Source: Lachnospiraceae bacterium (GTDB taxonomy: Bacteria > Bacillota > Clostridia > Lachnospirales > Lachnospiraceae). From it: DNA of 64,000 nucleotides. Under the pieces are notes generated by a model. The model was not told the DNA's origin and made no database searches. It worked only from the letters and a program-made list of their open reading frames with translations. The DNA lies in the NCBI GenBank assembly GCA_017546025.1, contig JAFYYS010000027.1:43716-107715 (forward strand), written 5' to 3'. The position numbers and the translations under genes are program-made. Each line of letters opens with the position of its first letter. The first letter of the stretch is position 1. Shown here piece after piece: positions 1 to 64,000 of this stretch.

Positions 1-1
1 T

Positions 2-628
2 TACAACACGCCTCGTGATTACAACTTCGTAGACCGTTTCCGTACCGGTGAGATGCCTCTGGCATTTGCCGATTACAACAACTTCAACACCCTCTGCGTA
101 TCCGCACCTGAGATTCGCGGTCTCTGGGATATGGCCATCATGCCCGGTACTTATGTTAAGGATGAGAACGGCAATAAGGTCGACAGAGACGGTGACGGTG
201 AGTACGATATCGACCGAAGCGTACAGTGCTGGGGCGTTTGCTCCATCATGCTGCAGAACTCCAAGATGCATAAAGAAGCATGGACGTTCTTACAGTGGTG
301 GGCAAGTGCAGAAGTACAGGCCCGTTACGGTATCGAGCTTGAGGCTGTCATGGGTGAGTCCGCAAGATATGCAACCGCAAACAAGAAGGCATTTGACCAG
401 CTTGCATGGAGCGCTAAGCAGCGTGAGATTCTGCTTGAGCAGTGGAAGTGGGTTAAGGGTACTCCTGAGGTTGCCGGCGGATACTACACCACCAGACATA
501 TCGTAAACGCAGTTCGTCGAGTAATTAATAATAATGAAGATCCTCGTGAAACGCTCCTTGATTACACCCGTGATATTAACGAAGAAATCCATAAGAAGCG
601 CGTCGAGTTCGGTCTTGAGAAGAAGTAA
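2..628 (+). CDS. Extracellular solute-binding protein of a carbohydrate ABC transporter, C-terminal part (partial)
   Basis: The reading frame is open from the left edge, so this is the last 208 residues of a longer protein (family members are usually 430-550 residues or more). The segment MPLAFADYNNFNTL and the following region with Trp-rich stretches (FLQWWASAE, LEQWKWVKGTPEVAGGYYTTRHIVN) resemble the C-terminal lobe of family 1 sugar-binding proteins. The role would be capture of a sugar or oligosaccharide outside the membrane and delivery to the permeases that follow 17 bases downstream with a good ribosome binding site. The signal peptide and lipobox lie outside the window. The ligand cannot be read from the sequence. 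Confidence 0.85.
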   Translation, partial: YNTPRDYNFVDRFRTGEMPLAFADYNNFNTLCVSAPEIRGLWDMAIMPGTYVKDENGNKVDRDGDGEYDIDRSVQCWGVCSIMLQNSKMHKEAWTFLQWWASAEVQARYGIELEAVMGESARYATANKKAFDQLAWSAKQREILLEQWKWVKGTPEVAGGYYTTRHIVNAVRRVINNNEDPRETLLDYTRDINEEIHKKRVEFGLEKK

Positions 629-645
629 GGAAGGAGAGAATACGT

Positions 646-1578
646 ATGAGTTACGCTAACTGGCGGAGACAGAAACAGTTACGCCGCAAGTTTATGCTTC
701 GTGATATCAGAACATTCCGTACATGCTATCTTTTCCTTGCTCCTTATGCTCTGATTTTCACATTGTTCTATGTAGTACCGGTAGTCGTTTCCATCTGGTT
801 CGGCTTCACCTACTATAACGTTTTGCAGCCGGCCCGTTTCATCGGCATGCAGAACTACATCAACCTGATTCTGGTTGACGATATCTTCCTGACGGCCGTT
901 AAGAATACATTCCTGATTGCCGCCATTACAGGGCCGATCGGTTACATTGCCGCATTCCTTTTCGCATGGCTCATTCACGAGCTGCCGAAGAGAATCCGTG
1001 CATTTGCCGTATTGATTTTCTACGCACCGACCATTTCCGGTCAGGTTTACCTGATTTGGACCTTCATCTTCTCCGGTGACTCTTACGGATACGCAAACGC
1101 CATTGGTGTTGACCTCGGTATTCTGGAATCGCCGAAGCTGTGGCTGACAGACCCCCGTTACATGATGACCATCGTTATCATCGTAATCCTGTGGGCGTCT
1201 CTCGGTACCGGATTCCTTTCCTTCATCGCAGGTTTGAATACCATCCCGGATGACCAGTATGAAGCAGGTTATGTGGACGGTGTTAAAAACCGTTGGCAGG
1301 AGCTTTGGTACATCACCCTTCCGAACATGAAGTCCATGTTGATGTTCGGTGCGGTTATGTCCATTACGACCGCATTCAATACCGCGGACGTTACGATGGC
1401 TCTCTGCGGTTTCCCGAGTACCGACTATGCAGCACGTACCGTTGTTACCCACCTGATTGACTATGGTCAGCAGCGTTTCGAGATGGGTTATGCATCCGCA
1501 ATTGCAACAGTGCTTTTCCTGACGATGTACCTGTGTAACAAGTTCATCCAGAAGGCACTCATGCGACTTGGAACCTGA
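646..1578 (+). CDS. Carbohydrate ABC transporter permease, MalF/UgpA type
   Basis: A 310-residue polytopic inner-membrane protein. A basic N terminus (about 25 residues) is followed by a first hydrophobic helix (around residues 27-52) and several more. The cytoplasmic EAA loop that docks on the transport ATPase is at about residues 206-228 (EAGYVDGVKNRWQELWYITL), with the usual Gly after the acidic residue. It follows the solute-binding gene by 17 bases with AAGGAGAG as ribosome binding site, and the second permease follows by 17 bases, so the three are one operon. The family imports sugars; which one is unknown. No ATP-binding subunit is encoded in the window. Confidence 0.9.
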   Translation: MSYANWRRQKQLRRKFMLRDIRTFRTCYLFLAPYALIFTLFYVVPVVVSIWFGFTYYNVLQPARFIGMQNYINLILVDDIFLTAVKNTFLIAAITGPIGYIAAFLFAWLIHELPKRIRAFAVLIFYAPTISGQVYLIWTFIFSGDSYGYANAIGVDLGILESPKLWLTDPRYMMTIVIIVILWASLGTGFLSFIAGLNTIPDDQYEAGYVDGVKNRWQELWYITLPNMKSMLMFGAVMSITTAFNTADVTMALCGFPSTDYAARTVVTHLIDYGQQRFEMGYASAIATVLFLTMYLCNKFIQKALMRLGT

Positions 1579-1595
1579 TAGGAGGGAATGACGAG

Positions 1596-2462
1596 ATGAA
1601 AAAGATTAAAGCCGGAAGACAGCCCAACCGATCACTCGCGGGTGATATCGGTGTCGGCATTATCCTGATTATTTTTGGATGCTTTTTCGCATTCCCGCTT
1701 GTATACGTTATCAACTCCGCTTTCAAGCCTCTTGATGAGTTGTTCGTATACCCGCCCAAGTTGTTCGTTCGTAACCCTACGACGAAGAACATCAGCGATA
1801 TGTTCCTTCTTATGAATAAGCAGGGCGTCATCACATTTACCAGATACGCATTCAACTCCTTATTCATTACCGCAGTCGGTACTGCAGGACATATCCTGAT
1901 TGCCTCCATGGCAGCTTACGTACTTGCCAAGTACCGCTTCCCCGGATCGGGTCCTTTCTTCAAGATGGTTACCGTAGCCCTTATGTTCACCGGTTACGTT
2001 CTGGCTATCCCGAACTACCTGATCATGTCGAAGATCGGTTTGGTAGATACCTATTTAGCATTGATTATCCCGGCATTTGCTTCGCCGATGGGCCTCTTCC
2101 TGATGAAACAGTTCATGGAATCCAGTATTCCGGACGTTCTGATTGAGGCAGCCAAGATCGACGGCGCAAAGGAAGGAAAGATCTTCTTCACGATTGTTAT
2201 GCCGCTTGTAAAGCCCGCAATCCTGACCCTGATGATCTTCTCCATCCAGAGCCTGTGGAACAATATCGGTACAACCTACATCTATTCGGAGGAATTGAAG
2301 ACCTTGCCGTTCGCACTTCGTACGTTGGCGGCAGGCGGTGTAGCCCGTACCGGTGTATCTTCGGCATCAACCCTCTTCATGATGATTCTGCCGGTTGTAT
2401 GCTTCATCTTTTCACAGAGCAACATTGTTGAGACAATGGCAAGCTCCGGTATTAAGGAATAA
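1596..2462 (+). CDS. Carbohydrate ABC transporter permease, MalG/UgpE type
   Basis: A 288-residue membrane protein, the partner of the preceding permease. The EAA loop is at about residues 184-203 (EAAKIDGAKEGKIFFTIVMP), a canonical form. The C terminus ends in SNIVETMASSGIKE, matching the usual MalG-type ending (Gly-Ile/Val-Lys-Gly/Glu). The ribosome binding site is GGAGGGAATGACGAG before ATG. It lies between the first permease and the beta-propeller gene with short gaps on both sides, which supports one transcript. Substrate not predictable. Confidence 0.9.
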   Translation: MKKIKAGRQPNRSLAGDIGVGIILIIFGCFFAFPLVYVINSAFKPLDELFVYPPKLFVRNPTTKNISDMFLLMNKQGVITFTRYAFNSLFITAVGTAGHILIASMAAYVLAKYRFPGSGPFFKMVTVALMFTGYVLAIPNYLIMSKIGLVDTYLALIIPAFASPMGLFLMKQFMESSIPDVLIEAAKIDGAKEGKIFFTIVMPLVKPAILTLMIFSIQSLWNNIGTTYIYSEELKTLPFALRTLAAGGVARTGVSSASTLFMMILPVVCFIFSQSNIVETMASSGIKE

Positions 2463-2476
2463 GGAGGAAGGATTAT

Positions 2477-4348
2477 ATGAAGAAACGTATTATGGCACTC
2501 CTTCTTCTTGTATGCCTGGTGCTTTCCGGTCTGTCCAATTCGAGAACAGCACGTGCGGACGATGACTGGTATACCTACACATACAATTACTGGGGTGATG
2601 AAGCTGCTTCTCCGGATGCTTATACGGTAGACCGAGTAATTTCCGGAAGCGCTTTCGGCGAAGAGGTCGGCAGTCTTTCGAACCCGGACAGCCTTTTCGC
2701 AATTGATGATTTGCTTTATGTTGTCGACTCTAAAAACAACCGAATCATTGAGGCACAGTGGAAGAACGGCGAATTCAGAACGGTTCGTGAGATTTACCAC
2801 GTAAATGTGTCCGAAGAGAAGAAAGATCTTCTGATGATTGACGGCAAGGTTGAACTTTGCCTGCTTCAGCCCGGCGATGTTTTTGTAAAGCCGATTACGA
2901 AGGAACAGCGTGAAAAAGTCTTCGGTGAGTATCTCGGAACGCCTTACGTTCCCGAAATCGAGCCTGAGGAAGAAGAAAAAGGCGAAGAAGGCGGCGACAC
3001 GGATGCTGACAAAGCGGACGGTGAGAATACAGACGCCGAAAAGAGCGACAGCTCTTCCGACTCCGACGGAGAAGCCGGTGACGGCGAGACCGCGGACGCC
3101 GGAGAAGCCGGCGAGACCGGCGAGACCGGCGAGGCCGGCGAAGGTAGCGAATCTTCCGAGAGCGGTAAGAAGAGCAAGACAAAGTGGCATGAAAATGTTG
3201 TAGTCAGAAAGTTCAACAGAGACTATGACATTTACATTGCAGATACGCAGAACTTCCGTATCATCCATTGCGACTACGACCTGAACGTCATCGACGTTAT
3301 ACAGAATCCGAAGGATGAGACGCTTGCAGATGACTACAAGTTCCTTCCGTCGCACTTTGTAGTGGATGATTCCTATCGTTGCTATGTACAGGCGCAGAAC
3401 ATCAACGCCGGCATCATGGAATTCACGAAGGACGGAACGTTCAACGGTTACATCGGCGCCAGCCCGGTTACGATTTCTTTCGCACAGAGAATCTGGAGAA
3501 GAATTCAGACCAAGGAACAGAGACAGAAGACCAAACAGTTCGTTCCTACCGAATATAACAATATTTGCATCGATTCGAAGGGCTTCCTCTATGTAACGAC
3601 GAGTACCCTGAAGGATAACGAGATTCAGACCGGTACCGGTAAGCCCGTCCGGAAGCTGAACTCCATGGGTACGGATATCCTGATTCGTAACGGCAATCAC
3701 TTCCCGATCGGAGATCTGAAGACCGGAAATGTTGCCGCAGCAATGGAACAGGGACTTTCCATTACCGGACCTTCTGCATTTGTTGATGTCGTAACATTCG
3801 AGAATGAGACATACTGTTGTCTGGATAAGACCCGCGGAAGACTTTTCGTATATGACTTCCAGGGCAACCTGCTTTATGCATTCGGAAACTCCGGCATGAA
3901 CGAAGGAAGTTTCCTGAACCCGTCCGCAGTCGTCAAACTTGACGAGGAGACGCTCGCGGTTCTTGACCGTTTCGCCGGAACGATTACCATCTTTACGATG
4001 ACTTCGTACGGTAAGCTGATTAATAAGGCACTGAGTCTGTACCGTGTAGGTGAGTATGACAAGTCCGCTGATGTTTGGCGTGACGTTCTGAAGTACAACG
4101 GAAACTGCGAACTGGCTTATGTCGGCATCGGACGTTCCCTGCTTCGTCAGAAACGCTACAAGGAAGCGATGGATCAGTTCGAGATTGCAAGAGATTCCGT
4201 GAACTACTCAAAGGCATTCAAGTACTATCGCGAAGAGGTCGTAGAAGACAACATTGTATGGTTTATCGTTATAATAGCAGCGCTCATCCTGATTCCGAAG
4301 GGAATTAAGACTGCGAAACGATTGAGAAAGGAGATTAGCGAAGCATGA
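2477..4348 (+). CDS. Secreted, C-terminally membrane-anchored beta-propeller/TPR protein of an uptake locus
   Basis: A 623-residue protein with a signal peptide (MKKRIMALLLLVCLVLSGLS, processing probably near RARAD). Six or so NHL-like blades follow, with repeated segments such as LFAIDDLLYVVDSKNNRIIE, YDIYIADTQNFRIIH and NNICIDSKGFLYVTTS. The blades are interrupted at about residues 160-238 by a very acidic Glu/Gly/Asp/Ser insert. After the propeller, two TPR-like units lie near residues 515-590, then one membrane helix (about 594-611) and a short basic tail. The body should therefore be outside the cell with its C terminus in the membrane. Its stop codon overlaps the next start (ATGA), so it is translationally coupled to the YIP1-like gene. 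Function unknown; I infer a scaffold or sensor working with the transporter. Confidence 0.75.
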   Translation: MKKRIMALLLLVCLVLSGLSNSRTARADDDWYTYTYNYWGDEAASPDAYTVDRVISGSAFGEEVGSLSNPDSLFAIDDLLYVVDSKNNRIIEAQWKNGEFRTVREIYHVNVSEEKKDLLMIDGKVELCLLQPGDVFVKPITKEQREKVFGEYLGTPYVPEIEPEEEEKGEEGGDTDADKADGENTDAEKSDSSSDSDGEAGDGETADAGEAGETGETGEAGEGSESSESGKKSKTKWHENVVVRKFNRDYDIYIADTQNFRIIHCDYDLNVIDVIQNPKDETLADDYKFLPSHFVVDDSYRCYVQAQNINAGIMEFTKDGTFNGYIGASPVTISFAQRIWRRIQTKEQRQKTKQFVPTEYNNICIDSKGFLYVTTSTLKDNEIQTGTGKPVRKLNSMGTDILIRNGNHFPIGDLKTGNVAAAMEQGLSITGPSAFVDVVTFENETYCCLDKTRGRLFVYDFQGNLLYAFGNSGMNEGSFLNPSAVVKLDEETLAVLDRFAGTITIFTMTSYGKLINKALSLYRVGEYDKSADVWRDVLKYNGNCELAYVGIGRSLLRQKRYKEAMDQFEIARDSVNYSKAFKYYREEVVEDNIVWFIVIIAALILIPKGIKTAKRLRKEISEA

Positions 4349-5022
4349 GTAACGTACTCTCCAAAATTCTCGGCTTTTTCACCGGCGAAGGCTTTAAGCA
4401 TTATCTGAAGAGCCTTAAGTACAGCCTGTACATGATTCTGCATCCGTTTGACGGTTCGTGGGATCTGATCCATGAAAAGAGAGGATCCATGGCGGCGGCG
4501 CATACGATTGTTATTCTCGCGTTGCTCACCAATATCTGGGACATGAGATTCTCCAACTTCATGGTTAATAATACCCGATGGAGCGAAGTCAACATTCTGA
4601 TGAGACTGGCCAGCATCCTGGTTCCGCTTTTCATCTGGGTTCTGTCTAACTGGTGTCTTACGACACTGTTTGACGGCAAAGGACGTTTCGGGGACATTTA
4701 CATGGCTACGGCCTACTCCTTCACTCCTTATGTATTGATTGGCATTCCGATGATTCTTGTCAGCAATGTCGTAACGAAGGAAGAAGGCGTATTCTACACC
4801 TACTTCAACATTTTCGCTTTGATCTGGTGTGTGTTCCTGATTCTTTGTGCAATGATGATGATTCACGACTACGGTCTTGGCGGCGGACTTCTTTCCACCA
4901 TCGCATCCGTAGCGGGCATGGCGGTTATTATGTTCATCATCCTGCTGTTCTTCAGCTTGATCAGTGACGCCATTGCTTACTTCGTGTCCATCTATAAAGA
5001 AATTACAATGCGAATCAGTTAA
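4345..5022 (+). CDS. YIP1-family-like polytopic membrane protein
   Basis: A 225-residue protein with a soluble N-terminal stretch carrying the HPFDGSWDLIHEKRG segment typical of bacterial YIP1-domain proteins (compare HPxxAFxxIKxxR). About five membrane helices follow, the last near residues 185-210. It overlaps the upstream gene by four bases and precedes the DUF5696-type gene by 16 bases. No catalytic residues are evident. YIP1 proteins are poorly understood in bacteria; the position between a beta-propeller protein and a DUF5696 protein suggests a membrane platform for these. Family assignment moderately sure, function unknown. Confidence 0.7.
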   Translation: MSNVLSKILGFFTGEGFKHYLKSLKYSLYMILHPFDGSWDLIHEKRGSMAAAHTIVILALLTNIWDMRFSNFMVNNTRWSEVNILMRLASILVPLFIWVLSNWCLTTLFDGKGRFGDIYMATAYSFTPYVLIGIPMILVSNVVTKEEGVFYTYFNIFALIWCVFLILCAMMMIHDYGLGGGLLSTIASVAGMAVIMFIILLFFSLISDAIAYFVSIYKEITMRIS

Positions 5023-5038
5023 CGCAGGGAGGCATAGA

Positions 5039-7624
5039 ATGAAGAAAAAGATTATAAGTTATGCAATCACCTGCGCCATCATTGCCGTACTTACGATTCT
5101 TGCAATCAAGTTCGGCGGTGATAAGGAAACTGCAAAGAAGCAGATTGATGCATATCGTTTTGACTCGGACATGGACACGGATCTCCAGACGATTACGAAT
5201 GGTAAGGTTTCTTTGGAATTCAACCCGAAGACGACACAGTTCACCTATACCGATGCAAGCGGAAATAAGTGGACCGGATATCCGGAAGGCGTGGAAAATA
5301 CGAACCAGGCCATGCTGAAGTCGCTGTTGTATGTTCAGTACAAGAACTCTAACGGTCAGAAATATTATCTGAGCAGTTATGAGCACAGTGTAGCGAAAGA
5401 GAACTACACTTACGAAGTTCTTGCCGATCAGAATGCAATCCGCATTGACTTCACAATCGGTTTGATTTCCAAGACCTATCTGATTCCGGCAGCAATGCCC
5501 GAGGCCAGATTCGAAGAGTGGAAGGCAAAGAATACCGAAGAAGGCGCAAAGCACATGCGCGACTGGTATACGAAATATGATGCCAAGAAGCTCCAGAAGG
5601 ATAAAGAGAAATGGGCAACCCTTTCCGAAAAGTATCCTGACCTTACGGTGGATAATGACGGAGACGGAACCCCGGACGGTATCGTGTACGAAATCTTCCC
5701 GAACCTTCAGAACTACCAGAAGGAAAGACTCGAGACGGAATTCATGGAGATGGGATACACCAGAGAGGACTATGAGGCCGATATGGAGTACGGTTCTCAT
5801 GAGGAAGACTCCGATATTAAGCCGACCATTAACCTTTCGCTTTATCTGAAGCTTGAGGATGATACTCTGGTAGCCGAAGTAGGTTACGATTCCCTCGCAT
5901 TTTACCCGGAATACCCGATTACCGGTCTCCGCATTCTTCCGTTCATGTGTGCAGCAGGAATGGATGAAGAAGGTTTCCTGTTCATCCCCGACGGTTCCGG
6001 TGCGAAGATTAACTTCAACAACGGAAAGATTTCCTCCACAACGTACAGCGCACGTGTTTACGGTTGGGACTACGCACAGGCCCGTAAGGAAATTGTAAGT
6101 GACCCGATTGCCCGCTTCCCTGTATACGGCATCTCATTTTCCGACAGAGACGCATCCCTTCTCTGCATGATTGAAGAAGGTGAAGCGTATGCAAGCATCG
6201 AGGCTGATATTTCCGGTAAGAGCCACGATTACAACTATGTATCGAACGAGTTCCTGATTGTACATAATGACCTCGCCGATATTGCGGGACGTTCCCTGCA
6301 GGATATTTACATCTTCGAGAGCAAGCTTCCGCAGGACGAGAAATTGCGCATCCGCGTGAAGACCGTTGATTCTTCCAGCTATGTGGAAATGGCGAAGGCC
6401 TATCATGATTATCTGGCAGAAATCTATCCGGAACTCGGACAGAAGGTTACCAAGACCCAGCTTCCGACCGCTGTCGAGCTGGTTGGTTCCATCATCAAGA
6501 CGCAGCACATTTTAGGATTCCCGAAGGATCTTCCTTATGCGCTTACGACTTACGAAGAGATGGGCGAAATCATGAAGGATCTTCATGATGCAGGATGGTC
6601 CGGCGTAAATGTCATCCTGAACGGCTGGTTCAACCGAGGCGTTGTTCATGACTGGCCCGATGATATTAACCTGATCAGAAAGCTCGGTTCCAAGAAGACC
6701 TTCAAGGGATTGGTAAGCACTTTGGAAGGATACGGATACTCCGTTGCCGGAAAGGCTGACTTCCAGTTTGTTCATCATAACAAACTCCTTGATACCTTCG
6801 TTGCCAAGTCCGATGCGGCAAGACTTCTGAACAGAGAACCTGTTAAGATCTATCCGTACAGCAACGTTTGGTATGGCGAGAATAAAGAGAAGGATTCCTA
6901 TTATCTTGCAAAACCTTCTTACACCGAAAAGGCTTTGGAATCCTTTGTTAAGGACGCTGATAAGCTCGGACTTAAGAACATTGCATTCAGCACAATCGGA
7001 GATAAGCTCGGGGCCGACTATCACCCGAGAAAGGGCATCAGCCGTCAGGCAAATATGAAACTGCAGGTGAAACAGATTTCTGCTCTTGCTTCGAGAGAGA
7101 ATGTGTTCTATAATAGTAATATGTACGTGGTTCCTTATGCCGACCTTTTGGTTGACTTCCCGATTCACGCGCAGGGCACCGGCCTTGAAGATGAGTCGAT
7201 TCCGTTCTTCCCGATTGCATTGCACGGCTATGTTCGGTACACGGGCGATTCCATCAACATTACCAATGACTATATTACGAACCTTTTGAATTCCGCCGAG
7301 ACGGGCGCCGGCCTGTACTTCATCTTCATGGATGCTACCGGAGATGAGCTTCAGGAGTCCGACTTTACGTACTACTTCGGTGCAAACTATGATTCCTGGG
7401 CGAAGAGCGCGAAAGAACTGTATGACCGCTACAATAAGGATTTCGGTTCTCTTGCGACGGAAACCATCACGGATCATCAGCAGATTGCCGAGAGAGTATA
7501 CATGACCGAATTCTCCAACGGAACAAAGGTATATGTAAACTATCGTACATTGGATTATAAAGCGAACGGCATGACCATTCCCGCACAGGATTGGGTCGTT
7601 GTCAACGGGAAAGGAGGAAACTAA
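5039..7624 (+). CDS. DUF5696-type exoprotein, possible glycoside-hydrolase-like enzyme
   Basis: The chosen ATG has GGGAGG six bases upstream; an in-frame start 75 bases earlier lies inside the previous gene and was rejected. The 861-residue product begins with a short basic stretch and one hydrophobic helix (MKKKIISYAITCAIIAVLTI), so it is exported and anchored or released. Residues about 45-300 are beta-rich (many Tyr/Gly strands, then an aspartate-rich DNDGDGTPDG loop). From about 470 onward alternating strand-helix segments (for example SGVNVILNGWFNRG and LGLKNIAFSTIGD) resemble a barrel fold of sugar-acting enzymes. I recognise the family as DUF5696 from its usual transporter context. Catalytic residues cannot be assigned. 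It ends directly before the second permease pair. Confidence 0.65.
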   Translation: MKKKIISYAITCAIIAVLTILAIKFGGDKETAKKQIDAYRFDSDMDTDLQTITNGKVSLEFNPKTTQFTYTDASGNKWTGYPEGVENTNQAMLKSLLYVQYKNSNGQKYYLSSYEHSVAKENYTYEVLADQNAIRIDFTIGLISKTYLIPAAMPEARFEEWKAKNTEEGAKHMRDWYTKYDAKKLQKDKEKWATLSEKYPDLTVDNDGDGTPDGIVYEIFPNLQNYQKERLETEFMEMGYTREDYEADMEYGSHEEDSDIKPTINLSLYLKLEDDTLVAEVGYDSLAFYPEYPITGLRILPFMCAAGMDEEGFLFIPDGSGAKINFNNGKISSTTYSARVYGWDYAQARKEIVSDPIARFPVYGISFSDRDASLLCMIEEGEAYASIEADISGKSHDYNYVSNEFLIVHNDLADIAGRSLQDIYIFESKLPQDEKLRIRVKTVDSSSYVEMAKAYHDYLAEIYPELGQKVTKTQLPTAVELVGSIIKTQHILGFPKDLPYALTTYEEMGEIMKDLHDAGWSGVNVILNGWFNRGVVHDWPDDINLIRKLGSKKTFKGLVSTLEGYGYSVAGKADFQFVHHNKLLDTFVAKSDAARLLNREPVKIYPYSNVWYGENKEKDSYYLAKPSYTEKALESFVKDADKLGLKNIAFSTIGDKLGADYHPRKGISRQANMKLQVKQISALASRENVFYNSNMYVVPYADLLVDFPIHAQGTGLEDESIPFFPIALHGYVRYTGDSINITNDYITNLLNSAETGAGLYFIFMDATGDELQESDFTYYFGANYDSWAKSAKELYDRYNKDFGSLATETITDHQQIAERVYMTEFSNGTKVYVNYRTLDYKANGMTIPAQDWVVVNGKGGN

Positions 7625-8530
7625 ATGGCTAAAGCGAAACGTAAATCGATGGCCAAAGGGAATGCGAAAGCAGGATATCTGTTCATCACTCCCTTCATAA
7701 TCGGTTTCCTGTTATTCCTGGTTGTACCGCTCGTTCAGTCGCTTCGCATGTCCTTCTGCGAAGTTGCCGCTACGAACGGACAGGGACTTAAGTATAAGTG
7801 GGTATTCCTTGACAAATACAAAGAAGTATTCTTCAAAGATCCCGATTATGTCCCGAGACTCCTTGACAACCTGAAGAACATGGCATTGTTCGTTCCCGGA
7901 ATTCTCGTATTCAGCTTCTTCATGGCGATTCTGCTGAATCAGGAATTTGCAGGCAGAGCATTTGTACGTGCCGTATTCTTCCTGCCGGTTATTCTTTCTT
8001 CCGGTATCATGGTAAGCATTGAGAGCAACAACTCTCTGATGGGCTCCATGCAGAGCGCCATCAAGGAAGACACTTCGCTGACTTCCATCACGAAGACGCT
8101 CGAGAACATCCTGCTGACCGGTGAGAAAGCAAGTAAGTTCTTTGAATATGTCATTAACCTCGTAGATAAGGTATACGATATCGCGAATTCTTCCGGTATT
8201 CAGATCATTATCTTCCTGTCCGGTTTGCAGACGATTTCGCCGAGCATGTACGAAGCAGCGAAGATTGAGGGTTGTACCGCATGGGAGAATTTCTGGAAGA
8301 TTACTCTTCCGATGATCAGTTCCCTGATTCTGGTAAATGTCATCTATACGATTGTTGATTACTGTACGAAGTCCAACAACCAGGTTATGGATTTGATTAA
8401 CGATAAACTCTTTAAGAACGTTGACTACGGTCTTTGTGCCGCAATGTCCTGGGTTTATTTCGGAGTGATAATGGTAATACTCGGCATATTAGCATTCATT
8501 ATTTCAAGGTGGGTATACTATTATGACTAG
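7625..8530 (+). CDS. Carbohydrate ABC transporter permease, MalF/LacF type (second set)
   Basis: A 301-residue membrane protein starting one base after the previous stop, with GGAGG just upstream. The N terminus is basic (MAKAKRKSMAKGNAKAG), followed by the first helix (YLFITPFIIGFLLFLVVPLV). The EAA loop is at about residues 210-229 (EAAKIEGCTAWENFWKITLP). The 3' end overlaps the next permease by eight bases. A region around residues 130-185 between helices is longer than in many LacF proteins. It is distinct in sequence from the first permease, so this locus encodes two membrane modules rather than a recent duplication. Confidence 0.9.
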   Translation: MAKAKRKSMAKGNAKAGYLFITPFIIGFLLFLVVPLVQSLRMSFCEVAATNGQGLKYKWVFLDKYKEVFFKDPDYVPRLLDNLKNMALFVPGILVFSFFMAILLNQEFAGRAFVRAVFFLPVILSSGIMVSIESNNSLMGSMQSAIKEDTSLTSITKTLENILLTGEKASKFFEYVINLVDKVYDIANSSGIQIIIFLSGLQTISPSMYEAAKIEGCTAWENFWKITLPMISSLILVNVIYTIVDYCTKSNNQVMDLINDKLFKNVDYGLCAAMSWVYFGVIMVILGILAFIISRWVYYYD

Positions 8531-9545
8531 AAAAGAGAGACGTGCGTATTTCAAAGAAAGAAACAGGAAGTCCGGAGGATACCTGTTACGGAAGAAGATT
8601 TGGAATTTCATCTTCCGTTTTTGCCGAGCGGTATTGATTTTCGGATTGTGCTTCCTGATTCTGCAGCCTTTGTTGAATAAGATTTCCCTTTGTTTCATGA
8701 CAAAGGACGATTTGTTCGACCGTACGGTCATCAGTATACCGAGACACTTTTCCACTCAGGCCATCCGCCTCGGATGGAAGTTGATGTATCACTTCAAACC
8801 GTTCTGGTATTCCATCTGGATCGGCGTACTGGTTGGTGTCCTTCAGGTTATTTCCAGTACCCTTGTCGGTTACGGATTTGCCAGATTCAAGTTCCCGCTT
8901 AAGAACTTCTGGTTTGCCTGTGTCATCCTGATGATCATTGTTCCTCCGCAGACACTGCTTACTCCTATGTATCTGATGTTCTCCGATTTCGACATCTTCG
9001 GAATCATCAAAGCAGTTCACGGCGGTAAGGGAGTCAACCTTCTCGGCTCCTTCTGGGCATACCTTGCGGTATGTGCAGGTTGTGCCGGTTACAAGAGCGG
9101 CCTTTACATTTACATGATGCGTCAGCATTTCCGTAATGAGCCGAAAGAACTTGAGGAAGCAGCATGGGTAGACGGTTGCGGTAAGTTCCGTACTTTCTGG
9201 AGCATCCTTCTCCCCGGTGCAAGACCGATGATGGTTTCCTGTTTCCTGTTTGCATTTGTTTGGTGGTGGACCGATGGTATTTACTCCCGAATCTTCTTCT
9301 CAAGAGGTATGGGATGGTATACCGTTGCGAACTGTCTGCCCGGTGTTGTAGAACGTTTGAACCACGAGTATAAACAGATTTTCAATATCGTGTCGAGCTC
9401 CGGTGGTAACTTCGTTCCCCCGGCTTACGGTAACCAGATTCTGTCCGCTGCAACGATGATCACACTGGTGCCTATCATTATCATCTATCTGCTGGCCCAG
9501 AAGAGCTTCGTTGAAAGTATCAGCCAGAGTGGTATTAAAGGCTGA
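8523..9545 (+). CDS. Carbohydrate ABC transporter permease, MalG type (second set)
   Basis: A 340-residue membrane protein, longer than the 270-290 usual for MalG types because of a basic N-terminal extension of about 30 residues and an insertion in the middle. The EAA loop is at about residues 212-231 (EAAWVDGCGKFRTFWSILLP), and the C terminus SFVESISQSGIKG matches the family ending. It overlaps the upstream permease by eight bases (ATGACTAG), implying coupled translation. It is followed by a 141-base hairpin-rich gap and then the solute-binding lipoprotein gene. Confidence 0.9.
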   Translation: MTRKERRAYFKERNRKSGGYLLRKKIWNFIFRFCRAVLIFGLCFLILQPLLNKISLCFMTKDDLFDRTVISIPRHFSTQAIRLGWKLMYHFKPFWYSIWIGVLVGVLQVISSTLVGYGFARFKFPLKNFWFACVILMIIVPPQTLLTPMYLMFSDFDIFGIIKAVHGGKGVNLLGSFWAYLAVCAGCAGYKSGLYIYMMRQHFRNEPKELEEAAWVDGCGKFRTFWSILLPGARPMMVSCFLFAFVWWWTDGIYSRIFFSRGMGWYTVANCLPGVVERLNHEYKQIFNIVSSSGGNFVPPAYGNQILSAATMITLVPIIIIYLLAQKSFVESISQSGIKG

Positions 9546-9686
9546 TGCACAAACCCGAATTAAAGTCGTGACGACGGCTTTAAGATATCGGTTCCCAGGC
9601 ATGGGGGCGCCCTTCATACTTCTCACCTCACGGTGAGGAGTTGGCCCGGGATAATCGAATTCATTATTTAAAGGAGGATCCTTAAA
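9546..9686 (+). promoter_or_regulatory. Hairpin-rich gap between permease and solute-binding protein genes
   Basis: Two strong hairpins are visible. At 9560-9583 TTAAAGTCGT pairs with ACGGCTTTAA around a GACG loop. At 9618-9641 ACTTCTCACC pairs with GGTGAGGAGT around TCAC. Between them CCCAGGCATGGG can fold as well. Neither hairpin is followed by a T-run, so simple termination is unlikely. GATAAT at 9650-9655 could be a -10 element, but no good -35 is seen. AAAGGAGG precedes the ATG of the lipoprotein. Stable hairpins here would fit mRNA processing that raises expression of the binding protein over the permeases. Confidence 0.5.
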
Positions 9687-11123
9687 ATGAGAAACGCAAA
9701 GAAACTTGTGCTCGTGCTTGCTGTTGCTGTCTTCGCATTCTGCTTCGTAGCATGCGATGGAAAGAATAACAAGGCTACGGACACCCCTACTCCTACGCAG
9801 GCTGCTACTCAGGCACCTACCGAGGATGTAACCCCTACCCCTACTCCCAGAGATTGTAAGGGTATCGAAGTTTTCCTTCTTGACTGGTGGTCAAACCCTG
9901 AGACCTGGAGAACACCGAACAACCAGTATCAGACCGTATTCTTTGATATGCTCGCTGATGCTGAGGAAACCTACAACTTCAAGTTCAACCGTAAGAATGC
10001 TGAGTACGGCTGGGGTAACAACTACATTGAAGCAACGACCCTTTCCATCACCAACAACAAGCCCGACGGCCAGATTGTAACGATGGATAACCGTTGGATC
10101 GCTTCTCTTCTGAGCAACGGTCAGTTTACGGATGTAAGCAAGGTTTCTACCGTTGACTGGAACGACGAGAAGTGGAATGCAAGAGTTAAAGAAGTTATGA
10201 CCATTAATGGCGGTCTCTACGGCTTTGCTGCAGGTACCGAGGCCAGAACCGGTGTCTTCTTCAACAAGGGCATCTTCAAGCAGTTCAACGTTGATCCTGA
10301 GCTTCCTTACGACCTTCAGAAGGAAGGCAAGTGGAGTTGGGAAGAGTTCTCCAAGCTCTGCAAGCAGCTCACCAAGGATACCAACAACGACGATGTTACT
10401 GATGTTTACGCAGTTTGCGGACAGGATTACATTGTAGCTTACGGCGCAATGCAGTCCAATGGTGTATTCGTAATCGAGAAGGAGTCCAATGGTCTCCTTA
10501 AGGTTAACGCCAGCGATTCCAAGGTTATCGATGCGCTGAACTTTGTTACCAGCCTTCGTACCGATGGTTACATGTTCCCGAGACCGGAGACGGTTGACGG
10601 TTCCAACTGGGATTTCTTCAAGAAGGCTTTCTATGATGGTAAGTCTGCTATGTACATCGAGGAAGAGTGGGCTGATACCCAGGAAATCAGAGTTAACGCT
10701 CCTGAGCTTGACTACGGTTTCGTATGCTTCCCTTATGGTCCTGCAGAAGGCAAGCTTGTTTCCATCATTCGTGAGAACATCCTCTTCGTTCCTAGCTGCC
10801 CGGCTACCGCTGATGTTGTAGAAGATATCCTCTTCGCTTACAACATTTACACTTCTACTCCTGAGGAGTACAAGGGTGATGACGCTATCTGGCAGTCCAG
10901 CTACGACTGGAAGTTCAACGATGAGAGAGCTGTCAACGAGACCATTCGCCTTATGGTGAAAGATCTTCCTCAGTTGATGTATGCAGCTACTCTTCTTCCG
11001 CAGTTTGGTGATGAGTCCTGGCCGGCTGAGCTCCAGGCAGGCAGCACTGTAGCTGAGGTTCTTGAGTCCTGGACTCCTAAGTGGGAGACCGAAGTTGGTG
11101 ACTTCAACGCTAAGTTCAAGTAA
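9687..11123 (+). CDS. Extracellular solute-binding lipoprotein of a carbohydrate ABC transporter
   Basis: A 478-residue protein with a lipoprotein signal (hydrophobic residues 7-20, FVAC with the modified Cys at 23; Phe at -3 is unusual but tolerated). A Thr-Pro-rich linker (TPTPTQAATQAPTEDVTPTPTP) precedes the family 1 binding domain. Visible features include IEVFLLDWWSNPETWRTPNN near the start and WDFFKKAFYDGKSAMYIEEEW in the C-terminal lobe, with many aromatic residues as expected for sugar stacking. It is preceded by AAAGGAGG. Codons are strongly biased (CGT, GGT, CTT, AAG), suggesting high expression. It probably serves the permease pair just upstream; the ligand is unknown, though the adjacent GH3 enzyme suggests a beta-linked oligosaccharide. 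Confidence 0.9.
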   Translation: MRNAKKLVLVLAVAVFAFCFVACDGKNNKATDTPTPTQAATQAPTEDVTPTPTPRDCKGIEVFLLDWWSNPETWRTPNNQYQTVFFDMLADAEETYNFKFNRKNAEYGWGNNYIEATTLSITNNKPDGQIVTMDNRWIASLLSNGQFTDVSKVSTVDWNDEKWNARVKEVMTINGGLYGFAAGTEARTGVFFNKGIFKQFNVDPELPYDLQKEGKWSWEEFSKLCKQLTKDTNNDDVTDVYAVCGQDYIVAYGAMQSNGVFVIEKESNGLLKVNASDSKVIDALNFVTSLRTDGYMFPRPETVDGSNWDFFKKAFYDGKSAMYIEEEWADTQEIRVNAPELDYGFVCFPYGPAEGKLVSIIRENILFVPSCPATADVVEDILFAYNIYTSTPEEYKGDDAIWQSSYDWKFNDERAVNETIRLMVKDLPQLMYAATLLPQFGDESWPAELQAGSTVAEVLESWTPKWETEVGDFNAKFK

Positions 11124-11156
11124 AACATAATTGTTTTTTGGACTCTATTCCCTTTG

Positions 11157-11225
11157 AGAGGGGAATTCCTTCGGGAATTCCCCTCTTATCACAAGTAGCA
11201 GAAAACTGTTGCCTGTGATAAGAGG
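11157..11225 (+). promoter_or_regulatory. Two mutually exclusive RNA hairpins before the GH3 gene
   Basis: Hairpin 1 (11157-11186) has a perfect 13-bp stem, AGAGGGGAATTCC with GGAATTCCCCTCT, closed by a TTCG tetraloop. Hairpin 2 (11182-11225) has a perfect 12-bp outer stem, CCTCTTATCACA (11182-11193) with TGTGATAAGAGG (11214-11225), plus inner pairs. CCTCT at 11182-11186 is needed by both, so full-length forms of the two cannot coexist. No long T-run follows either. This could be a conditional element between the lipoprotein and GH3 genes, or a 3'-end stabiliser for the lipoprotein message. Confidence 0.55.
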
Positions 11226-11267
11226 ATGCCCAAAGGGTTTTCCCGCGTAATACAATCGGAGGCTTAT

Positions 11268-13442
11268 ATGAGCAAACCCGTCTATCTTGATGAGTCTCGT
11301 ACCTTTTCGGAAAGAGCAGCTGCGCTGGTGTCGGAGATGACTTTAGAGGAAAAGGTCATGGAGACTCTTTTTAATGCACCGGCAATTGAGCGCCTTGATG
11401 TAAAAGCGTACAACTATTGGAACGAAGCCCTGCACGGTGTTGCCAGGGCAGGCGTTGCCACCGTATTCCCGCAGGCCATCGGCCTGGCGGCTGCTTTTGA
11501 TGAGGAAATGATGGAACAGGTCGGCGATGTCATCTCGACCGAGGGCCGTGCCAAATTCAACATGCAGTCCGCATACGGTGACCGTGACATCTATAAGGGC
11601 CTGACCTTCTGGTCTCCGAACGTGAACATCTTCCGTGATCCCCGCTGGGGCCGCGGCCATGAGACCTACGGAGAGGACCCGTATCTGAGCAGCCGTCTCG
11701 GCGTGCGTTTCATCGAAGGCATCCAGGGCCATGATCCGAAATACCTGAAGGCCGCAGCATGCGCCAAGCATTTCGCCGTGCACAGCGGTCCCGAAGACAT
11801 CCGCCATTCCTTCAACGCGGTTGTTTCCGAGCAGGATCTTTATGAGACATATCTGCCGGCTTTTGAAGCATGCGTGACCGAGGGCAACGTTGAGGCTGTC
11901 ATGGGCGCCTACAACCGCACGAACGGCGAACCTTGCTGCGGAAGCAAAAAGCTTCTGACGGATCTGCTCCGTGAGCGTTGGCATTTTTCAGGGCATGTAA
12001 CATCCGACTGCTGGGCACTCAAGGACTTCCACGAGGGGCACATGGTAACGTCGAATGAAGTGGAGACCGTCGCGCTTGCGATGAATGCGGGCTGCGATCT
12101 GAACTGCGGCAATCTGTATGTGCGCCTTCTGCAGGCGGTTAAGGAAGGGCTTGTCGAAGAAGCAACGATTGACCGCGCGCTCACGAGACTGTTCACGACC
12201 CGCATGAAGCTCGGTCTGTTCGATCAGCCGGAGAATGTGCCGTATTCCGCCATCGGTTATGACGCTGTTGATACGGACGAAAACCGCGCGTTTAACCGGA
12301 GCGTTGCGAAGAAGACGATTGTCCTTTTGAAAAATGAGGACAGCCTCCTGCCGCTTGACCTCAGTAATCTTGGCACCATCGGTGTCATCGGCCCCAATGC
12401 AGACAACAGAAAGGCCCTTGTGGGCAACTACGAGGGCACCAGCTCGCAATATATTACCGTACTTGAAGGAATTCGCGACTACGTCGGAAACAACGCCAGA
12501 ATCGTTTATTCCGAGGGCTGTCACCTGTTCAAGGACCGCGTGCAGGGACTCGGACAGGCCAATGACCGCATCGCCGAGGTAAAGGCTGTTGCGGCGATGA
12601 GTGACGTCGTGATTGCCGTGATGGGACTCGATCCCGGACTCGAAGGCGAAGAGGGCGACCAGGGTAACGAATTTGCCTCGGGCGATAAGCCGAATCTCAA
12701 GCTTCCGGGACTGCAGGAAGAGGTTCTCAAGGTTCTTTCGGAAAGCGGCAAGCCGGTTGTTTTAGTGCTTCTTTCGGGAAGCGCTCTGGCGGTTCCTTTT
12801 GCGGACGAGCATATCCCCGCCATCCTGGAGGGCTGGTATCCGGGAGCGCAGGGCGGCCGCGCAATCGCAGACATTCTGTTCGGCGCCGCATGTCCGGAGG
12901 GCAAGCTTCCGGTGACGTTCTACCGTTCCGACGAAGATCTGCCGGCATTCACCGATTATGCGATGAAGGGCAGAACATACCGTTACATGGAGAAGGATGC
13001 GCTGTATCCGTTCGGCTACGGCCTGAGTTATACAAAGTTCGCTTTCACGGACGCAGGCATCAGCGGTACCGTTTCGGACGGAGCGGAGGTAACCGTGACC
13101 GTGACCAATACGGGAAGCATGGAAGGCCGCGAGACCGTTCAGGTTTATGTGAAATCGCCGCTTAAAGGCTCGCCGAATGCCCAGCTGAAGGGGCTTAAGA
13201 AGCTTTCGCTCAAGCCGGGCGAGTCGAAGACTGTCACGATTCCGGTTTCCGCGAAATCGTTCGGCGTATACGACGAGAAGGCCGACCGCGTGATTGTACC
13301 GGGCGAGTATGAGATTTATGTGGGTGGTTCCGCTCCTGATCAGAGAAGTGCGGAACTTTTGGGGAGAACACCGCAGAGGCTGTCGCTTCGCTACGACGGA
13401 CCGCGTGCGGCATTTGACGATACGGAGAAGAAATACGTATGA
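11268..13442 (+). CDS. Glycoside hydrolase family 3 beta-glucosidase or beta-xylosidase
   Basis: The start at 11268 has CGGAGG seven bases upstream; an in-frame ATG at 11226 lies in the hairpin and lacks a ribosome binding site. The 724-residue product has the GH3 N-terminal barrel (YWNEALHGVARAG at about 50-62, GRGHETYGEDPYL around 128-140, KHFAVHSGPEDIRH). The nucleophile is Asp247 in VTSDCWAL. The alpha/beta sandwich follows (VIGPNADNRKALVGNYEG), then a C-terminal fibronectin-III-like domain (residues about 600-710). There is no signal peptide, so it acts in the cytoplasm on imported oligosaccharides, removing non-reducing-end beta-linked sugars. The motif spacing fits enzymes annotated as beta-xylosidase or beta-glucosidase. 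It overlaps lepB by four bases. Confidence 0.88.
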   Translation: MSKPVYLDESRTFSERAAALVSEMTLEEKVMETLFNAPAIERLDVKAYNYWNEALHGVARAGVATVFPQAIGLAAAFDEEMMEQVGDVISTEGRAKFNMQSAYGDRDIYKGLTFWSPNVNIFRDPRWGRGHETYGEDPYLSSRLGVRFIEGIQGHDPKYLKAAACAKHFAVHSGPEDIRHSFNAVVSEQDLYETYLPAFEACVTEGNVEAVMGAYNRTNGEPCCGSKKLLTDLLRERWHFSGHVTSDCWALKDFHEGHMVTSNEVETVALAMNAGCDLNCGNLYVRLLQAVKEGLVEEATIDRALTRLFTTRMKLGLFDQPENVPYSAIGYDAVDTDENRAFNRSVAKKTIVLLKNEDSLLPLDLSNLGTIGVIGPNADNRKALVGNYEGTSSQYITVLEGIRDYVGNNARIVYSEGCHLFKDRVQGLGQANDRIAEVKAVAAMSDVVIAVMGLDPGLEGEEGDQGNEFASGDKPNLKLPGLQEEVLKVLSESGKPVVLVLLSGSALAVPFADEHIPAILEGWYPGAQGGRAIADILFGAACPEGKLPVTFYRSDEDLPAFTDYAMKGRTYRYMEKDALYPFGYGLSYTKFAFTDAGISGTVSDGAEVTVTVTNTGSMEGRETVQVYVKSPLKGSPNAQLKGLKKLSLKPGESKTVTIPVSAKSFGVYDEKADRVIVPGEYEIYVGGSAPDQRSAELLGRTPQRLSLRYDGPRAAFDDTEKKYV

Positions 13443-14041
13443 ATGATGAAGAACTTGAATTAACGGAAGAGGCTGTGGAAAAGGAGACGTCTGACGCCCT
13501 TTGTGACGAGCAGGAGCCCGTGGAAACCGAGGAGGAGAGAAAGGCACGGAAGCGGAAGGAACTGAGAGGCGACATCGTATTTTTCATCGTCAGTTTCATC
13601 GTGATTTACACAATCTTCCGGATCTTTCCGCCGTACCACGTGTCCGGCAACTCCATGAACAATACGCTGCAGAATAAGGCGTTCGGCTTCGGCATTGTAT
13701 TCTTTACGCCGGATTACGGCGACATCGTTGTGCTGCACGGCGATGACGGAAAGACGAACAACGACGATTTCATCAAGCGCGTCATCGGAAAGCCCGGCGA
13801 TGTACTCGACATCACCGACGGACACGTTGTCCGTAACGGCGAGGAGATAACCGAGGAGTATGCTTATTACGACCCGAACAGCATTGCGAACGGCATCACG
13901 CAGCATGTCGAGCTCCGCGAAGGCGAGTATTTCGTCATGGGCGATAACCGGATGCATTCCTCGGACAGCAGATACTTCGGAGCAATCAAAAAGTCCGAAA
14001 TGAAATGCAAGATGCTGTTCTTCCTGTGGGGCAAAAAATGA
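13439..14041 (+). CDS. lepB: Type I signal peptidase
   Basis: A 200-residue membrane protease. An acidic cytoplasmic N terminus of about 44 residues precedes one membrane helix (residues 45-62). Box B SGNSMNNTL carries the catalytic Ser72, box D FIKRVIGKPGD the general base Lys113, and box E GDNRMHSSDSR lies near residue 162. It cleaves signal peptides of secreted proteins outside the membrane. The start overlaps the GH3 stop (ATGA), which couples its translation to a sugar-degrading enzyme; this pairing is probably only positional. A terminator follows directly. Confidence 0.9.
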   Translation: MNDEELELTEEAVEKETSDALCDEQEPVETEEERKARKRKELRGDIVFFIVSFIVIYTIFRIFPPYHVSGNSMNNTLQNKAFGFGIVFFTPDYGDIVVLHGDDGKTNNDDFIKRVIGKPGDVLDITDGHVVRNGEEITEEYAYYDPNSIANGITQHVELREGEYFVMGDNRMHSSDSRYFGAIKKSEMKCKMLFFLWGKK

Positions 14042-14046
14042 GTGTG

Positions 14047-14077
14047 AAAGGAGTGGGAGAGGTCCTGCTCCTTTTTT
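14047..14077 (+). terminator. Rho-independent terminator after lepB
   Basis: AAAGGAG pairs with CTCCTTT around a short purine-rich loop with internal GGA/TCC pairs, followed by a run of six T. It closes the transcript that ends with the GH3 and lepB genes. Confidence 0.75.
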
Positions 14078-14120
14078 CGTGCAGGAAAGGGCAGACGTCG
14101 CATTTACCATTGACAAATAC

Positions 14121-14149
14121 TTGATTTAGGGGGGAGTTTCTGCTATAAT
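14121..14149 (+). promoter_or_regulatory. Sigma-A promoter of the aldolase gene
   Basis: TTGATT (14121-14126) and TATAAT (14144-14149) are separated by 17 bases. A TTGACA eleven bases further upstream is too far from the -10 (28 bases). Confidence 0.75.
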
Positions 14150-14220
14150 CATCTCGGCTGTGCGGTTTGTCCGCGCGACCGTCTGAAATTAAATCTTATT
14201 TTAAGAAAGGAAGATATATC

Positions 14221-15189
14221 ATGGCTTTAGTTACCACAAAAGAAATGTTTGCGAAAGCTTATGACGGCGGCTACGCTATCGGTGCTTTTAACGTAAACAA
14301 CATGGAAATCGTTCAGGGTATCACTGAGGCTGCAGGCGAGCTGAACAGCCCTGTTATCCTTCAGGTATCCAAGGGTGCACGCGCGTATGCAAACCACACC
14401 TACCTTGTAAAACTCGTTGAGGCTGCCGTTATCGAGAATCCTCAGATTCCGATCGCTCTTCACCTTGACCATGGTGACAGCTTTGAACTTTGTAAGTCCT
14501 GCATCGACGGCGGTTTCACTTCCGTTATGATCGATGCTTCCAGCAAGTCCTTCGATGAGAACGTTGCTCTTACCAAGCAGGTTGTTGAGTATGCACATGC
14601 TCACGGCGTTGTAGTTGAGGCTGAGCTCGGTACTCTCGCCGGCATTGAGGATGAGGTTGTTGTAGAGTCCGGTAAGGAAAGCTACACCCGTCCTGAAGAG
14701 GTTGAGGAATTCGTTGCAAGAACCGGATGTGACTCCCTTGCAATTGCTATCGGAACCTCTCACGGCGCATACAAGTTCACCGCTGCACAGTGCACGAGAA
14801 ATGCTGACGGCATCCTTGTTCCCCCGCCGCTCCGTTTTGACGTACTCGAGGAGTGCATCAAGAGACTTCCCGGCTTCCCGATTGTTCTTCACGGCTCCAG
14901 CTCCGTTCCGCAGGAATTCGTTAAGATGGTTAACCAGTACGGCGGCAATATGCCTGATGCCGTAGGTATTCCGGAAGAGCAGCTTCGTAAGGCAGCTCAG
15001 CTTGCCGTATGTAAGATCAATATCGACTCCGATATCCGTCTTGCCATGACCGGTAACATCCGTAAGTACTTCGCAGAGCATCCGGATCATTTCGATCCCC
15101 GTCAGTATCTGAAGCCCGCCCGTCAGGCTGTTAAGGATATGGTTGCTCATAAGATTAAGTACGTACTTGGTTCCGATAATAAGATCTAA
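14221..15189 (+). CDS. fba: Class II fructose-bisphosphate aldolase
   Basis: A 322-residue zinc-dependent aldolase that interconverts fructose 1,6-bisphosphate with glyceraldehyde 3-phosphate and dihydroxyacetone phosphate in glycolysis. Visible family marks are GAFNVNNMEIVQGI near the N terminus, the zinc-binding HLDHGDS segment (about residues 81-87), VEAELGTLAGIEDE, and GTSHGAYKF with the second metal ligand. LHGSSSVPQEFV carries the phosphate-binding residues. The start at 14221 follows AAAGGAAG; an in-frame start 54 bases earlier lies right after the -10 and is not credible. Single-gene unit with its own promoter and terminator; strong codon bias. Confidence 0.95.
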   Translation: MALVTTKEMFAKAYDGGYAIGAFNVNNMEIVQGITEAAGELNSPVILQVSKGARAYANHTYLVKLVEAAVIENPQIPIALHLDHGDSFELCKSCIDGGFTSVMIDASSKSFDENVALTKQVVEYAHAHGVVVEAELGTLAGIEDEVVVESGKESYTRPEEVEEFVARTGCDSLAIAIGTSHGAYKFTAAQCTRNADGILVPPPLRFDVLEECIKRLPGFPIVLHGSSSVPQEFVKMVNQYGGNMPDAVGIPEEQLRKAAQLAVCKINIDSDIRLAMTGNIRKYFAEHPDHFDPRQYLKPARQAVKDMVAHKIKYVLGSDNKI

Positions 15190-15204
15190 TTCAAGCGACT
15201 TCAG

Positions 15205-15236
15205 AGGGTCGGGCGTTTGCTCGGCCCTTTTTTTTC
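15205..15236 (+). terminator. Rho-independent terminator after fba
   Basis: AGGGTCGGGC pairs with GCTCGGCCCT (two G-T pairs) around a GTTT loop, followed by an eight-T run. Confidence 0.85.
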
Positions 15237-15239
15237 CTC

Positions 15240-15269
15240 TTGACTTTCCGCAAACGGTTATGGTATGGT
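15240..15269 (+). promoter_or_regulatory. Possible promoter upstream of the adhesin gene
   Basis: TTGACT (15240-15245) and TATGGT (15264-15269) are 18 bases apart, 164 bases before the adhesin start. A second TTGACA at 15372-15377 has no clear -10. The long untranslated leader between them (15270-15432) shows no strong hairpin to me. Confidence 0.35.
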
Positions 15270-15432
15270 AATCCTACCGGAACCAAAGCGCAGATTCTTC
15301 CGGTTTCTTCGTCGGATTCTTCCGACATCCAAAAGGTCATTCGACCGAATTACCCGCTTATTGCATGCACCTTGACAATTGAACTTTTCTGAAACTCTGA
15401 CAATTTCTGTAATTCTGAGAGGTTTTTTTGTT

Positions 15433-17412
15433 ATGAAATTAAGAAAACAACCGGCAAAGGCGGTGATGCTCGTCATCTGCCTTTTGCTTTCGCTTTTCCC
15501 GGGGGTACCGGTGCGCGCCGCGCAGGAAACCGGAAAAGCATATACCGAAACGACGCCAGTTTACGTCCTGATCAAGGAGGAGCCGGCCGGACGGTGGCTC
15601 ACCAGGTACAATTTCATTCACAACATTGTGATAAATGGGACGACTTTCCCTGCATATTGCCTGGAATCCATGCTGAAAAGCCCGAACGACGGAGTTTTGT
15701 ATCATACAATTGACCCTTCGGTCATGGGCTATTCAGACCGCATGATGACGGGAATGCGCGAGATTCTTCGAAACGGTTATCCGTACACGACGAAGATCTG
15801 CGGCTATGATTTCGGAAACGATACCGTGGCGGCGCAGGCGGCAACGCAGATTGCGGCGCGGATGTGGGCTTCGTATCAGAAGGAGCAGGAAGGGGCATCC
15901 TACCTGGCATTTTCCTTCTGGAATCCCGAACCGAAACGCGGCACTCCCCTGGTGAAAATGGGGACGGCGGACGGCGCGGAAGCGGTTTGGGGCGCTGCGA
16001 CAGCGTTGTTTCAGCTTGCGAAAAGCGGGGCCGTGACGACGATTAACGCGGCATTTGCCATGGAGCGGATTGTCGTGCCGACGGAGAGCACCGGAGGCGG
16101 TATTCTCGTGTATCTGAAGGTTTCCCTGACCAACTGCGAGTATGCGACGCTGTCCTTCAGCGAGGAGGGCGCGGAGATCATAAGCGTCTCGAAGGGAACG
16201 GCGCAAAAGATTGAAGAAGGCGCAGAAGTGACGGTAAGGGTGCCTGCTTCCGCAGCGGGGCATGAGATGACCGTCACGGCGAGCGGATACAGCACGAAGG
16301 CGTCCTCGTCGTTACATTTCTATCAGGAGGACACGAGAACCATGCAGCGGCTGTTCGTCGGGCGGACCGACCGGTACGGCGTGACAATCACGACGAAGAC
16401 AGTAGCTCTGCCGACGCCGACTCCGACGCCGGTTGTCGGCAAGGTTTCCGTTTCGAAGAAGGCGCTGACATCGGGCTCCACATCGGCAGGATCTGGGCAG
16501 CAGGACGATAACGGTGAGCTTGCGGGCGCGAGGCTGCAGATTCTCGATGAGAGCGGCAAGGTGGTGTATGAGTGGGTAACGGACGGAAAGGAGAGGCAGT
16601 TAAACGGCGTTTTAGAGGCCGGTAAGACATATATTCTGCATGAGGCGGAAGCGCCTTTTGGGTACACGCTTGCGAAGGATCAGACGTTTACCGTGCACGC
16701 GGACGGAAGCCTCAGCAGGGTCGTGATGGAGGACAAGCCGACCAGGGTGGAAATCAGCAAGAAATCGGCGCTTGACGGCTCGGAGCTTGTGGGCGCCAGG
16801 CTTCAGATTTACGAAGGAGAGAAGCTGGTTACCGAATGGGTGACGGACGGCAGAAAGCGGACGTTTACCGGGCTTTTGAAGGCGGGCGGAACGTACCGGC
16901 TCCATGAGGCGGAAGCGCCGAAGGGGTATGTGCTCGCAGCAGACATCACATTTACCGTCGGTACGAACGGCGAGACCGACAGGGTGGAGATGGTGGATGA
17001 TTATACGCGTGTTGTGATCAGTAAGAGAAGCTACGGAAGCGAGGAAGCGCTGGCAGGCGCGTCGCTGCAGATACTGGACGGAACCGGGCAGGTCGTGGAC
17101 GAATGGGTCAGCAACGGCTCGGATCACGAGACGGTTGCGATGCTGACGCCGGGCGGCTGCTACACGCTTCACGAGGCGGAGGCGCCCGCGGGCTATGTGC
17201 TCGGCGACGATGTCATCTTCACGGTGCCGCGCGGCGCGGAGATCGGCGAGGTGGTCATCTACAATGCGAAGATGGCGCTGACGTCCCCGATCACCGGCGA
17301 CGGGACCGGAAACTATGTTTTGTACGGGATTTTCGCCTTCCTGGCGGCATTCAACACAAGCGCAATCAGGAGGCGGGGCCGGAAACGGGGGTCCTTGCAT
17401 GGCAGCAGTTGA
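15433..17412 (+). CDS. Thioester-domain surface adhesin with three SpaA/Cna-B repeats and a sortase-type C terminus
   Basis: A 659-residue protein with a signal peptide (residues 1-30, PVRAAQE). A TQXA-type thioester domain follows: Cys76 in AYCLES and Gln139 in ATQIAARMW are the expected partners of an internal thioester bond that can react with host or surface amines. After a Thr-Pro linker come three SpaA-like repeats (about residues 355-455, 456-545, 546-630). Each has a Lys-containing first strand (VSKKA, ISKKSA, ISKRS) and a late HEAEAP segment whose Glu would support isopeptide bonds. The C terminus SPITGDG, a hydrophobic helix and an Arg-rich tail resembles a sorting signal of the SPxTG kind. 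GC-rich codons (CGG, GCG) differ from the neighbouring housekeeping genes. No sortase is in the window. Confidence 0.8.
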   Translation: MKLRKQPAKAVMLVICLLLSLFPGVPVRAAQETGKAYTETTPVYVLIKEEPAGRWLTRYNFIHNIVINGTTFPAYCLESMLKSPNDGVLYHTIDPSVMGYSDRMMTGMREILRNGYPYTTKICGYDFGNDTVAAQAATQIAARMWASYQKEQEGASYLAFSFWNPEPKRGTPLVKMGTADGAEAVWGAATALFQLAKSGAVTTINAAFAMERIVVPTESTGGGILVYLKVSLTNCEYATLSFSEEGAEIISVSKGTAQKIEEGAEVTVRVPASAAGHEMTVTASGYSTKASSSLHFYQEDTRTMQRLFVGRTDRYGVTITTKTVALPTPTPTPVVGKVSVSKKALTSGSTSAGSGQQDDNGELAGARLQILDESGKVVYEWVTDGKERQLNGVLEAGKTYILHEAEAPFGYTLAKDQTFTVHADGSLSRVVMEDKPTRVEISKKSALDGSELVGARLQIYEGEKLVTEWVTDGRKRTFTGLLKAGGTYRLHEAEAPKGYVLAADITFTVGTNGETDRVEMVDDYTRVVISKRSYGSEEALAGASLQILDGTGQVVDEWVSNGSDHETVAMLTPGGCYTLHEAEAPAGYVLGDDVIFTVPRGAEIGEVVIYNAKMALTSPITGDGTGNYVLYGIFAFLAAFNTSAIRRRGRKRGSLHGSS

Positions 17413-17746
17413 AACGATGCAGAAAGGCTTTTTGGCGGAGCGGATCACGAAGCTTCGGCTCGGGCGCGGCGTCAGCGAGGCGAAGATGAGCACCGACCTC
17501 GGCAGAGGGCGCGGCTACATCAACCGGATTACGACGGGAAGAGGGTTCCCGGGGTATCCGGAGCTTCTTCTGATCTGCCGGTACTTCGAAATGAGCCCGG
17601 AGGATTTCTTCTGTTCGGACGACTTAAGCGACGGCGACCGGACACTTTTTCATAAGCTGAAACGGCTGACAAAGCGGGAACAGGACATGATCGAAGAAGT
17701 TGTGGACCGGCTGCTCGCGGCATCCGGAAAGAAAGCGGATGAGTAG
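17399..17746 (+). CDS. XRE-family helix-turn-helix regulator
   Basis: A 115-residue DNA-binding protein. Residues about 10-66 form an XRE-like helix-turn-helix (ITKLRLGRGVSEAKMSTDLG, then GRGYINRITTGRGFP as probable recognition region). The motif FEMSPEDFFCSDD is typical of regulators found with mobile or surface-protein genes. The start overlaps the adhesin gene by 14 bases in another frame, so the two are probably co-transcribed and this protein may control the adhesin. An alternative ATG five codons later is possible. Length is complete. Confidence 0.65.
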   Translation: MAAVETMQKGFLAERITKLRLGRGVSEAKMSTDLGRGRGYINRITTGRGFPGYPELLLICRYFEMSPEDFFCSDDLSDGDRTLFHKLKRLTKREQDMIEEVVDRLLAASGKKADE

Positions 17747-17789
17747 GGAGGGCGTCGCATTTGTCAGCGCCTTTTTGAAAGAAAACAAT

Positions 17790-17820
17790 AAAAAACGGCG
17801 ACCAGTAGTCGCCGTTTTTT
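17790..17820. terminator. Bidirectional terminator between convergent genes
   Basis: AAAAAACGGCGAC pairs perfectly with GTCGCCGTTTTTT around CAGTA. The A-run on one side and T-run on the other let it serve the adhesin/regulator transcript (+) and the rubrerythrin gene (-). Confidence 0.9.
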
Positions 17821-17838
17821 GTGCCATTTCCGGATTGT

Positions 17839-18381
17839 TTAGCCGAAGTATCTCTTCAAAAGACCTGCCAAAGCCTTGCCGTGTCTTGCCTCGTCACGGG
17901 CCATCTCATGAACGGTGTCATGAATGGCATCCAGGCCGAGTTCCTTTGCACGCTTTGCAAGGTCGGTCTTGCCTGCGGTTGCGCCGTTCTCAGCGTCAAC
18001 ACGCATCTGGAGGTTCTTCTTGGTGGAATCGGTTACGACCTCGCCGAGCAGCTCTGCGAACTTCGCAGCATGCTCAGCTTCCTCATAAGCAGCCTTCTCC
18101 CAGTAAAGACCGATTTCGGGATAACCTTCTCTGTGTGCAACCCTTGCCATTGCAAGGTACATGCCAACCTCGCGGCACTCACCTTCGTAGTTGGCGCGGA
18201 GATCCTTCAGGATATCCTCTCGAACGCCTGCCGCAACGCCTACAACATGCTCTGCAGCCCAGGAAAGCTCACCTTCCTGCTTATTGAATTTCGCGCCGGG
18301 AACGCCGCATACCGGACACTTTTCCGGGGGCTCATCACCCTCATGCACATAACCGCACACGGGACATACATATTTTGCCAT
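17839..18381 (-). CDS. Reverse rubrerythrin (rubredoxin-first peroxide scavenger)
   Basis: A 180-residue protein. The rubredoxin domain is at the N terminus ([16 protein letters not shown] ... CPVCGVP, four Cys for one iron) and the ferritin-like diiron domain follows, with Glu/His ligands in [29 protein letters not shown] and [13 protein letters not shown]. This order is the reverse of classical rubrerythrin and is typical of clostridial proteins that reduce hydrogen peroxide and oxygen with electrons from NADH via a partner reductase. AAAGGAG sits eight bases before the ATG at 18381; another ATG two codons earlier is too close to it. Single gene with its own promoter. Confidence 0.9.
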
Positions 18382-18416
18382 ATCCATCTCTCCTTTTCGG
18401 GTATTTCGGTAGTTTC

Positions 18417-18445
18417 ATTATGGATTGTTCCCGTGCTGTTGTCAA
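18417..18445 (-). promoter_or_regulatory. Promoter of the reverse rubrerythrin gene
   Basis: On the minus strand TTGACA (18445-18440) and CATAAT (18422-18417) are 17 bases apart. No PerR-like palindrome is evident. Confidence 0.6.
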
Positions 18446-18483
18446 CTGAAACTTTGCCGCCTGCGGAGGTGAGTTTTTTATGG

Positions 18484-18512
18484 TTGAATTTCTGTCATTT
18501 TCCCTTTATAAT
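18484..18512 (+). promoter_or_regulatory. Promoter of the TPR lipoprotein gene
   Basis: TTGAAT (18484-18489), 17-base spacer, TATAAT (18507-18512). The spacer contains TCATTTTCC, one of the recurrent motifs of this window. Confidence 0.65.
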
Positions 18513-18545
18513 CGAAGGCGGAATCAAAAAATACGGGAGAATGAC

Positions 18546-19727
18546 ATGAAACGGGCTGTATTCAGCATTTTGGTGCTGGCTCTTTTTATGCTCTGTGCCT
18601 GCGGCAAGGACAAAATGACTGCCGAGGGCGAGAACGACAAGGGGCTTGCTTATTATAATTCCGGTGACTACGAAACCGCGCGCGCTTACTTTGAGCGGGC
18701 GCTTAAAATCGAGCCGACGAACAAGGAAGTACTGAACAATTACGGGATGGTTCTGATTCAGCTGCGCGAGTATGACCTCGCGCTTGAGCAGTTTGCCGCG
18801 GTCATCACGCCGTCTGCCGAGGGCACGAAGGCGATGAAACGCAACAAGTTTGCGTACCGCGGGCAGGGAATCGCCTACATGCAGAAGCTTGAGTTTGAGA
18901 AGGCTCTCCAGAGCTTCATCAACGCGCTTGCCATCAGCACGGAATCGGGCTGGAACGTGGACATCATGTACTACAAGGCCAACGCCCAGGAGTGCCTCGG
19001 CAATACGGACGAAGCCATTTCGACCTACACGCAGGTGCTCGAAATGGACCCGAAGAACGTGAACGCGCTCTGCTCGCGCGCCAATCTGTACCGTGAGCGC
19101 GGCGATTACTCTCGGGCTCTTGAGGATTACGAGGTTGCCCTTGCAAGAAGCGAAGGCAGCTACCAGTCGTATCTCGGTCTTTACAGCTGCTACCGTGACC
19201 AGGGGCAGGACGAGAAGGCCGCCAAGACGCTCGATACCGCAAGCCGCCTGAAGATTAACAACAACGAAGACAAGTATCTGCTCGGCCAGGTACATTTCTA
19301 TCAGAAGAACTATACATCTGCCAAAATCGAGATGCAGAACGCCGTCGAGAACGGGTTCACGGAGGCTTACTATTTCCTCGGCGAAATCGCTCTCTATGAA
19401 AAATGCTACGAAGAGGCCATCGGTTACTACGACAATTACCGCGCGAGCATCCTTTCGACCTCGCCTACGGTCTGCAACCAGGAGGCGGTATGCTATCTGG
19501 CACTGTTCGATTATGACAAAGCATCCGAAATGATAGAGATGGGACTTGCGTTCGGCGCTTCCTCCGCCCGCCAGCAGCTGCTTCGCAACCGCATTGTGGT
19601 TTTGGAGGGAAGATGTGACTTCGCCGGTGCTTACGATGCTTTCCAGACCTACATCGTGGAGTTCCCCGGCGACAACGAGGCCATTCGCGAATACAAATTT
19701 GTCAAGAAGCGTCTCGGCTTAGAATAG
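18546..19727 (+). CDS. TPR-repeat lipoprotein
   Basis: A 393-residue protein. MKRAVFSILVLALFMLCACG is a lipoprotein signal with Cys19 as the likely lipidated residue. The mature part is almost entirely TPR units (for example GLAYYNSGDYETARAYFERALKIEP, ISTYTQVLEMDPKNVNALCSRA, ALEDYEVALARSEGSYQSYL), about nine in all. It should be anchored on the outer face of the membrane and bind partner proteins. The start was set at the ATG followed by the signal; an upstream in-frame start overlaps the promoter. hflX begins nine bases after it, so the two may be one operon. Partners are not predictable. Confidence 0.8.
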   Translation: MKRAVFSILVLALFMLCACGKDKMTAEGENDKGLAYYNSGDYETARAYFERALKIEPTNKEVLNNYGMVLIQLREYDLALEQFAAVITPSAEGTKAMKRNKFAYRGQGIAYMQKLEFEKALQSFINALAISTESGWNVDIMYYKANAQECLGNTDEAISTYTQVLEMDPKNVNALCSRANLYRERGDYSRALEDYEVALARSEGSYQSYLGLYSCYRDQGQDEKAAKTLDTASRLKINNNEDKYLLGQVHFYQKNYTSAKIEMQNAVENGFTEAYYFLGEIALYEKCYEEAIGYYDNYRASILSTSPTVCNQEAVCYLALFDYDKASEMIEMGLAFGASSARQQLLRNRIVVLEGRCDFAGAYDAFQTYIVEFPGDNEAIREYKFVKKRLGLE

Positions 19728-19736
19728 TGAGGTTAT

Positions 19737-20975
19737 ATGTTTGAGAATAAGACAGAAGAGGAACGCGTCCTGATGGTCGCCGTTGCCGACGGCACACCGG
19801 GCTCCTCTTTTGAGGAAGTAAAGAAGTCCCTGGCGGAGCTTTCCGAGCTTGTGAAGACCGCCGGCGGCGTCACGGTCGGGGAGGTCATCCAGAATCGCGA
19901 AGCCGTGCATCCGGGGACATATATCGGCAAAGGTAAGATTGAAGAGGTTCGGGAAGAGGTTGCGAGAACCGAAGCCGATGCCGTCGTCACGGACGACGAA
20001 CTGAGCCCCGCCCAGATGAAGAATCTGGAGGATGCGCTCGGTTGCAAGGTCATGGACCGCACGATGCTGATTCTCGATATTTTTGCAAAGCATGCGTCAA
20101 CCAAAGAAGGCTCCGTGCAGGTTGAGCTGGCGCAGTTAAAGTACCGGTCCACAAGGCTCATCGGTGCCGGCAGCTCGATGTCCCGTCTCGGCGGCGGCAT
20201 CGGCACGAGAGGACCCGGTGAGAAAAAGCTCGAAACCGACCGACGGGTCATCCGCGGACGGATTGCGCAGCTGAACCGGGAACTCAAAGAGATGCAGAAG
20301 AACCGCGACGTACAGCGGCAGGGCAGAATGCGCTCGGGAATTCCCGTGATTTCGATCGTCGGCTACACAAACGCCGGCAAATCAACGCTTTTAAACCGCC
20401 TTACCGGCGCGGAAGTGCTTTCGGCGGACATGCTGTTCGCCACGCTTGACCCGACCACGAGAGTGTGTGAGACCGAGGACGGACAGCAGATGCTGTTCAC
20501 CGATACGGTCGGATTCATCCGAAAGCTGCCCCACCATTTGGTGGACGCCTTCCGATCCACTTTGGAGGAAGCCCGCTATGCGGACATCATCCTTCACGTG
20601 GTGGATGTCTCCGCAGAGGAGCCCGAGGTCGCGATGGCCGTTGTCTACGAGACGCTTGCCGGTCTCGGCATCGAGGACAAGCCGATCATCACGGTTTTCA
20701 ACAAGACCGATTTGGCCGGCAATGTCATCATCAAGGATCTGAAGGCCGAGCGGACCGTCCGGATCTCCGCCAAAACCGGCGAAGGCGTGGACACCCTCAT
20801 CAGCACAATCGGCGAGGTGCTTCGCGAAGGAAAATACTATCTCGAGACGGTCATCCCCTACGATGACGCAGGCAGAGTCGCGGAAATCCGGCGCGTCGGC
20901 GAACTGCTCAGCGAGGAGTACACCCCGGAAGGAATTGCTGTCAAAGCGTATCTTCCGAAGGAGTACAAAAGGTAA
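19737..20975 (+). CDS. hflX: Ribosome-associated GTPase HflX
   Basis: A 412-residue cytoplasmic GTPase that binds the 50S ribosome and rescues or recycles stalled ribosomes. The N-terminal domain (about 1-190) contains the GKGKIEEV and DDELSPAQMKNLE segments and the Gly-rich GGIGTRGPGEKKLETDRR motif, followed by a coiled region. The G domain has GYTNAGKSTL (G1), DTVGFIRKLPHHLVDAFRST (G3) and NKTD (G4). Length is normal for the family. A clear terminator follows. Confidence 0.95.
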   Translation: MFENKTEEERVLMVAVADGTPGSSFEEVKKSLAELSELVKTAGGVTVGEVIQNREAVHPGTYIGKGKIEEVREEVARTEADAVVTDDELSPAQMKNLEDALGCKVMDRTMLILDIFAKHASTKEGSVQVELAQLKYRSTRLIGAGSSMSRLGGGIGTRGPGEKKLETDRRVIRGRIAQLNRELKEMQKNRDVQRQGRMRSGIPVISIVGYTNAGKSTLLNRLTGAEVLSADMLFATLDPTTRVCETEDGQQMLFTDTVGFIRKLPHHLVDAFRSTLEEARYADIILHVVDVSAEEPEVAMAVVYETLAGLGIEDKPIITVFNKTDLAGNVIIKDLKAERTVRISAKTGEGVDTLISTIGEVLREGKYYLETVIPYDDAGRVAEIRRVGELLSEEYTPEGIAVKAYLPKEYKR

Positions 20976-21013
20976 ATGTGACGGCACAAAAAAAGTCTGA
21001 TAAAACGACAAAA

Positions 21014-21058
21014 AAGCCCCGTTTTCCCCGAAAAAATCAGGGAATGCGGGGCTTCTTT
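21014..21058 (+). terminator. Terminator after hflX
   Basis: AAGCCCCG pairs with CGGGGCTT; inner TTCCC and GGGAA also pair, followed by a short T-rich stretch (CTTTACATTTT). Confidence 0.75.
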
Positions 21059-21095
21059 ACATTTTCCGTAAACGTGCCTTCCGTCAAAGTGCAAC

Positions 21096-21141
21096 CACAA
21101 CATATAGTATTTTCGGCATTTTTCACTAATAGATTTAGTTG
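21096..21141 (+). promoter_or_regulatory. Probable pair of NrdR boxes upstream of nrdD
   Basis: CACAACATATAGTAT at 21096-21110 matches 13 of 15 positions of the NrdR consensus CACWATATATWGTGT. A weaker half-match TAATAGATTTAGTTG starts 31 bases later at 21127, the usual spacing of tandem NrdR boxes, and overlaps the -35 element. This would allow repression of the ribonucleotide reductase gene when dATP is plentiful. The second box is poor (about 9 of 15). Confidence 0.5.
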
Positions 21142-21167
21142 ACAGATTTTCCGCCCTGTGCTATCAT
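21139..21167 (+). promoter_or_regulatory. Sigma-A promoter of nrdD
   Basis: TTGACA (21139-21144), 17-base spacer, TATCAT (21162-21167). Confidence 0.8.
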
Positions 21168-21220
21168 TAAGACAATCGCTTCCGTTTCGGAAGCACCAGA
21201 CGGACGAAAGGAGAATGCGC

Positions 21221-23602
21221 ATGATTCAAGTTGCAAAAAGGGACGGGGAATTACGTGATTTTGACCTGCAGAAGATTTGCGGGGCTATAGAGAAGGCATT
21301 CAAAGCAACGCAGAAGGAATACACGGATGACATCATCAACCTTCTGGCGCTTCGTGTTACGTCGGAATTTCAGAGCAAGGTTAAGGACGGCGTTGTAGAA
21401 GTGGAGGATATTCAGGACTGCGTTGAGCACGTACTGGAATCTACGGGTTATACCGATGTTGCGAAGGCGTACATCCTCTACCGGAAGAACCGCGAGAAGA
21501 TGCGTAACATGAAATCCACGATTCTCGACTACAAGGAGATCGTGAACAACTATGTGCATGAGGAGGACTGGCGTGTTAAGGAAAACGCTACGGTTACTTA
21601 TTCCGTAGGCGGCCTCATCCTGAACAACTCCGGTGCCATCACGGCCAACTACTGGCTCAGTGAAGTATACGATCCCGAGATTGCGAATGCACACAGAAAT
21701 ACCGACATTCATATTCATGACCTTTCCATGCTGACCGGTTACTGCGCAGGATGGTCTTTGAAGCAGCTCATTAAAGAGGGCCTCGGCGGCATCCGCGGCA
21801 AAATGACCTCTTCGCCGGCAAGACATCTGTCCACCCTTGTGAACCAGATGGTGAACTTCCTCGGCATCATGCAGAACGAGTGGGCGGGCGCACAGGCATT
21901 TTCCTCCTTCGATACTTACCTTGCTCCTTTCGTTAAAGTAGATAATCTGACCTATAAAGAAGTTAAGCAGTGTATCCAGAGCTTCGTATACGGCGTGAAT
22001 ACCCCGAGCCGTTGGGGTACCCAGGCTCCGTTCAGCAACATCACGCTTGACTGGACGGTTCCGGCAGACATGGCCGAGCTTCCCTGCCTGATCGGCGGCG
22101 AGGAGATGGACTTCTGCTACAAGGATTGTAAGAAAGAGATGGATATGGTCAACAAGGCCTTCATCGAGATCATGATCGAAGGCGATGCGAACGGCCGCGG
22201 CTTCCAGTATCCGATTCCGACCTACTCCATCACCAAGGATTTCGACTGGTCTGACAACGAGAACAACCGTCTCCTGTTCGAAATGACCGCTAAGTACGGC
22301 ACGCCTTACTTCAGCAACTACATCAACAGCGATATGCAGCCGAGCGACGTTCGTTCCATGTGCTGCCGTCTCCGTCTTGACCTTCGTGAGCTTCGTAAGA
22401 AGACCGGCGGTTTCTTCGGTTCCGGCGAGAGCACCGGAAGCATCGGTGTTGTTACAATCAACATGCCGAGAATCGCTTACCTCGCAAACGACGAGGCTGA
22501 TTTCATGAAGCGTCTCGACTATATGATGGATCTTTCCGCCCGTTCCCTGAAGGTGAAGAGAACGGTTATCACGAAGCTTCTGAATGAGGGTCTGTATCCT
22601 TACACGAAGCGTTACCTCGGAACGTTTGAGAACCATTTCTCAACGATCGGTCTTGTCGGCATGAACGAAGCAGGTCTTAACGCAAAGTGGATCGGCAAGG
22701 ACATGACGCACAAGGAATGCCAGGACTTCTCCGTCCGCGTTCTGAATCATATGAGAGACCGTCTCTCCGATTACCAGGAGCAGTACGGTGACCTTTACAA
22801 CCTCGAGGCTACGCCTGCAGAGTCCACCAGCTACCGTCTTGCTAAGCACGACAAGGAGCGTTACCCGGGCATCATCACCGCAGGCAAGGAAGGCGAGACG
22901 CCTTACTACACCAACAGCTCTCACCTGCCGGTAGGTTTCACCTCCGACCCGTTTGAAGCACTTGACATTCAGGACCGTCTGCAGACGCTTTACACCAGCG
23001 GTACCGTATTCCACTGCTTCCTCGGCGAGAAGCTTCCGGATTGGCGCGCAGCCGCTAAGCTGGTTCGTACGATTGCCGAGAACTATCAGCTTCCGTACTA
23101 CACCATGTCGCCTACGTACTCGATCTGCCAGACGCACGGCTACATCACCGGCGAAGTTGACAAGTGTCCTGAGTGCGGCGCACCGACCGAGATTTACAGC
23201 CGTATCACCGGTTACTACCGTGCGGTACAGAACTGGAACCCCGGAAAGCAGCAGGAGTTCGAAGAGCGTATGGAATACGTCATCGATCCCGCTAAGCTGA
23301 ACCGCGGCATCGAGTCCGAGAGCAGCGCACCCGTGAATGCAGAGAGAACCATGCCGGTTGTCGACGAGGCACCGCAGGATGAGCTCCTTCTGTTCACGAC
23401 CAAGACCTGCCCGAACTGCAAGCTTGCCAAGGAATTTCTTTCCGGCATGAACTACCGCGTAGTTGACGCCGAGGAAAATGCAAAGCTCACCATGAAATAC
23501 GGTGTCATGCAGGCTCCCACGCTCGTTGTATTGAAGGGCGACAACGTTGAGAAGTACACAAACGCTTCCAACATCCGCCGTTTCGTAAACGAGAACCGCT
23601 AA
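21221..23602 (+). CDS. nrdD: Anaerobic ribonucleoside-triphosphate reductase with a fused C-terminal thioredoxin-like domain
   Basis: A 793-residue class III reductase that makes deoxynucleotides from NTPs in anaerobes. An ATP-cone regulatory domain occupies about residues 1-90 (VAKRDGELRDFDLQKICGAI). The ten-stranded barrel follows, then the zinc site (CQTH ... CPEC) and the glycyl radical segment RITGYYR with Gly664. Beyond a linker, residues about 720-793 form a thioredoxin/glutaredoxin-like domain with a CPNC active site (FTTKTCPNCKLAKEFL) and a cis-Pro APTLVV motif; this could supply reducing equivalents in cis. The activating enzyme NrdG is not adjacent. The start at 21221 has AAAGGAG seven bases upstream; two earlier in-frame starts were rejected. 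Confidence 0.92.
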   Translation: MIQVAKRDGELRDFDLQKICGAIEKAFKATQKEYTDDIINLLALRVTSEFQSKVKDGVVEVEDIQDCVEHVLESTGYTDVAKAYILYRKNREKMRNMKSTILDYKEIVNNYVHEEDWRVKENATVTYSVGGLILNNSGAITANYWLSEVYDPEIANAHRNTDIHIHDLSMLTGYCAGWSLKQLIKEGLGGIRGKMTSSPARHLSTLVNQMVNFLGIMQNEWAGAQAFSSFDTYLAPFVKVDNLTYKEVKQCIQSFVYGVNTPSRWGTQAPFSNITLDWTVPADMAELPCLIGGEEMDFCYKDCKKEMDMVNKAFIEIMIEGDANGRGFQYPIPTYSITKDFDWSDNENNRLLFEMTAKYGTPYFSNYINSDMQPSDVRSMCCRLRLDLRELRKKTGGFFGSGESTGSIGVVTINMPRIAYLANDEADFMKRLDYMMDLSARSLKVKRTVITKLLNEGLYPYTKRYLGTFENHFSTIGLVGMNEAGLNAKWIGKDMTHKECQDFSVRVLNHMRDRLSDYQEQYGDLYNLEATPAESTSYRLAKHDKERYPGIITAGKEGETPYYTNSSHLPVGFTSDPFEALDIQDRLQTLYTSGTVFHCFLGEKLPDWRAAAKLVRTIAENYQLPYYTMSPTYSICQTHGYITGEVDKCPECGAPTEIYSRITGYYRAVQNWNPGKQQEFEERMEYVIDPAKLNRGIESESSAPVNAERTMPVVDEAPQDELLLFTTKTCPNCKLAKEFLSGMNYRVVDAEENAKLTMKYGVMQAPTLVVLKGDNVEKYTNASNIRRFVNENR

Positions 23603-23634
23603 GGCGCGAACCGAATCAAAGAATAAGGGATCTT

Positions 23635-23654
23635 TCGAAAGGAAGGTCCCTTTT
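23635..23654 (+). terminator. Weak terminator or attenuator between nrdD and thyA
   Basis: AAGGGA pairs with TCCCTT enclosing CTTTCGAAAG, with only four T at the end. Some read-through into thyA is likely. Confidence 0.4.
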
Positions 23655-23695
23655 CTGAAAGAAGATCCGGCACTGCCGTTAAGAGGAGAAGAATT

Positions 23696-24544
23696 ATGAG
23701 TTATGCAGATGATGTTTTTATCCGGATGTGCAAAGACGTTTTAGAGAACGGAACGAGCACGGAAGGAGAGGCGGTACGGCCGCATTGGGAAGACGGCGCT
23801 TCCGCTTATACGATTAAGAAATTCGGTGTTGTGAACCGCTACGATCTGTCGAAGGAGTTTCCTGCGCAGACGCTTCGCAAGACCCCGATTAAGTCCGCTA
23901 CCGACGAGCTGCTTTGGATTTGGCAGAAGAAGAGCAACAACGTACATGATTTCGGACAGCATATCTGGGATGCCTGGGCCGACGAGACAGGTTCCATCGG
24001 CAAAGCATACGGCTATCAGATGAGCGTGAAGCATCAGTACAAGGAGGGCATGTTTGACCAGGTTGACCGTGTCATCTACGACCTGAAGCATACGCCGTAC
24101 AGCCGCCGTATTCTGACCAATATCTACGTGCATCAGGATCTTCACGAGATGAACCTGTATCCGTGCGCATACAGCATGACCTTTAACGTAACGAAGCCGA
24201 AGGACGGCGACAGGCTGGTGCTCAATACGATTCTCAACCAGCGCTCGCAGGACATCCTGGCGGCCAATGCGTGGAACGTATGCCAGTATGCCGTTCTGAC
24301 GCATATGATTGCGCAGGTTTGCGACATGCAGGTCGGCGAGTTCGTGCATGTCATCGCCGATGCGCACATCTATGACCGGCACATTCCGATTGTGAAGGAA
24401 CTGATCGAAAGGCCGACATATCCGGCCCCGAAGTTCTGGCTGAATCCCGAGATTAAGGATTTCTACGCGTTCACGAAGGACGATGTGGCTCTGACCGATT
24501 ACCAGTACGGCGAGCCGATCGGTAAGATTCCGGTGGCCGTATAA
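23696..24544 (+). CDS. thyA: Thymidylate synthase
   Basis: A 282-residue enzyme converting dUMP and methylene-tetrahydrofolate to dTMP and dihydrofolate. Catalytic Cys157 lies in YPCAYSM; the folate/dUMP-binding pattern is present in GSIGKAYGYQ, NQRSQDILAANAWNVCQYA (the Q-R-S-x-D motif binds phosphate and sugar) and ADAHIYDRH near the C terminus. GAGGAGAAG precedes the start. It follows nrdD at 93 bases, a functional pairing in DNA precursor supply; the matching dihydrofolate reductase is encoded at 27913-28413 on the other strand. Confidence 0.95.
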   Translation: MSYADDVFIRMCKDVLENGTSTEGEAVRPHWEDGASAYTIKKFGVVNRYDLSKEFPAQTLRKTPIKSATDELLWIWQKKSNNVHDFGQHIWDAWADETGSIGKAYGYQMSVKHQYKEGMFDQVDRVIYDLKHTPYSRRILTNIYVHQDLHEMNLYPCAYSMTFNVTKPKDGDRLVLNTILNQRSQDILAANAWNVCQYAVLTHMIAQVCDMQVGEFVHVIADAHIYDRHIPIVKELIERPTYPAPKFWLNPEIKDFYAFTKDDVALTDYQYGEPIGKIPVAV

Positions 24545-24601
24545 CAGGGCCGGGAGGTTTTTGGAATCGCTTGTTATCCCTTCTTTTAGGGCTTAAGAAA
24601 A

Positions 24602-24640
24602 GGAAGCACTGTTCTACAAGAGTAGAATAGTGCTTCCTTT
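24602..24640. terminator. Bidirectional terminator after thyA
   Basis: GGAAGCACT-G-TTCTA pairs with TAGAA-T-AGTGCTTCC around CAAGAG, with AAAA before and TTT after. Two further small hairpins lie between it and plsC (CCCGCTTGCGGG near 24663 and GCAACGCC-CATC-GGCGTTGC at 24693-24712). Confidence 0.75.
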
Positions 24641-24727
24641 GACTTTCTGTCATTAGGAGGGACCCGCTTGCGGGGGGGACCCTGATGAACATGCAACGCC
24701 CATCGGCGTTGCCCCGGGGACGGTGTG

Positions 24728-25465
24728 TCATTTGCCAAGGGCCTGTTTCATCTGGTCGTGAAGTTCTTCGCCGAGTTCGACGGAGCGGGTCGCACGGACG
24801 CGTTCAACCGGAACGACATCCAGGACACGGAGCGTTACGTGCGTTCTTCTCGGGAAACGCTCCTTAATCAGCTCGGTGCCTTCAATCGTGGTCACGACGA
24901 TCGGCACATCAGCCTTCTGCGCGATTTTCAAGACGCCGCCGTGGAACGGGAGCAGTTCGCAGCTGAAGCTTCGCTTGCCTTCCGGATAGACCGCTACGGA
25001 GCACTGGTCGTCCTTGATAAGCTTGGCGGAGTGGTTGATGATTGTGAGTGCCTGGCGCGCGTCGTCACGCTTTAACGGCATGTAGCAGAGACGGCGGATC
25101 ATGCGGCCGAAGATGGGCAGTTCGAAGTTCTCCTCTTTTGAGATAAATGCCAGTTCGTACTTTTTCATCTTCCACGCGGTAAGGAGCGGGTCGAAGTTGG
25201 AACGGTGGTTTCCGATCAACAGGAAGCGGCCCTCGGGCATTTTCTCATCACCCTCGTAGGTGACCTTCACGTTGCAGAAGAACATGCCGATTGAGAGGAT
25301 GACGTTGAACAGTCCGCGATAGAATTTGCTGTCCTTATCGTAGATTTTGTTTTTGTCAACGAAGAGGCCGGCAATCGTCGGGATGGCGATGAAGATGAGG
25401 AACAGTACAACGGCGGCGCCGAGGACGATTCCGATGATCATCAGGATGCGAAGAAAGATGTCCAT
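24728..25465 (-). CDS. plsC: 1-acyl-sn-glycerol-3-phosphate acyltransferase
   Basis: A 245-residue membrane acyltransferase making phosphatidic acid from lysophosphatidic acid. A hydrophobic N-terminal region (residues 1-35) is followed by the acyltransferase motifs GNHRSNFDP (His and Asp catalytic pair), the block around FGRMIRR, and YPEGKRS. AAGGAG is six bases before the ATG at 25465; a longer in-frame form lies inside the kinase gene. The gene follows the kinase by 13 bases and is the last of the plsY - regulator - kinase - plsC operon. PlsY, at the other end, makes its substrate. Confidence 0.88.
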   Translation of the reverse strand: MDIFLRILMIIGIVLGAAVVLFLIFIAIPTIAGLFVDKNKIYDKDSKFYRGLFNVILSIGMFFCNVKVTYEGDEKMPEGRFLLIGNHRSNFDPLLTAWKMKKYELAFISKEENFELPIFGRMIRRLCYMPLKRDDARQALTIINHSAKLIKDDQCSVAVYPEGKRSFSCELLPFHGGVLKIAQKADVPIVVTTIEGTELIKERFPRRTHVTLRVLDVVPVERVRATRSVELGEELHDQMKQALGK

Positions 25466-25478
25466 AAAAACTCCTTGT

Positions 25479-26522
25479 TTAACGCCGCGGCAGAAGCACA
25501 CGGAAGGTGCAGCCGGGGGCGTTTTCGTGGTTTGTGACATCGACGGTTCCGCCGGTCACGGTAAGAATCTGTTTCACGAGGGCAAGGCCGAGGCCGTTGC
25601 CTTCTTCTTTATGAGAGCTGTCGGTTTGGTAGAACCGCTCGAAGATGTGCTCCATGGCGCTCTCAGGAATGCCGGGGCCTTCGTCGGAAACGGAGAAAAT
25701 GATATCGCCGCCGTTGCCCTTTTGCAGAAGAATGCGGACGGTGCCGCCCTGCGGGCTGAATTTGACAGCGTTGCCGATCAGGTTGCCGAACACGTGACCG
25801 AGAAGCTTCTCACTTCCGTGGTAGGTGATTTCGTCAAGATCAACATCGAGATTGATTTCCTTGGCGCTCCAGCGTTCCTCAAGTAAAACAATGGCAAGCC
25901 TGACCTGCTCGTCCAAACGGTAATCGGTTTCAGAAAGCTCGATGGACGAATTGTCAAGCTTCGAGAGAAGCAGGATATTGCCGACCAGATCGGAAAGCCT
26001 TGTCGTATTTAAAAGAATCTTCCGGACGCATTCCGCGTCGGCTTCGCTCTCCGGATTCTCCTGCTGCAAAAGCGTTGCGTAGCCCTGAATGGCGTTGATC
26101 GGTGTCTTGAATTCATGCGACACATTGGACACGAAATCGGTCTGGATGATTTCGGTCGCGCCGAGCTCCTTGGTCATGATGTTGAAGTCGGAATACAGGT
26201 TCTGAACTTCCCGGATGCGGCTTTCCGTATCGAGACGGACGGAAAAGTCGCCCTTGGCTACCTTCCGCATGGCCGAGCCGAGTCTCGTGATGGGACGGAA
26301 GAAGGCACGGCTAAGGAGAAAGTTCACGGTGTAGCCGATGAACAGGCTGGCAACCAGCATGAAAATGATGGTCGGCGCCGTAATGGTAAGCTGTGCCCTG
26401 TCACCGAGAAGGCTTACCATCAAAGAGGTGACAATCAAAAGGCCTGAAATCTCGGCCAATACGATCAGTGTAAAATACAACCGCAGATTCAGTCGCGCTT
26501 TTTTCGGCTTTTGGTTCGTCAT
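25479..26522 (-). CDS. Two-component sensor histidine kinase
   Basis: A 347-residue membrane kinase with two helices (about residues 17-38 and 50-71) separated by a very short extracellular loop of about ten residues. That suggests sensing within the membrane rather than of an external ligand. A HAMP domain (about 70-122) is followed by the phospho-acceptor helix FVSNVSHEFKTPINAI with His136. The ATPase domain shows N-box GNLIGNAVKFSP, DEGPGIP and GNGLGLALVKQI. Its start overlaps the response regulator stop by four bases. The short loop and the flanking plsY and plsC genes make the membrane itself a plausible signal (inference). Confidence 0.9.
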   Translation of the reverse strand: MTNQKPKKARLNLRLYFTLIVLAEISGLLIVTSLMVSLLGDRAQLTITAPTIIFMLVASLFIGYTVNFLLSRAFFRPITRLGSAMRKVAKGDFSVRLDTESRIREVQNLYSDFNIMTKELGATEIIQTDFVSNVSHEFKTPINAIQGYATLLQQENPESEADAECVRKILLNTTRLSDLVGNILLLSKLDNSSIELSETDYRLDEQVRLAIVLLEERWSAKEINLDVDLDEITYHGSEKLLGHVFGNLIGNAVKFSPQGGTVRILLQKGNGGDIIFSVSDEGPGIPESAMEHIFERFYQTDSSHKEEGNGLGLALVKQILTVTGGTVDVTNHENAPGCTFRVLLPRR

Positions 26523-27196
26523 GGCTTCTTCTTCACCACCTTATAGCCGACGCCGCGAATCGTTTCGATCGCAAAGTCGGGATTGTCCCGAAAACGCTCG
26601 CGAAGTCTGGCAATGTGAACCTCGACGGTATGGGTGTCGTCGAATTCCTCGTACTTCCAGACTTCGTCCATTAACTGTTTCCTCGTAAAAATCTGCCCCG
26701 GGCAGGAGGCCATCTTGTAAATCAGCTGGAACTCCTTCTGGGGGAGAACAAAGGAGGCATCCCCGACCGTAATCTTCGAGGAATCATATTCAAAAAGCGT
26801 GCTCCCAAGCACAACGCGCCGCTCACTCTGGATGCGGGCACGGCGTAACAGAGCACCGACCCGAAGCACCATCTCGTTGATGTTCACGGGCTTGACCATA
26901 TAGTCATCGGTGCCGGAGCGGAAGCCCTCCTCCATGTCATCGAATTCACCTCTGGCAGTAATCGTCAGAACCGGAATCGTGTGCCCGGAGGCACGGAGGT
27001 TCTTAATGAGCTCGTTGCCGTCCATGACAGGCATCATAACATCGGAAATGAGCAGGTCAAAGTACTCCCCGCGGATGGCGTCGAGCGCTTCCTGCCCATT
27101 GGAAACAGATGTGACGGAATAACCGTTTTTTGTGAGAACATAGGAGAAGAGCTGACACAGATCGGTGTCATCCTCGGCTATCAGAATCTTCTGCAT
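26519..27196 (-). CDS. OmpR-family response regulator
   Basis: A 225-residue regulator. The receiver domain (1-118) has the acidic pocket AEDD, phospho-acceptor Asp52 in LLISDVMMP, and Lys in MVKPVN. The winged-helix DNA-binding domain (about 128-223) ends in DDTHTVEVHIARLRERF and IETIRGVGYKV. It starts two bases after the plsY stop and overlaps the kinase gene by four bases, so the three are co-transcribed and coupled. Targets unknown. Confidence 0.93.
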   Translation of the reverse strand: MQKILIAEDDTDLCQLFSYVLTKNGYSVTSVSNGQEALDAIRGEYFDLLISDVMMPVMDGNELIKNLRASGHTIPVLTITARGEFDDMEEGFRSGTDDYMVKPVNINEMVLRVGALLRRARIQSERRVVLGSTLFEYDSSKITVGDASFVLPQKEFQLIYKMASCPGQIFTRKQLMDEVWKYEEFDDTHTVEVHIARLRERFRDNPDFAIETIRGVGYKVVKKKP

Positions 27197-27198
27197 GC

Positions 27199-27834
27199 TT
27201 ATCCTTCCTTCTTCTGAACGCGGTCAATCTCGCCCTCGCGGTTCCAGAGAAAACTGAAATGCGCTTCGGTTCCCGCGGCAATCCGACGGAAGTTCTTGAA
27301 GTGCTTGCTGAGCATGATCAGCCCCACCGCCGTGAAGATGATCTGCCCGATGTAATCCTTGGTGAAAAGCCCGTATAAAACAGGCGCGTAAACGGCAACG
27401 GATGCCGGAACAAAACAGATGTAATCGGTCACGAGGACAAGCAGGAGGCTGAACAGAAACAGAATGCAGAACAGCTTTGCGCTGTAAGCAAGAATCGTTC
27501 CGCCCGTGCACGCAAGTCCCTTACCGCCGCGGAAGCGCATGAAAATCGGGAACATATGTCCCATGATGCACGACGATGCGGCGCAAACCTTGGCGAGCGA
27601 GGCATCCTCCCACAAAAAGCCTACCAGCTTGATGATGAAATAGGCTTTCAGAATGTCGAAAATCGCGCAAAAAGCCCCTGCCTTTTTGCCGTAAACAATC
27701 AAGGCATTCGAAGCTCCGGCATTGTGTGAGCCGGTGTTGCGAATGTCTTCCCCTTTGAATAAACCGATCAGATAAGCCGGATTGACGGAACCGAGAAAAT
27801 ATCCGCCGATAATTCCGAATAATACACCCTCCAT
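27199..27834 (-). CDS. plsY: Acyl-phosphate:glycerol-3-phosphate acyltransferase
   Basis: A 211-residue polytopic membrane enzyme catalysing the first acylation in phospholipid synthesis, using acyl phosphate and glycerol 3-phosphate. Family motifs are GSVNPAYLIGL, DIRNTGSHNAGASNAL (the Gly/Asn/Ser motif near residue 30), HMFPIFMRFRGGKGLA (phosphate loop) and the C-terminal FKNFRRIAAGTE. The ATG at 27834 was chosen because AGGAGG lies upstream; a longer form would begin in the promoter. First gene of the operon with the two-component system and plsC. Its ribosome binding site is part of an inverted repeat described separately. Confidence 0.92.
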   Translation of the reverse strand: MEGVLFGIIGGYFLGSVNPAYLIGLFKGEDIRNTGSHNAGASNALIVYGKKAGAFCAIFDILKAYFIIKLVGFLWEDASLAKVCAASSCIMGHMFPIFMRFRGGKGLACTGGTILAYSAKLFCILFLFSLLLVLVTDYICFVPASVAVYAPVLYGLFTKDYIGQIIFTAVGLIMLSKHFKNFRRIAAGTEAHFSFLWNREGEIDRVQKKEG

Positions 27835-27836
27835 AC

Positions 27837-27883
27837 AAAAAGCCTCCTTCCCGAATACATTATACACGGAACGGAGGCTTTTT
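27837..27883 (-). promoter_or_regulatory. plsY promoter inside the loop of a hairpin that covers its ribosome binding site
   Basis: On the minus strand AAAAAGCCTCC (27883-27873) is perfectly complementary to GGAGGCTTTTT (27847-27837). The second arm contains the plsY Shine-Dalgarno GGAGG and ends in T-residues, so the structure can act as terminator of the upstream ilvE-folA transcript. The loop holds TATAAT (27864-27859). A transcript from that -10 would start near 27852, lack the first arm, and leave the ribosome binding site free. No good -35 at 17 bases was found (TTGATA is 21 bases away). Confidence 0.6.
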
Positions 27884-27912
27884 TCTATCAATTTTTGTTG
27901 AGGTTGGGGACT

Positions 27913-28413
27913 TTATTCGGCCTGTTTTACGCGGACATATTTGGTAAAACGGAACTCGATATCGTAGCAGGTCTGCTCCTCACCCTCCTCGACGCACTCC
28001 CATTCGGGATCCTCATCGAGATTCGGAAAATACGTGTCGGCATCGAAAGCGTAATCGGTCTTCGTCACGTACGCCGTATCGCAGTAGGGCAGGAACTGCC
28101 GGTAGATGCTGGCGCCGCCGATGATGAACACATCCTCATCAGCATAGTCTTTGGCAAATGTGAGCGCTTCCTCGACACTGTGCGCGACCAAGGCGTCCGG
28201 CACGGAATACGAACGGTTACGGGTAATGATGATGTTCACCCGGTTCTTAAGAGGCTTTCCGGCGGGAAATGTCTCAAGCGTGCTCCGACCGAAAATGACA
28301 ACCTTGCCCTTTGTCATCGACTGAAAGAAGCGAAGATCTGCAGGGATGCTCACAAGGAGCTTGTTCTTAAGACCGATACCCCAGTTTTTGTCAACATTTA
28401 CAATACAGTTCAT
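27913..28413 (-). CDS. folA: Dihydrofolate reductase
   Basis: A 166-residue enzyme reducing dihydrofolate to tetrahydrofolate with NADPH. Motifs: NCIVNVDKNWGIGLKNKL (with the Trp loop), PADLRFFQSMTKGKVVIFGRST, and the cofactor segment VFIIGGASIYRQFLP. The C-terminal region with TYFPNLD fits the family. It begins on the last base of the ilvE stop (TAATG), so translation is coupled. It regenerates folate used by the thymidylate synthase encoded at 23696. Confidence 0.93.
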   Translation of the reverse strand: MNCIVNVDKNWGIGLKNKLLVSIPADLRFFQSMTKGKVVIFGRSTLETFPAGKPLKNRVNIIITRNRSYSVPDALVAHSVEEALTFAKDYADEDVFIIGGASIYRQFLPYCDTAYVTKTDYAFDADTYFPNLDEDPEWECVEEGEEQTCYDIEFRFTKYVRVKQAE

Positions 28414-29435
28414 TACTTTATCTCTACTACCCAGCCTTCAGGTGCTTCAATCTCGCCCATCTGGATTCCGGTGAGGGTTTCACGAAGCTTCGTGCAAACC
28501 GGACCCATCTCGGTCATGCCGCTCGGCAGGAAGATCTCATCGCCGTGGTTGTCAATGCAGCCAACCGGGGAGATAACTGCTGCGGTACCGCAAAGGCCGC
28601 ACTCTGCGAAATCCTTGAGCTCGTCAACGAATACTTCACGCTCCTCAACCTGCATGCCGAGATAGTGCTCTGCAACGTAGCAGAGAGAACGGCGGGTGAT
28701 GGAAGGAAGAATCGTAGAGGACTTCGGGGTAACGAGCTTGTTGTCCTTCGTGATGAAGATGAAGTTCGCACCGCCGGTCTCTTCAACCTTGGTACGGGTT
28801 GCAGCATCGAGATACATGTTCTCAGCGTAGCCGAGTTCGTGTGCCTCAACGATTGCGTACAGGCTCATTGCGTAGTTAAGACCAGCCTTGATATGGCCGG
28901 TTCCGTGAGGAGCCGCACGGTCGTAATCACATACGCGGATGCGGATCGGCTTTACGCCGCCCTTGAAGTAAGGACCAACCGGCGTAACCAGAATACGGAA
29001 CTGATACTCGTCCGCAGGCTTAACACCGATAACCGGGTTCGTGCCCATCATGTAAGGACGGATGTAAAGGGTAGCGCCGCTTCCGAACGGCGGAACATAA
29101 TCGATATTGGCTTTAACAACAGCCTTAACAGCTTCGATGAACTTCGCTTCGTCATAAGGCGGAATGCGGAGTCTTCTTGCGGAATCGGCAAGACGGGAAG
29201 CGTTCAGGTCGGGACGGAAGGTCACGACACGGCCGTCCTTCGTATGATATGCCTTAAGACCTTCGAAAACGGTCTGTGCGTACTGGAACACACCTGCGCA
29301 CTCATTCAATACAACATTAGGGTCAGTAACAAGCTTGCCCTCATCCCATGCGCCGTTTTTGTAGTTGGCCACGTAGCGGTAATCGGTTTCCATATAGCCG
29401 AAGCCGAGCGATGACCAGTCAATGTTCTTACTCAT
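28413..29435 (-). CDS. ilvE: Branched-chain amino acid aminotransferase
   Basis: A 340-residue PLP enzyme of fold type IV transferring amino groups between leucine, isoleucine or valine and 2-oxoglutarate. Motifs include NVVLNECAGVFQYAQTVFEGLKAY, the Schiff-base Lys in DAATRTKVEETGGANF, and the cofactor-phosphate segment around KSSTILPSITRRS. The ATG at 29435 has AGAGGTG six bases upstream; a GTG three codons earlier is inside that site. It leads a two-gene unit with folA and has its own promoter. No T-box or leader peptide is evident in front. Confidence 0.93.
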   Translation of the reverse strand: MSKNIDWSSLGFGYMETDYRYVANYKNGAWDEGKLVTDPNVVLNECAGVFQYAQTVFEGLKAYHTKDGRVVTFRPDLNASRLADSARRLRIPPYDEAKFIEAVKAVVKANIDYVPPFGSGATLYIRPYMMGTNPVIGVKPADEYQFRILVTPVGPYFKGGVKPIRIRVCDYDRAAPHGTGHIKAGLNYAMSLYAIVEAHELGYAENMYLDAATRTKVEETGGANFIFITKDNKLVTPKSSTILPSITRRSLCYVAEHYLGMQVEEREVFVDELKDFAECGLCGTAAVISPVGCIDNHGDEIFLPSGMTEMGPVCTKLRETLTGIQMGEIEAPEGWVVEIK

Positions 29436-29482
29436 AAGCTTCACCTCTCAGATTAACGTCCAATGACGAAATAGTTGCACAA

Positions 29483-29511
29483 ATTGTACCGCAACTGCCT
29501 TAGTATTTCAA
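29483..29511 (-). promoter_or_regulatory. Promoter of ilvE-folA
   Basis: On the minus strand TTGAAA (29511-29506) and TACAAT (29488-29483) are 17 bases apart, about 48 bases before the ilvE start. Confidence 0.7.
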
Positions 29512-29570
29512 GACTTTTCTGAAAAGTGCATAACAAAACGCCTGAACATAGTCAGACGATGCAGGAATCA

Positions 29571-29621
29571 ATTAACACCGGGCATCTTTACAAAAATGAT
29601 AACCGGTGTTAATTTTTTTTC
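29571..29621 (+). terminator. Strong plus-strand terminator upstream of the sigma factor gene
   Basis: ATTAACACCGG (29571-29581) pairs perfectly with CCGGTGTTAAT (29603-29613), loop of 21 bases, followed by eight T. No plus-strand gene lies upstream of it for several kilobases, so it either attenuates a leader transcript of the sigma factor gene or blocks antisense transcription out of ilvE. Confidence 0.7.
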
Positions 29622-29650
29622 TGTCCTTTTCCCTAAAATTAAGAAATCCG

Positions 29651-29688
29651 CCTTTCAAAATGCAACTATGTTTGTGAAAGGGGTTGCA
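29651..29688 (+). promoter_or_regulatory. Inverted repeats in front of the sigma factor gene
   Basis: CCTTTCA (29651-29657) is complementary to TGAAAGG (29675-29681), and TGCAAC (29661-29666) to GTTGCA (29683-29688); the repeats interlock. They precede the ribosome binding site AAAGGAGG. They may be a regulator site or an autoregulated ECF promoter, but I cannot assign -35 and -10 elements. Confidence 0.3.
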
Positions 29689-29721
29689 GGATACTGCTTT
29701 TGCCGAAAGGAGGTCCGGTCT

Positions 29722-30285
29722 GTGGAGGCTGTGTTAGAAGACAATCAAATTGTGGAACTGTTCCGAAGCGGTTCAGACAGCGCGCTTAATGAACTGCGGA
29801 AGAAATACGGAGCACAGATGCAGAGAATTGCCGAGAGCATTCTTGCGGACAAAAGAGACGCGGAGGAGTGTCTGAATGACGCGTATCTGGGTGCGTGGAA
29901 GAACATTCCCGTCGCTGCTCCTGAAAACCTGAAGGCATATCTGCTTCGAATGACCCGGTATTGTGCCTTTATGCGTTTGCGAAGTAATCTGGCGCAAAAA
30001 CGCGGGGGACAGGTTTTGACGACATCCTACGAGGAACTGTCCGAGTGCATTCCCGATCGACGAAGATCAGAGTCGGAACAGGATTCAAAACTGAAAGAAC
30101 AGATTGAGGATTTTCTTCGGGATCTGTCGAAAGAGAAACGTGCCATTTTCCTGGGAAGGTTTTGGTTTCTGTATTCCGTGACGGAGATTGCGGAACGATT
30201 GGGCAGAAATGAGAAGTATGTCAGCAACCAGTTGTATTACCTAAAGAAACAATTCAAGAAACATCTCGGAAGAAAGGAAGGATAA
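29722..30285 (+). CDS. ECF-type RNA polymerase sigma factor
   Basis: The chosen start is a GTG with AAAGGAGG eight bases upstream, giving 187 residues, the usual ECF length; the longer in-frame extension is not sigma-like. Region 2 spans about residues 10-85 (LFRSGSDSALNELRKKYG, ILADKRDAEECLNDAYLGAWKNIP). Region 4 spans about 125-180 (LSKEKRAIFLGRFWFLYSVTEIAERLGRNEKYVSNQLYYLKK) with a clear helix-turn-helix. It directs polymerase to a small stress or envelope regulon. The next gene, two bases downstream, encodes a membrane protein that is the likely anti-sigma factor. Confidence 0.88.
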   Translation: MEAVLEDNQIVELFRSGSDSALNELRKKYGAQMQRIAESILADKRDAEECLNDAYLGAWKNIPVAAPENLKAYLLRMTRYCAFMRLRSNLAQKRGGQVLTTSYEELSECIPDRRRSESEQDSKLKEQIEDFLRDLSKEKRAIFLGRFWFLYSVTEIAERLGRNEKYVSNQLYYLKKQFKKHLGRKEG

Positions 30286-30287
30286 AA

Positions 30288-31298
30288 ATGAAAGGTTTGG
30301 ATTTACATGATGCCTTAACCGAAATTGATGAGTCTTTCATCAAAGAGGCTGATCAGGTTCTTACGAATTCCCGTGTGTGTGAAATGACAAATGCAACGCA
30401 GAAATTCCGGAGCGGAAAAACACACCGAAAGGCACTTCGCGTTGTGTTAATTGCAGCGTGTCTGGTCGTTCTTTTGGTCGGAACCGTTTATGCGGCAACA
30501 AAGGAATTACGGGCGAAACCATTCCTCGAATTGATTGGGACAGACGGCAATGAGGAAGAACTCGTCACCGGTTTTGTGCCGATTGAGGAAACAATACAGT
30601 TTGATCACGTTAGAGTTACACTGGAGGACATCATTGGTGACAGGTATGCCGTTTATGCGGAACTCAGTACAGATTATGAGCTTGATGAGCCGGACGGATG
30701 GCTGATGAAGGAAATGCCCGTCAAACTGCGCGGAGATGGGGAAGCGGTGTTCCCGGACGATGAACTCCGCGGGTGTATAAACGGATACGCTCCGTTCTGT
30801 CGGGACGGCAGACTCTGGTATCTGTTTGTAATTTCCTATAATGACCCGGATGTTGACCTGAGTCATCTTCCGATGCAGTTGAGAATAGGCGGGGCAGACG
30901 CTGACGGCAATACATTCAGCCATACATTTGAGTGGGTGAATAATTACGAAGCTAAGAACGAAATTATTGCAATCAATAAAGAGGTGAACGGACTTCTTTT
31001 GACGGACATCCGGTTTTCGTTGACTCGCATGGATGTTTATTATGAAACAGAAGAGGAGCATAATTTCCTGGGATGGGAGTTCCCGCTGGATTACATCAAA
31101 TTGGATGACGGAAAGATTCTGAAATATTCGAGAGTGAACGGTATGACGATTCAGAGCGACAGGATAGCGTCCGGATCCCAAGAAACTGCTTTCTTTAACC
31201 TTCTGAGCGGATTCTCGGAAGACGGCGTATTCCGGTTGGTCCCGTATGAACGGATTCAGAGCGTATGTGTAGACGGCGAGGAAATCCGAATTCGATAA
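30288..31298 (+). CDS. Membrane-anchored probable anti-sigma factor (DUF4179-like)
   Basis: A 336-residue protein. A cytoplasmic N terminus of about 44 residues (MKGLDLHDALTEIDESFIKEA) could hold the sigma factor. One membrane helix follows (about 47-68, RVVLIAACLVVLLVGTVYAA), then a large extracellular beta-rich domain of about 265 residues. This arrangement and the gene order match sigma/anti-sigma pairs with DUF4179-like sensor domains. No protease site can be named. It begins two bases after the sigma gene and ends before a strong terminator. The signal sensed is unknown. Confidence 0.72.
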   Translation: MKGLDLHDALTEIDESFIKEADQVLTNSRVCEMTNATQKFRSGKTHRKALRVVLIAACLVVLLVGTVYAATKELRAKPFLELIGTDGNEEELVTGFVPIEETIQFDHVRVTLEDIIGDRYAVYAELSTDYELDEPDGWLMKEMPVKLRGDGEAVFPDDELRGCINGYAPFCRDGRLWYLFVISYNDPDVDLSHLPMQLRIGGADADGNTFSHTFEWVNNYEAKNEIIAINKEVNGLLLTDIRFSLTRMDVYYETEEEHNFLGWEFPLDYIKLDDGKILKYSRVNGMTIQSDRIASGSQETAFFNLLSGFSEDGVFRLVPYERIQSVCVDGEEIRIR

Positions 31299-31317
31299 AA
31301 CCTGATAAATGACAGAG

Positions 31318-31357
31318 TATCCCGAGCAGTACAGACTACTGCCCGGGATATTTTTTT
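31318..31357 (+). terminator. Terminator after the anti-sigma gene
   Basis: TATCCCG and GCAGT pair with ACTGC and CGGGATA around ACAGACT, followed by seven T. Its T-run touches the -35 of the apt promoter. Confidence 0.85.
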
Positions 31358-31358
31358 G

Positions 31359-31387
31359 TTGTAGAAAAACGTGATTAGTGGTATAAT
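31359..31387 (+). promoter_or_regulatory. Promoter of the apt-relA cluster
   Basis: TTGTAG (31359-31364), 17-base spacer, TATAAT (31382-31387). The -35 overlaps the end of the upstream terminator. Confidence 0.6.
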
Positions 31388-31493
31388 TCTATCTTTAGAA
31401 TGGGTTTTTGTGTGAACTATGACAAATGCCACGCAAAACCCGAACAAACTAAGCTTTCCATATGGGAATCAGGACGGGAAAGGGGTTACGCTT

Positions 31494-32021
31494 ATGAAAA
31501 AGAAGATTGAGGATTATGTACGGACGATTCCGGATTTTCCGGAGCCGGGGATTATGTTTCGTGATGTGACCAGTGTCATTCAGGATCCCGACGGTTTGAA
31601 GCTTGCAATTGACAGCATTCAGAAGCTTTTGAAGGATGTCGATTTCGATATCATTGTCGGCGCGGAGTCGCGCGGTTTCATCTTCGGTGCACCGATTGCC
31701 TACAACCTTCACAAGTCCTTCGTGCTGGCACGCAAGAAGGGCAAGCTTCCCTGCGAAACCATTTCGGAGACCTACTCGCTTGAGTACGGCACCGCCACCG
31801 TGGAGATGCATAAGGACGCCATTAAGCCCGGCGACAAGGTTGTCATCATCGATGACCTGATTGCAACCGGCGGCACGATCGAAGCCATCGCCAAGATGGT
31901 AGAGCGCCTCGGCGGCACCGTTGTAAAGATTGGCTTCTTAATGGAGCTTGAAGGCCTCCAGGGCCGCAAGAAACTGGCCAAGTACGATGTAGCCAGCGTT
32001 ATCAAGTACCCGGGTAAGTAA
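31494..32021 (+). CDS. apt: Adenine phosphoribosyltransferase
   Basis: A 175-residue purine-salvage enzyme making AMP from adenine and PRPP. It starts with the family-typical IEDYVRTIPDFPEPGIMFRDVT and carries GAESRGFIFGAPIAY and the PRPP loop VVIIDDLIATGGT. The ATG at 31494 is preceded by AAAGGGG; an in-frame ATG at 31419 has no ribosome binding site and would add 25 non-conserved residues. First gene of the apt-relA-hisS-aspS group common in Firmicutes. Confidence 0.93.
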   Translation: MKKKIEDYVRTIPDFPEPGIMFRDVTSVIQDPDGLKLAIDSIQKLLKDVDFDIIVGAESRGFIFGAPIAYNLHKSFVLARKKGKLPCETISETYSLEYGTATVEMHKDAIKPGDKVVIIDDLIATGGTIEAIAKMVERLGGTVVKIGFLMELEGLQGRKKLAKYDVASVIKYPGK

Positions 32022-32043
32022 ATTGATTTGAATTATTTTGCGT

Positions 32044-32117
32044 GAGGCAGCGCGGATGTTGTTCATGGCAGGCGCGCCACTTTGGCAGCCTGCACGATAT
32101 CTTCGCGGCGCTGCCTC
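32044..32117 (+). promoter_or_regulatory. Long nested hairpin between apt and relA
   Basis: GAGGCAGCGC (32044-32053) pairs perfectly with GCGCTGCCTC (32108-32117). Inside it GCAGGC pairs with GCCTGC, and inside that GCCA with TGGC, giving one long three-tier stem. There is no T-run, so it is not a standard terminator. It may be an RNA-processing or stability element separating apt from relA. Confidence 0.5.
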
Positions 32118-32160
32118 CCCCAACATAAAACTATGACATTTTCCAGAAAGGAGGTTCAGT

Positions 32161-34431
32161 ATGAGTGACGATACGAAAGAAGTCGGTCGGGTTGGCATAA
32201 CCAATGACTTCACCGATCCTGAGATTTTACATCAGAAACTGCTTGAAACAATACGGAAGTACCGTCCGAATACGGACCTTTCTTCTGTCGAAAAAGCATA
32301 TGAATTGGCGAAATCCGCTCACGGTGACCAGAGAAGAAAGAGCGGCGAGCCGTATATCATCCACCCGCTGTCGGTAGCTATTATCCTTGCCGAACTCGAG
32401 ATGGACAAGGAAACGATCATTGCCGGAATCCTGCATGACGTTGTCGAGGACACGAGTGTCACCGACGAGCAGATTGCGGAAGAGTTCGGCAGCGAAGTTG
32501 CTTCCCTCGTGGACGGCGTTACCAAGCTGACCCAGCTGAATTATTCGCAGGACAAGATTGAGGTCCAGGCGGAGAACCTTCGTAAGATGTTCATCGCGAT
32601 GGCAAAGGACATCCGTGTCGTTGTCATCAAGCTGGCTGACCGTTTGCACAACCAGCGGACCATGCAGTACCAGTCACCCGAGAAGCAGATTGAGAAGTCT
32701 CGTGAAACACTCGACATTTATTCCCCGATTGCACAGCGTCTCGGTATCAGCAAGATTAAAACCGAGCTCGACGACCTGGCACTGAAGTACCTCGAGCCCG
32801 ACGTTTATAAGGAACTGTCCGAGGGCATTAAGGCAACGAGGGCGGAGCGCGAGGCATTTATCAGCGGCATCACCGAGGAAGTGGAGAAGCATCTGAAGGA
32901 GGCCGGCATTGAAGCCGAAATCAGCGGCCGTGCGAAGCATTTCTTCAGCATTTACCGTAAGATGGTGAACCAGCATAAGACGCTGGATCAGATTTATGAC
33001 CTTTTCGCCATCCGCATCATCGTGGATTCCGTTAAGGACTGCTATGCCGCGCTCGGTGTCATCCATGAGATTTACAAGCCGATTCCCGGCCGTTTCAAAG
33101 ACTATATCGCGATGCCGAAGCCGAATATGTACCAGTCGCTTCATACGTCGCTGATTGCGCCGAACGGCACGCCTTTCGAGATTCAGATTCGCACGAAGGA
33201 AATGCACCGCATCGCCGAATACGGTATCGCGGCGCACTGGAAATATAAGGAAGCACAGGAAGGCCGCACGACCAAGGAAACCGAGGCGGAGAAGATGATC
33301 TGGCTCCGTGAGGTGCTTGAATGGCAGCGCGACATGTCCGACAACAAGGAGTTCCTCGACTCCCTGAAGAACGACTTTGACCTGTTCAACGAAAGCGTTT
33401 ACTGCTTCACCCCGACGGGTGACGTGAAGACGCTTCCGGTCGGCAGCAACCCGGTTGACTTTGCCTACAGCATCCACAGTGCCGTCGGCAACAAGATGAT
33501 CGGCGCCAAGGTTAACGGCAAGCTCGTAACCATCGACTACGAGATTCAGAACGGCGACCAGATTGAGATTCTGACGTCCGCCAATTCCCGCGGTCCGAGC
33601 CGTGACTGGCTTAAGATCGTCAAGAGCAGCCAGGCCAGAAATAAGATCAGCCAGTGGTTCAAGGCCGAATTAAAAGAAGACAACATCCAGCAGGGCAAAA
33701 ACCTGCTTACCGATTACGCGAAGGCCAAGGGCATCAAGCTTTCCGATATCCTGAAGCCTGAATATCAGGCAGTCTGCCAGAGAAAGTACGGCTTCCGCGA
33801 CTGGGATTCCCTGCTTGCGGCAGTCGGACACGGCAGCCTCAAGGAAGGCCAGATCGTCAACCGTCTCTACGAAGAGTGGAAGAAGACGCAGGAGGAAAAT
33901 GTCACAGAGGCCCAGCTGCTTGCCGACATAAATGAACGCGGCGGCGAAAAGCCGAGATCCGTTCACCATAAGGGAAGCATCATCGTCCAGGGAATGGGAG
34001 ACGTAGCCGTACATTTTTCAAAGTGCTGCGCACCGGTACCCGGAGACGAGATCATCGGCTATGTGACGAGAGGCCGCGGCGTGACGATTCACCGGACCGA
34101 CTGCGTGAACATGATTCATCTGCCGGAGTCCGACAAGGTGCGTCTGATTGATGCCGAATGGAACATCGAAGAGGCCGATAAGAGTGACCATATCTACAAC
34201 GCCGAAATCAGAATCTTTGCTCGCAACAATCCGGGCGTGCTGCTTGAAGTCACGAAGATTCTGAGTGAGGAAAAGGTGAATATCAATTCCGTTTCCGCAA
34301 GACCCGGAAAGAACGAAATCAGCACGATTACGGTTTCGTTCGCCGTACACGGAACGGAGCAGCTTAGAAACATCATCAGCCGGATTTCCGCGCAGCCCAA
34401 TGTCATCGACATTGAGCGGACAAGCGGCTAA
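32161..34431 (+). CDS. relA: Bifunctional (p)ppGpp synthetase/hydrolase (RSH family)
   Basis: A 756-residue stringent-response enzyme. The N-terminal HD hydrolase domain shows HPLSVAIILAELE and ILHDVVEDT (intact HD motif) and KLADRLHN. The synthetase domain contains YDLFAIRIIVDSVKDCY, GRFKDYIAMPKPNMYQSLHT and EIQIRTKEMHRIAEYGIAAHW. TGS (CFTPTGDVKTLPVGSNPVDFAY) and a C-terminal ACT domain (AEIRIFARNNPGVLLEVT) follow. With both catalytic domains intact it should make and degrade the alarmone. AAAGGAGG precedes the start. A 10-base gap separates it from the next gene. Confidence 0.95.
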   Translation: MSDDTKEVGRVGITNDFTDPEILHQKLLETIRKYRPNTDLSSVEKAYELAKSAHGDQRRKSGEPYIIHPLSVAIILAELEMDKETIIAGILHDVVEDTSVTDEQIAEEFGSEVASLVDGVTKLTQLNYSQDKIEVQAENLRKMFIAMAKDIRVVVIKLADRLHNQRTMQYQSPEKQIEKSRETLDIYSPIAQRLGISKIKTELDDLALKYLEPDVYKELSEGIKATRAEREAFISGITEEVEKHLKEAGIEAEISGRAKHFFSIYRKMVNQHKTLDQIYDLFAIRIIVDSVKDCYAALGVIHEIYKPIPGRFKDYIAMPKPNMYQSLHTSLIAPNGTPFEIQIRTKEMHRIAEYGIAAHWKYKEAQEGRTTKETEAEKMIWLREVLEWQRDMSDNKEFLDSLKNDFDLFNESVYCFTPTGDVKTLPVGSNPVDFAYSIHSAVGNKMIGAKVNGKLVTIDYEIQNGDQIEILTSANSRGPSRDWLKIVKSSQARNKISQWFKAELKEDNIQQGKNLLTDYAKAKGIKLSDILKPEYQAVCQRKYGFRDWDSLLAAVGHGSLKEGQIVNRLYEEWKKTQEENVTEAQLLADINERGGEKPRSVHHKGSIIVQGMGDVAVHFSKCCAPVPGDEIIGYVTRGRGVTIHRTDCVNMIHLPESDKVRLIDAEWNIEEADKSDHIYNAEIRIFARNNPGVLLEVTKILSEEKVNINSVSARPGKNEISTITVSFAVHGTEQLRNIISRISAQPNVIDIERTSG

Positions 34432-34441
34432 GGAGCAGGGC

Positions 34442-35101
34442 ATGCATATCGTAAAAACCATTCCGGTCGGACCGCTTGCAACCAATTGCTATCTGATCGG
34501 AAACCCGGAAACGAAAGAGCTTTTGATCTTTGATCCCGGCGCAGACGCGGCGGGCATCAAGAGTGCCGTAAAAGAGACCGGAATGAAGCCGGTTGCCATC
34601 TTTTTGACGCACGGGCACTTCGATCATGTCGGCGCCGTTAAGAACCTGAAGACCGAATACGGCATTCCGGTCATCGTCGGCGAAGAGGAGAAGGACCTGC
34701 TTTCGGATTCGGAGTATGTGCTTCCGCCTGTTTTCAGAGGAGAGTATCCGAACCCGGACGCCCTTTTGGTAACACCTGACCGGTGTGTCGCGAACGAAGA
34801 GCTTGTCGACATTGCGGGACTTTACGTAACCTGCCTTCATACGCCCGGCCATACGGCGGGCAGCTACAGCTATTTCTTCCCTGCGGAATCGATGGTTGTT
34901 TCCGGCGATACGCTTTTCATGGAGAGCGTCGGCCGGACCGATTTTCCGACGGGAAGCAACGAAGCTTTGATGAATTCCGTACGGAACGTGTTATATGAAC
35001 TGCCGGAGGAAACGATTGTCCTTCCGGGACACGGTCCGGCGACCAATATCGGCTACGAAAAACGCTATAACATTTTTACGTGGGCGAAGCGGGAGAAATA
35101 A
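34442..35101 (+). CDS. Metallo-beta-lactamase-fold hydrolase (glyoxalase II-like)
   Basis: A 219-residue cytoplasmic enzyme with the metal-binding motif THGHFDHVGAV (HxHxDH), LHTPGHTAGSYSYFF, SGDTLF and a final LPGHGPATNIGYEK. It resembles the YqgX/GloB-like hydrolases found next to relA and hemZ in Firmicutes. The substrate may be a glutathione-free thioester or other small thioester and is unknown. The start at 34442 has AAGGAG six bases upstream. The stop overlaps the hemZ start by one base. Confidence 0.88.
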   Translation: MHIVKTIPVGPLATNCYLIGNPETKELLIFDPGADAAGIKSAVKETGMKPVAIFLTHGHFDHVGAVKNLKTEYGIPVIVGEEEKDLLSDSEYVLPPVFRGEYPNPDALLVTPDRCVANEELVDIAGLYVTCLHTPGHTAGSYSYFFPAESMVVSGDTLFMESVGRTDFPTGSNEALMNSVRNVLYELPEETIVLPGHGPATNIGYEKRYNIFTWAKREK

Positions 35102-36627
35102 TGGATACGCTTGTTGAACTCAATCTGTTCGGAAGGGATTACGAGCAGGAAATGCGGCCTCTGATTCGGGCCTTTTTGCCGGGTGCGGACTTTGAAGTGA
35201 CGCACTACGAGGCCGAAGACGAGCCGATGCGGCTTGTTGTGGAGAAGGAGAAAGATCCGCTGATTCTTTCCTGCAATGCCGCCAACGATTATTCCTTCTG
35301 CATGCTGTTGATGGAGGACTGGTTCCGCATCCGCATCTACAAAAAGGGCGAGCTGATCGGCCGTGCCGATGCGGACAACGTGGATCCCGAGCGCAAGGCG
35401 TTTCGAAACCGCGTGGCAAGAGAAGTTTATCAGGTTTTAGCTGAGGACACGAAGCAGGCACTGCCGTGGGGCATCCTGACCGGCGTGCGCCCGACCAAGC
35501 TTGTTTATGAGGCAGTTGCGGACGGTAGGAACGAAGACGAAATCCGTAACGCCATGAAAACCGAATATCTCTGTTCGGATGTCAAGACCGAGACGAGCAT
35601 CACGATTGCAAAGCGTGAGCACGAGATTCTCTCGGGAATGGATTATCAGAACGGCTACAGCATTTACATCGGCATCCCGTTCTGCCCTACGACCTGTGCG
35701 TACTGCTCCTTTACGTCGTACCCGCTTTCGAAGTTCGGAAAGCTCGCGGACGACTATCTGGACGCACTTGAGAAGGAGATTGCCTTTCTCGGCACCTGCC
35801 GCCCGAAGCGCCGCTTAAGCACCGTTTACATCGGCGGCGGCACACCGACCGCGCTCAATGAAGCGCAGCTTGAAAGACTGCTTTGCATGGTTGACCGGTA
35901 CCTGCCGATTAGTGAAACCGTTGAGTATACGGTTGAGGCGGGACGCCCGGACAGCGTGACCGAAGCCAAGCTGAAACTCTTAAAAGAGCATAACGTTACG
36001 AGAATCAGCCTGAATCCGCAGTCCATGCGCCAGAAGACGCTTGATCTGATCGGACGCCGCCATACGGCGGAGCAGATTGTCGACGCGTTTCATATGGCCC
36101 GCGCATGCGGCCACACAAACATCAACATGGATATCATCATCGGCCTTACGGGTGAGAACCCGGACGATGTAAGCTATACACTCTCGGAGATTGCAAAGCT
36201 AAATCCCGAGAACCTGACGGTTCATACGCTTGCGTTAAAGCGCGCGGCAAGACTGACGACCGAGCGCGAGAACTATGCCGGCCTCGAAGCGACCGGCGTG
36301 ACCGAAATGCTTGAGAGAACCGTCGCATTTGCCAAAGAGCACGGCTACAAGCCCTACTACCTGTACCGGCAGAAGAACATGGCCGAGAACCTTGAGAATG
36401 TCGGCTATGCTAAGCCCGGCACGGAAGGCATCTACAACATCCTCATCATGGAGGAAAAGCAGACGATTCTGGCAGCAGGCGCCGGTGCGATGAGCAAGTT
36501 CGTATTTTACGGCGAGGACCGCATTGAGCGTGTGGAAAATGTGAAGAGTCTCACGGACTACATCGCACGCATTGATGAAATGATTGAACGCAAGAAGACG
36601 TTTTTGGAGAACAATTTCTCACAGTAA
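35101..36627 (+). CDS. hemZ: Radical SAM protein HemZ, coproporphyrinogen dehydrogenase-like
   Basis: A 508-residue protein: an N-terminal region of about 175 residues, then a radical SAM domain with GIPFCPTTCAYCSF (CxxxCxYC, 4Fe-4S site), YIGGGTPTALNEAQLERLL and EYTVEAGRPDSVT. The length and N-terminal extension match HemZ rather than the shorter HemW. The family is annotated as oxygen-independent coproporphyrinogen III dehydrogenase, but true activity of HemZ is uncertain and a role in heme handling is also possible. It sits in the conserved order with relA and hisS. Confidence 0.85.
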   Translation: MDTLVELNLFGRDYEQEMRPLIRAFLPGADFEVTHYEAEDEPMRLVVEKEKDPLILSCNAANDYSFCMLLMEDWFRIRIYKKGELIGRADADNVDPERKAFRNRVAREVYQVLAEDTKQALPWGILTGVRPTKLVYEAVADGRNEDEIRNAMKTEYLCSDVKTETSITIAKREHEILSGMDYQNGYSIYIGIPFCPTTCAYCSFTSYPLSKFGKLADDYLDALEKEIAFLGTCRPKRRLSTVYIGGGTPTALNEAQLERLLCMVDRYLPISETVEYTVEAGRPDSVTEAKLKLLKEHNVTRISLNPQSMRQKTLDLIGRRHTAEQIVDAFHMARACGHTNINMDIIIGLTGENPDDVSYTLSEIAKLNPENLTVHTLALKRAARLTTERENYAGLEATGVTEMLERTVAFAKEHGYKPYYLYRQKNMAENLENVGYAKPGTEGIYNILIMEEKQTILAAGAGAMSKFVFYGEDRIERVENVKSLTDYIARIDEMIERKKTFLENNFSQ

Positions 36628-36651
36628 ACCGCAAAGCGGTTGGGAGAGCAG

Positions 36652-37317
36652 ATGGATTATTCAAGAGAAATCGAACTGATTCGCAGAGTTGCCAACGACA
36701 TCCCGCAGGAAAGCGATATGCAGGGATTTCTTTCGCATGCCCGCGTGGTCAGCATGCTCTCCGGACTTGTTGCGGAGGAACTGGAGCTTCCGGAAGAGGA
36801 ATGCAACGACATCCGCGTTGCCGGAATGCTTCACGACATCGGAAAACTCACGCTTGCCGAGCAGTTATACGTACACGACGAGGAGATGCTTAATGTAGAG
36901 CATACGAAGTACGTGCGCATGCATCCGGCGATGGGCAACGAGCTGCTTCGTTCCGAGGGCAGCTATTCCGAAAAGGTGATTTCCTATATTGCATGCCACC
37001 ACGAGAACTACGACGGCTCCGGATATCCGAACCATCTGGAGGGCGAAGAAATCCCGTTCGGCGCGCGGATTCTCCGCGTGTGTGACGTTTTCTCCGCCCT
37101 TGTCAGCAACCGGACTTACCGGGCGGCGTTCTCGGTGGATGCCGCAATTGAAATGATGATAGAAGATGTACGGGAGTATGATATGAGGGTTTTCCTCGCA
37201 TTTCTCTCGGTCGTTCATAAACCCGAGTTTGCACAGGTTAAGGTGCTCATCGACATGGAGCAGCAGCTCGGACTTTACAATCAGGAAAAGTTAAGGAGGA
37301 AGGCTAATGAGCAATAA
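36652..37317 (+). CDS. HD-GYP-like phosphohydrolase
   Basis: A 221-residue protein with an HD-GYP core: AGMLHDIGKLTLAEQL, later MHPAMGNELL, HHENYDGSGYP and GARILRVCDVFSAL. The full HHExxDGxGYP motif suggests cyclic-di-GMP phosphodiesterase activity, but no sensor or receiver domain is attached. The start at 36652 is preceded by GGGAGAGCAG; a TTG four codons earlier is inside that site. It overlaps hisS by 11 bases. Its insertion between hemZ and hisS may only be positional. Confidence 0.82.
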   Translation: MDYSREIELIRRVANDIPQESDMQGFLSHARVVSMLSGLVAEELELPEEECNDIRVAGMLHDIGKLTLAEQLYVHDEEMLNVEHTKYVRMHPAMGNELLRSEGSYSEKVISYIACHHENYDGSGYPNHLEGEEIPFGARILRVCDVFSALVSNRTYRAAFSVDAAIEMMIEDVREYDMRVFLAFLSVVHKPEFAQVKVLIDMEQQLGLYNQEKLRRKANEQ

Positions 37318-38620
37318 AGTACAGCCGAGAATTCTGCCCGGCTTTATGGAACTTCTGCCGGAAGACCAGATTGCGTTCAACCGCATGTACGATACAATCC
37401 GCGGCGTATACGAGCGCTACGGTTTTCTGCCGCTTGACACCCCGACGATTGAGCTTTCGGAGGTGCTTCTCGCAAAGGCCGGCGGCGAGACCGAGAAACA
37501 GATTTACCGCTTTGACAAAGGAGACACCGACCTCGCGCTCCGCTTCGATCTGACCGTGCCGCTTGCACGGTACGTGGCGCAGCACCAGCAGGATCTCGTG
37601 TTCCCGTTCAAACGTTACCAGATGAGCAAGGTATTCCGCGGCGAGCGCCCGCAGAAGGGTCGTTTCCGTGAGTTCTACCAGTGCGACATCGATGTCATCG
37701 GACTCGATTCCCTGGATATCGTTTACGACGCCGAGATGCCTGCCATCATCTGCCAGGTATTCAAGGAACTCGATTTCGGTTCTTTTACGATCCGCCTGAA
37801 CAACCGTAAGGTTTTGAACGGCTTCTTCAGCGAGCTCGGCTATGCCGATAAGATCGGAGACATCCTCCGGACCATCGACAAGCTCGAGAAGATGGGCAAG
37901 GATGCCGTGAACGAAGAGCTGAAGGAATTCGGCGTGGCAGCAGGGGACATCGAGAGAATCCTTGCATTTATCGCAATCAAGGGCAGCAATGACGACGTGC
38001 TTGCAGCTTTGAAGGCGCAGGGCATCGCGGACGAGCGGTATCAGGCAGGCGTTTCGGAGCTCGAGGCTGTCATCGGATATCTTCGCCGCTTCGGCATCGC
38101 GGAGGAGAACTTCCGCATTGACCTGACGATTGCAAGAGGTTTGGATTACTACACCGGCACGGTTTTCGAAACGATGCTCAACGATTATCCGAGCATGGGC
38201 AGCATCTGCTCGGGCGGCCGTTACGACAACCTTGCGGATTACTATACCGACCAGAAGCTTCCGGGCATCGGCATCAGCATCGGCCTGACCCGTCTGTTCT
38301 ACCAGCTGAAGGAGAACGGGCTTATTAAGAGCAATGCGGGCAGCCTCGCCAAGGTCATCGTGATCCCGATGGGCGAGGATGACATGAACGAAGCCATCGC
38401 GGTTGCGGCAAAGGTACGCGGCGCGGGCATTCCGGCCGATGTATACTACCAGCAGAAGGGCATGAAGCAGAAGATGAAATATGCCGCAAGACTCGGCATT
38501 CCGTACGCCGCCATCATCGGCGAGTCGGAGCGTGCTTCCGCAAGCGTCATGCTTAAGAACATGGAAACCGGCGAGCAGGAATCGGTTCCGGTGAGCGAGC
38601 TTGCCGACCGTATCCGTTAA
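37307..38620 (+). CDS. hisS: Histidyl-tRNA synthetase
   Basis: A 437-residue class II synthetase. Motif 2 (FRGERPQKGRFREFYQCDID), the histidine-binding segment RGLDYYTGTVFE and motif 3 (GGRYDNLADYY, GIGISIGLTRL) are present, followed by the anticodon-binding domain (VIVIPMGEDDMNEAI). It charges tRNA-His in the cytoplasm. AGGAGG precedes the ATG inside the end of the HD-GYP gene. Next to aspS, as in most Firmicutes, although that aspS is of unusual type. Confidence 0.95.
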   Translation: MSNKVQPRILPGFMELLPEDQIAFNRMYDTIRGVYERYGFLPLDTPTIELSEVLLAKAGGETEKQIYRFDKGDTDLALRFDLTVPLARYVAQHQQDLVFPFKRYQMSKVFRGERPQKGRFREFYQCDIDVIGLDSLDIVYDAEMPAIICQVFKELDFGSFTIRLNNRKVLNGFFSELGYADKIGDILRTIDKLEKMGKDAVNEELKEFGVAAGDIERILAFIAIKGSNDDVLAALKAQGIADERYQAGVSELEAVIGYLRRFGIAEENFRIDLTIARGLDYYTGTVFETMLNDYPSMGSICSGGRYDNLADYYTDQKLPGIGISIGLTRLFYQLKENGLIKSNAGSLAKVIVIPMGEDDMNEAIAVAAKVRGAGIPADVYYQQKGMKQKMKYAARLGIPYAAIIGESERASASVMLKNMETGEQESVPVSELADRIR

Positions 38621-38676
38621 TTGCGGAAAATGTGACCTACAGCCTTCGGGCGCTGTGAACATAAGGAGAAACAGAA

Positions 38677-40038
38677 ATGGACAGAATTCAGATCAAAGAC
38701 GTGAAGAATTACGCCGGACAGGAAGTTCTTGTGAAGGGCTTCGCAGAGAACTGGCGTGACGGCAAATCGATGGCCTTCCTCGTATTGAAGGACATCACCG
38801 GCAAGGTACAGGTAACGATTGAGAAGGAGCTTCATCCGGACTGGGCAGACGAGCTTGGTAAGATTACGCTCGACTCCGTCGTATTTGTCACCGGAACCGT
38901 ACAGTTAAGCGATTTCGTAAAGCTGAACGGCGTGGAGATCATCCCGACCTCGATTCAGGTGGATTCGGTTGCGGCACCGCTTCCGATTGCGAGAGAGTAC
39001 ATTCCCGCAACGAAGAAGAAGGCTGCTGTTGAGAAGTCTTCCATCGACCAGAGAATCGACTACCGCTGGATTGACCTTCGTACCGATGCAAACCAGCTGA
39101 TGTTCAAGGCGCAGACCGAGCTTGTCAGAGCACTCCGCGATTTCGCGCTCGACCGTGATTTCATCGAGGTTCATACCCCGAAGCTGATTGGCGCGGCTTC
39201 CGAGTCCGGTGCCGACGTATTCCGTCTTGATTATTTCCCGAGCTACAATCTGCCGAACGCATACCTTGCACAGAGCCCGCAGTTTTATAAGCAGATGGCA
39301 ATGGCAAGCGGCTTCGAGCGTTATTTCGAGGTTGGCCCGGTATTCCGTGCCGAGAAATCGTTCACGAGCAAGCATGCGACCGAGTTCACCTGCTTTGATA
39401 TTGAGTTCAGCTACATCAAGTCCTTCGAGGATGTCATGAAGTTTGAGGAAGAGCTTCTGACCTCGGCCCTTAAGAAGGTGAAGGAAAAGTACGGCGAGCA
39501 GATTAAGGAGACGTTCTCCACCGAGGAGTTCGACGCCGAGATCATCGTTCCGACGACGCCTTTCCCGAGAGTAAAGCTTGCAGACCTTTACGATGCACTC
39601 GAGAAGGAATACGGCTACACCGTTCCCGATGAGGAGAAGGGTGATTTGACGACCGAGGCCGAGCACCTGAGCTACGAGTGGGTGAAGAAGCATTACAACC
39701 ACGAGTTCCTGTTCATCACCGATTACAGCGCGGAGAAGAGAGCGTTCTATCATATGCGTGACGAGAACGGCGTACCGCAGGGCTACGATTTGATCTGGCG
39801 CGGCGTTGAAATCACCACCGGCGCACAGCGTGAGCACCGCTATGAGATCCTTAAGAAACAGGCTGAGGAAAAGGGACTCGCGAACGATGTTAAGTTCTAT
39901 CTTGAGTTCTTCAAGTACGGCTGTCCGCCGCACGGCGGCTTCGGTATCGGCGTAGACCGCCTTACCATGCTGTTACTCGGACTTCCGATTAAGGAAGCCA
40001 TGTTCCTCTTCAGAGGACCCGCAAGACTGACACCTTAA
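38677..40038 (+). CDS. aspS: Archaeal-type aspartyl-tRNA synthetase, probably non-discriminating
   Basis: A 453-residue class IIb synthetase, far shorter than the roughly 590-residue bacterial AspRS because it lacks the GAD insertion. OB-fold anticodon domain at about 15-105; motif 2 (FEVGPVFRAEKSFTSKHATEFTCFDIEFS) and motif 3 (GGFGIGVDRLTMLLLG) match the archaeal/eukaryal form. Such bacterial AspS2 enzymes usually charge both tRNA-Asp and tRNA-Asn, with the GatCAB amidotransferase converting Asp-tRNA-Asn. AAGGAG precedes the start. The 56-base gap after hisS holds GGAAAATGTGAC and a small ACAGC/GCTGT hairpin. Confidence 0.9.
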   Translation: MDRIQIKDVKNYAGQEVLVKGFAENWRDGKSMAFLVLKDITGKVQVTIEKELHPDWADELGKITLDSVVFVTGTVQLSDFVKLNGVEIIPTSIQVDSVAAPLPIAREYIPATKKKAAVEKSSIDQRIDYRWIDLRTDANQLMFKAQTELVRALRDFALDRDFIEVHTPKLIGAASESGADVFRLDYFPSYNLPNAYLAQSPQFYKQMAMASGFERYFEVGPVFRAEKSFTSKHATEFTCFDIEFSYIKSFEDVMKFEEELLTSALKKVKEKYGEQIKETFSTEEFDAEIIVPTTPFPRVKLADLYDALEKEYGYTVPDEEKGDLTTEAEHLSYEWVKKHYNHEFLFITDYSAEKRAFYHMRDENGVPQGYDLIWRGVEITTGAQREHRYEILKKQAEEKGLANDVKFYLEFFKYGCPPHGGFGIGVDRLTMLLLGLPIKEAMFLFRGPARLTP

Positions 40039-40111
40039 TCTGACGGCTTATGCCGCAACACTATAAAAACAGAAATCTGAGACCGGCACAGCCGGAGAAA
40101 GGGGATTACCA

Positions 40112-41176
40112 ATGAGCATTGTAAAACAGAGTTTCGGAAAGACCAAGGACGGACAGAAGGCTACACTTTATACCATCGAGAACAAGAACGGCATGAAGGT
40201 TTCCTTCTGTGACTACGGTGCACTTGTTGTCGGCATTTATGTGCCCGACCGCAACGGCAAGATTGAGGACATTGCCCTCGGCTATGACGATGTCAGCGGC
40301 TACGAGCTGAACGGCTGCGGCTTCGGTTCCTTCATCGGCCGTCACGCAAACCGCATCGGCGGCGCTAAGTTCACGATTGACGGCAAGACCTATGAGCTTG
40401 CCAAGAACGACAACGGCATCAACAACCTGCACAGCGGCCCGGTCGGATACAACCATATGATGTATGACGTAGAAGTTTTCACCGATGAAGAAAGCACGAG
40501 CATCGCATTTTCCAGACTGAGTCCGGACGGCGAGCAGGGCTTCCCGGGAGACCTTGACGTAACCGTCACCTACACCGTAACCGACGACAACGAGCTTGCC
40601 ATCGAGTACTTTGCCGTAAGCAACAAGAAGACGGTCATCAACCTGACGAACCACACCTACTTCAACCTTGCCGGACAGGCAAGCGGCGACATCCTTGACC
40701 AGGAGGTCTGGATCAAGAGCAGCAGAATCACGCCTACCGACAAGTTCCTGATTCCGACCGGCGAGTTCCTCGATGTAACCGGAACGCCTATGGATTTCCG
40801 CACCCCTAAGAAGGTCGGCAAGGACATCAACGCCGATTTCGAGCCTCTGAAGCTTGCAGGCGGATACGACCACAACTACGCACTTGACCTCGAGATCGAA
40901 GAGGACGAGATGGACCTTGTGGCAAGCCTTTACGACGAGAAGAGCGGCCGCTTCATGGAAGTTTACACCGATCTTCCCGGCATGCAGCTTTACTCCGGTA
41001 ACTTCATGGGCAAGGAAACCGGTAAGGACGGTGCCAAATACGACCGCCGTCACGGCATCTGCTTCGAGACGCAGTTCTTCCCGAACGCCTGCAACACGCC
41101 TGCATTCGAGTCGAGCATTTTCGATGCGGAAGTTCCGTTTGACTATTGCACGGTTTACGCTTTTTCCGTAAAGTAA
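40112..41176 (+). CDS. galM: Aldose 1-epimerase (mutarotase)
   Basis: A 354-residue enzyme interconverting alpha and beta anomers of galactose, glucose or similar sugars. Family marks: GRHANRIGGAKF, NNLHSGPVGYNHMMYD, the catalytic His in NLTNHTYFNLAG, GGYDHNY, and catalytic Glu in CFETQFFPNACNTP. GAAAGGGG precedes the start. The 73-base gap after aspS contains two small hairpins (CGGCTTATGCCG, CCGGCACAGCCGG), so it may be expressed with aspS or separately. Confidence 0.93.
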   Translation: MSIVKQSFGKTKDGQKATLYTIENKNGMKVSFCDYGALVVGIYVPDRNGKIEDIALGYDDVSGYELNGCGFGSFIGRHANRIGGAKFTIDGKTYELAKNDNGINNLHSGPVGYNHMMYDVEVFTDEESTSIAFSRLSPDGEQGFPGDLDVTVTYTVTDDNELAIEYFAVSNKKTVINLTNHTYFNLAGQASGDILDQEVWIKSSRITPTDKFLIPTGEFLDVTGTPMDFRTPKKVGKDINADFEPLKLAGGYDHNYALDLEIEEDEMDLVASLYDEKSGRFMEVYTDLPGMQLYSGNFMGKETGKDGAKYDRRHGICFETQFFPNACNTPAFESSIFDAEVPFDYCTVYAFSVK

Positions 41177-41189
41177 AGCGTTCCGAGAT

Positions 41190-41708
41190 ATGAAATTAAT
41201 GCGTAAGAGTTTAATTTCGGTTTCCCTTATTCCGGTCATGCCTGGCATGACCGGAGTTTGTTATGCCGCTGCGTTGGCCATCCCGGATGTAATCCGGATT
41301 CCGATGGCTTACATCTATCTGGTCATGACCGGTGTGTTCGCCGTTGCGCTCGGCGTCGGTGCAGGGCTTTTGATCAGAAGGTGCATGGTTGAAGACAAGA
41401 ACAAAAAGTTCGGCGTGAAGGATCATGTCATCACGATTCTTCTGGTCGTTTTCGGGTTCGTGCTTTCGGGCGTGCTTGTCGGAATCCCGCTTTTCATCAT
41501 CGGAGCGCGCAAGGGCAAGGAGATTTATGACATCGATGTAAAGAAGAAGCGCAAGACCGGCGCAAACGGGAAGGCTTCTTCAGGCTATATTAAGAACACG
41601 CCGTTCAAGCCGCTCACCGAGGAGGAGCAGCGCGAACTGGAGGAGAAGAACAACGATTTTATCGCCAAACTGAGCGGTTTGCGCGATGAGGAGAAAAAGT
41701 CGGAATAA
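41190..41708 (+). CDS. Small membrane protein of unknown function
   Basis: A 172-residue predicted protein that I do not recognise. A basic start (MKLMRKSL) is followed by three hydrophobic stretches (about 9-32, 39-62, 77-104), and then a charged C-terminal tail of about 65 residues with a helical EEEQRELEEKNNDFIAKLS segment. The start at 41190 has a weak ribosome binding site (CCGAG), and a near-perfect 25-base palindrome occupies codons 15-22, so a later start (for example the Met at 41304) cannot be excluded. It lies 13 bases after galM. Confidence 0.55.
   Translation: MKLMRKSLISVSLIPVMPGMTGVCYAAALAIPDVIRIPMAYIYLVMTGVFAVALGVGAGLLIRRCMVEDKNKKFGVKDHVITILLVVFGFVLSGVLVGIPLFIIGARKGKEIYDIDVKKKRKTGANGKASSGYIKNTPFKPLTEEEQRELEEKNNDFIAKLSGLRDEEKKSE
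41231..41255 (+). repeat. Perfect 25-base palindrome at the start of a membrane-protein gene
   Basis: TCCGGTCATGCC and GGCATGACCGGA are exact complements around a single T; the practical hairpin is a 10-bp stem with CCTGG loop, followed by GTTTGTTATG. It could be the galM terminator, although it lies inside the next reading frame. The core GGTCATGACC recurs at about 41320. Confidence 0.6.
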
Positions 41709-41762
41709 CAATTTGTGAACTTTGGGATTTTTCACGATTTCGGGCTTTTTTTGTAATTTTAA

Positions 41763-41793
41763 CGGGAAAATGCCATAAAACGGCATATTTCCC
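41763..41793 (+). repeat. Hairpin upstream of the first non-coding unit
   Basis: GGGAAA-A-TGCC pairs with GGCA-TA-TTTCCC around ATAAAAC. The 41709-41823 stretch otherwise is AT-rich with GGGCTTTTTTT near 41744, which may be a weak terminator of the preceding gene. Confidence 0.4.
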
Positions 41794-41823
41794 TGAAAAA
41801 TCAAGCCAATTATTTACAGATTA

Positions 41824-41852
41824 TTAACAAAGCCGAAATACTATCCTAAAAT
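41824..41852 (+). promoter_or_regulatory. Promoter of non-coding unit A
   Basis: TTAACA (41824-41829), 17-base spacer, TAAAAT (41847-41852). The spacer end CCGAAATACTATCC and the following ATGTCCG are identical in unit B. Confidence 0.7.
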
Positions 41853-41858
41853 ATGTCC

Positions 41859-41983
41859 GCTATAATAAAGCTCAGAAAGGAACAGGAAACATTCCTACAT
41901 AAAACTGACATTTCCGATTTTTTCATATAATATTAGCCTAGCGGAGACGCTGGGCTACTCCTCTTTTTGGGGGAGTTTTTTTG
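41859..41983 (+). ncRNA. Candidate small RNA, copy A
   Basis: A predicted transcript of about 125 bases with no plausible reading frame. Order: TATAAT (41861-41866), hairpin AGGAA/TTCCT (41878-41896), GACATTTCC, an AT-rich linker ending CATATAATATT, a 9-bp hairpin AGCCTAGCG-GAGA-CGCTGGGCT (41935-41956), and a terminator ACTCC/GGAGT with seven T (41957-41983). The same order, with compensated base changes in the stems, occurs in copy B about 660 bases downstream. The unpaired CTCCTC of the terminator loop is complementary to Shine-Dalgarno sequences. Transcript ends are inferred from promoter and terminator. I do not recognise the class. Confidence 0.65.
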
Positions 41984-42011
41984 TTGCAAAGAAAACCTCA
42001 TATGGTATAAT
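41984..42011 (+). promoter_or_regulatory. Promoter of the small gene between the two RNA units
   Basis: TTGCAA (41984-41989), 16-base spacer, TATAAT (42006-42011), starting directly at the end of the terminator of unit A. Confidence 0.6.
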
Positions 42012-42041
42012 CATCCTTGCAGTTTACGTTCAGGAGGTATT

Positions 42042-42401
42042 ATGGAATTCTATCCGGAGAATCTCGGGGAGGAGTCGCTCCCCCTTGTCGGCGCCATGGG
42101 TGTCGAATATACAGTCGGTCAGGTGCGTGACATGATCACGGAGCTCCTCGGTCATCTTTCGGAGACGCCGGAGGGCGAGGAGACCGGTGTGACGTGCACG
42201 GCCCTTGTCCGTCTTTTGGCGTTCATTCTTCTGGAACCGGTGCCGCAGGGCGTGGAGGAACTGTCCGAATGCGACCGCTGGTCAGCGCTCCGGCTTTTAG
42301 ACCGGATTCGCAAACAGGAGAAGACGACGGACACCGAAAAGCAGCACATTTATATCATTCAGTTTTTGATAAAAGGGTACGAATGTCACGCCTGCAAATA
42401 G
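42042..42401 (+). CDS. Small acidic protein of unknown function
   Basis: A 119-residue protein that I do not recognise. The ATG at 42042 follows CAGGAGG at a good distance; an in-frame extension of 25 codons runs back through the promoter and was rejected. The sequence is acidic, predicted mostly helical (VGQVRDMITELLGHLSETPE, TALVRLLAFILLE, SALRLLDRIRKQEK) and ends GYECHACK with two Cys. No membrane segment or signal. It has its own promoter and a strong terminator and is enclosed by two copies of the candidate small RNA, which suggests that a block was duplicated here. Confidence 0.6.
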   Translation: MEFYPENLGEESLPLVGAMGVEYTVGQVRDMITELLGHLSETPEGEETGVTCTALVRLLAFILLEPVPQGVEELSECDRWSALRLLDRIRKQEKTTDTEKQHIYIIQFLIKGYECHACK

Positions 42402-42414
42402 TATTATCCCGCTG

Positions 42415-42441
42415 AAAAGCCCGTATTTACGGGCTTTTTTC
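42415..42441 (+). terminator. Terminator after the small gene
   Basis: AAAAGCCCG pairs with CGGGCTTTT around TATTTA, followed by more T. Confidence 0.9.
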
Positions 42442-42485
42442 AATATTTCTTTTGTGGAAAATACGACGGCAAAGTTAACAATTTG

Positions 42486-42514
42486 TTTACAAACCCGAAA
42501 TACTATCCTAAAAT
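42486..42514 (+). promoter_or_regulatory. Promoter of non-coding unit B
   Basis: TTTACA (42486-42491), 17-base spacer, TAAAAT (42509-42514), same spacing and spacer sequence as unit A. Confidence 0.75.
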
Positions 42515-42520
42515 ATGTCC

Positions 42521-42647
42521 GATATAATCGCAATCGTAAAGGGAAAGCAATCCCGAATGAATAAGACATTTCCAATTGATTTTTTCATATAATATTAGCC
42601 CGGCGGTTACGCTCGGGCTACTCCTCTTTTTCGGGGAGTTTTTTTAT
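42521..42647 (+). ncRNA. Candidate small RNA, copy B
   Basis: Counterpart of copy A, about 127 bases. Order: TATAAT (42523-42528), hairpin GGGA/TCCC (42541-42554), GACATTTCC, the linker ending CATATAATATT, hairpin AGCCCG-GCG-GTTA-CGC-T-CGGGCT (42597-42619), and terminator ACTCC/GGAGT with eight or more T (42620-42647). Both hairpins keep pairing although several bases differ from copy A, while linkers are identical; this pattern points to a conserved RNA structure. No reading frame of note. The internal TATAAT near 42588 is not a convincing promoter because its distance to a -35-like sequence differs between copies (15 and 19). Confidence 0.68.
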
Positions 42648-42688
42648 TTTCCGGACTTCTTTCCGTCTCTGTTTTTCTCTCGGTTGTC

Positions 42689-42717
42689 TTTACATTTTCC
42701 AAAGCGAAGAGTATAAT
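42689..42717 (+). promoter_or_regulatory. Promoter of upp
   Basis: TTTACA (42689-42694), 17-base spacer, TATAAT (42712-42717). TTTTCC directly follows the -35, completing the recurrent motif ACATTTTCC. Confidence 0.8.
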
Positions 42718-42761
42718 AATTGGCAGTGAATGCAGTTTCACGCGATTGGAGGAAATGTTAT

Positions 42762-43391
42762 ATGGGCAAAGTTGTCATTATGGATCATCCGCTTTTGCAG
42801 CACAAGATTGGCATCATGCGCATGAAGGAAACCCCGACCAAGGATTTCCGCGAGCTTGTGAACGAAGTTGCGATGCTGATTTACTATGAGGCGAGCCGGG
42901 ATCTTCCGCTTGCAGACAAGGAGATTGAGACACCGATTTGTAAGACGACGGTGAAGGAGATTGCCGGAAAGAAGCTTTGTGTTGTTCCGATTCTCCGTGC
43001 CGGAATCGGTTTGTGTGACGGTATTCTTCGGATGAACCCGAATGCCAAGGTCGGCCACATCGGCATGTACCGCGATGAGAAGACGTTGGAGCCTCACGAA
43101 TATTTCTGCAAGATGCCGCAGGATGCGAAAGACCGTGACATCTTCGTTGTAGATCCGATGCTTGCAACAGGCGGTTCCGCCATCGCTGCAATTGACATGT
43201 TGAATAAGCGCGGCATTAAGAGAATCCGTTTCCTTTGCCTGATTGCCGCTCCCGAGGGACTTGAAGCTTTGCAGAAGGCTCATCCCGAGGTTGATATTTA
43301 CATCGGCGCCATGGATGACCATCTCAATGAGAACGGCTACATCGTACCCGGTCTCGGAGACGCCGGTGACCGTATTTTCGGCACCAAATAA
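42762..43391 (+). CDS. upp: Uracil phosphoribosyltransferase
   Basis: A 209-residue pyrimidine-salvage enzyme making UMP from uracil and PRPP. It shows [12 protein letters not shown] near the N terminus, [15 protein letters not shown], the PRPP loop [12 protein letters not shown], and the uracil-binding C terminus [17 protein letters not shown]. The ATG at 42762 follows TTGGAGG; the upstream in-frame start at 42720 sits on the -10. Monocistronic or followed by the small membrane protein gene 33 bases later. Confidence 0.95.
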
Positions 43392-43424
43392 TTTTACCAT
43401 ATCATTTTTCACGGAGGTACTTTT

Positions 43425-43685
43425 ATGGACAATCTTGACCCCAGCCTGATTAAGAAGATTTTCCCGCTCGTTGATCGTGCAACCGATTCTTCCGGGTTAA
43501 TCACCTGCATCGTGCTTTATGTTCTGGCCGGCATCATCGGCGGCATCCTGATTGGATTCGTTCCGATTCTCGGATGGATTCTCGGACCGTTGCTTGAGAT
43601 CTGGATGATTCTCGGCATCGTGCTTTGCGTTCTGACTTATCTTCGTGCCAATAACGGCGGAAGCAGCAACGGCGGCGAGCAGTAA
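43425..43685 (+). CDS. Small two-helix membrane protein
   Basis: An 86-residue protein of unknown function. A short polar N terminus (MDNLDPSLIKKIFPLVDRAT) is followed by two hydrophobic helices (about 23-46 and 48-69) rich in Gly and Ile, and a Gly/Ser/Asn tail. The pattern is reminiscent of small YqaE/Pmp3-like or DUF-type membrane proteins, but I do not assign it. GGAGG precedes the ATG. A strong terminator follows. Confidence 0.65.
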   Translation: MDNLDPSLIKKIFPLVDRATDSSGLITCIVLYVLAGIIGGILIGFVPILGWILGPLLEIWMILGIVLCVLTYLRANNGGSSNGGEQ

Positions 43686-43701
43686 GTAAAAATGAGTAAA
43701 G

Positions 43702-43736
43702 AAAAGCGAGGCTGTTTCGGCAGCCTCGCCTTTTTG
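43702..43736. terminator. Bidirectional terminator between convergent genes
   Basis: GCGAGGCTG pairs perfectly with CAGCCTCGC around TTTCGG, flanked by AAAA and TTTTT. Confidence 0.9.
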
Positions 43737-43755
43737 TTTCTGTTGTGTTATTTTC

Positions 43756-45474
43756 TTATTCCTTCGTGTTGATTTCTTTCCGCATGCGGGCAGTTGTTCG
43801 GGACCCGCTGCCTGTTTTCTCATCGCCGAGCAGCGTCTTCGCCGTGAAGCGGGAGAGGTTCCATTGCCGGTAGGAGTCCTCCCTCACTGACCCGATGTTA
43901 CCCTTGTACTCACTCACCCAGTCGGGATCCTCTTTCACAGCGACAAGGCTGACCGGAGTTGAACTTGTCATGATAGGAAAGAAGACCGTTGCATCCGCCA
44001 ATTCGTCCTGTGCCTCATACTCAAAGATCACCGGTGCCGCGTCTGCAGACAGCACAGACAGATAACTTAAGCTGTTCTTCTGGTCAGCATTCAGCTTCCC
44101 TTCGGCTTCCAAAGCGTGCTCGGGACTGGTCAGAATCATCTTCGTGTTGTATTCGGCAATCCAGTAATCCATCCGTCCGAAGGAGAGCACAAGGTAGCAA
44201 AGCGCGCATACAATCATGCCGTAGCGAAGAAGCGGGAAATTCTTTTTGAAGATCTGAACGATGATGCCGATCAGCAGAATCGCAATCAGCGCAAGCCCCC
44301 ACAGAACAAGCACACGCTTGCGGGTCAGGTAGTACACGTCGATGTACATCACCATTCTGAGCGCAGAGGATGCGAGCATGATATAGGTGCAGGCGGAGAT
44401 CAGGCACAGAAGTCCTTTGAGTGCCGGATGCTCGCCGAAACGCGCCAGCGTGAACAGCACGAGGATCAGGTTTAAAATGCAGACAACCAGCAGCTGGAAG
44501 AACCCTTCACGCGCATACTCGGCGTAGGTGTATTTGCCGGGGAGTGTCATGTTGCCGATGAACAGGTAAGCAATCTGGATTCCGGAAAATACGAGGTAGA
44601 CGACGGAAATCACCGAAAGTACCGTAATTGCAATGACCGGCTCAAAGCGCTGCGAATCCTTAATCTGCACTTCCTGTGTGCGGGTTAAGAAGGCGCGCAG
44701 GCACGCATACGAAGCAAAGAAGCCTACGGAAAATGTGATGAGAACCAGTACGCATGTCGCGAAGCTGAAGCGGAACATGTCCTTCAGAAGCGACTGGAAC
44801 ACGAAGTCAGCTGAGCTCAGCAAAACAATGATGATGGCAAGAAGCGGCGCCGCAATCAGAAGACCGAGCAGGATATAGGTTCCGGTTTTCTTCTTTCCGG
44901 GCTCGTCGTCCGAACGGTGTGTCGCAATTGCATCGTAAAAGAAGCCCGAGATGCCGGCAATTATGCCCTCAAGCAGCTTGAAGAACTGCGCAAAGTATTT
45001 CGGAAGCGTCCATGTACTGTCCTCGTAAAAGTCATGAATCAGCATTGCAAAGAGCGTGACAACCATGCCGACCAGATTAAAGAAGATGATATAGTCGTTG
45101 TCGGTCAGGCCGCAGGAGATGCCGAGCAGAACGAGCAGGAACTCGTACCAGAACTTGTCGTGCTTCGGTGCGATGCCTTCCTTCTTCTCCGCGTAGCGGC
45201 AGTATATAACCGTAGCTGCTGCCACGACGCCCAACAGAAGGCCCTTCGTGTTGTCATAGACGCAGAAGGCAAATACCAAAGCATATAACAGGGATGCCTT
45301 GAATAAAAGATTGAAGAACCGGCTCTGTCCGCGCGGCGGCTGCTGAATCGGTCTCGGACCGCCGAGGTATAAAGGCGGAAGTTCCGAAAAGCTTTCGGGT
45401 CTGTCCGTAGATTCAGCTTTAGGTGTATCCGGTTCGGGTTTGTTCGTCATGATGCTGTTGTTATCAGGTTCCAT
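43756..45474 (-). CDS. DUF4173-family polytopic membrane protein
   Basis: A 572-residue protein. A Pro-rich cytoplasmic N terminus (about 50 residues) is followed by roughly a dozen hydrophobic helices. The family segment SFGRMDYWIAEYNTKM lies near residue 445, and a soluble C-terminal part contains SLSYLSVLSADAAPVIFEYE. This is the usual DUF4153/DUF4173 organisation. It is the last gene of a minus-strand unit with an XRE regulator and a DUF2975 protein, a recurring trio in Firmicutes. The biochemical role is not known to me. Confidence 0.8.
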   Translation of the reverse strand: MEPDNNSIMTNKPEPDTPKAESTDRPESFSELPPLYLGGPRPIQQPPRGQSRFFNLLFKASLLYALVFAFCVYDNTKGLLLGVVAAATVIYCRYAEKKEGIAPKHDKFWYEFLLVLLGISCGLTDNDYIIFFNLVGMVVTLFAMLIHDFYEDSTWTLPKYFAQFFKLLEGIIAGISGFFYDAIATHRSDDEPGKKKTGTYILLGLLIAAPLLAIIIVLLSSADFVFQSLLKDMFRFSFATCVLVLITFSVGFFASYACLRAFLTRTQEVQIKDSQRFEPVIAITVLSVISVVYLVFSGIQIAYLFIGNMTLPGKYTYAEYAREGFFQLLVVCILNLILVLFTLARFGEHPALKGLLCLISACTYIMLASSALRMVMYIDVYYLTRKRVLVLWGLALIAILLIGIIVQIFKKNFPLLRYGMIVCALCYLVLSFGRMDYWIAEYNTKMILTSPEHALEAEGKLNADQKNSLSYLSVLSADAAPVIFEYEAQDELADATVFFPIMTSSTPVSLVAVKEDPDWVSEYKGNIGSVREDSYRQWNLSRFTAKTLLGDEKTGSGSRTTARMRKEINTKE

Positions 45475-45477
45475 ATT

Positions 45478-45705
45478 TTAATCCCCCATTTCCGTTTCGT
45501 CATCGCCTTCGACATATTCGAGAATGTCGCCGGGCTGACAGTTCAGTGCTTTACAGATTTTGTTGAGTGTTGAGAACTTCAGTGCCTTGGCCTTGCCGGT
45601 CTTCAGCACGGACATGTTCGCAATCGTGATGCCGACCCGGTCGGCAAGCTCGGTCACGCTCATCTTTCTTTTGGCGAGCATGACATCCACATTGATGATA
45701 ATCAT
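45478..45705 (-). CDS. Small XRE-family helix-turn-helix regulator
   Basis: A 75-residue DNA-binding protein of the short YozG-like kind. The helix-turn-helix covers most of it (MSVTELADRVGITIANMSVLKTGKAKALKFSTLNKICKAL), followed by CQPGDILEYVEGDDE. It lies between the DUF2975 gene (nine bases) and the DUF4173 gene (three bases), so it probably controls its own operon; a palindrome upstream of the operon promoter is a candidate site. Confidence 0.88.
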   Translation of the reverse strand: MIIINVDVMLAKRKMSVTELADRVGITIANMSVLKTGKAKALKFSTLNKICKALNCQPGDILEYVEGDDETEMGD

Positions 45706-45714
45706 GCGCGCCTC

Positions 45715-46290
45715 CTAAATGGTAAGTTCGTTTTCGTGCTTGACTTCGTATGCGTTATAAACAAGCTTGGAAAGAGACCTGCATAAAAAGGCGAAGATCA
45801 AAAAGATTGCGAGCGTGCTTCCGTAGATGAAAAGAAGAATGACGCCGGCCCGTTCAAAGCCGCGTGAGAAACACCGCCCCACGTAGAGAATGCTTTTTAC
45901 GAGATAGAGCAGGGAGCAGCATGCGGCAAGAGCAGCCATGAGGTTGAAGTACGTCGCATTTTCCTCGGAAAAGGAATTGTCCCTTCCGATCTGTACACAG
46001 ACGCGGGTGAAAAGACTGAGTATCGCGGCCGACAGAAATACGGTGATGACCGTGAAAACCCGGTGCCCTTTCATCAAAAGGTCCCAGTCGCTCATGCTGA
46101 GCGTTTTCGTCTGACTGAGACTGAGGCCGAGCGATTTCCACAGCTCGTCACTTGTCAGAAACGGTACCGAGCGCCTGATGAACGACGCCCATACACATAA
46201 TCCCCCTAAACAAACTGCGATAATTACCGTCAGAATTTGAAGCACGACGGCAAGCTTGTACTGCTTTCTCTTTGCATCCGAAGAGTCCAT
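45715..46290 (-). CDS. DUF2975-type membrane protein
   Basis: A 191-residue protein with four hydrophobic helices (about 12-32, 70-92, 105-125, 145-168) and the order typical of DUF2975 proteins, which pair with small XRE regulators. The ATG at 46290 follows AAAGGAG at seven bases; the longer in-frame form runs back through the -10 region. First gene of the three-gene operon. Function unknown. Confidence 0.75.
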   Translation of the reverse strand: MDSSDAKRKQYKLAVVLQILTVIIAVCLGGLCVWASFIRRSVPFLTSDELWKSLGLSLSQTKTLSMSDWDLLMKGHRVFTVITVFLSAAILSLFTRVCVQIGRDNSFSEENATYFNLMAALAACCSLLYLVKSILYVGRCFSRGFERAGVILLFIYGSTLAIFLIFAFLCRSLSKLVYNAYEVKHENELTI

Positions 46291-46322
46291 ACATAGTCTC
46301 CTTTCCGGTTCTGTTACGAAAA

Positions 46323-46351
46323 AGCATAGCATCGGAAAGATTAAATGTCAA
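46323..46351 (-). promoter_or_regulatory. Promoter of the DUF2975 operon
   Basis: On the minus strand TTGACA (46351-46346) and TATGCT (46328-46323), 17-base spacer. Confidence 0.7.
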
Positions 46352-46357
46352 TAAAAA

Positions 46358-46376
46358 TTTATCGAGATACGATAAA
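46358..46376. promoter_or_regulatory. 19-base palindrome just upstream of the DUF2975 operon promoter
   Basis: TTTATCG and CGATAAA are exact complements around AGATA. Placed seven bases upstream of the -35, it is a probable operator, most simply for the XRE regulator of the same operon. Confidence 0.55.
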
Positions 46377-46393
46377 AACTTGCTGGAAATCGA

Positions 46394-46435
46394 CAAAAAA
46401 GAACCCGCTCGGAGAAACCGGACGGGTTTGTTTTT
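46394..46435 (-). terminator. Terminator after pepF
   Basis: AACCCG pairs with CGGGTT with inner CCGG-type pairs; on the minus strand it ends in CTTTTTTG. Confidence 0.8.
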
Positions 46436-46446
46436 CATGGAAAATG

Positions 46447-48252
46447 CTATTCTGCAATCAGCTTCTCGGCTTCCGTCAGGATGGCGTCGAACTTCTTCAT
46501 GGCGAGTCTTACGGGCTCGGGGCTCGAGAGATCCACGCCGCCGTGCTTCAAGGCGTCCATGCAGTATACGGAGTTGCCGAGCGACAGGAACTCGAGGTAA
46601 CGCTTCACGGCGGGGGCGCCTTCGTGAAGGATGGCTTCCGAAAGGGCTACGGCCGAGGAGTAACCGGTCGCGTACTGGTATACGTAGAAGCTTCTGTAGA
46701 AGTGCGGGATGCGGCTCCACTCGTAGGCGACTTCGTCGTCGATGACAAGCTCGGGTCCGAAATACTGCTCAATCAGACCGCGGTAGATTTCGTTGAGCGT
46801 CGTCGTGGAAAGCGCCTCACCGGCATCAATCTTGTCGTGGGCGATGCGCTCGAACTCGGCGAACATCGTCTGGCGGAAGATCGTTCCCTTGAAGCCTTCC
46901 ATATACTCGTTCAAAAGGAACAGCCGCATGTCGCGGTCGGTTTCCTTTTTAAGGAGTGCCTCAATCAGAAGGTTCTCATTCACCGTCGAGGCAACCTCGG
47001 CGATGAACAGTGCGTAATCGTCGTACTGCACGGGCTGGTGCTGATGCGTCAGATAAGTGTGCATCGAATGGCCCATCTCATGACAAAGCGTCGAAACGTC
47101 ATCGAGCGTTCCGTTGAAGTTCAACAGGATGTTCGGATGGCTCTTCTCGGTGCCGATGGAGTATGCGCCGCCCGACTTTCCGACATTCGGATATACATCG
47201 ACCCAGCGGTCCGCAAGGCCCTTCTTAACGGTGTTGACATAGTCCTCACCGAGCGGGGCAACGGCCTCGAGAAGGAGCGCCTTGGCTTCCTCGTACGTGT
47301 AGGTCTTGTTCACATTTTTCACAAGAGGTGCGTAAACGTCGTAGTAATGGAGCTCGTCAAGTCCGAGCATCTTCTTACGAAGGGCAACGTAACGGTACAT
47401 CACCGGAAGGAACTCGTGAATCGTCTCCACAAGGCTGTCGTATACGCTTACCGGGATGTTGTTCGCGGAAAGCGAATAGGCAACCGAAGACGGGAAGTGG
47501 CGAAGCTTCGCGTGCGCGGCGTCGGACTTCACCTGCGTCTGGTAGAGCATGGCAAATGTGTTGTTATGCCCTTTGTATGTCTTGTAATAATTTCGGAACG
47601 CGCCCTCGCGGATTCGGCGGTCCTGGTTGCGCTGCAGCAGAATGTAATTGCTCTCGGTCAGTTCAATCGTCTCGCCGGGCTTCTCGGGATCGGGAACCGG
47701 GTCAAATGTGAAATCGGCGTCGGTCAGCATCTCGGTGATGTCGCCGAAGGAGCCGGTAACCTCCGAAAGGGAAGCGAGAATGGCTTCCTCGGGAGCGGTC
47801 AGCGTATGCGCCTTTGTGCGGATCGTGTTGTCAAGAATGTGACGGTACGGCTTCAGGCACTCAGCCTCAAGATACGTGCTGATCACGTCGTCGGGAAGCG
47901 CGAGAATCTCGGGATCCACGAACGAAACGGCGCTTGCAAGCTGCACGTAACGGGTGACGGAACGCGAGTACATGCTCTGCGCGGCGTCCTGACGGTTGTC
48001 CTCGGACTTTCTCTGGAAGGCATATCCGTTCAGCCTTCCCAGGGTCTCGAATGCGTTGTACATCAAATCATAAAACTCCCGAAGGTGCTCCGGTGACTGT
48101 CCGAGCGTTCCGGGATAGGATGCAAACTGATCTGCCAGACTCTCAGTCTCGGCAAATGCTTTCTCCCACGCCTCATCCGATTCGTAAATCGGGGTCAAAT
48201 CCCACAGATAAGGGGACTCGATGTCTTTTCTTTCTTTCAGTTGTTCTGCCAT
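46447..48252 (-). CDS. pepF: Oligoendopeptidase F (M3 family)
   Basis: A 601-residue cytoplasmic zinc peptidase. The N terminus (LKERKDIESPYLWDLTPIYESDEAWEKAFAE) is typical of PepF, and the active site TLCHEMGHSMHTYLT carries HEMGH. Further marks: ANTF-like GNNTFAMLYQTQVKSDA and the C-terminal FYVYQYATGYSSAVAL. It cleaves oligopeptides of about 7-17 residues. Complete length, own promoter and terminator. Confidence 0.95.
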   Translation of the reverse strand: MAEQLKERKDIESPYLWDLTPIYESDEAWEKAFAETESLADQFASYPGTLGQSPEHLREFYDLMYNAFETLGRLNGYAFQRKSEDNRQDAAQSMYSRSVTRYVQLASAVSFVDPEILALPDDVISTYLEAECLKPYRHILDNTIRTKAHTLTAPEEAILASLSEVTGSFGDITEMLTDADFTFDPVPDPEKPGETIELTESNYILLQRNQDRRIREGAFRNYYKTYKGHNNTFAMLYQTQVKSDAAHAKLRHFPSSVAYSLSANNIPVSVYDSLVETIHEFLPVMYRYVALRKKMLGLDELHYYDVYAPLVKNVNKTYTYEEAKALLLEAVAPLGEDYVNTVKKGLADRWVDVYPNVGKSGGAYSIGTEKSHPNILLNFNGTLDDVSTLCHEMGHSMHTYLTHQHQPVQYDDYALFIAEVASTVNENLLIEALLKKETDRDMRLFLLNEYMEGFKGTIFRQTMFAEFERIAHDKIDAGEALSTTTLNEIYRGLIEQYFGPELVIDDEVAYEWSRIPHFYRSFYVYQYATGYSSAVALSEAILHEGAPAVKRYLEFLSLGNSVYCMDALKHGGVDLSSPEPVRLAMKKFDAILTEAEKLIAE

Positions 48253-48292
48253 TTGGATAAACCTCCTTAGTACATCTTAAACGGCTGCTTTT

Positions 48293-48320
48293 ATCATATC
48301 TCATTTTAGGAAAATGTCAA
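48293..48320 (-). promoter_or_regulatory. Promoter of pepF
   Basis: On the minus strand TTGACA (48320-48315) and TATGAT (48298-48293), 16-base spacer. The -35 runs into TTTTCC (recurrent motif ACATTTTCC). Confidence 0.65.
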
Positions 48321-48374
48321 ACAATTCCCGCTTGAGCGGAGACCGTTTTTCGGGTCCGGGAGGGGCGGTTTGAC

Positions 48375-48403
48375 TTGCTTTTTTGCATCATTTGGGGTAT
48401 TCT
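48375..48403 (+). promoter_or_regulatory. Possible promoter of greA
   Basis: TTGCTT (48375-48380), 17-base spacer, TATTCT (48398-48403). TTGACT five bases upstream is too far from this -10. Confidence 0.4.
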
Positions 48404-48434
48404 GAAAAGAGATGTTAAAAAGAGGAGCACGATT

Positions 48435-48938
48435 ATGTACGACAATCTGACCGAGAGCGATATTGATAAGATCAAGAAGGAGATTGAGCACCGCAAGCTT
48501 GTGGTCCGTCCCGAGGCCATTAAGGCCGTTCAGGAGGCAAGAGCACAGGGCGACCTCTCCGAAAACTTCGAATATTATGCGGCAAAACGTGAGAAGAACG
48601 CCAACGAAAGCCGGATCCGTTACCTGGAGAACATGCTGAAGACCGCGCAGGTCATCGAGCATGAGTATGCCAGCGACGAAGTCGGCATGAACAGTGAGGT
48701 CGTTCTGTTTAATGAGAAGACCGGCCGTGAGATGACGGTCCGGATTGTCACGACGATCCGCACCAATCCGCTTAAAGGCCTGATCAGCATCGATTCGCCC
48801 ATCGGCAAGGCGGTATACCGTCATAAGGTCGGCGAGCGCCTGCCTGTCACGCTTGACAACGGTGACTGCTATTATGTGGAAATCCGCTCCATCGGGGAAA
48901 CGGTGGACGATTCGGACGACCAGATCAGCCAGTATTAG
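48435..48938 (+). CDS. greA: Transcription elongation factor GreA
   Basis: A 167-residue cleavage factor that rescues backtracked RNA polymerase. The N-terminal coiled coil carries the catalytic acidic tip in RAQGDLSENFEYYAAK. The C-terminal FKBP-like domain binds polymerase (SPIGKAVYRHKVGERLPVTL). The ATG at 48435 follows AGAGGAG. The C terminus has an acidic extension (DDSDDQISQY). Possibly co-transcribed with the AEC transporter gene 43 bases downstream; a small TGCAGG/CCTGCA hairpin lies between. Confidence 0.9.
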   Translation: MYDNLTESDIDKIKKEIEHRKLVVRPEAIKAVQEARAQGDLSENFEYYAAKREKNANESRIRYLENMLKTAQVIEHEYASDEVGMNSEVVLFNEKTGREMTVRIVTTIRTNPLKGLISIDSPIGKAVYRHKVGERLPVTLDNGDCYYVEIRSIGETVDDSDDQISQY

Positions 48939-48981
48939 TTTTTTGCAGGGGAGCCTGCAGAATCCGTAATCGGGAGTATCT

Positions 48982-49932
48982 ATGGACACCTTTCTATTCA
49001 GCATCAATGCAACCCTGCCGGTGTTTTTAACCATCGTAATCGGGTACATTCTGAAACGCTTCGGTTTCTTCAGCGAAGAGTTTACCGTAGCGGCAGACCG
49101 CTTTACGTTCCGGGTTACGCTGCCGGTTCTGTTGTTTACGGATATCGCGACCTCCGATTTAAGCGGTGATTACGATATTAAGTTCATGCTGTTCTGCATG
49201 GGGGCGTCCTGCCTGGCATTTTTCATCATCTGGGGCGCGGCTGTTTTGTGCATCAAAGACCGTTCGAAGATCGGCGCTTTCGTCATGGCGTCGTTCCGCG
49301 GAAGCGCGGCGGTACTCGGCATCGCGCTTGTCAAGAATATCTACGGAAGCACCGGCCTGGCACCGTTGATGGTTGTCTCGGTCGTTCCGTTCTATAATGC
49401 TTTCTCCGTCATCATTCTGACGCTCTATGCAGACCGTGAGGAAGGAACCGAAGCGAAGATTCCGTTCGGTAAAATCATCAAAGAGATTGTGACCAATCCG
49501 CTCATCCTGGCGGTGGCAGCAGCCCTTCCGTTCACCTTCTTTCATATTACCATTCCGGCCATTCCGATGAAGGTACTGCAGAACCTTGCCGCGATTGCAA
49601 CGCCGTTCGCACTCGTGATTCTCGGCGCGGGCTTCACGTTTAAGGCTGCCTCGAAGCGGCCGGATCTCACGGCGATTGCCACGTTCATCAAGGTGGCGCT
49701 TCTGCCTCTGATTTTTGTTCCGCTTGCCGTGCTGTTCGGGTTTCGAAACGAAGCGCTCGTGGCGATTGCGGTCATGCTTGCTTCGCCGTCCACGGTTGCC
49801 TGCTACATCATGGCCAGAAACATGCGGAACGATTCCCGTCTGGTGTCCGGAATCGTCATGACGACAACGCTGATTTCGCCCGTGACGATTACCGCGATGA
49901 TATTCATTCTCCGAAGTTTTGAACTGATATGA
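48982..49932 (+). CDS. AEC-family transporter (auxin efflux carrier-like)
   Basis: A 316-residue membrane protein with about ten helices. The N-terminal half shows LPVFLTIVIGYILKRFGF and FTFRVTLPVLLFTDI; the C-terminal repeat shows LAAIATPFALVILGAGF and LASPSTVACYIMARNM. These match bacterial AEC/malate-permease-like carriers. The substrate is probably a small organic anion and is not predictable. Overlap-free; GGGAG is nine bases before the ATG. Confidence 0.88.
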   Translation: MDTFLFSINATLPVFLTIVIGYILKRFGFFSEEFTVAADRFTFRVTLPVLLFTDIATSDLSGDYDIKFMLFCMGASCLAFFIIWGAAVLCIKDRSKIGAFVMASFRGSAAVLGIALVKNIYGSTGLAPLMVVSVVPFYNAFSVIILTLYADREEGTEAKIPFGKIIKEIVTNPLILAVAAALPFTFFHITIPAIPMKVLQNLAAIATPFALVILGAGFTFKAASKRPDLTAIATFIKVALLPLIFVPLAVLFGFRNEALVAIAVMLASPSTVACYIMARNMRNDSRLVSGIVMTTTLISPVTITAMIFILRSFELI

Positions 49933-50098
49933 CATTTTCCGCAGTACGGTGAGAACAATTCGGATAACATATTGCATTGCATTCCGCAGGGCTGTTTCGG
50001 ATAATAAAGCTGTATCGTGAATATTCCGAAAATGAGCAGACGGTTCGGAAAGAAAGGATTGCGATGCCTCCCCGGCGCGGAGGCTTTGCGGAGAAGAG
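49933..50098 (+). other. Gap before the DUF3737 gene
   Basis: CATTTTCC directly follows the AEC stop. A hairpin GCCTCC/GGAGGC (50066-50084) precedes the DUF3737 ribosome binding site GGAGAAGAG. No clear promoter or terminator is seen. Confidence 0.4.
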
Positions 50099-50983
50099 AT
50101 GGAAGAAATCATTCAGAAGAATTTCGAGGGCGAGCGTGCCCTGTTCGGGAGTAAGGATTTGATTTTGCGGGACTGCGTGTTCGACCACGGCGAGTCCCCG
50201 CTTAAGGAGAGCAGCAACATCATTCTGGATACGACATTGTTCCGGTGGAAGTATCCGCTTTGGTACTGCAGCAATGTTAAGGCGGACAACTGCACATGGT
50301 TTGACATGGCGCGTGCGGGCGTATGGTACACGAACAATATCGAGGTGAACAACGCCGTCATCCAGGCGCCGAAGAATTTCAGAAGGAGCCGTGGCATCAA
50401 ACTGACCGACGTCGCATTTACCAACGCGCTTGAGACGGTGTGGAGCTGCACTGATGTGGAGATGACACGCGTTTCGGTTGCGAAGGGCGACTATTTCGCG
50501 ATGAACTGTTCGAACCTTACGGTTAATGGGCTGACGCTTGACGGCAACTATTCGTTTGACGGCGTGAAGAACGCGGTCATCCGGAACTCGCGCCTTCTGA
50601 CGAAGGATGCCTTCTGGAACAGCGAGAACATCACGGTTTACGACTCATTCATTTCGGGCGAGTATCTCGGCTGGAATTCGAAAAATCTGACGCTTGTGAA
50701 CTGCACGATTGAGAGCCTGCAGGGCATGTGTTACATCGACAACCTGGTGATGAAGAACTGCAAGCTGATCAACACGACACTGGCGTTTGAGTACTCCAAT
50801 GTCGACGCGGAGATCACGTCGGGCATCGACAGCGTATTCAATCCGGGCTCGGGCACAATCCGTGCGGAACGCATCGGCGAACTGATTGTGGAAAAGGACA
50901 AGGTTGACCCTTCCTTAACCAGAATCGTCTGCAACGAGATTGCGAAGGAATCCGACCTGCCGGAGTGGATGAGAACAGAATAA
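50099..50983 (+). CDS. DUF3737-type right-handed beta-helix protein
   Basis: A 294-residue cytoplasmic protein. The sequence is a ladder of short beta strands with asparagine-rich turns (ESSNIILDTTLF, CSNVKADNCTWF, TNNIEVNNAVIQ, SKNLTLVNCTIES), as in parallel beta-helix folds, and matches DUF3737. No signal peptide or catalytic motif. Role unknown; such folds often bind carbohydrates or polymers. Confidence 0.8.
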   Translation: MEEIIQKNFEGERALFGSKDLILRDCVFDHGESPLKESSNIILDTTLFRWKYPLWYCSNVKADNCTWFDMARAGVWYTNNIEVNNAVIQAPKNFRRSRGIKLTDVAFTNALETVWSCTDVEMTRVSVAKGDYFAMNCSNLTVNGLTLDGNYSFDGVKNAVIRNSRLLTKDAFWNSENITVYDSFISGEYLGWNSKNLTLVNCTIESLQGMCYIDNLVMKNCKLINTTLAFEYSNVDAEITSGIDSVFNPGSGTIRAERIGELIVEKDKVDPSLTRIVCNEIAKESDLPEWMRTE

Positions 50984-51009
50984 TATGGCTTTCAAAGGGG
51001 GAGAAAAGC

Positions 51010-51390
51010 ATGGAAGAAAGCAACAAGACGGACAAAGAGACAAAAAAGAAACGACGCAGGAAGCGCACTTTGATTGTGCTGGCAATACTGGCAGCGCTTA
51101 TTCTTTTGACACCGATACCGTATACCATTAAGGACGGAGGAACTAAGCATTACAGCGCGATACTGTACAGTGTATATGACTATCATGCACTGTGGATGCA
51201 CTATTACCGTAACACGGAAACGAATGAACTCCGGTATTCCATCCTCAGGGGAATCGCGGTTGATATTCTCGGCATTAAGGTGTATGACGGGACGTGGGAA
51301 GACCGGCCGACCGGCAGCGAGTGGGAACAGATCAGTGCAGATGAGTATGACCGGCTGCGTTGGGAACAGTACGAAGAAGAACAGAGATAA
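51010..51390 (+). CDS. Small single-helix membrane protein of unknown function
   Basis: A 126-residue protein. A very basic N terminus (TKKKRRRKR) is followed by one helix (about 19-37, LIVLAILAALILLTPIPYTI) and an extracellular domain of about 85 residues rich in Tyr, Trp and Asp. GGGGGAG precedes the ATG at 51010; a longer in-frame form overlaps the DUF3737 gene. I do not recognise the family. It is followed 25 bases later by the aminotransferase gene. Confidence 0.6.
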   Translation: MEESNKTDKETKKKRRRKRTLIVLAILAALILLTPIPYTIKDGGTKHYSAILYSVYDYHALWMHYYRNTETNELRYSILRGIAVDILGIKVYDGTWEDRPTGSEWEQISADEYDRLRWEQYEEEQR

Positions 51391-51415
51391 AAAACGGGAG
51401 CAAGTAGGCAGACCT

Positions 51416-52591
51416 ATGAAGTACGATTTTGACAAAGTGGTTAACCGACGCGGCACGGACGCTGTCAAATGGGAAGTCGGACCGGAAGAACTACCGATGT
51501 GGGTTGCCGACATGGACTTTCAGACGGCACCGGAGATCCGCGAGGCGCTATCCGAGCGCGTAAGCCATGGCATTTTCGGTTATACTGATGTGCCGGAGCG
51601 CTGGCGCAGGGCTTATGTGAACTGGTGGCAGACCCGCCACGGCTTTACGATGGAAGGGGAAGCGCTGATTTTCTGTACCGGTGTCATCCCGGCGATTTCT
51701 TCGGCCGTCCGCAAGCTGACGACACCGAACGAAAAGGTCATCGTGCAGACGCCTGTTTACAATATCTTCTTCAACTGCATCCGAAACAACGGCTGCCAGG
51801 CATTATGCAATCCGCTCATCTACGAGAACGGTCAGTACCGCATGGATTTTGCGGATCTCGAGGAGAAGATGGCCGACCCGCAGGCGACATTGATGCTGCT
51901 TTGCAACCCGCATAATCCCGTTGGCAGAATCTGGGATCGGGAGACGCTTCTCAGGGTTGCGGAGCTCGCTGAAAAATACCATGTGATCGTAATTTCGGAC
52001 GAGATTCACTGTGACCTTACCGCACCCGGAAAGGACTATGTGCCATTTGCCTCAATCAGTAAAGCAGCGCGCGATATCAGCATTACGTGCCTTGCTCCGA
52101 CCAAGACGTTTAACCTCGCGGGCATCCAGACGGCGGCTGTATATGTCTGGAATCCGCTTTACCATCATAAGATCTGGCGTGCCCTCAATACCGACGAGGT
52201 CGCGGAGCCGAATGCGTTCGCCGTGACGGCTGCGGAAGCCGCATTTGAAAAGGGCGGCGCATGGCTTGACGAGCTGCGCGTCTACCTTTGGGAGAACCGG
52301 AAGATTGTTGCCGAGGCTTTGAAGGCGGAGAACCCCGAGGTGTTCGTCACGGAGGGAGATGCAACTTATCTGTTATGGATTGACGTGAATGCCCTTCCCG
52401 GAAACAGCAGGGAAATCGCAGGCTTTTTGCGCAGGGAGACCGGCCTTTACCTGACCGGCGGCATGCAGTACGGAACCGGCGGCGAGCATCATCTCCGTAT
52501 GAACATTGCCTGCCCGAAGGCACTTCTTAACGACGGCGTTGAGCGGCTTGTCCGCGGGCTCAGGCTTTACCGGGAGACTGTCGGCGTGTGA
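51416..52591 (+). CDS. MalY/PatB-type PLP-dependent C-S lyase (aminotransferase fold)
   Basis: A 391-residue fold type I PLP enzyme. It starts with DFDKVVNRRGTDAVKW and has LPMWVADMDFQTAPEIREAL, typical of MalY/PatB. Cofactor contacts are in LLCNPHNPVGRIW and SDEIHCDL, and the Schiff-base Lys in LAPTKTFNLAG. The reaction is probably beta-cleavage of cystathionine or cysteine. The start is set by the conserved N terminus; the ribosome binding site is weak (AGGCAG). Confidence 0.9.
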   Translation: MKYDFDKVVNRRGTDAVKWEVGPEELPMWVADMDFQTAPEIREALSERVSHGIFGYTDVPERWRRAYVNWWQTRHGFTMEGEALIFCTGVIPAISSAVRKLTTPNEKVIVQTPVYNIFFNCIRNNGCQALCNPLIYENGQYRMDFADLEEKMADPQATLMLLCNPHNPVGRIWDRETLLRVAELAEKYHVIVISDEIHCDLTAPGKDYVPFASISKAARDISITCLAPTKTFNLAGIQTAAVYVWNPLYHHKIWRALNTDEVAEPNAFAVTAAEAAFEKGGAWLDELRVYLWENRKIVAEALKAENPEVFVTEGDATYLLWIDVNALPGNSREIAGFLRRETGLYLTGGMQYGTGGEHHLRMNIACPKALLNDGVERLVRGLRLYRETVGV

Positions 52592-52621
52592 CATTTTCCA
52601 TTGCAGAATAACGGAAAGATG

Positions 52622-52656
52622 TGGAGCGTAAAAAACTTTTACGTTCCACTTGTTTT
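52622..52656 (+). terminator. Terminator after the MalY-type gene
   Basis: TGGAGCGTAAAA pairs with TTTTACGTTCCA (one G-T pair), followed by CTTGTTTTTT. The T-run is also the -35 of the next promoter. Confidence 0.85.
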
Positions 52657-52678
52657 TTGGAAAATGTGCCTTTATAAT
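52650..52678 (+). promoter_or_regulatory. Promoter of the PH-like protein gene
   Basis: TTGTTT (52650-52655), 17-base spacer containing GGAAAATGTG, TATAAT (52673-52678). Confidence 0.65.
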
Positions 52679-52721
52679 GATGGAAGAAGGTCCTTTCGGA
52701 CAAGCGGAGGAGGTAAGCTTT

Positions 52722-53165
52722 ATGGAAGAGGAAGAAATCCTTTGGAAAGACAGAAAGCATCATATGTGGTTTCCGTTTTCCTTTACGAAGTATTCCGTTT
52801 CGAAGTCTTCGCTGTATGTGCAGCAGGGATTTTTCAAGACGAGTTACGATGAGACGCTTTTGTACCGCATCATGGATATCCGCCTGAGCAGAACGCTTTT
52901 GCAGAAGTTCTTCGGAACCGGTACGGTGGAGCTTTTCACCCGTGTGGATACGCAGCATGTCATTCAGTTGAAGAACATTAAGCATTCCAAGGACGTTCGC
53001 CGGCTGCTTTCGAATCTCGTTGAGCAGGTTCGAAACGAGAAGAATGTTGTCGGTAAGGAATTCTACGGAATCATGGGCGGCGGGCACCATCCCGGAGACG
53101 ACTGCCCCGGCAATGATGACGCGGTTGACATGGACGGTGACGGCATTCCGGATGCGTTTGAATAA
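52722..53165 (+). CDS. Small PH-like (bPH2/DUF304-type) protein with a C-terminal calcium-loop motif
   Basis: A 147-residue soluble protein. Residues about 1-115 look like a bacterial PH domain (EILWKDRKHHMWFPFSFTKYSVSKSSL, YRIMDIRLSRTLLQKFFGTGTVELFT, NIKHSKDVRRLLSNLVEQVRNEK). The tail GGGHHPGDDCPGNDDAVDMDGDGIPDAFE carries DMDGDGIPD, a DxDxDGxxD calcium-binding loop usually found in extracellular proteins, here without a signal peptide. AGGAGG precedes the ATG. Function unknown. Confidence 0.65.
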   Translation: MEEEEILWKDRKHHMWFPFSFTKYSVSKSSLYVQQGFFKTSYDETLLYRIMDIRLSRTLLQKFFGTGTVELFTRVDTQHVIQLKNIKHSKDVRRLLSNLVEQVRNEKNVVGKEFYGIMGGGHHPGDDCPGNDDAVDMDGDGIPDAFE

Positions 53166-53180
53166 TCCGAAAAAAGCCTA

Positions 53181-53209
53181 TTGACAAAAGGATTGAGTTA
53201 GCATATCAT
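53181..53209 (+). promoter_or_regulatory. Promoter of the acyl carrier protein gene
   Basis: TTGACA (53181-53186), 17-base spacer, TATCAT (53204-53209). Confidence 0.8.
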
Positions 53210-53269
53210 TCCCTTGGTATTAACGAATGCTACCGTCTTTGGACGGGACTTGCAGAAGGAGTTTTTGTG

Positions 53270-53500
53270 ATGTTTGATAAGATTTTGCAGATTATGGAAG
53301 AGCAGCTCGGCATTGATACCGCCGGTGTAACAGAGGAGACCACGTTCCGTGAAGATCTCAGAATTGATTCTCTGGATCTGTATGAGCTGGTAACCGCTCT
53401 TGAGGACGAGTATGACATCGAGATTCAGCCGGAAGAGCTGGACGAGATTAAGAGTGTCGGAGACGTTGTGGAGTTTCTGGCATCTAAGGGAATCGAGTAG
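53270..53500 (+). CDS. acpP: Acyl carrier protein
   Basis: A 76-residue carrier with the phosphopantetheine attachment Ser34 in DLRIDSLDLYELV and an acidic four-helix sequence (PEELDEIKSVGDVVEFL). The ATG at 53270 is preceded by AAGGAG; a GTG immediately before it is closer than ideal. It is a single-gene unit away from any fatty acid synthesis cluster, so it may be the main ACP or a dedicated one; the D-S-L-D variant (rather than D-S-L-E/D-T) is common in Clostridia. Confidence 0.92.
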   Translation: MFDKILQIMEEQLGIDTAGVTEETTFREDLRIDSLDLYELVTALEDEYDIEIQPEELDEIKSVGDVVEFLASKGIE

Positions 53501-53527
53501 GATTCTGCATAAAACCTAAGAAATCAG

Positions 53528-53563
53528 ATACCCTTCTTCGGGCAGCCGGAGAAGGGTATTTTC
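53528..53563 (+). terminator. Terminator after acpP
   Basis: ATACCCTTCT pairs with AGAAGGGTAT around a GC-rich loop, followed by TTTTC. Confidence 0.8.
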
Positions 53564-53580
53564 ATGTCCGCGGGCAAGTT

Positions 53581-53603
53581 GTAACCGAACGGTTACGGTT
53601 TTT
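53581..53603 (+). terminator. Second terminator-like hairpin before dapF
   Basis: GTAACCG and CGGTTAC pair around AA, followed by GGTTTTTT. With the hairpin 20 bases upstream it forms a tandem terminator, or it is a palindromic operator. Confidence 0.55.
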
Positions 53604-53709
53604 TCACAGCATGGTCACATAGTTCTGCTATACTCCGCTCATTATCGGGCGCGCCCGGAGATGCGGTTTTATGGAAAATGTGACCGTTTCCCCTCCCGAT
53701 GGGGTTCAT

Positions 53710-53738
53710 TTGACAATTGTAGAATAAACATTTATAAT
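53710..53738 (+). promoter_or_regulatory. Promoter of dapF
   Basis: TTGACA (53710-53715), 17-base spacer, TATAAT (53733-53738). GGAAAATGTGAC lies 27 bases upstream of the -35. Confidence 0.85.
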
Positions 53739-53787
53739 ATTATACTGGTTTATGATACGCCGTTTGGCGGCACGGAAGGAATACCGT

Positions 53788-54621
53788 ATGAATTTTACGA
53801 AAATGCACGGTTGTGCCAATGATTACATTTATGTGGACTGCACGAAGGAGTCGGTTAAAAATCCAGGCCCTCTTGCGGTCCGTTTGAGCGACCGTCACAC
53901 CGGAATCGGCGGTGACGGAATGATTCTGATCAAACCGTCCGAGCGCGGCGATTTCTTCATGGAAATGTACAATGCAGACGGCAGTCTCGGAAAGATGTGC
54001 GGCAACGGCATCCGCTGCGTCGGCAAATACGTTTATGACCACCGTCTGACGGACAAAACGGAGCTTACCATCGATACGCCGGCAGGACTCAGGTACCTGA
54101 CCCTTCATGTGGAGGACGGCGTAACGAAGAGCGTTACCGTTAACATGGGGCACCCTTCGATGCGCCCCGAGGACCTTCCCGTTTTGGTAAAGGCGGGAGA
54201 CATCACCTATCCGGTGGAATCTGCCGGAAGAAACCTTTTGTTCACCCCGGTTTCTATGGGCAACCCCCACGCGGTGATTCTTGTTTCCGAGACAAAGGAT
54301 TATCCGGTGCAGGAGGTCGGTGAGCCGATTGAAAAGAATCCGCTGTTTCCGGAAGGGGTTAACGTCGAATTTGTCAAAGTAATATCAAAAGAGGAAATCT
54401 CGATGCGCGTCTGGGAGCGGGGCTCCGGAGAGACCTGGGCCTGCGGTACCGGTGCTTGCGCGTCGGCTTACGCCTGCTATGTGCGCGGGCTTACGGGACC
54501 GTCCGTGACGGTTCATCTTCTCGGAGGAGACCTTTTCATCCGCTACGATGAAAAGGAGGATGTGATTTATATGACCGGTCCCGCCGTAACGGTTTTCGAG
54601 GGAACGGTTGAGACGGACTGA
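53788..54621 (+). CDS. dapF: Diaminopimelate epimerase
   Basis: A 277-residue enzyme converting LL- to meso-diaminopimelate for lysine and peptidoglycan synthesis. The two catalytic Cys are in GKMCGNGIRCVG and WACGTGACASA. The N terminus MHGCANDYIYVDC differs slightly from the usual MHGLGNDF. The ATG at 53788 follows GGAAGGA; the in-frame extension covers the transcription start. It precedes the dockerin/hydrolase gene by 38 bases with no terminator between, so wall precursor synthesis and the wall-active protein may be co-expressed. Confidence 0.93.
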   Translation: MNFTKMHGCANDYIYVDCTKESVKNPGPLAVRLSDRHTGIGGDGMILIKPSERGDFFMEMYNADGSLGKMCGNGIRCVGKYVYDHRLTDKTELTIDTPAGLRYLTLHVEDGVTKSVTVNMGHPSMRPEDLPVLVKAGDITYPVESAGRNLLFTPVSMGNPHAVILVSETKDYPVQEVGEPIEKNPLFPEGVNVEFVKVISKEEISMRVWERGSGETWACGTGACASAYACYVRGLTGPSVTVHLLGGDLFIRYDEKEDVIYMTGPAVTVFEGTVETD

Positions 54622-54659
54622 ACGCTTAACTTACGCGATCTGTGAAAGGAGGAAACAGG

Positions 54660-57368
54660 ATGAAACACGGACATCGCTTTCTCAGCCTGATGCTTGCGCT
54701 TGTGCTGATATGTCCCATATTCCTGCCTGTTTCGGGAAGGACAGCCTATGCGGCTGCCACGGAAGAAACCTATTCGCCGACCAAAAAGGGCACGATTAAT
54801 TCGCCCGTCAACGGTACTTTGAACGCCCGTGTGGATGCACGATCCGATTCCGCGCTTGCCGATACGCTTGCAAACGGCACCCAGGTGGAAATCCTCGGAA
54901 AGAAGCAGTACCCGGGCATAAAGGCGTGGTATAAGATTCGTTACACGAAGAACGGCGTAACGAAGGAAGCATACGGCTTCGCCGAGTATATCACGGTGAC
55001 GGGAACGAATAACACCAATACGAACAATAACAACAACGGTAAGCCTGTTTCGAAGTATGAGACCTACAGTCCCGCGAAGCTCGGCTATACCGACTATGCG
55101 CCTGCCACGAATGCCAGAACCGCTGCGACCAGCAGTGCGGCCTTCGTGAAGGATAAGAACGGCAATGCGGTGCAGCTTCCGTGCGGCGTGAAGGTAAAGG
55201 TTTACGCACAGGAGGGCACCTATTATAAGTGCGGCATTACGGTAGACGGCGCCGAGAAGATCGGTTATCTCTATGCCGGTTATGTCCGGATTTACACGGT
55301 TCCGAGCGGCGACGACGCATTTGTCGCAGACCTTCGAAGCCAGGGCTTCCCGGAATCCTATATCGAGCCGCTCCGCATCCTGCACGCCCAGCACCCGCAG
55401 TGGGTATTCAAGGCCGACAAGAACAACCTTGACTGGACAGCAGCACTGAATGCGGAAAGCGCCTACCAGGTGGCACTCGTTAATTATACGAGCCCTACCT
55501 CCTGGAAGAGCCTTGATGAAATTGCATATGTTTATAAGACCTCGGACAATAAGGACGGCGGCTGGAAGAAGCTGGACGGCTTCCATTGGGAAGCAGCCAA
55601 CAGAACGGCGACGGCGTACTTCATGGATCCGAGAAACTTCCTGACCGAGTCGGAAATCTTCCAGTTCGAGAGCCAGACCTACGATGCTTCGATTCATACA
55701 TTGGAGCGTATCCAGAGTCTTCTCGAAGGAACCTTCATGGAAGGTGTCGTTCCGAACGAGTATAAGTGGAGAAGCCAGACCGTTGTTCGCGATGACAAAG
55801 GATACGTAGCACGGATTGATACCGATGAGGTACTGACCGGCGGCACGCCGCTTACGTATGCGGAAGTATTCCTGTACTCGGCACAGATTTCCGGTGTAAG
55901 TCCGGATATGCTTGTGGCACGTGTCATTCAGGAGATGGGCATCAACGGAACATCGCTGATCATCTCGGGTAACTCGAAGACCGCGCCCGGCCATTACAAC
56001 TATTACGACTTCGGCACCTATGCAACGGCTACCGCGGACGCGATTACGAACGGTCTCATCTACGCGAAGAAGGAAGATCCGAGATACTGTCTTCCCTGGA
56101 ACAGACGCTGGAAGGCCCTGTACGGCGGCGCGATTCTGATCGGCCGTGATTATATCAGCAAGGGCCAGGATACGCTTTACTATCAGAAGTTCAATGTAAA
56201 GCCCAATTCGAACGGTTATAAGGTTTACAGCCATCAGTATATGACCAACATTCAGGCTCCGTCCAATGAGGCGAGAACCATGTACAGCGCCTGTCCGGAT
56301 CTGGATGTGCCGTTGATCTTCAAGATTCCGGTTTACAACAACATGCCGGAACAGGTCAGCCCCTTCCCGGAAGGCAACTCGACGGCCAACCCGAACCCGT
56401 ATCTGAAGAGCATTACCGTAGCAGGACAGGATCTTACGCCTGCCTTCGATTACAAGACCTTTAACTATGATGTGGTTGTTGACCAGTCCGTCAGTGAAGT
56501 AACAATCAGCGCGGAAGCACTTGCCACGGCGACGAAGATTACCGGAACCGGAAAGGTTACGCTGAAGCTCGGTGAGAATAAGATTACTGTGCGATCCACT
56601 GCGGCATTCGGCAACTATAAAGAATATGTCATCAATATATACCGCGAAGCTACCGGAGGCGGCGGAGAAGTCTCAGAGCGCATTAAGACTTCATATATTC
56701 TGGAAGATGATTACCTGTCGGGCGTCGCTCCCGGAACCGGGGTTGAAAATCTGTTGAAGAATTTCCAGCTGACAAACGGCGGAACCGTGACGGTATTAGA
56801 TCCATCAGGGAAAGCCGTGACAAGCGGTAATGTCGGAACCGGATATAAGGTTAAGACACCGCAACAGCAGTTTACGGTGCTGGTTTACGGGGATGTCAAT
56901 AAAGACGGAGATATATCTGCTCTTGATCTTTTGTATATCAAGCGTCACATGCTGAAACTTGTGACATTGGATGCTGTGGCGAAGATGGCAGCCGATGTAA
57001 AGGAAGACAATTCGACAGACGCTTATGACCTGCTGTATATTAAGCGACACATTTTGGGACTGGCTTCCATCTCGCAGCCGAAGGGAACCGAAAAGATTTA
57101 CGGTCCGGAGAATACGCCGACGCCGACACCGGCACCGACCAATACGCCTGTACCGACGAATACACCGGTACCGACCGAGGCGCCGAGTCCGACACCGGTA
57201 CCGACCGAGACGCCGAGCCCCACACCGGTACCGACCGAGACACCGAGTCCGACACCGGTACCGACCGAGACACCGAGTCCGACAGCGATACCGACTGAGG
57301 TGCCGAGTGTAACCCCTGTACCGACTTCGTCTCCTGACGGAAATTCGGGAGAGGGCAATCAGGGATAA
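54660..57368 (+). CDS. Secreted SH3 / glucosaminidase-like / cadherin-like / dockerin multidomain protein
   Basis: A 902-residue exported protein; AAAGGAGG seven bases before the ATG sets the start. Signal peptide (1-31). Two SH3b-like domains (about 40-105, [17 protein letters not shown], and 130-215). A GH73/LytB-like N-acetylglucosaminidase region (about 215-560: [51 protein letters not shown] with a likely catalytic Glu, [22 protein letters not shown]). A cadherin-like beta-sandwich domain (about 577-665). A dockerin type I (about 741-802) with one canonical calcium loop [12 protein letters not shown] and one degenerate [12 protein letters not shown], each followed by LLYIKRH. A Thr-Pro-rich tail ends it. 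Predicted to cut peptidoglycan glycan strands. The next gene encodes a cohesin-like partner. Confidence 0.82.
57113..57345 (+). repeat. Tandem repeat encoding a Thr-Pro-rich tail
   Basis: An imperfect repeat of about 30 bases (core CCGACACCGGTACCGACCGAG) encodes [14 protein letters not shown] units, four to five times. Likely a flexible or glycosylated linker; prone to length change. Confidence 0.8.
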
Positions 57369-57422
57369 TCAGCCATTATTCTTTCAGCGATTTAATGTGT
57401 TCGGAGGAGTTTTTATATCATT

Positions 57423-58970
57423 ATGAAGCATACAAGGATTGTGAAAGCATTAGCCGTATGGATGGCAATGATGCTCGCGGTGATTTCACTTGGAGGCAAG
57501 CCTGCCAAGGCTGACGAATCGGCAACTGTCAGACTGAGTTCGGCTACTGTGGAGAAGGGAAAGACTGTAACAGTTGTCCTGACAGTTTCTGCGACATCAA
57601 CCATTGGTATAATAGATGTCGTCTTCTCTTTTGATTCATCTAAGTTACAATATGAATCCGGTGACGGTAGGGGAGTGCCTTCCGGGAATACAATCCATGT
57701 CATTGATTATGAGGAGAAAAAATCAGGCAGTTACAGCTTTATTTTTAAGGCGATTGATGTAGCCGAAGGAGGAACAGCAATCTCCATTACGAGCGCAACA
57801 GTTAGCCCGCTGGATCCCGCTTTAGGTGATTCCTTCCCGACGTCGAAGCAGAACGGTTCCGTAAAGATCACTGCCCCTTACCAGGCTTCAACGAATGCTG
57901 AGCTCGCTTCCCTTTCGATGGGTGAGGCGAACATTTCTCCGGCATTTTCCAAGGATGTTTTGAACTATACCGCTTCTGTCGGCGGAACCGTCAGCAAGGT
58001 TACCGTTTCCGCAAAGGCAGCAGATGCGAAGGCTAAGGTAGCCGTTACCGGCAACACCGGTCTGAAGGAAGGCGCGAATACCGTAAGCGTTAAGGTTACG
58101 GCTGAGGACGGCACGACCGTTAAGACCTATACCATCACCGTAACAAGAGGCAAGGCTCCGACACCGAAGCCTGCAACGCCTACTCCGACGCCCACGCCGC
58201 CGGTTACCGTGAAGGTCGGCGAGACCAATCTGGCCATTAAGGATAAGCCGGATGCCAAGTATATAAATGACACGGCAGAATGGGAGTCTACAATTGTAGA
58301 ATACGCAACCGGAGGAAAGACGATGAAGATCGGCGCGCTGACCAGCAAAACGACCGGCTTCAATGTCGTAGAGCTTTCCGACGGCAAGCTTTATATCCTG
58401 GATACGGAAAAGGGTACAGCTACCCGCTACGCGAACTTCAGCACCGAATCCCAGAGCATTGTGTTCCTGGATCCCTCGGATGAAGTCATCATCCCGACGG
58501 GGTACAAAAAGACCACCCGCACATTTGACGGGGAGGAAATTACCGCCTACGCCGCTTCCGACACGAGCGAATACGCCATCGTGTACGGCAAGAACAGCAA
58601 GGGTGTGACCGGTTGGTTCCAGCTTGATCTGACCGACGGTTCCTTCCAGCGGTTCAATACGGAGGACATTGAGCTTGTTCCGACTCCGACGCCCACGCCG
58701 ACCCCGACTCCGACGCCTACGCCTGAGCCGACGATGACGCCTACGCCCGAGCCGACAGCAGCGCCGACCCCGACGACGGTTGTGCAGGCAGCTGCCCCGG
58801 CCGCGACGAACAAAGGCCTTTTCTCGGACAAGATCATGACCGGCGCCTGTGTGGTACTGTTCGTCCTTGCCGTGACATTTTTCATCCTCTACATCCTCTC
58901 GAAGAAGAAGTACGAGAGAAGATTCATGCCTGACGAAGAGTTCCTCAACGAGGCGGATGATTACGACTGA
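57423..58970 (+). CDS. Membrane-anchored cohesin-like protein with cadherin-like domain
   Basis: A 515-residue exported protein. Signal peptide (1-30). A cohesin-like beta-sandwich (about 33-150: VRLSSATVEKGKTVTVVLTV, IGIIDVVFSFDSSKLQYES, SYSFIFKAIDVAEGGTAI). A cadherin-like domain (about 160-245, LASLSMGEANISPAFSKDVL). A Thr-Pro linker, an unassigned domain of about 160 residues (VGETNLAIKDKPDAKYIND), a second Thr-Pro linker (TPTPTPTPTPTPEPTMTP), one membrane helix (about 470-492) and an acidic cytoplasmic tail. It starts 54 bases after the dockerin gene, with GGAGGAG somewhat far from the ATG. I infer that it binds the dockerin of its neighbour and holds it at the membrane. Confidence 0.78.
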   Translation: MKHTRIVKALAVWMAMMLAVISLGGKPAKADESATVRLSSATVEKGKTVTVVLTVSATSTIGIIDVVFSFDSSKLQYESGDGRGVPSGNTIHVIDYEEKKSGSYSFIFKAIDVAEGGTAISITSATVSPLDPALGDSFPTSKQNGSVKITAPYQASTNAELASLSMGEANISPAFSKDVLNYTASVGGTVSKVTVSAKAADAKAKVAVTGNTGLKEGANTVSVKVTAEDGTTVKTYTITVTRGKAPTPKPATPTPTPTPPVTVKVGETNLAIKDKPDAKYINDTAEWESTIVEYATGGKTMKIGALTSKTTGFNVVELSDGKLYILDTEKGTATRYANFSTESQSIVFLDPSDEVIIPTGYKKTTRTFDGEEITAYAASDTSEYAIVYGKNSKGVTGWFQLDLTDGSFQRFNTEDIELVPTPTPTPTPTPTPTPEPTMTPTPEPTAAPTPTTVVQAAAPAATNKGLFSDKIMTGACVVLFVLAVTFFILYILSKKKYERRFMPDEEFLNEADDYD

Positions 58971-58990
58971 TACTGATTGAATTGACATTG

Positions 58991-59029
58991 AACCCGGACG
59001 CTGGCGGCGCCCGGGTTTTCTTTGTTTTT
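58991..59029 (+). terminator. Terminator after the cohesin-like gene
   Basis: AACCCGG pairs with CCGGGTT around a GC-rich loop, followed by TTCTTTGTTTTT. Confidence 0.8.
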
Positions 59030-59043
59030 CGAGGCTTAACGGG

Positions 59044-59083
59044 CAAGTTCGAACTTGTTTTTTAGGGGCGGATATGGGATAAT
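59044..59083 (+). promoter_or_regulatory. Palindrome and promoter of the M16C peptidase gene
   Basis: CAAGTTCGAACTTG (59044-59057) is a perfect palindrome followed by six T. TTGTTT (59055-59060), 17-base spacer, GATAAT (59078-59083) form the promoter, overlapping the palindrome. Confidence 0.55.
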
Positions 59084-59115
59084 GAAAGCAGTAACGACAG
59101 GAGGTACCAAAGTCC

Positions 59116-62073
59116 ATGAAAGACTTGGGAACGCTTCAAAACGAAGCATACGAAAGAGTATACGGCAGAAGGCTTCCGGCCTACCAAAGCGACGGGCTGG
59201 TGCTTCGCCATAAGAAGAGCGGCGCACGCATTGTTTTATTGGCAAATGACGACCCCAACAAGGTTTTTGCCATCGCATTCCGCACGACCCCGAAGGACAA
59301 TACCGGGGTGCCGCACATCATAGAGCATTCGGTTCTGTCCGGCTCGGAAAAGTATCCGGTCAAGGATCCGTTCATGGAGCTTGCGAAGGGATCGCTGAAG
59401 ACATTTCTCAACGCATTCACGGGCGCGGATATCACGATGTATCCGGTGGCCAGCTGTAATGAGAAGGATTTCCGCAACCTGGTTGACGTGTACATGGATT
59501 CCGTTCTGCATCCGCAGATTTATCATCGTGAAGAAGTCTTCCGTCAGGAGGGCTGGCGCTACGAGATGGAGAGCGCGGACAGCGAGCTCGCAATCAACGG
59601 CGTTGTTTACAGTGAAATGAAGGGTGCCTATTCCGACCCGGAAACCGGTCTTGAGATGGAGCTTTACCGCACGCTGTTTCCGGATGTGACCTACGGTGTC
59701 GAGTCCGGCGGTGACCCGAGGTACATTCCGGACCTCACCTATGAGGATTTTCTTGCGTTCCACCACACCTACTATTCGCCTGCAAACAGCTATATCTACC
59801 TGTACGGCGATCTGGATATGCAATCTATGCTCACGTATCTGGACGAGGAGTATCTTTCGAAGTACGACATCATCCCCGTGGATTCGGAGATCGGGCTTCA
59901 GAAGCCGACCGGCTACAAACGCGTTGACATGAAGTACTCCGTCGCGGAGGAAGAGGATACGGAGGACAAGGCATATCTGATTTACGGCGCGAAGCTTTTC
60001 GACGGCCCCGATGTGAAGAAATCCGTTGCCTGGGACATTCTGAGCAGCATTCTGTTCAGCATCCCCGGTGCGCCCGTTAAGAAGGCGCTTGTTGACGCCG
60101 GCATCGGCAACGATGTGTCCGGTTCGTTCCACGGCGAGCAGCGTCAGCCGGTTCTTTCGGTGACGGCCCGTGAAACCGACCCCGGAAAAGCTGACGAATT
60201 TCTCCGGATCATCCGCGAAACGGTTGCGGACATCGCCGGGAAGGGACTCAACAAAAAGAGCATCCAGGCAGCCCTGAACCGCGCGGAATTCTCCTTCTTA
60301 GAGGCAGATTTCGGCGGTTATCCGAAGGGTCTGTTCCTGGCGTTCAATTCCTCTACAACCTATCTCTACGATGAGAAGGCAGCATTTGACGGCCTGGACC
60401 GCGGACACTGCTATGAAGAGCTGCGCCGCGATCTCGAGAACGGATACTTTGAAGACCTGCTGCGCGATTTCCTGAATTCGGACAGCTCTGCACTCGTTGT
60501 CATGACACCCGAACCCGGTCTTGCCGCAAAGCAGGAACAGGAGCTTGCAAAGAAGCTTGCCGAGCGCCGCGCAAAGATGAGCAAAGAAGAAATTGATGAG
60601 CTTGTAGCGAAGACGAAGGCTTTGAAGGAATACCAGAGCCGCGTGGAGACCGAGGAGGAGCTTTCCTGCATCCCGAGACTGACCCGCGAGGAGATTGGGA
60701 AGGAGCAGCAGCCCGCTCCGTATACGGTTGAGAAGACCGCGGACGGCATTCCGATTGTACATGTTGACAAGTTCACCGGCGGCATCACCTATCTGCAGAT
60801 GCGCTTTGATACGACCGACATTCCGGAAGAGGAGCTGCCGTATCTCGGCCTCCTGTCAGACATCTACCTCGGCATGGATACGGAGCATTATTCCTATAAG
60901 GATTTGCAGGATGAGATGAATTTCCACGCCGGCGGCATTAACGGATATCTGGAATCCACCCCGATTAAGGGCGACATCGGCGCGATGAAGGCTTTCTTTA
61001 CGATTGCCGTGAAGGTTTTGGACGGAAAACTCGAGAAGGGCATTGACCTTGCCTGGGAAGGCATCGGAAGAGTGAAGCTTGAAGATGCTGACCGTCTTCG
61101 TGAAATCATGGCCGAGCTGGCAGTCAGACTTCCCGCCGCAATGGAGGGACGCGGCCATACAACCGCGAGAGAGCTTGCATACTCTTATTTCAGTCCCGCA
61201 AGCCGCTACACCTACCTGTCCTGCGGCGAGAGCTACTATGAGAAGCTCCGCGGCTGGCTTGCCGATTTCGACAATGTGAAGGATGATTTGTTTGAGCATC
61301 TTCGCCGTATGCGTGCGCATGTGTTTAATGCGGCCAATCTGACACTCGGTGTTACGGCGGATGCGAGCGGCTATGAGAAGGCCTGCGTGGCATTTGCCAC
61401 AATCCCGGGACTTCTTAAGGAACTTCCGAAGGAGGCTCCGATTGCCGAAATGAAGGCGCTTCCGTGGAAGGGCGGCTACGAGCTTACGAAGAAGAACGAG
61501 GTGCTGACTTACGCCGGTGCCGTGCAGTATAACTGCATCGCCGGAAACCTCCGTACGGCCGGATATGAGTATAACGGTGCATATGCCGTGCTGAACCGGA
61601 TTCTTACGGATGATTACCTGTGGAATAAGATCCGCGTGCTCGGGGGTGCGTACGGCGCCATGCAGGGCTTCGGCTATATTTCCGGAGACACCTACTTTGT
61701 GACGTACCGTGACCCGAACTGCCGCGAGTCGTTTAAGACGATGGAAAATGTGACGGAGTATGTGGAGAGCCTCTCCCTCAGCGAGAGCGAGGTTACGAAA
61801 TATGTGATTGGTACCATTGCGGCAATGGACATTCCGTATACGCCCGCTTCGATTCTCGGCACCGCCATGAGCCGTTTCTTCACGGGAGTCACGGCGGAAG
61901 AGTGGCAGAAGGTGCGTGACGACATTCTTCGCGTCACGAATGACGATCTGAAGGCGCTTGCACCGATGCTTGATGCCGTAATCAAACAGGGTTACCGGAC
62001 CGCGCTTGCAACGGAGACGGCTGCGAAGGAATGCAGCGATCTGTTCATGGCAAGCCGCGGACTTCGCGGATAG
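59116..62073 (+). CDS. Insulinase-family (M16C, presequence protease-like) metallopeptidase
   Basis: A 985-residue cytoplasmic peptidase of the PreP/falcilysin type. The inverted zinc motif HIIEH (His67, Glu70, His71) lies in GVPHIIEHSVLSGSEKYPVKDPF, followed by the third ligand region around NGVVYSEMKGAYSDPE. Four alpha/beta roll domains are suggested by the full length, joined by a long helical hairpin near residues 470-520 (KQEQELAKKLAERRAKMSKEEIDELVAKT). It degrades oligopeptides enclosed in its chamber. GGAGG is 12 bases before the ATG. Followed by era after eight bases. Confidence 0.92.
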   Translation: MKDLGTLQNEAYERVYGRRLPAYQSDGLVLRHKKSGARIVLLANDDPNKVFAIAFRTTPKDNTGVPHIIEHSVLSGSEKYPVKDPFMELAKGSLKTFLNAFTGADITMYPVASCNEKDFRNLVDVYMDSVLHPQIYHREEVFRQEGWRYEMESADSELAINGVVYSEMKGAYSDPETGLEMELYRTLFPDVTYGVESGGDPRYIPDLTYEDFLAFHHTYYSPANSYIYLYGDLDMQSMLTYLDEEYLSKYDIIPVDSEIGLQKPTGYKRVDMKYSVAEEEDTEDKAYLIYGAKLFDGPDVKKSVAWDILSSILFSIPGAPVKKALVDAGIGNDVSGSFHGEQRQPVLSVTARETDPGKADEFLRIIRETVADIAGKGLNKKSIQAALNRAEFSFLEADFGGYPKGLFLAFNSSTTYLYDEKAAFDGLDRGHCYEELRRDLENGYFEDLLRDFLNSDSSALVVMTPEPGLAAKQEQELAKKLAERRAKMSKEEIDELVAKTKALKEYQSRVETEEELSCIPRLTREEIGKEQQPAPYTVEKTADGIPIVHVDKFTGGITYLQMRFDTTDIPEEELPYLGLLSDIYLGMDTEHYSYKDLQDEMNFHAGGINGYLESTPIKGDIGAMKAFFTIAVKVLDGKLEKGIDLAWEGIGRVKLEDADRLREIMAELAVRLPAAMEGRGHTTARELAYSYFSPASRYTYLSCGESYYEKLRGWLADFDNVKDDLFEHLRRMRAHVFNAANLTLGVTADASGYEKACVAFATIPGLLKELPKEAPIAEMKALPWKGGYELTKKNEVLTYAGAVQYNCIAGNLRTAGYEYNGAYAVLNRILTDDYLWNKIRVLGGAYGAMQGFGYISGDTYFVTYRDPNCRESFKTMENVTEYVESLSLSESEVTKYVIGTIAAMDIPYTPASILGTAMSRFFTGVTAEEWQKVRDDILRVTNDDLKALAPMLDAVIKQGYRTALATETAAKECSDLFMASRGLRG

Positions 62074-62081
62074 GAGTAAGT

Positions 62082-63005
62082 ATGAGTGAGAAGAAAAAGG
62101 AGCCGTTCCGCTCCGGATTCATTGCCCTTGTAGGGAGACCGAACGTCGGCAAATCAACGTTGATGAACCGGCTGATCGGACAGAAGATTGCGATTACATC
62201 AAATAAGCCGCAGACGACGAGAAACCGCATCCAGACCGTTTACACGGATGAGCGCGGGCAGATCATCTTTCTCGATACGCCGGGCATTCATAAGTCGAAG
62301 AATAAGCTCGGCGAGTTCATGGTGGAGGCAGCGGAGAGCACCTTTACCGATGCCGACCTGATTCTGTGGCTTGTGGAGCCGACTGATTACATCGGCGCCG
62401 GCGAGCAGTACATCATCGAGAAGCTGAAGGCGTGCGGCACACCGGTCATTCTTGTCATCAACAAGGTCGACACGGTGAAGAAGGAGCTGCTGTTCGGCTT
62501 CATTGAGAATTACGGAAAGCAGATGGATTTTGCCGAAATCGTACCGGTTTCCGCGCTGAAGGGAGAGAATACGGAGCATCTTAAGGATGTGCTGTTCTCG
62601 TATCTGCCGGAGGGACCGATGTACTACGACGAGGACACGGTCACGGACCAGCCTGAGCGTCAGATTGCGGCGGAGATGATTCGTGAAAAAGCGCTTCGGA
62701 ACCTGTCCGACGAGGTGCCGCACGGTATCGCGGTTACGGTTGAGAAGATGCACGAAAGACCGGACGGCAGACTGATTGACATTGAGGCTACCATCATCTG
62801 CGAGCGTGATTCCCACAAGGGAATCATCATCGGCAAGCAGGGCTGCATGCTTAAAAAGATTGGGCAGGATGCCCGTAGAGAGATTGAAATGATGGTTGGC
62901 TGCCAGGTCAATCTGAAGCTTTGGGTAAAGGTGAAGAAGGACTGGCGCGACAGCGACGTGATGCTGAAAAACTATGGTTTCGTGAATCACGCGGATGATG
63001 AGTAA
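62082..63005 (+). CDS. era: Ribosome-assembly GTPase Era
   Basis: A 307-residue GTPase needed for 16S rRNA maturation and 30S assembly. G1 GRPNVGKSTLMN, switch region SNKPQTTRNRI, G3 DTPGIHKSKNKLG, G4 NKVD, then a C-terminal KH domain (IICERDSHKGIIIGKQGCMLKKIG). The ATG at 62082 follows AGGAG; an upstream in-frame start lies in the peptidase gene. It is followed by recO, a common Firmicutes pairing. Confidence 0.96.
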   Translation: MSEKKKEPFRSGFIALVGRPNVGKSTLMNRLIGQKIAITSNKPQTTRNRIQTVYTDERGQIIFLDTPGIHKSKNKLGEFMVEAAESTFTDADLILWLVEPTDYIGAGEQYIIEKLKACGTPVILVINKVDTVKKELLFGFIENYGKQMDFAEIVPVSALKGENTEHLKDVLFSYLPEGPMYYDEDTVTDQPERQIAAEMIREKALRNLSDEVPHGIAVTVEKMHERPDGRLIDIEATIICERDSHKGIIIGKQGCMLKKIGQDARREIEMMVGCQVNLKLWVKVKKDWRDSDVMLKNYGFVNHADDE

Positions 63006-63065
63006 GAAGGGTTGCCGCCTTGTGGCAGCAGGCCGGTAAGATGATAAGAAGGAGGAACCTGACGG

Positions 63066-63854
63066 GTGGACCAGATAATTCTGACAGGCATGGTTTTGGA
63101 AGCTTCGCCGTCAGGGGACTATGACCGGAGACTGGTGATACTGTCGAAGGAACGCGGGAAGATTACCGCATTTGCCCGCGGCGCGAGACGGCAGGGAAGC
63201 ACGCTTCTCGCCTGTACGCAGCCGTTCACGCTGGCCCGCTTCCGCATGGTGGAAGGGCGGTCGGCGTACAATGTGACCGGGTTTGAGGGCGTGAAGTTCT
63301 TTCCGGAGCTGACGCAGGATGTGGAACTCACGTGCTACGGCTGTTATATGTGCGAGTTCGCCGAGTACATGACCGAGGAGAACAACGACGAATCGAAGGT
63401 GCTGACGCTTTTGTACCAGGCGCTTCGGGCGCTCAGTAACCCGAAGATCGGACCAAAGCTGGCGCGTTTGGTATTTGCCATGAAGATGCTTTACTTAAAC
63501 GGCGAAGGACCGCAGACTGAGCAGTGCGTTCGGTGCCGCGACAGGAAGGGACCTTTCGTGTTCAGTGTGAAGTCGGGCGGCTGTGTCTGTAAGAAATGTG
63601 CCGGCGAGGATTTCGATGCCGGGGTACGGCGCGAGAAGGAGTTAAGACTCGGCATTGCCGATAACGATTTTTTTAATCTGAACGAGTCGACCTGGTACGC
63701 CATCCGCTACATCGGAGCGGCCTCGCCCGAGAAGCTTTTCAGCTTTACGGTAAGCGAGGAAGTGCTCAGTGAGCTGACGGCGGTGACAGACGCCTTTGTC
63801 AGGGAGTATGTGAAGCATACATTTAAGAGTCTGGCATTTTTGGAGACGCTGTAA
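63066..63854 (+). CDS. recO: DNA repair protein RecO
   Basis: A 262-residue recombination mediator that loads RecA onto SSB-coated DNA. N-terminal OB fold (ILTGMVLEASPSGDYDRRLVILSKERGKITAFARGARR). Zinc-binding Cys cluster CVRCRD ... CVCKKC near residues 154-180. The start is a GTG with AAGGAGG ten bases upstream. It follows era after a 60-base gap with a small GCCGCCTTGTGGC hairpin. Confidence 0.94.
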   Translation: MDQIILTGMVLEASPSGDYDRRLVILSKERGKITAFARGARRQGSTLLACTQPFTLARFRMVEGRSAYNVTGFEGVKFFPELTQDVELTCYGCYMCEFAEYMTEENNDESKVLTLLYQALRALSNPKIGPKLARLVFAMKMLYLNGEGPQTEQCVRCRDRKGPFVFSVKSGGCVCKKCAGEDFDAGVRREKELRLGIADNDFFNLNESTWYAIRYIGAASPEKLFSFTVSEEVLSELTAVTDAFVREYVKHTFKSLAFLETL

Positions 63855-63866
63855 AAGAGGGGTCTC

Positions 63867-64000
63867 CAAAGTTTAGTGGGGTTTCCCAAAGTTAATTGGG
63901 GTCAGTCCGTGGGGGCTGACCCTTTTACAATGCCTCTTATTTGGGGTCTGTTAGTGGGGGCTGAGCGCACTTGTCCATTCTCATCAAAAAATTGAACCTG
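63867..64000 (+). other. Repeat-like non-coding segment at the right edge
   Basis: Related segments follow one another: CCAAAGTTTAGTGGGGT, CCAAAGTTAATTGGGGT, and TTATTTGGGGTCTGTTAGTGGGGGCTGA. GGGTCAG (63899-63905) pairs with CTGACCC (63916-63922), followed by four T, which can act as the recO terminator. No gene is seen up to the edge. It may be an intergenic repeat or the edge of an insertion element. Confidence 0.4.

Follow-up and report, generated by a model that had tools for sequence, protein, structure and literature searches.

Cohesin–dockerin binding is the connector of cellulosomes and of other digestive complexes. The available parts of the reports on the amylosome and the mucinolysome show the same connector reused beyond cellulose, there in multi-enzyme, nutritional assemblies with several scaffoldins, unlike the pair described here (PMC5814915, PMC12997984). 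Outside such assemblies, R. albus is reported to have a lone cohesin that likely fixes isolated dockerin enzymes on the cell surface (PMC6118326). Non-cellulosomal pairs are reported from C. thermocellum, whose dockerins of this kind carry individual enzymes to the surface of the cell, and from C. perfringens, where the pair makes up a two-protein toxin (PMC5429695). In S. aureus, the glucosaminidase SagB is described as being positioned by the membrane protein SpdC; SagB is itself membrane-associated and SpdC is a CAAX-protease homolog, and the excerpted report mentions neither cohesin nor dockerin (PMC10581084).

Here we describe two adjacent genes in a 64,000-nt stretch of a Lachnospiraceae bacterium (GCA_017546025.1, contig JAFYYS010000027.1, positions 43,716–107,715, forward strand; hereafter the window, whose internal positions serve as coordinates), which probably encode a one-plug, one-socket tether of a predicted peptidoglycan glucosaminidase at the bacterium's own membrane. 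The pair is like the type I cellulosome pairs of C. cellulolyticum (2vn5/2vn6) and C. thermocellum (1ohz) in predicted folds, sequence matches and dockerin symmetry, but its genome contains one cohesin and one dockerin over the cut-off, there is no scaffold, and the client is a predicted peptidoglycan glucosaminidase. Dockerins are numerous in R. albus, judging from the accessible text (PMC6118326), whereas a single one, on a predicted wall enzyme, is present here. The non-cellulosomal pairs of C. thermocellum and C. perfringens likewise combine one dockerin with one cohesin and no cellulosome; however, the available text reports them as single-binding-mode, while symmetry predicts dual binding here, and the enzymes differ (PMC5429695). 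Among the matches listed in a literature search on dockerin plus cohesin, which left subscription papers mostly outside, no title or abstract start concerned a peptidoglycan pair.

Organization of the Locus

The gene pair spans 54660..58970, and all features located below lie on the + strand. Upstream are dapF, encoding diaminopimelate epimerase (53752..54621; PF01678, 7.1e-62), and a candidate promoter of the cluster, TTGACA-17-TATAAT (53710..53738), with a 12/12 consensus match; the four terminator-like sites in 53500–59300 are all on the - strand. We placed the start of gene 1 at the ATG at 54660 rather than the GTG at 54642 because an RBS-like AGGAGG was read directly in the sequence at 54647..54652. 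Gene 1 (54660..57368) encodes a predicted secreted glucosaminidase with a dockerin (902 aa), and gene 2 (57423..58970), behind an RBS-like GGAGGAG found in the same manner (57403..57409), a cohesin protein of 515 aa with a predicted membrane anchor. An M16C (PreP-type) peptidase (59116..62073; PF08367, 6e-61) is the downstream neighbor in this lineage. Counting the window, the dapF family precedes genes 1 and 2 in 10 loci and the M16C family follows them in 8, and locus comparison revealed that neighbors vary across lineages while genes 1 and 2 remain paired. The original prediction had pointed to dapF as a wall-precursor gene; because the flanking genes differ between lineages, we dropped it as functional evidence. 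Genes 1 and 2 share a frame in the window, as do 16 of the 41 named pairs; because this is close to the one in three expected, stop-codon read-through joining them was rejected as biology, and the read-through chain serves only as a folding device.

A Predicted Glucosaminidase Carrying a Dockerin

The product of gene 1 begins with a predicted signal peptide (approximately residues 1–32, 54660..54755, with an AYA-A site found by eye), and its hydropathy profile has a single hydrophobic peak, at residue 7. An SH3_3 domain (54816..54992; PF08239, 6.3e-8) may alone be able to keep the enzyme on the wall. The glucosaminidase domain (residues 222–570, 55323..56369; NF052642, 1.2e-8) matched the solved structures of the autolysin 6fxo (1.5e-7) and of AtlE (4pi7, 1e-5). 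Within it, Glu425 (55932..55934) fell in the alignment on the LxETG-motif Glu of AtlA/AtlE, which we take to be the catalytic residue, and Glu occupied this position in 121/121 rows, the query included. The catalytic-lobe match and this Glu place the domain with the autolysin type (AtlA/AtlE). Gene 1 reached no Pfam glucosaminidase family, and PF01832, presumably the number of that family, was absent from the Pfam matches over the cut-off. Against the SagB equivalog NF052642 it scored 34.5 bits, with a curated cut-off of 425 bits, and by this sequence test the enzyme is classed as a distant relative of SagB and not an orthologue. It is the sole member of its glucosaminidase family found in its own genome. 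In one relative (P0125), an N-terminal helix seen by eye is perhaps retained as an anchor.

Toward the C-terminus are a cadherin-like beta-sandwich domain (56403..56648; PF12733, 7e-10), an X-like module of about 67 residues lying between that domain and the dockerin (56673..56873, boundaries by eye), the dockerin itself (residues 743–799, 56886..57056) and a Pro/Thr-rich tail (57093..57330). By eye, a segment resembling the X-like module also precedes the dockerin in locus L016 and in P0279, among other homologs. The dockerin is identified as type I by a predicted dockerin fold and by two calcium-loop repeats of 22 residues that match PF00404; its recognition pairs are Ala-Leu and Ala-Tyr, and its binding to cohesin would be calcium-dependent.

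The two dockerin halves agreed at position 10 in 41/53 sequences (10.1 expected), at position 11 in 37/53 (7.8 expected) and as a 10–11 pair in 28/53 (2.3 expected; highest of 10000 shuffles 9); the pair agreement was 16/26 in a thinned set, with 0/20000 shuffles as high, although such shuffles leave shared ancestry in place. Because smaller excesses were also found at positions 2, 3, 7, 9 and 22 (z 3.1 to 4.8), the half-matching signal is in part a general likeness of dockerin repeats. In L020, L090 and L092 the halves differ completely at 10–11. The symmetry of the halves suggests that the dockerin may bind in two orientations.

A Predicted Membrane-Anchored Cohesin Protein

Residues 33–150 of the gene 2 product (57519..57872) matched PF00963 and were predicted to adopt a cohesin fold, so that the cohesin proposed for this region in the original prediction was upheld. 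A cadherin-like beta-sandwich follows (approximately residues 156–245, 57888..58157; PF12733, 3.7e-14 over 171–242), and then an unnamed all-beta domain, XD (approximately residues 262–415, 58206..58667), modeled with block pLDDT of 81–92 over residues 261–410 and resembling two repeats by eye. No Pfam family over the cut-off was found for XD, and its profile matches beside cohesin in relatives. A fold is not claimed for XD, the structure match list being filled by cohesin. The protein ends in a predicted membrane helix and a positively charged tail (58821..58922; hydropathy 2.79 at residue 474); the model of the multidomain protein alone (pTM 0.40) has a helix at residues 467–500. Over 86 pair loci, copies included, a membrane-type helix occurs after residue 250 in 84/86 of these proteins, the remaining two being cut by contig ends, and no hydrophobic 19-mer occurs in the C-terminal half of 84/86 enzymes (exceptions L120 and L132).

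One Plug and One Socket in the Genome

The genome encodes one cohesin (next match, E 0.755) and one dockerin over the cut-off, and the two genes adjoin. The next dockerin match (E 0.0587, 15.2 bits) was rejected as a second candidate, its frame having only a sub-threshold repeat match. The observation of a predicted dockerin-bearing wall hydrolase beside a predicted membrane-anchored cohesin was confirmed, and for another partner of the dockerin, which had been raised as a counter-possibility, no other cohesin was found in the genome. The term mini-cellulosome holds loosely: one plug and one socket are predicted, but there is no scaffoldin with several cohesins, and in place of many dockerin-bearing plant-polymer enzymes the sole dockerin is on a glucosaminidase. 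A small scaffold, in which the membrane cohesin gathers several dockerin clients including the glucosaminidase, is very improbable: some genus relatives do have extra dockerin proteins, and in one (G010) there are three in a row, of which one is a GDSL-type esterase by scan, with two alike by eye, yet the genome studied has no second dockerin over the cut-off and protein 2 a single cohesin.

Conservation of the Gene Pair

The check proposed with the original prediction, a search for the adjacent pair in related genomes, bore it out. Both genes occurred together in 18 of the 22 genomes of the genus, including one in which the contig covers no more of the enzyme than its dockerin end (G003) and one with a cut gene 2 (G016). 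The exceptions were two genomes whose gene 2 apparently lies at the end of a contig (G014, G017), one with the enzyme at a contig end (G015) and a genome with neither gene found (G012). The enzyme adjoined in 41/43 named loci with the cohesin profile, 29 of them with a dockerin, and in 27/29 family loci (L085–L113), 20 with a dockerin; in L109 and L113 no enzyme gene adjoins gene 2. The loci include 57 non-redundant dockerin pairs, and among the cultured, non-pathogenic members Lacrimispora has a dockerin. Counts from PF00963 alone were rejected as too insensitive, having missed G007 and G016. The pair is recurrent in Lachnospiraceae, with many related gut bacteria carrying it, and occurs outside this family too, in Oscillospiraceae and further lineages.

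Rumen, omasum and caecum are rich in debris of bacterial walls, and several relatives come from records titled with these sites, as would suit an enzyme that breaks down the peptidoglycan of other bacteria, as food or in competition, and is retained on the surface by the tether. This is an improbable role, however, for a gene in single copy in its own genome and present in 18/22 genus genomes, and surface display would be expected to employ a wall-sorting signal, whereas protein 2 ends in a membrane helix.

Covariation and Structure Prediction

Over 54 loci, dockerin distances correlated with those of the cohesin (r 0.62) more than with those of the adjoining cadherin-like domain in protein 2 (r 0.37), with a dockerin–cohesin partial r of 0.33 (0/2000). 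They also tracked XD (r 0.56, partial 0.25, 0/2000) and, below XD, the other cadherin-like domain (r 0.47). Residue-level dockerin–cohesin covariation was noisy and gave no clean contact map. Three solved complexes (2vn5, 1ohz, 2ccl) were each matched on one side by the dockerin and on the other by the cohesin, and the structure matches include cohesins named C. perfringens and OlpA/OlpC in PDB titles. For the joined chain, run with AlphaFold2 on the cognate pair only, a docked arrangement of both domains was predicted, with pLDDT 97–98 over most of both and pTM 0.62, where we would estimate roughly 0.4 to 0.5 with only the cohesin, or the cohesin and the linker helix, placed, and where the multidomain protein 2 alone gave 0.40. 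As a counterpoint, the training of AlphaFold2 included cohesin–dockerin complexes.

It is very unlikely that these are co-transcribed wall genes whose products do not bind, the cohesin-like domain having another ligand. Gene 2 lacks an adjoining enzyme in 2/29 family loci, and cohesin is kept in such genomes as G153, G054, G080, G109 and G093 despite no PF00404 match, but the adjoining of sole plug and sole socket, the covariation and the half-matching all speak against it. The proposed tether, by contrast, found support in the conserved pair, the matched dockerin halves, the dockerin–cohesin covariation and the joined-chain model, the binding itself being predicted. Through its dockerin, the secreted glucosaminidase would attach to the cohesin on the neighboring-gene membrane protein and be kept in the space that separates membrane from wall, where it may cut glycan strands near the membrane by analogy with SagB held by SpdC, with the Pro/Thr linkers perhaps setting its reach.

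Lineages without a Dockerin

In one clade (18 dockerin-less rows enclosing 3 dockerin rows), and in L107 elsewhere, the gene pair persists although the dockerin is missing, so that a link other than the dockerin is also possible. The clade still has the cohesin, the cadherin-like domain and XD. A single loss and regain of the dockerin in this clade was set aside, as enzymes with a dockerin, with a short C-terminal tag and with neither are interspersed in the wider tree, with 11 changes among these states in 83 rows by a quick method. We tentatively suggest, as a rather doubtful possibility, that the membrane cohesin is a fixed socket whose plug is swapped: mostly a symmetric two-way dockerin, and in one clade a 10-residue C-terminal GPGGSNVTIV, which would perhaps add a beta strand to the cohesin sandwich.

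These lineages also bear on whether protein 2 is mainly an activator whose other domains would position the glucosaminidase or turn it on, in the way of SpdC with SagB, the dockerin–cohesin contact only assisting. The persistence of the pair and all three domains without the dockerin favors this, as do the lack of a known function for XD, the tracking of XD by the dockerin, and the orientation of SagB by SpdC described in the accessible text (PMC10581084). By itself, however, it leaves the lineage-by-lineage matching of dockerin halves unexplained, and we consider it unlikely. If a membrane partner does hold and orient the glucosaminidase here, the likeness to SagB–SpdC would be one of working only.

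Biological Significance

If the tether is real, a cellulosome-type connector would work on the bacterium's own wall and not on plant fiber, and cohesin–dockerin binding would extend to cell-wall upkeep, with one pair serving a predicted housekeeping enzyme of the wall. If plugs are indeed swapped, a cohesin would read a short linear tag in place of a dockerin. A one-enzyme system with dual-mode dockerins would run contrary to the idea that it is in crowded cellulosomes that dual binding is of use. The published one-enzyme dockerins are single-mode in the available text (PMC5429695), whereas many here are symmetric, so the purpose of dual binding may be approachable in its simplest setting, with the dockerin-less lineages as a ready comparison.

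Domain Architecture of the Gene Pair

Gene 1 (window positions 54660 to 57368, forward strand), whose ATG start codon at 54660 is preceded at seven bases by AGGAGG, encodes a protein that starts with a signal peptide and SH3_3, followed by a glucosaminidase and then a cadherin-like domain; a short X-like module separates the latter from a type I dockerin, and the chain ends in a Pro/Thr tail. In the product of gene 2 (57423 to 58970, forward strand), a signal peptide, a cohesin, and a cadherin-like domain precede an all-beta domain (XD) that matches no Pfam family over the cut-off; a Pro/Thr linker then leads to the membrane helix, which is followed by a charged tail. The domain anatomy of both proteins confirmed the original prediction of a dockerin-bearing wall enzyme next to a cohesin protein with a membrane helix. 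XD (58206 to 58667) apparently consists of two repeats and accompanies the cohesin in most relatives of protein 2. A sigma-70-like site with a 12/12 consensus match was detected 5' of dapF. Together with the location on the reverse strand of all four terminator-like sites detected as far as 59300, this suggests that dapF and the pair may share a common transcript.

The glucosaminidase domain of protein 1 matched the bifunctional autolysin glucosaminidase 6fxo (1.5e-7) as well as AtlE (1e-5), and the residue aligned with its Glu425 was Glu in all 121 rows. Because its SagB equivalog score (34.5 bits) fell far under the cut-off of 425, the enzyme is classed not as SagB but as a predicted, distant SagB/Atl-type glucosaminidase. 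It was the sole match of this glucosaminidase family in its own genome. Two near relatives, P0112 and P0113, have another C-terminal segment in place of the dockerin region.

Conservation of the Pair and Its Genomic Neighborhood

The search of related genomes suggested along with the original prediction found the adjoining pair to recur. Both genes were present together in 18 of the 22 genomes of the genus, a count that includes G003, where the enzyme was seen only as its dockerin end, and G016, where gene 2 was seen only as its start at the locus. Gene 2 breaks off at an apparent contig end in G014 and G017, the enzyme is located at a contig end in G015, and neither gene of the pair was found in G012 in this survey, a cohesin model scoring there in an unrelated 1592-residue frame. 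Across 80 named loci, the cohesin profile was detected in 43, with the enzyme adjoining the cohesin gene on the same strand in 41 and a dockerin present in 29; the loci without an adjoining enzyme were L004, whose contig begins inside the gene, and L069. By name, the hosts include Lachnospiraceae, Pseudoflavonifractor An44 and An85, other Oscillospiraceae, and Ca. Scatonaster, and pairs also occur in records labelled Mollicutes or Bacilli. The pair is flanked by dapF and an M16C peptidase in the window's lineage and by other neighbors elsewhere.

In a family survey of 150 genomes, one per genus, 53 matched the dockerin repeat family (PF00404) and 138 matched the protein-2 profile, though many of the profile matches were to the cadherin-like domain alone. 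The best 29 further places (L085 to L113) exhibited a cohesin in every case, an adjoining enzyme in 27, and a dockerin in 20. Conversely, at least 29 of the 58 dockerin places examined (of 127 listed; 49 of the 53 genomes) adjoin a protein-2 match among the matches listed. At L109 and L113, a protein-2 gene without an adjoining enzyme has subtilisin-like and purD-like genes upstream and a ClpC-like gene downstream (named by reading, not by profile).

Other arrangements of these domains were also observed within the genus. A second type of adjacent pair (L128:797-4784, genome G019) begins with a leucine-rich-repeat protein of BspA type whose dockerin scored 22.4 bits, just below the cut-off of 22.9, and above the cut-off in another scan, followed by a cohesin protein with a C-terminus hydrophobic by eye; L125 (G013) resembles this pair by eye and by dockerin and cohesin profile scans. 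The third type (L124:937-5808, G013) has a large protein with a ricin-type lectin, Listeria-Bacteroides repeats, and a terminal dockerin, in whose frame a cohesin stretch was also scored, and a 439-residue cohesin protein comes next. At L137:1188-5363 (G010), three proteins in tandem all carry a terminal dockerin; by scan the first is a GDSL-type esterase, with the remaining two similar by eye, and the single match of that genome to the cohesin family PF00963 belongs to the pair.

Evolutionary Signs of Binding

The two halves of 53 different dockerins from pairs were compared against shuffles, a test in which shared ancestry stays in. Agreement was far above shuffles at positions 10 and 11, the recognition positions of the dockerin literature, and likewise at positions 13-15, 17, 18, 20, and 21 (z of 8 or more); positions 2, 3, 7, 9, and 22 exhibited a smaller excess (z 3.1 to 4.8) and positions 4, 8, and 16 none. 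The recognition residues themselves vary widely by lineage (Val-Tyr, Pro-Ile, Asn-Ser, Ser-Ala, and more), and a thinned set of 26 dockerins retained 16 matches between halves versus 1.1 expected.

The distances of 54 dockerins correlated with those of the cohesin encoded by the other gene (r 0.62), followed by XD (0.56), the other cadherin-like domain (0.47), and the neighboring domain on their own protein (0.37), and the cohesin kept a partial correlation of 0.33 and XD one of 0.25 (0 of 2000 each). Dockerin divergence therefore tracks protein 2, and its cohesin above its other domains. By residue, dockerin-cohesin covariation gave a noisy signal and no usable contacts.

Predicted Docking

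Since genes 1 and 2 share a frame, dockerin, linker, and cohesin were read as a single chain and folded with AlphaFold2, using an alignment that contained 84 other rows, of which 26 were joined likewise. In ten-residue blocks, pLDDT ranged from 92 to 98 for the dockerin and lay mostly between 96 and 98 for the cohesin. The pTM reached 0.62 over 334 residues, about 145 of which are linker, for the cognate pair only and with a program that knows such complexes. As we estimated about 0.4 for the cohesin alone and about 0.5 for cohesin plus linker helix, this value implies that the dockerin was also placed with some confidence, so that the joint modeling called for by the original prediction favors a docked arrangement. 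Protein 2 folded alone, with several independent domains, gave a pTM of 0.40.

Enzymes without a Dockerin

The pair also persists where the enzyme has no dockerin, which speaks against a strict dependence on that domain. In a protein-2 tree of 73 rows, a single clade of 21 contained 18 of the 19 dockerin-less rows together with three that have a dockerin, and the remaining dockerin-less row, L107, stood apart. By eye, a Gly/Ser/Pro-rich tail ends 16 of the 18 dockerin-less enzymes of this clade, the exceptions being L105 and L108. Many dockerin-less enzymes (L029, L033, L089, L094, L095, and others) end in a conserved peptide, GPGGSNVTIV(R/Q/P). The dockerin was missing in 81 of the best 120 of 2926 homologs of one such enzyme, and G(S/G)N(V/I)T(I/V) was found in the last 40 residues of 56 of these 81, many of them near-copies, typically at the extreme C-terminus as GPGGSNVTIV plus Arg, Gln, or Pro. 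After thinning, and with a looser motif, 83 rows comprised six with the peptide, 68 with a dockerin, and nine with neither.

A DNA pattern for the peptide occurred at seven places in six of 150 genomes (G132, G140, G067, G153, G135, and G054). Six places, one in each genome, are on the same strand as a protein-2 match and precede it by 45 to 114 bases, and the seventh, the second in G054, has Cys for Ser and is located elsewhere. This near confinement to the 5' side of the protein-2 gene argues against a general sorting signal. That the peptide substitutes for the dockerin is a tentative and rather improbable reading, made less probable by the near-copies and by the dockerins encoded elsewhere, in large frames, in G067, G135, and G140, which could be the partners of the cohesin there.

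Proposed Role of the Pair

The enzyme would be secreted, and the protein-2 cohesin would capture its dockerin, probably in a calcium-requiring manner, while the membrane helix would keep the complex beneath the wall and the Pro/Thr linkers would provide reach. There, the tethered enzyme would trim glycan strands, by analogy with SagB, which according to excerpts of PMC10581084 does so together with SpdC. The interpretation of the pair as a tether, put forward in the original prediction, is supported by the anatomy, the presence in the genome of a sole cohesin and a sole dockerin over the cut-off, the adjacency, the half-matching, and the covariation evident in the sequences, together with the predicted folds of both partners and their docking.

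Excerpts of PMC5429695 describe single-mode dockerins in C. thermocellum, where they carry single enzymes to the cell surface, and in a C. perfringens two-protein toxin, and put forward the view that dual mode arose to limit clashes between enzymes in cellulosomes that have few scaffoldins. In contrast to those single-mode cases, the symmetry of the present dockerin predicts that this system, with its single enzyme, binds in dual mode. PMC6118326 reports Clostridiales that have few dockerins and lack cohesins, and suggests that a single cohesin serves as an anchor in R. albus; the amylosome and mucinolysome are covered in passages of PMC5814915 and PMC12997984. Among the matches listed in literature searches, none dealt with cohesin and dockerin paired for peptidoglycan, nor do passages of PMC9765747 and PMC2914790 describe such a pair. 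Together, these observations support the pair as a recurrent non-cellulosomal use of cohesin-dockerin recognition.
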